NCBI GenBank assembly: GCA_028679775.1
Contig: JAJRAX010000131.1
Coordinates: 1-10,178, forward strand
Length of the DNA stretch: 10,178 bases
Direction of reading: 5' to 3'
From: Methanothrix sp.
Lineage (GTDB): Archaea > Halobacteriota > Methanosarcinia > Methanotrichales > Methanotrichaceae
Of the stretch, positions 1-10,178 are shown piece by piece. The notes below the pieces were generated by a model. It was not told the DNA's origin and searched no databases. It worked only from the letters and a program-made list of their open reading frames with translations. The translations under genes and the position numbers were made by a program. The first letter of the stretch is position 1. Each line of letters begins with the position of its first letter.

Positions 1-198
1 AGATACACTTCTCAGAAGTGCTCTAACTGCGGGCATACCTACAAAGGGAACCGCGAAGGTTCTGCTTTCCGTTGCCGTAAATGTGGTTTTGAACTCCATG
101 CGGACCTCAATGCTTCTCGAAACATAGCTCAGGCGGGTATATCTTGCCTGAGTAGGCTGTCTTGTCAACCAGCCAAATGCGACACAACATTATCGTAG
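1..198 (+). CDS. tnpB: TnpB (IS200/IS605 OrfB family) RNA-guided nuclease, C-terminal fragment
   Basis: Only the last 65 codons are present; the gene enters from the left edge and stops at TAG 196-198. The fragment has the TnpB zinc-finger layout: CSNC at residues 7-10 and CRKC at residues 25-28. This is followed by [12 protein letters not shown], whose Asp (residue 35) matches the third acidic residue of the RuvC-like active site. TnpB proteins of this family are RNA-guided DNA nucleases of about 400 residues, carried by transposons that move as single strands through TnpA. Whether the full gene is intact, and whether tnpA is present, cannot be seen. It is convergent with the binding-protein gene ending at 234, with only 35 bp between the stop codons. 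The family assignment is strong; activity is unknown. Confidence 0.93.
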
Positions 199-205
199 TT
201 GCAAG

Positions 206-225
206 CCACGTCCTTTAGGGCGTGG
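206..225 (+). other. Subterminal right-end hairpin of the IS200/IS605 element (possible omega-RNA scaffold)
   Basis: CCACGTCC and GGGCGTGG form an 8-bp stem with one T-G wobble around the loop TTTA. In this transposon family such hairpins are recognised by TnpA. On the RNA level they sit at the 3' end of the omega-RNA (reRNA) scaffold that guides TnpB. Placed between two convergent genes, the hairpin could also help end transcription from both sides. No long T-run follows on either strand, so a terminator role is only inferred. Confidence 0.7.
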
Positions 226-233
226 TAGTTGAC

Positions 234-1484
234 TTAGCTCTCTTCCAATGGCGGATAAACGAATACGCCGTTCTTATCGAGGTCATAATCCAGATTCTGG
301 AATCTGGTTAGATACTCCTGGTGTATCGCCTCTGGATCCAGGTCTTTGAAGAGATCTGGGTGGAACCACTTTGCCATATAGATAACGCTCAGGAAGTATC
401 TTCCACCAAAGAATATATCGGCCGATTGAATATAGACATTGTCGCTCCTAATCGCCGAGACATTCGCCAGCTCGGAGTGATCCAGGATCTCATTTTTCTT
501 CTCGATAAATTCCGAAAAATTGTCATTCTCCAGAGAATAGCCGCCGATGTTGCTGATCTTCCAAACTATGAACTGAGGATCTCTTTGTACCAATGCTTCT
601 GGATCAACATTTACATCTCCATCGGTATCTCCAAAGATATTCTCTCCACCAGCCATGACGATTGCATTGTGCGATGATGTGCCAGAACCCCCTGTCTTAT
701 AGAGTTCTGATCTTCCGCCTTCATATACCCTTGGCTTTGCTTCTTGAGGTATATCCTTTACAATTTCGGCTATTTTGTCCATCTTCTCATTATACCAATC
801 AGTGAACTCATTAGCCTCTTCGACCTTTCCGACAATGTACCCTAACTTCGTAATGTCTTCTACATAAGTCTCCGGTTTGAAGCAGTCCAAGCCGATTACA
901 GAGATGTCAGGATCAGCTTTCTTGAGCGTATCGTTTAAGGTCTCATAATCCGTCTTCCACTGAGTGCCGTAATAAACTACTAGATCCGGCTTTTGCTCTA
1001 TGATCTTCTCGAAATCTGGAGTCTTTCCCGAACCTACATTTAGGACATTCAGGAATTCTGGGAAGTAAGACCTATCGTTCAAGGCCGTATCACTAACCCC
1101 GATGATCTTATCTGCTGCCTTAATTGTCCTCAAAGCCTCTGCAGCATTTCTGTTAACAGCGATGATGCTCTCTACTGGTGTTTTAACTGTTACGACACTG
1201 CCCTGAGAATCCAGAAGGACCAGTTTTGTCTGCTTTCTGCCAATGATATTCTCGATCTGCTCAAGATCCTGGTCGTCGATTTTGCCATCGTAATTAGCAT
1301 CGCTCAAGTTTGTGACCGGATTTGTTCCTGCGATCACACCTTTCAGGTAATCGATGTCCATCTCATCAACTGCATCATCCATGTTGGCATTGCCAAAGAT
1401 TTGAAGCAAGTATTCAGATGCCATTATCGGAGTGCATGCAGATGCTAGAAGAAACACAGAAAGAAAAAGAACAAGTAGCTTCAT
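234..1484 (-). CDS. Secreted dockerin-like/periplasmic-binding fusion protein, type A copy 2 (ABC solute-binding protein)
   Basis: 416 residues. Residues 1-22 form a signal peptide; Cys17 in LLASAC is an off-consensus lipobox candidate. Two dockerin-type calcium loops follow at 32-43 (NANMDDAVDEMD) and 62-73 (DANYDGKIDDQD), each with acidic or Asn residues at positions 1, 3, 5, 9 and 12. From about residue 88 to 410 it resembles the iron-complex/corrinoid binding-protein family (Peripla_BP_2, as in BtuF/FhuD), including KPDLVVYYG near 165, PRVYEGG near 251 and AKWFHPDLF at 371-379. Such proteins deliver ligands to an ABC importer; none is encoded here. The start follows directly on the upstream TGA, with GGAGG (1493-1497) 8 nt away inside the preceding gene, which implies translational coupling. 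It is most like the gene at 8006-9268 (shared HQEYLTRFQ ending). The ligand is unknown. Confidence 0.88.
   Translation of the reverse strand: MKLLVLFLSVFLLASACTPIMASEYLLQIFGNANMDDAVDEMDIDYLKGVIAGTNPVTNLSDANYDGKIDDQDLEQIENIIGRKQTKLVLLDSQGSVVTVKTPVESIIAVNRNAAEALRTIKAADKIIGVSDTALNDRSYFPEFLNVLNVGSGKTPDFEKIIEQKPDLVVYYGTQWKTDYETLNDTLKKADPDISVIGLDCFKPETYVEDITKLGYIVGKVEEANEFTDWYNEKMDKIAEIVKDIPQEAKPRVYEGGRSELYKTGGSGTSSHNAIVMAGGENIFGDTDGDVNVDPEALVQRDPQFIVWKISNIGGYSLENDNFSEFIEKKNEILDHSELANVSAIRSDNVYIQSADIFFGGRYFLSVIYMAKWFHPDLFKDLDPEAIHQEYLTRFQNLDYDLDKNGVFVYPPLEES
1239..1400 (-). repeat. Dockerin-module coding repeat, copy in the gene at 234-1484
   Basis: This is one of four diverged copies of a roughly 160-bp block coding for the double calcium-loop module. 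It is nearest to the copy at 8996-9157, with about three quarters of residues identical by eye and long shared DNA runs around the DANYDGKID codons. Confidence 0.7.
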
Positions 1485-2735
1485 TCAGCTCTCCTCCAAT
1501 AGCGGATAGGAATACACTCCCTTGAGATCCACCCCAAGGAACTCTTGCAGCCACTCTCTGTGAATGGCTGCAGGGTCCATGTCCTCGAAAAGCTCAGGAT
1601 GCAGCCATTTGGCAACATAAGAATTGAAGATGCTTGGGTGTATTGATGCAGCATCACTGGTAATAATGTAAATTCGACCGTTCTTGACCGCATCGATGTG
1701 ATCCCAGCCGGTGCGTTTCGCGATCTCCTTTAATTTTGCGTCCATCTCCGTGCTATTTGCCGCATCATACCCGCACTGAGAAATGAATGAATTCGAGGTC
1801 ATCTTTAAAATCACCTGCGGATTTTTGCTGATGACCTCCTCAGGATCTATGCTGCTTGTGCTGTTTAATCCAGCGAAAATATTGATGCCGCCACATGGCT
1901 CAACAGCGCGACATACGCTGCTGGTCGGACCGTATTGCAGATCTTTGTAGCTCTCTGGATAGACGCGCGGCTTGTTTTCTTCGTCCAATCCTTTTATTCT
2001 CTCGTTTATGAAGTTGAGATGTTCTTCTTCAAAGTCGATGAGATCATCAGCTCTCTCTTTTTTGTCCAGCAACCACCCCAATTTAGTCACCTCACTGTTA
2101 TATGTTTCCGGGACATGGAAATTCATCTGGACCAATGCAATTCCTGCATCGTTCAATACCTTCCTTTGAGAAGAATAATCGTAGACGGCGTAGGCCAGCA
2201 CAACCTCTGGCTTTATCTCAATGATCTTCTCCATATCCCACTCAGTAGTCGTTCCAACTTCGGGCGTGTCTTTTACGTAGTCTGCAAACTCACCTCGTTT
2301 CTTGCCCTCCTCGACAATTGCGACGATCTTATTTGCGTCTCCTAGCACACAAAGGATCTCAGGACCGTAGGTGCCGCCCAGGGCAGCAACGCTTTTTATC
2401 GGCATGGGAACAGTAACGGGCTCTCTAGTAGCGAATGCAGCCGTATGTGGCTGGATGTTCTGCATTATCGTGAGATTCTCTTCATCACCGCGGATGATAT
2501 GCTCGATTTCCTCAATGTCTTTTTCATCGATCTTGCCATCATAATTGGCATCGGCAAGCTCCGTGTGATTGTTTGTGCCGTCGATTATTCCCTGCAGGAA
2601 TATCACATCGTTTTCATCTATTGTATCATCCATATTGGCATTGCCAAATATGTCAAGCGTAAACGCCTCCGCTGAAGGCAAGGCGCATAACAGAACTCCT
2701 GCCAAGGCGATGTGCATCAAAACAGATATATTCAT
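1485..2735 (-). CDS. Secreted dockerin-like/periplasmic-binding fusion protein, type B copy 2 (ABC solute-binding protein)
   Basis: 416 residues. The signal peptide probably ends after the SAEA of residues 21-24. Dockerin-type calcium loops lie at 32-43 (NANMDDTIDEND) and 62-73 (DANYDGKIDEKD). A linker is followed by an iron-complex/corrinoid-type binding fold from about 108: IKSVAALGGTYG, EIKPEVVLAYA near 173, EPCGGINIF at 279-287, HPELFEDMDP at 379-388. It pairs closely with the gene at 6731-7978, sharing PETY, a CGGI(N/D)IF motif and RTGWDHIDAVKNGR. The start is supported by GAGGA at 2743-2747, 7 nt upstream. It is first in a two-gene unit: its TGA (1485-1487) touches the next ATG, and its last codons (Leu-Glu-Glu-Ser) contain the next gene's ribosome site. 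Secretion and fold are clear; ligand and docking partner are unknown. Confidence 0.88.
   Translation of the reverse strand: MNISVLMHIALAGVLLCALPSAEAFTLDIFGNANMDDTIDENDVIFLQGIIDGTNNHTELADANYDGKIDEKDIEEIEHIIRGDEENLTIMQNIQPHTAAFATREPVTVPMPIKSVAALGGTYGPEILCVLGDANKIVAIVEEGKKRGEFADYVKDTPEVGTTTEWDMEKIIEIKPEVVLAYAVYDYSSQRKVLNDAGIALVQMNFHVPETYNSEVTKLGWLLDKKERADDLIDFEEEHLNFINERIKGLDEENKPRVYPESYKDLQYGPTSSVCRAVEPCGGINIFAGLNSTSSIDPEEVISKNPQVILKMTSNSFISQCGYDAANSTEMDAKLKEIAKRTGWDHIDAVKNGRIYIITSDAASIHPSIFNSYVAKWLHPELFEDMDPAAIHREWLQEFLGVDLKGVYSYPLLEES
2490..2651 (-). repeat. Dockerin-module coding repeat, copy in the gene at 1485-2735
   Basis: Second copy of the calcium-loop block. The linker between the loops (IDGTNNHTELA) is closer to the copy at 7733-7894 than to the type A copies, so it has diverged together with its own binding domain. 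Confidence 0.65.
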
Positions 2736-2742
2736 AATCTTA

Positions 2743-2747
2743 TCCTC
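2743..2747 (-). promoter_or_regulatory. Ribosome binding site for the gene starting at 2735
   Basis: GAGGA on the minus strand lies 7 nt before the ATG. It fits pairing with the archaeal 16S 3' end (CCUCC core) and fixes this start. It is immediately preceded by a perfect 10-bp palindrome, ATACTAGTAT, at 2748-2757. Confidence 0.7.
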
Positions 2748-2785
2748 ATACTAGTATAGATTTTCATAGCATTTTTTGCTTTGAC

Positions 2786-2802
2786 TATATTAATACTTAA
2801 AA
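2786..2802 (-). promoter_or_regulatory. Candidate TATA-box region for the 2735/1484 gene pair
   Basis: Read on the minus strand, this AT-rich stretch holds TTTTAAGTA and TATTAATATAG, about 50-60 nt before the ATG at 2735. An archaeal TATA box here would put the start point near 2762-2768 and give a leader of roughly 30 nt. The surrounding 2760-2840 region is AT-rich throughout, so the precise box is uncertain. Together with the terminator-like hairpin upstream, it suggests that the second binding-protein pair has its own transcript. Confidence 0.45.
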
Positions 2803-2866
2803 TTAACTCATAACTCGAAAATATTTTTATCACATAAACTATAGTCTGCACAACTCCCTAACAAAT

Positions 2867-2897
2867 GGCAAAAAAGAGAGTAGATCTCAAAAGAGAT
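2867..2897 (-). terminator. Likely terminator after the cobN-like gene
   Basis: On the minus strand, ATCTC-TTTT-GAGAT (2884-2897) forms a small hairpin. It is followed a few bases on by TCTCTTTTTT (six consecutive T at 2870-2875). The site begins about 33 nt after the stop at 2930. A U-rich tract after a gene is the main archaeal termination signal; the hairpin is weak and may be incidental. On the plus strand the same region has an outer AGATC/GATCT pair followed by TTTT, so it might act in both directions, though no plus-strand gene reads into it. Confidence 0.5.
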
Positions 2898-2929
2898 GAC
2901 GGATCTTTTTTAGCTTAATGGGGCTCAAA

Positions 2930-5900
2930 TTACTCTCTGACCGCCTTTGCCATCTTCTCCTTCCAGGCTTTCACTTCCTCCGCAGTGACGACGTCTATCG
3001 ATCCTCCCTGGAACTCGCCTTCCACATCGCCCATCCTCTCCTCCATCCAGCCCTCGATCTCCAGATAGAGGTTCTTGAGAGCATCCGAGACCTCCGGGTC
3101 AGCCTTCCACAAACCCCTCTGCTCGGCCTCCAGGAGTCTTCGGCCAATCTCCTCCATGGCCCAGGGATTGTTCTCCTGGAAGAATTTCCTGTTTTCCTCG
3201 TCCATGATGAAGGTCTTTGCGATCTCGTCAAAGATCCAGTCATCAACCTCTTGCGTCGTCGCCTCCCAGCCGTACACGCGACCAACGCGTTTCGAGATGT
3301 CGCCAGCTCCCTTGTAGCCGTGCCTCTTCATGCCGTCAATCCACTTGGGGTTGAGCAGCTTTGTCCGAACAACACGGCGCATCTCGTCTGCGAGGCTCCG
3401 AACCCGAACTCCGTCCTTTTCTCTCGTGTCTCCAAAATAGGCCGGCACTGCCTTCCCAGAGATCTCTTTGGCGGCGTTGGTCATGCCTCCGTGGGTCCCA
3501 AAGTAGCAGCAACAACTGAGAAGGTCGTATTCATCTGTAGGCGTTTTATTGAATGTTAAATCCACAGTCTGAAGCTGGTGGATCAGGCTCCTGTGGGCAT
3601 CCTCACCAAACACTCCTTTGCCGTACGAATACCCATTCCAATTAACGAAGATATCTGAGAGGTTCTGCTGGTTCTTCCAGGCCGATGCATATATTGCCAG
3701 AGTTATCCCGTCGCCGTATGTCCCAGGCTGGCTGGAATAAATGCGGGGGTGGTATCTCTCATTCATGACATGCTTTCTCAAGTAATTCATCTCAAGGGGC
3801 TCATCCCTGGCCGATATCTCCCTTAACGCCATATCAAGAAATTCTATGCGATTATAAAAGCAATCTCGAGTAGTACCGGCCACTCGAACAGTGAGATCGA
3901 TCCTTGGCCGTCCCAGTTTCTTCAATGGGATCACTTGGAAGCTGGTGACAGACCCACCCTTCCAAATTGGCTCTACACCGATGAGGTAAAGCATCTGGGC
4001 CAATTGCTCTCCATCCGCCCAGGCAATGTCGCTAGGCATCCAGTACATGGCAATATTCTCCGGCAGCTTGTTGTTCTCCTCCTTGAACTTCGCCAGCGTG
4101 CTTTCTGCCAATCTCTGGCCGACCATCCATGCCGCTTTGGTGGGAATGGTTGCCGGATCCAAGGAATAGAAGTTCCTGCCGGTGGGAAGGACATCCACCT
4201 TTCCTCCGGTTATGAGCCCAGACGGGCCGGGAGGGATGAATCCTCCGTCAAAGCCGTGAAACAGCGCTTCCATCTCGCCTGAGGCATCGATTTTTCTGGA
4301 GATGTCATTTATTCGATCAACCATTGTCTGCCAGGGCTCCAGGTCCCGACAGATCCATCTATCTCCAAGTATGCGACCGGCAGCCTGTTGTCCCTCGCCA
4401 TTGAGAAGAGACGACACCAGATCTCTGCCCAGACGATCTATCTGAAGCATATCGCTATTCTGGTCCAATTGACCTCCCATGAGCCCCACCACAAACTTTC
4501 TCAGCTCGGAATCAAACCTGAGAATGGAGCATATGAACTCGACCTTTCTCTCGCCCTGGGGCCTTTCTCCAAAAACATGCATGCCGTCCGGGATTTGGGT
4601 GTTGTAGATCTCTGAGATCTTCTCATGAGCGGCTTGTATTATCTCATCAATTCCTGCGCCGGATTGCATCATCTCATCCAAGCCTATATCCTTAGATATT
4701 TTGCTCTCTCTTACCAGATCTACAATGATATGCTCCAGAGAATGAGCCCTGGCTTTCTCGGATCTCTTGGTTTTATTGTACTCAGCGATAAGATCCTCCA
4801 GCTCCTTCAGCTCGCCGTATAGCCCGGATTCTGTCGTCACCGTTTGCATATGATCCACAATGACGGCACAGCTCCTCCGTTTCGCCATAGTCCCTTCAGG
4901 AGGATTGTCGGCATTGTAGATGTAAAGATGAGGCATATCGCCTAGTGCGATATCGGGCATACAATTCCTCGAGAGCGCCACCGACTTTCCAGGCAGAAAC
5001 TCAAGGTTGCCATGGGTGCCGACGTGGATCACTACATCGGCCCCAAATTCCTCCTCGATGTAATGATAGGTGGCCAGGTACTGATGGGTGGGCGGCACCT
5101 GCGGATCATGTAATATCTTGCAGACCCGGCCATCGCAACGTGCTCCGGCACAACCCCTCTTGGGCTGGACGCAGACTAATGCATTGCCGTAGCGAATACC
5201 AGTTACAACTATCTTATTCTGGTAGATCATGGCGGCAGGAATCCCATCTTTCTCTTCACCGGGTGGATGGCCCCAGGCGCTGATAATGCTATCCTTCGCC
5301 GGATTTGCCAGGCTGTCAAACCATTTCAGGTAATCCTCCTTGCTCACCAAGGATAGTGCTCCGCCTTTGTTGACAATCTCCTCGACAGTGGTCCATCGGA
5401 ACTCTGAGACTGCCTTCTTGCTCATGATCCGATCGATCAGCTCCTTTCCATCTTTCGGCGGCGAATCAATGGCATATCCTGCCTCTTTCATCCTCTGCAG
5501 GATCCTGGCGATGCTCTCAAGGGAATCCAGATGGGCGGCTCCACCCACCGCGCCCTCAACCGAAGCGCAGGGCTTGCTGTTGAGCATGAAACAGACCCGC
5601 CTCTCTCTTGGAGGCTTGTTTCTGAGAGAGATCCATTGGTCCACGCGTCGGGAGAGCTTCTCAATCCTCTCAGTCAATGGCACATGCTGTTCGAGCTCCA
5701 GATCGTGCATCTGACTGCTCTTGGCAACTCCTACTACTATCGGCTCGATCACGCCTGCAAATTCCGGCATGGACACATTCCAGCCGAGCTCATAGCTGCT
5801 CATGCCGAATGGATCGGCAAGCCATTCCTCTTCACCAAGATGGCGGAGGACCAGGGGATGAAAGACCGGCACGTCAAGCTTATTCATGGTATCTCTGACC

Positions 5901-6631
5901 GACTCCACATTAGATCCATGGACCATGGATTGGAGGTCTATCAGAGCATCAACTCTGCTGCAAAAGAACTCCTCGATAACATCGTTGCTAGCCTTTGCTC
6001 CCAACTCAGAGCTTTTCATGCCCAGAGAAAAGGCAGGAATAACATCATTGTTTTTTTCCAGTTCCCTGATAAGCTCATTCTCAACGCCCAAGTCGTCATT
6101 GATCCAAAATGACCTGTAGAAAAGGATGCCGACAATTCGACCTCTTCGGGGTTTGTACCATTCCAGGTATTCTTCTACGTCCTGGAAATACCGATCTGCA
6201 TCAGGATGATAAATCCCCTGCCAAGGCTGCTCAATAGGAGGATCATAATCGCAGCCGACATTCAGCACAGCTTTGCAGATGTACTTGAGCATGTTCCGTA
6301 TATTCTGAGGGCCGCCGAAGAGAAAATAGCGGTTGATCATTGCCATCTTTTCTAAGGGTATGGTTGAAGCCGACCAATGCGATGGATTGAGGCTGATGGC
6401 AACCAGAGGTTTAGTTGAGTCCACGCGCTGCATGATTTCATCCCAAAAACCATCGTGTGAGGGATGAATAAGCAGCAGATCCGCATCATTCAGGGAGGAT
6501 AGACAGGCTGCTAAATCGTCCTGCCGGTTCAAGCCGACGGTTGACCATGCCATCAGATCCAGGCCGATCTCTCGAGAGGCTTTCAGAATATGAGCCATAT
6601 CACTGGCCCATACAATTGCATTAATCTTCAT
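2930..6631 (-). CDS. cobN: CobN/ChlH-type class I chelatase large subunit homologue
   Basis: 1233 residues with no signal peptide, hence cytoplasmic. The CobN/BchH family domain fills most of the protein. Visible signatures are VGGAAHLDSLESIARIL near residues 358-380, HVGTHGNLEFLPGK at 536-549, GGFIPPGPSGL, and FGTHGGM at 1044-1050. Characterised members use ATP with AAA+ partners to insert Co into hydrogenobyrinate diamide or Mg into protoporphyrin. No partner subunit is encoded here. Methanogens insert cobalt and nickel into early tetrapyrroles with small CbiX/CfbA chelatases, so a housekeeping role is doubtful; remodelling or metal removal on an imported complex is an inference. Two cysteine groups are notable: C494/C499/C504 and C1040-C1042. 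The start ATG has a weak GGATGAT site just upstream. It lies 99 bp after the upstream binding-protein gene, with a TATA-like box of its own. The family is certain; the substrate and metal are unknown. Confidence 0.92.
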   Translation of the reverse strand: MKINAIVWASDMAHILKASREIGLDLMAWSTVGLNRQDDLAACLSSLNDADLLLIHPSHDGFWDEIMQRVDSTKPLVAISLNPSHWSASTIPLEKMAMINRYFLFGGPQNIRNMLKYICKAVLNVGCDYDPPIEQPWQGIYHPDADRYFQDVEEYLEWYKPRRGRIVGILFYRSFWINDDLGVENELIRELEKNNDVIPAFSLGMKSSELGAKASNDVIEEFFCSRVDALIDLQSMVHGSNVESVRDTMNKLDVPVFHPLVLRHLGEEEWLADPFGMSSYELGWNVSMPEFAGVIEPIVVGVAKSSQMHDLELEQHVPLTERIEKLSRRVDQWISLRNKPPRERRVCFMLNSKPCASVEGAVGGAAHLDSLESIARILQRMKEAGYAIDSPPKDGKELIDRIMSKKAVSEFRWTTVEEIVNKGGALSLVSKEDYLKWFDSLANPAKDSIISAWGHPPGEEKDGIPAAMIYQNKIVVTGIRYGNALVCVQPKRGCAGARCDGRVCKILHDPQVPPTHQYLATYHYIEEEFGADVVIHVGTHGNLEFLPGKSVALSRNCMPDIALGDMPHLYIYNADNPPEGTMAKRRSCAVIVDHMQTVTTESGLYGELKELEDLIAEYNKTKRSEKARAHSLEHIIVDLVRESKISKDIGLDEMMQSGAGIDEIIQAAHEKISEIYNTQIPDGMHVFGERPQGERKVEFICSILRFDSELRKFVVGLMGGQLDQNSDMLQIDRLGRDLVSSLLNGEGQQAAGRILGDRWICRDLEPWQTMVDRINDISRKIDASGEMEALFHGFDGGFIPPGPSGLITGGKVDVLPTGRNFYSLDPATIPTKAAWMVGQRLAESTLAKFKEENNKLPENIAMYWMPSDIAWADGEQLAQMLYLIGVEPIWKGGSVTSFQVIPLKKLGRPRIDLTVRVAGTTRDCFYNRIEFLDMALREISARDEPLEMNYLRKHVMNERYHPRIYSSQPGTYGDGITLAIYASAWKNQQNLSDIFVNWNGYSYGKGVFGEDAHRSLIHQLQTVDLTFNKTPTDEYDLLSCCCYFGTHGGMTNAAKEISGKAVPAYFGDTREKDGVRVRSLADEMRRVVRTKLLNPKWIDGMKRHGYKGAGDISKRVGRVYGWEATTQEVDDWIFDEIAKTFIMDEENRKFFQENNPWAMEEIGRRLLEAEQRGLWKADPEVSDALKNLYLEIEGWMEERMGDVEGEFQGGSIDVVTAEEVKAWKEKMAKAVRE

Positions 6632-6669
6632 ATCATCATCCGATAAGGAATTAATGTATTAGTTAAAGC

Positions 6670-6685
6670 TATTAATTTAAAAATT
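6670..6685 (-). promoter_or_regulatory. Candidate TATA box for the cobN-like gene
   Basis: On the minus strand TAATTTTTAAATTAATA lies about 40-50 nt before the ATG at 6631. It would place the start point near 6650 and leave a short leader. A perfect inverted repeat sits immediately upstream at 6686-6700. The box could let cobN be transcribed separately from the two binding-protein genes ahead of it. Confidence 0.45.
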
Positions 6686-6700
6686 AGAAGAATATCTTCT
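6686..6700. repeat. Perfect inverted repeat AGAAGA-N3-TCTTCT next to the cobN TATA box
   Basis: Arms 6686-6691 and 6695-6700 are exact complements around a 3-base centre. In the direction of transcription it lies just ahead of the TATA-like element, where BRE or an operator would sit, and about 31 nt after the stop of the preceding gene. It could be a regulator site. As RNA it would be a short hairpin followed by TAATTTTT, so it could instead end the upstream transcript. Confidence 0.5.
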
Positions 6701-6730
6701 CCCCTGTCAAACATTCAACTGCTCGCAGCT

Positions 6731-7978
6731 TTACGGCAGCGGGAAGGCGTATACTCCTTTGTACTCGATTCCCAGGAACTTTTGCAGCCATTCCTGGTGA
6801 ACTGCCACGGGGTCCAGGTCCTCAAACTCTTCAGGATGAAGACATTTAGCAATGTAGGCATGGAATATGCTGGGATGAATCGAGGCTGCATCGCTGGTAA
6901 TGACATATACTCGCCCATTTTTAACTGCATCAATGTGATCCCAACCCGTGCGGTTCTCAATATCCGCAATCTTCTTCTCCATTTCGCTGGTATTGGTTGC
7001 GTCATATCCGCTGTCTGACATGTAATTTCCTGCAGTCATATGAATGATCACCTGCGGATTCTGACTGATCACCTCTTCTGGATCGATGTCTGTTGAAACT
7101 CCCAGATCCTCGAATATATCGATGCCTCCGCACGGCCCAATTGCCAGGCCCACCGAACTGGAAGATCCCCCATATCTATTATCGCGGTATGTCTCAGCAT
7201 AGACCTTTGGCTTCTGTTCCTCTTTGAAGTCCTTTGTCCTTTCAGTTATGTAGTTGAGATGCTCATCTTCGAAGCTGATCAGTTCTTCAGCTCGATCCCG
7301 CTTGCCCAAGATCCAGCCCAGAGTTCTTACCTCGCTCTTATATGTTTCCGGCCTGTTGAAGTTCATCTGAACCAGGGAAATACCTGCAGGCTCCAGAATC
7401 TTTCTGTATTCAGCGAGATCGAAGGACGCATATCCAAGAACGAGATCGGGTTTTATTTCCAGGATCGTCTCCATATCCCAGTCATCATTGCTGGTCCCAA
7501 CTATGGTTTTGTCTTTCATTATGTCTCTTATCTCTCCCCGCTCAACTGCTCCGGAGAGAATGGCTACAATCAGATCAGAATCTCCAATTGCACAGAGCAT
7601 GTAGGGCCCATAGGTGCCGCTCAGCGCTGCTATGCTCTTGATGGGCATATTTAAAGTCGCGGGCGTCTTGGTGATATTGATCTCTTTGGATGTCTTTAGA
7701 TTCTGGATTACGGTGATGTTCTTCTCCTCGCCCTTGATGATAAGATCTATCTGTGCAATATCGAGATCATTGATATTGCCGTCGTAGTTGGCATCTGCCA
7801 GATCGGTGGCATCGTTGACCCCATTGATAATGCCCTGCACATATTCAATGTCATCTTGATCGATGGTATCGTCCATGTTGGCATTTCCATAGATCTCCAA
7901 GACGAATTCAGCAGTTGCGGGCAATGCATTTAGCAATATGCTCGCCAAAATTAATAAGACAATTGTCGGCTTTTTCAT
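6731..7978 (-). CDS. Secreted dockerin-like/periplasmic-binding fusion protein, type B copy 1 (ABC solute-binding protein)
   Basis: 415 residues from the ATG at 7978. This start is preferred over an in-frame GTG at 8002 because GAGGG (7986-7990) lies 7 nt upstream, the signal peptide then begins MKKPTIVLLILA, and the dockerin loops fall at exactly the same residues as in two paralogues. The signal peptide ends near ATA (21-23). Calcium loops are at 32-43 (NANMDDTIDQDD) and 62-73 (DANYDGNINDLD). An iron-complex/corrinoid-type binding fold follows from about 109: EIKPDLVLGYA, GPCGGIDIF at 281-289, HPEEFEDLDP. It resembles the gene at 1485-2735 throughout but lacks that protein's EES ending. It is 27 bp downstream of the 8006-9268 gene, so the two are probably co-transcribed, and it precedes cobN. 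Ligand unknown. Confidence 0.88.
   Translation of the reverse strand: MKKPTIVLLILASILLNALPATAEFVLEIYGNANMDDTIDQDDIEYVQGIINGVNDATDLADANYDGNINDLDIAQIDLIIKGEEKNITVIQNLKTSKEINITKTPATLNMPIKSIAALSGTYGPYMLCAIGDSDLIVAILSGAVERGEIRDIMKDKTIVGTSNDDWDMETILEIKPDLVLGYASFDLAEYRKILEPAGISLVQMNFNRPETYKSEVRTLGWILGKRDRAEELISFEDEHLNYITERTKDFKEEQKPKVYAETYRDNRYGGSSSSVGLAIGPCGGIDIFEDLGVSTDIDPEEVISQNPQVIIHMTAGNYMSDSGYDATNTSEMEKKIADIENRTGWDHIDAVKNGRVYVITSDAASIHPSIFHAYIAKCLHPEEFEDLDPVAVHQEWLQKFLGIEYKGVYAFPLP
7733..7894 (-). repeat. Dockerin-module coding repeat, copy in the gene at 6731-7978
   Basis: Third copy. The second loop has Asn in place of the usual Lys and Asp at positions 7 and 9 (DANYDGNINDLD). Asn is still an acceptable calcium ligand, so the loop is probably functional. 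Confidence 0.65.
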
Positions 7979-7985
7979 AAAAATT

Positions 7986-7990
7986 CCCTC
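7986..7990 (-). promoter_or_regulatory. Ribosome binding site selecting the ATG at 7978
   Basis: GAGGG on the minus strand, 7 nt before the ATG, decides between two in-frame starts. The competing GTG at 8002 also has a GGAGG 10 nt upstream, inside the last codons of the preceding gene. That start would add eight residues before the signal peptide. Confidence 0.65.
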
Positions 7991-8005
7991 AAAATTATTC
8001 ACGGT

Positions 8006-9268
8006 TCACATCGCCTCCGCAGGATAGAAGAACACACCGTGCTGATCCAAATCGAAGTCCAGCTTCTGGAATCTGGTCAGATACTCCTGATGGATCGCCA
8101 CCGGGTCCAGGTCTGAAAAGATATCTGGATGCAATATCTTGGCCATATACAAAATGCCGATCCAGTAAGATAGCCCAGTTGAGATATCCGTGGAGAAGCA
8201 GTAAACCTTTCCGTCCTTTACAGCAGTGATATTGGCAAGCTCAGGACGGCTGAGGATCTTCTCTCTCAAGGCTTTGATTTGAGCAGGATCATCCTCATCG
8301 TAGCCGCAAGAGGCATCGGCCTTCAGAGCCCTTCTCATGATGACCTCAGGATTTTCCTTAATAACCCATTCAGCTTCTACAAATGGCGTTCCGCTGGCGT
8401 CTGACGTTATTCCTGAGGCGATATTTCTGCCGCCTGCCATTACCAGCATCTCATGAGCACCGGAGCCCTCGGTGTTGGTTCTGTAATCAGAGTACTCGAT
8501 ATAGACTCTAGGCTTTTCATCTTCCGAGAGAGTTGAGACGCGCTCAGTGATGGTGGATAGAGGCTTCTGATAGAAATCGATTAGCTCTTTGGCTTCTGAA
8601 CTTTTGCCCACCGCATATCCGAGCATCATGATATCCTGATCGGTGGTGCTGAAGGGGCGATAGGTCAGGCGAAGCACCGGGACTGCATCAGATAGATCCT
8701 TCTCCAGGTTCTCAGCCCAGGTTCCCCATACGATTACCAGATCGGGCTTCAAGCTGACTATTGCCTCGGAATCAGGAGTTGATGCGCCACCGACCGTGGG
8801 AAGCTTGCTGAGATCCGGGTAGAATGCGGTATAATTCTCCATGTAGGTGGGAATGCCCACAATTCTGTCCTCTGCTCCAAGCGACCTGAGCACTTCGGCA
8901 AACATGGCATGGCAGATCACAATACGCTTTACCGGCTCATCTATGGTGACAGTTTTTCCGCTTTCATCGATTACGGAAATCTCCTCTTCTTCGCCGTTTA
9001 TGATCTTTTCAATCTGCTCTACATCCTTGTCGTCGATTTTGCCATCGTAATTGGCATCGCTCAAGTTGGTGGCAGGTTTTGTCCCACCTATCACTTCATT
9101 CAGATAATTGATGTCCTGCTCGTCAATTACATCATCCATATTAGCATTGCCAAAGATGCTAAGAGAAAAGCCATCATCGTTCTGGCTGCCAGATGCAGCG
9201 CCCCAGGCTACAGATGATGCTGCCAGGACAATCAAAGCAATCAAACAAATCTTCAAATCTGCGTTCAT
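8006..9268 (-). CDS. Secreted dockerin-like/periplasmic-binding fusion protein, type A copy 1 (ABC solute-binding protein)
   Basis: 420 residues from the ATG at 9268. An in-frame ATG at 9307 would give 433 residues, but it adds a hydrophilic 13-residue lead (KYDKIIINGRQD) before a good signal peptide (MNADLKICLIALIVLAASS). Neither start has a strong ribosome site, so the choice is not firm. Dockerin-type calcium loops lie at 41-52 (NANMDDVIDEQD) and 71-82 (DANYDGKIDDKD). The binding fold runs from about 97: TIDEPVKRIVICHAMFAEVL, with His120 in the loop that often contacts ligand in this fold, then KPDLVIVWGTW, KPRVYIEYS and LHPDIFSDLDP. It ends HQEYLTRFQ...GVFFYP, as in the gene at 234-1484. 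It is first of a probable A-B(-cobN) transcript with a TATA box at 9345-9353. Ligand unknown. Confidence 0.86.
   Translation of the reverse strand: MNADLKICLIALIVLAASSVAWGAASGSQNDDGFSLSIFGNANMDDVIDEQDINYLNEVIGGTKPATNLSDANYDGKIDDKDVEQIEKIINGEEEEISVIDESGKTVTIDEPVKRIVICHAMFAEVLRSLGAEDRIVGIPTYMENYTAFYPDLSKLPTVGGASTPDSEAIVSLKPDLVIVWGTWAENLEKDLSDAVPVLRLTYRPFSTTDQDIMMLGYAVGKSSEAKELIDFYQKPLSTITERVSTLSEDEKPRVYIEYSDYRTNTEGSGAHEMLVMAGGRNIASGITSDASGTPFVEAEWVIKENPEVIMRRALKADASCGYDEDDPAQIKALREKILSRPELANITAVKDGKVYCFSTDISTGLSYWIGILYMAKILHPDIFSDLDPVAIHQEYLTRFQKLDFDLDQHGVFFYPAEAM
8996..9157 (-). repeat. Dockerin-module coding repeat, copy in the gene at 8006-9268
   Basis: Fourth copy. It is set nine residues deeper in its protein than the other three because of a Ser/Gly/Asp-rich stretch (ASGSQNDDG) after the signal peptide. 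Confidence 0.65.
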
Positions 9269-9344
9269 ATCTTGCCTGCCATTGATTATAATTTTATCAT
9301 ATTTCATTTTACTATGATATGAATAGGTTTGTCATTAGAATAGA

Positions 9345-9353
9345 TATTTATAA
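9345..9353 (-). promoter_or_regulatory. TATA box upstream of the first binding-protein gene
   Basis: TTATAAATA on the minus strand is a close match to the archaeal TATA consensus. The expected start point is near 9320-9325. That leaves about 15 nt before the ATG at 9307, or about 55 nt before the preferred ATG at 9268. It is the best promoter match in the window and probably drives the binding-protein pair, perhaps reading on into cobN. Confidence 0.6.
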
Positions 9354-9421
9354 CTAACTATTACAGAGCACCAAACTTGGACGAAAGACCAGAAGGCAAA
9401 GTATCGATAAAGAGAAAGGAT

Positions 9422-9444
9422 GTCAGGTCCAATAAGGTCCTGAC
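9422..9444. repeat. Imperfect inverted repeat, GTCAGGTCC / GGTCCTGAC
   Basis: Nine-base arms with one internal mismatch flank AATAA, giving a possible RNA hairpin on either strand. It lies between the radical SAM gene and the first binding-protein gene. No T-run follows directly on the minus strand, so it is not a convincing terminator. It also lies inside the possible coding remnant at 9344-9472. Confidence 0.4.
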
Positions 9445-9496
9445 CATCGCGAATTTAGAAGCGTTCAAGTAAATTGATTTGACATAGAACATATAT

Positions 9497-9516
9497 AGTT
9501 GAATAATCATTCAACT
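9497..9516. repeat. Perfect inverted repeat AGTTGAAT-AATC-ATTCAACT
   Basis: Exact 8-base arms around a 4-base centre lie 24 bp after the stop codon of the radical SAM gene. The shape (TTGAAT...ATTCAA) resembles operators of ArsR/SmtB-type regulators in general form. As RNA on the minus strand it would be a hairpin just past the radical SAM stop, but followed by ATATATG and not a T-run. Operator and 3'-end processing hairpin are both possible. Confidence 0.5.
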
Positions 9517-9540
9517 CCACTACCCCCGCCCTGATCATCT

Positions 9541-10178
9541 TCAGGTGTCATTCACCACATTTCTTGCGTGCCTCATAAATACCCTCTTGACAGAACACTC
9601 GATGCTCAGATTTCTGCCCGCCAGGTAGTGAGCCAGGCATGGCCCACCGCATAGCCAGAGATCTGGGCAGGCAAGGCATTCCCGCGGGCGGGTCACAAGA
9701 GAGCAAGCCCTGACCATTCTATCCCGCAGACCATCGGCAAAATGCTTATCTTCAACTCTTCCGAGCATCATCTCCGGACGCAGTAGTGAAGGGCAAACGT
9801 AAGAGAGGCCATCAGCCAAAACCACAAGAGATCGGCATGAGTCAAAGTAGCAGTGATGCTGCCTTTTTTTTCTCAAATCAATTGTGCTCTTCATCCTTTC
9901 CAGCTCCCTGAATTTTATCCCTCTTGCTCCTATTGAATAGAGATGCTCCGCCCGGCAAATGGCCGCCTCGATTCCCTCTGCGGCTTGAGCGGGGTTAGGC
10001 TGGATGAAGGAGCTGGCTCTGCCTACTGGTCTAACGAAATCTATGGCCACTCCATCGATATTTCCAAGATAGCTGAAGAGATCCACAAGACCGTTCAATG
10101 CCCCAGCATTGGCCCGTGTGAGAACAGTAGTCGCACCAACCAAAATGCCCTCGTCTCTCAGAGCCAAAATGCCTCGAA
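9541..10178 (-). CDS. Radical SAM/SPASM domain protein, C-terminal part
   Basis: The reading frame stays open to the right edge (Arg-Gly-Ile-Leu before ALRDEGILVG), so the start and the radical SAM CxxxCxxC motif lie outside the window. About 212 residues are visible. They hold the end of the SAM barrel (ATTVLTRANAG, then VDLFSYLG) and a SPASM-type cysteine region: CYFDSC, YVCPS about 20 residues on, ECLACPDLWLCGGPC, and a last Cys in IECSVKRVF. SPASM domains bind auxiliary iron-sulfur clusters and occur in enzymes that modify peptides or proteins, such as RiPP maturases and sulfatase-activating enzymes. The substrate cannot be told from this part. It is transcribed in the same direction as the binding-protein locus but is separated by a spacer with its own promoter. 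Confidence 0.85.
   Translation of the reverse strand, partial: RGILALRDEGILVGATTVLTRANAGALNGLVDLFSYLGNIDGVAIDFVRPVGRASSFIQPNPAQAAEGIEAAICRAEHLYSIGARGIKFRELERMKSTIDLRKKRQHHCYFDSCRSLVVLADGLSYVCPSLLRPEMMLGRVEDKHFADGLRDRMVRACSLVTRPRECLACPDLWLCGGPCLAHYLAGRNLSIECSVKRVFMRHARNVVNDT

Follow-up and report, generated by a model that had tools for sequence, protein, structure and literature searches.

The DNA analysed here (hereafter the window) is a 10,178-nt stretch, contig JAJRAX010000131.1, from a Methanothrix sp. genome of 2.34 Mb that is 83% complete in 410 contigs. Five open reading frames lie on its minus strand in the order A2, B2, cobN-like, B1, A1, with two predicted substrate-binding proteins (PBPs) on either side of a chelatase homologue. 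An earlier note on this DNA had claimed such an arrangement, a cobN-like gene between binding proteins in the one-strand order A, B, cobN, B, A. Profile searches bear this out, placing all four PBPs in PF01497 and the central protein in PF02514.

A2 (8006-9307, minus strand) is a predicted secreted PF01497 protein with an N-terminal dockerin-like module (8972-9166, minus strand). Its start lies at 9307 or 9268; the latter, an end coordinate in the earlier note, is an internal ATG of A2. B2 (6731-8002, module 7709-7903) and B1 (1485-2735, module 2466-2660) are predicted secreted PF01497 proteins of the B lineage, and A1 (234-1484, module 1215-1409) is a further such protein; all three genes and their N-terminal dockerin-like modules are on the minus strand. 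The cobN-like gene (2930-6631, minus strand) encodes a class I chelatase large subunit of the CobN/ChlH/HmuS family, 1233 residues long. Successive intergenic gaps are 3, 99, 194 and 0 bases, the 99 and 194 bases flanking the cobN-like gene. The window also holds a TnpB-like fragment (1-198) and a radical-SAM/SPASM fragment (9541-10176), each cut by a contig end; no cob genes were recognised in it. T-runs, scanned as an operon signal, matched at chance level, and the promoter and terminator scan looks for bacterial signals and is uninformative at an archaeal locus. A NikR-like palindrome showed no excess over shuffles across 68 upstream stretches.

Dockerin-tagged binding proteins

All four PBPs begin with a hydrophobic, signal-like N-terminus, and no hydrophobic C-terminal anchor was seen in any of them. 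Among the 89 dockerin-PBPs that we collected, three have a lipobox-like motif and none a PGF tail. The AlphaFold2 model of B1 has a mean pLDDT of 92, and its nearest solved folds are YiuA, FepB and MolA; the family and fold of the window PBPs are confirmed as FecB/BtuF-class. As a clue to substrate the fold singles out no ligand, siderophore- or molybdate-like proteins matching first and nickel and heme ones next. The profile of the heme-binding PBP IsdE gave scores of 33-55 bits, against an equivalog cut-off of 299. The genome holds 33 PF01497 places, compared with six for FecCD permeases (five of them strong) and seven for PF02514, so those of the window are four members drawn from a large set of paralogues and do not make up a matched quartet.

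The dockerin-like module is 65 residues long and directly precedes the PBP domain in all four proteins. A 16-row alignment reveals a duplicated F-hand, with the loops NANMDD..D and DANYDG.ID..D. When the module profile was compared with solved structures, cellulosomal and other dockerin chains matched best (E 0.001-0.009), with some other calcium-binding EF-hand proteins intermixed. Pfam Dockerin_1, scanned at a loose threshold against B1 and A1, matched B1 only, below the cut-off (E 0.017). The earlier description of these proteins as dockerin-tagged is thus sound, on the strength of the F-hand loops and the structure-profile matches.

The module is present in 15 of 23 genomes of the genus and in none of 14 others. 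Over these 37 genomes its matches sum to 132, of which 15 are in the parent genome, 23 and 32 in two relatives, and 11 in open frames shorter than 300 residues (our tally from the per-genome table). Dockerin-PBPs also occur beyond this sample, at 13 of the 79 cobN loci described below, some titled ANME or Methanosarcinaceae. All 74 module-carrying proteins in the fetched contigs are PBPs. The tag is genuine and, as far as seen here, PBP-specific. Its expected partner was sought as PF00963 cohesin, which matched none of 26 genus genomes (a search that divergent cohesins could escape, and in which the parent genome counts as 83% complete), one of 11 other genomes of the family and 14 of 23 others of the class. 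These are therefore dockerins lacking a recognised partner in the genus, and cohesin-mediated anchoring of the dockerin-PBPs is an assumption.

Do the four PBPs form two pairs, A1 with A2 and B1 with B2, as the earlier note held? For B they do. B1 and B2 are 57% identical and fall in a single 7-row clade in both our trees (a 165-row PBP tree and a 64-row dockerin-PBP tree; support 100 and 99), and their sisterhood is not rejected by a topology test. For A they do not. A1 and A2 are 41% identical to each other and reach 73% and 77%, respectively, to proteins of other genomes; A1 belongs to a clade of seven rows (six in the 64-row tree) and A2 to a separate clade of three. The sister pair A1+A2 is rejected (p-AU 7e-44, 64-row tree), and a joint clade of the two lineages finds no support but is not rejected either (p-AU 0.269). 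B is thus a clade, and A has not emerged as one.

The C-terminal motifs that had been quoted as marking A and B come from different alignment columns. Opposite HQEYLTRFQ of A stand HREWLQEFLG and HQEWLQKFLG in B, and in the other column HSELANVSAIRSDN and RPELANITAVKDGK of A stand opposite RTGWDHIDAVKNGR of B. Neither motif is diagnostic: HQEYLT occurs in 30 of the 89 dockerin-PBPs, across several clades, and RTGW in 13, some outside the B clade. The mirror arrangement thus reduces to B-cobN-B with two unlike PBPs on the outside, and there is no support for the proposal that two subtypes are each kept twice around a single chelatase. Judging from their divergence, A1, A2 and the B proteins plausibly bind different ligands.

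A Cys-Cys subfamily of class I chelatases

Gene order and families are confirmed and the A pairing is refuted; the real finding at this locus is the subfamily of its central enzyme, on which the earlier note did not remark. The window protein has the profile and fold of a PF02514 large subunit, and no signal peptide or anchor was noticed in it by eye. We aligned 96 distinct full-length members (>1100 residues) from the 110 in the fetched loci, having dropped 14 duplicates. Because the window protein served as the seed for this collection, the proportions are not a census. The metal-site pair is Cys-Cys in 85 of the 96 rows, Asp-Asp in seven, Asp-His in three and unassigned in one. In the window protein this pair is Cys1040-Cys1041 (3509-3514, minus strand).

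Within the 85 Cys-Cys rows, C355 (codon 5567-5569, minus strand), C499, C504, C557, C1040 and C1041 are invariant. C557 is not special, being Cys in the Asp-Asp and Asp-His rows too. C494 is Cys in 84 rows and Gly in one (locus L184). C494, C499 and C504 make up a CX4CX4C loop (5120-5152, minus strand) within RGC-x4-C-x4-CKILHDP, a predicted Fe-S or metal site. The pattern C-x4-C-x2-8-C occurs in 84 of the 85 Cys-Cys rows, archaeal and bacterial, and in none of the 11 others; in the printed chains of M. tuberculosis CobN and Synechocystis ChlH the loop is missing, a gap standing in its place. The loop is weakly modelled in the predicted structure. The conserved His of the HxGxHG motif (HVGTHG in the window, 5009-5026, minus strand) is His540, present in all 85 rows, and we take it as HmuS His538 from the motif given in the HmuS paper. 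A Cys pair facing His540, taken with the Cys loop, points to a metal centre of soft or redox character.

The 85 Cys-Cys rows form a supported group (support 99) in a FastTree phylogeny that included the motif columns and had long branches flagged. Its archaea are Methanothrix, Methanosarcinaceae, ANME, Methanophagales, Methanoculleus and Methanocellales; its bacteria are Bacillota, Myxococcota and Lentisphaerota, and isolates with this type include Sporomusa acidovorans and Clostridium ragsdalei. A search for CCCYFG as an exact DNA pattern gave hits in 85 of 392 genomes of the phylum (37 of 136 genera), compared with six of 392 for the backward control (tallied from the table). NCBIfam NF004646 (CobN) scores over its cut-off for the window protein; the name cobaltochelatase CobN is unsupported, because the metal-site residues are Cys-Cys. 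We found no paper on the Cys-Cys subfamily when searching the literature for Cys-rich or Fe-S CobN proteins, a search with most subscription papers outside its scope.

Archaeal use of HmuS, CobN and ChlH homologues is described as unclear in PMC12583661. The Cys-Cys subfamily makes this question testable. At the level of chemistry it predicts that cysteines ligate a metal or Fe-S centre within the active cleft or close to it, and at the level of the genome that the enzyme is coupled to uptake; both predictions apply across archaea and bacteria.

A proposed coupling of the chelatase to import

The earlier note had proposed asking whether A, B and cobN occur together as a conserved block. The five-gene block was not seen again among the loci fetched, but PBPs of the same lineages do recur beside Cys-type cobN genes. 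Both other members of the A2 lineage (genomes G024 and G010), which are the closest relatives of A2, share their locus with a Cys-type cobN. For the A1 lineage this holds in one of four other genomes (G022), and in the other three the stretches read, 4.9-10.5 kb long, are free of cobN. Two of five other B-lineage members have a Cys-type cobN at their locus, a third adjoins a different cobN type, and no cobN stands on the stretch read for the remaining two. G006 repeats the window's succession of a B-lineage gene and, directly after it, an A1-lineage gene, on a 4.9 kb contig without cobN.

Across archaea and bacteria, the Cys-Cys subfamily adjoins PBPs, FecCD permeases, ABC ATPases and ChlD/I-type AAA motors. 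Our neighbourhood set comprises 79 loci with a Cys-type cobN, 68 archaeal and 11 bacterial (one, L233, is too partial to test for the Cys pair), and beyond the window neighbours were typed only for the families sought. PBPs occur at 36 of the 79 loci, dockerin-PBPs at 13, FecCD permeases at 30 and ChlD-type genes at 38. Some importer part is present at 43 and an importer part or ChlD at 56, leaving 23 with neither, many of them on short contigs. The bacterial loci are no exception, with PBPs at six of 11 and FecCD at seven. Over all 79 loci we found 72 PBP genes against 10.9 expected and 31 FecCD genes against 2.0 expected; the expectation, computed for these two families from parent-genome density, is rough, since relatives differ in PBP number. 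In the parent genome, PBPs are on three of seven cobN contigs (hypergeometric p 0.006, all contigs weighted alike whatever their size).

Other uptake and export genes also appear at these loci. TonB receptors lie upstream at three bacterial loci, the three candidates scanned; heme, siderophore and B12 receptor models all figure among their best matches, and only the receptor of L239 passes a cut-off, for the broad TonB siderophore subfamily. CbiQ-type ECF parts stand instead at two loci of the same class (L101, and L100 assigned through its cluster with L101) and at two bacterial loci. Genes for ABC-2 exporters, and nitrogenase-like D/K/H genes, turn up repeatedly in the vicinity of cobN or of PBP arrays.

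Could the adjacency be fortuitous? PBPs are numerous in Methanothrix and might simply serve uptake of ferric or molybdate chelates, with the chelatase doing something else. The 33 PBP places of the parent genome, the tandem PBP arrays of relatives, the closeness of the PBP fold to siderophore and molybdate proteins, the PBP neighbours of other cobN types and the 23 loci with neither importer part nor ChlD are all in keeping with such an explanation. The frequencies of PBPs and FecCD permeases across many lineages, bacteria included, the three of seven cobN contigs of the parent genome and the A2-lineage PBPs near Cys-type cobN in two other genomes argue against it, and we consider chance adjacency quite unlikely. 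Indeed, the recurrence of same-lineage PBPs by Cys-type cobN, together with the enrichment of PBPs and FecCD, leaves a functional link between the PBPs and the chelatase supported.

The exporters raise a further scenario, a cycle in which a metal-free tetrapyrrole is secreted as a metallophore, loaded outside the cell, recaptured by dockerin-PBPs and imported, whereupon the Cys-type chelatase strips it of its metal for re-export. ABC-2 type exporter genes do stand with importer parts beside Cys-type cobN at several Methanothrix-genus loci (cluster c4). The window holds no exporter gene, however, and we know of no tetrapyrrole metallophore in methanogens. Such a cycle is very improbable.

We tentatively favour an anaerobic, importer-coupled class I chelatase that would most likely remove metal from scavenged metal-tetrapyrroles, with the PBPs as surface capture proteins; this reading is somewhat short of an even chance. 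We infer the substrate, metal and direction of the enzyme from families and genomic context. At the cell surface the PBPs would bind macrocycles or chelates that carry a metal, with the calcium-binding dockerin to hold or shape them, and a FecCD-type permease encoded elsewhere in the genome would import the ligand. In the cytosol, the CobN-like protein would bind the tetrapyrrole in its central cleft and exchange its metal between His540 on one side and the Cys pair on the opposite side. The Cys loop may carry a metal or Fe-S centre, which would donate electrons or accept the metal as it leaves, and a ChlD/I motor, also encoded elsewhere in the genome, would power the reaction. A working route of metal salvage from tetrapyrroles would bear on how methane producers and anaerobic methane oxidisers obtain nickel, cobalt and iron.

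The main competing reading has the chemistry run the other way, an ATP-driven chelatase with a ChlD/I motor, like CobNST and ChlHID, loading a metal such as cobalt or nickel into a tetrapyrrole, whether imported or made by the cell. It accords with the ChlD/I-type genes at 38 of the 79 loci and in the parent genome, with the NF004646 match and with the cobalamin salvage that annotators suggested for Haloferax CobN/ChlID (PMC8305020). It sits poorly with the Cys-Cys pair in place of the acidic and His metal-site residues of other subtypes, with the lack of a B12 riboswitch in the 15 loci searched, with the presence of CbiX in the genome and with importer neighbours that suit uptake better than biosynthesis. 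We regard insertion as doubtful, and removal (salvage of nickel, iron or cobalt) as likelier, because HmuS, the characterised importer-linked relative, removes metal; because the genome has CbiX for early insertion; and because other methanogens have proteins annotated CobN or BtuS that are reported to change with iron and sulfur source (PMC10846266) and under nickel limitation (PMC12350162). Our confidence in removal is limited by the ChlD/I motors, which are known from insertion and are the main counter-argument.

A bolder version of metal removal would make the Cys-Cys subfamily a third branch of class I chelatases, a thiolate or Fe-S dechelatase of strict anaerobes that works reductively on macrocycles delivered by dockerin-PBP arrays, with nickel (from F430 or other Ni tetrapyrroles) the boldest choice of metal. 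We consider this branch unlikely. If it exists, Methanothrix would have a surface apparatus for scavenging metal-tetrapyrroles with multiplied receptors, as the 15, 23 and 32 module matches per genome would then imply.

Comparison with known systems

HmuS, a heme dechelatase of Bacteroides (PDB 9D26), and BtuS1/BtuS2, grouped with it, are among the closest known systems (PMC12583661 and PMC6460266). Where HmuS has Asp1208-His1209..Glu1212, the window protein has Cys-Cys..Gly. The HmuS motif LSLDHxxEFMGG, with His1209 and Glu1212, is replaced by LLSCCCYFGTHGG, a mapping made through the motif text and the Asp-His rows. By the same route, rather than by direct alignment with 9D26, the Cys1041 and Cys1042 columns correspond to HmuS Asp1208 and His1209; position 1042 is Cys in 78, Tyr in four, His in two and Ser in one of the 85 rows. 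The HG motif of the HmuS Met79/His254 heme site aligns with window HG 238-239, its His being present in 21 of 85 rows, and Met79 is outside the alignment. The window subfamily also has the extra CX4CX4C loop, and ChlD/I motors stand near many of its members. No hmu part was found among the other ORFs of the window.

CobN of the CobNST complex (PDB 7C6O, 9FPC) differs in the same region. CobN-type paralogues have Asp-Asp where the window protein has Cys-Cys, and the Cys loop is absent from 7C6O. The acidic pair (DDFY) is absent from the subfamily, Cys1040-Cys1041 standing in 85 of 85 rows and DD in seven other rows, a label taken from paralogues and not from 7C6O residues. Partner AAA subunits are absent from the window; TIGR02442 scores over cut-off elsewhere in the genome. 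To our knowledge, a late-insertion corrin pathway would be unexpected in methanogens.

BchH belongs to the Mg chelatase of bacteriochlorophyll synthesis, and its motif, CX2CX3CX14C, has a Cys spacing that differs from the window loop. In Rhodobacter capsulatus, BchH is reported to have an oxygen-sensitive iron-sulfur cluster (Sirijovski 2007, cited in PMC7704502), so that Fe-S in the large subunit of a class I chelatase has a precedent.

The window PBPs share the fold of the FecB/BtuF class (PF01497; YiuA, FepB, MolA) over the PBP domain, to which they add an N-terminal dockerin-like module with little linker, and they are many per genome. The ANME archaea offer a parallel. Dockerins on ABC transporter binding proteins, and also cohesin scaffoldin-like proteins, are reported there in PMC9012536, whereas no cohesin was recognised in the 26 Methanothrix-genus genomes. 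The 'TroA' label used in that report may cover the PF01497 fold, and ANME loci are themselves among the 13 of 79 at which dockerin-PBPs adjoin a Cys-type cobN.

Genes at the window edges

Two incomplete genes flank the locus. At one end (window 1-198, + strand) a TnpB/Cas12f-like nuclease gene of the IS605 type is truncated by the contig end, so that just its C-terminal part is present. At the other (window 9541-10176, - strand) a radical SAM gene is represented by its C-terminal part, whose product includes a SPASM domain and scores above the TIGR04085 cut-off.

Irregular chelatases and other gene settings

Several genes of the Cys-type cobN group, the chelatase subfamily with Cys1040-Cys1041 at its predicted metal site, depart from the usual form. 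L184 has Gly at the position of C494, the first Cys of the C494-x4-C499-x4-C504 loop, and is the sole Cys-Cys row of the alignment lacking Cys there (1/85). In three loci (L149, L214 and L235) the gene is divided between two adjacent ORFs; this may reflect a frameshift, an assembly error or a true split. The cobN of L221, a locus titled Candidatus Nitrosotalea, falls within Methanophagales in the cobN tree, and this contig is perhaps mis-binned.

Elsewhere (L100, L101, L226 and L227) Cys-type cobN adjoins ABC ATPases and large proteins, some of the latter carrying beta-propeller domains (in L101 and L227) or SLH domains (in L226); CbiQ is also nearby in L101 and L226.

Nitrogenase-like neighbours and a CobN-family paralogue

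Nitrogenase-like genes (NifE/BchB/BchN-like) adjoin dockerin-tagged binding proteins or cobN in seven loci (L087, L134, L135, L142, L143, L151 and L165), in some accompanied by CfbC/NifH-like genes. Such neighbours may possibly encode macrocycle reductases. PF00148 occurs at 17 places in the window's own genome, where one contig (C51, locus L045) carries a run of nif-like genes followed directly by a FecCD permease, an ATPase and a binding protein.

In L132/L133 (genome G019, with contigs matching records under the name Methanosaeta sp. PtaU1.Bin112) nitrogenase-like D/K/H genes occur together with a tandem array of dockerin-tagged binding proteins. Alongside them is a CobN-family paralogue that has an HmuS-like LDHYYEFFGG motif and scores highest against ChlH.
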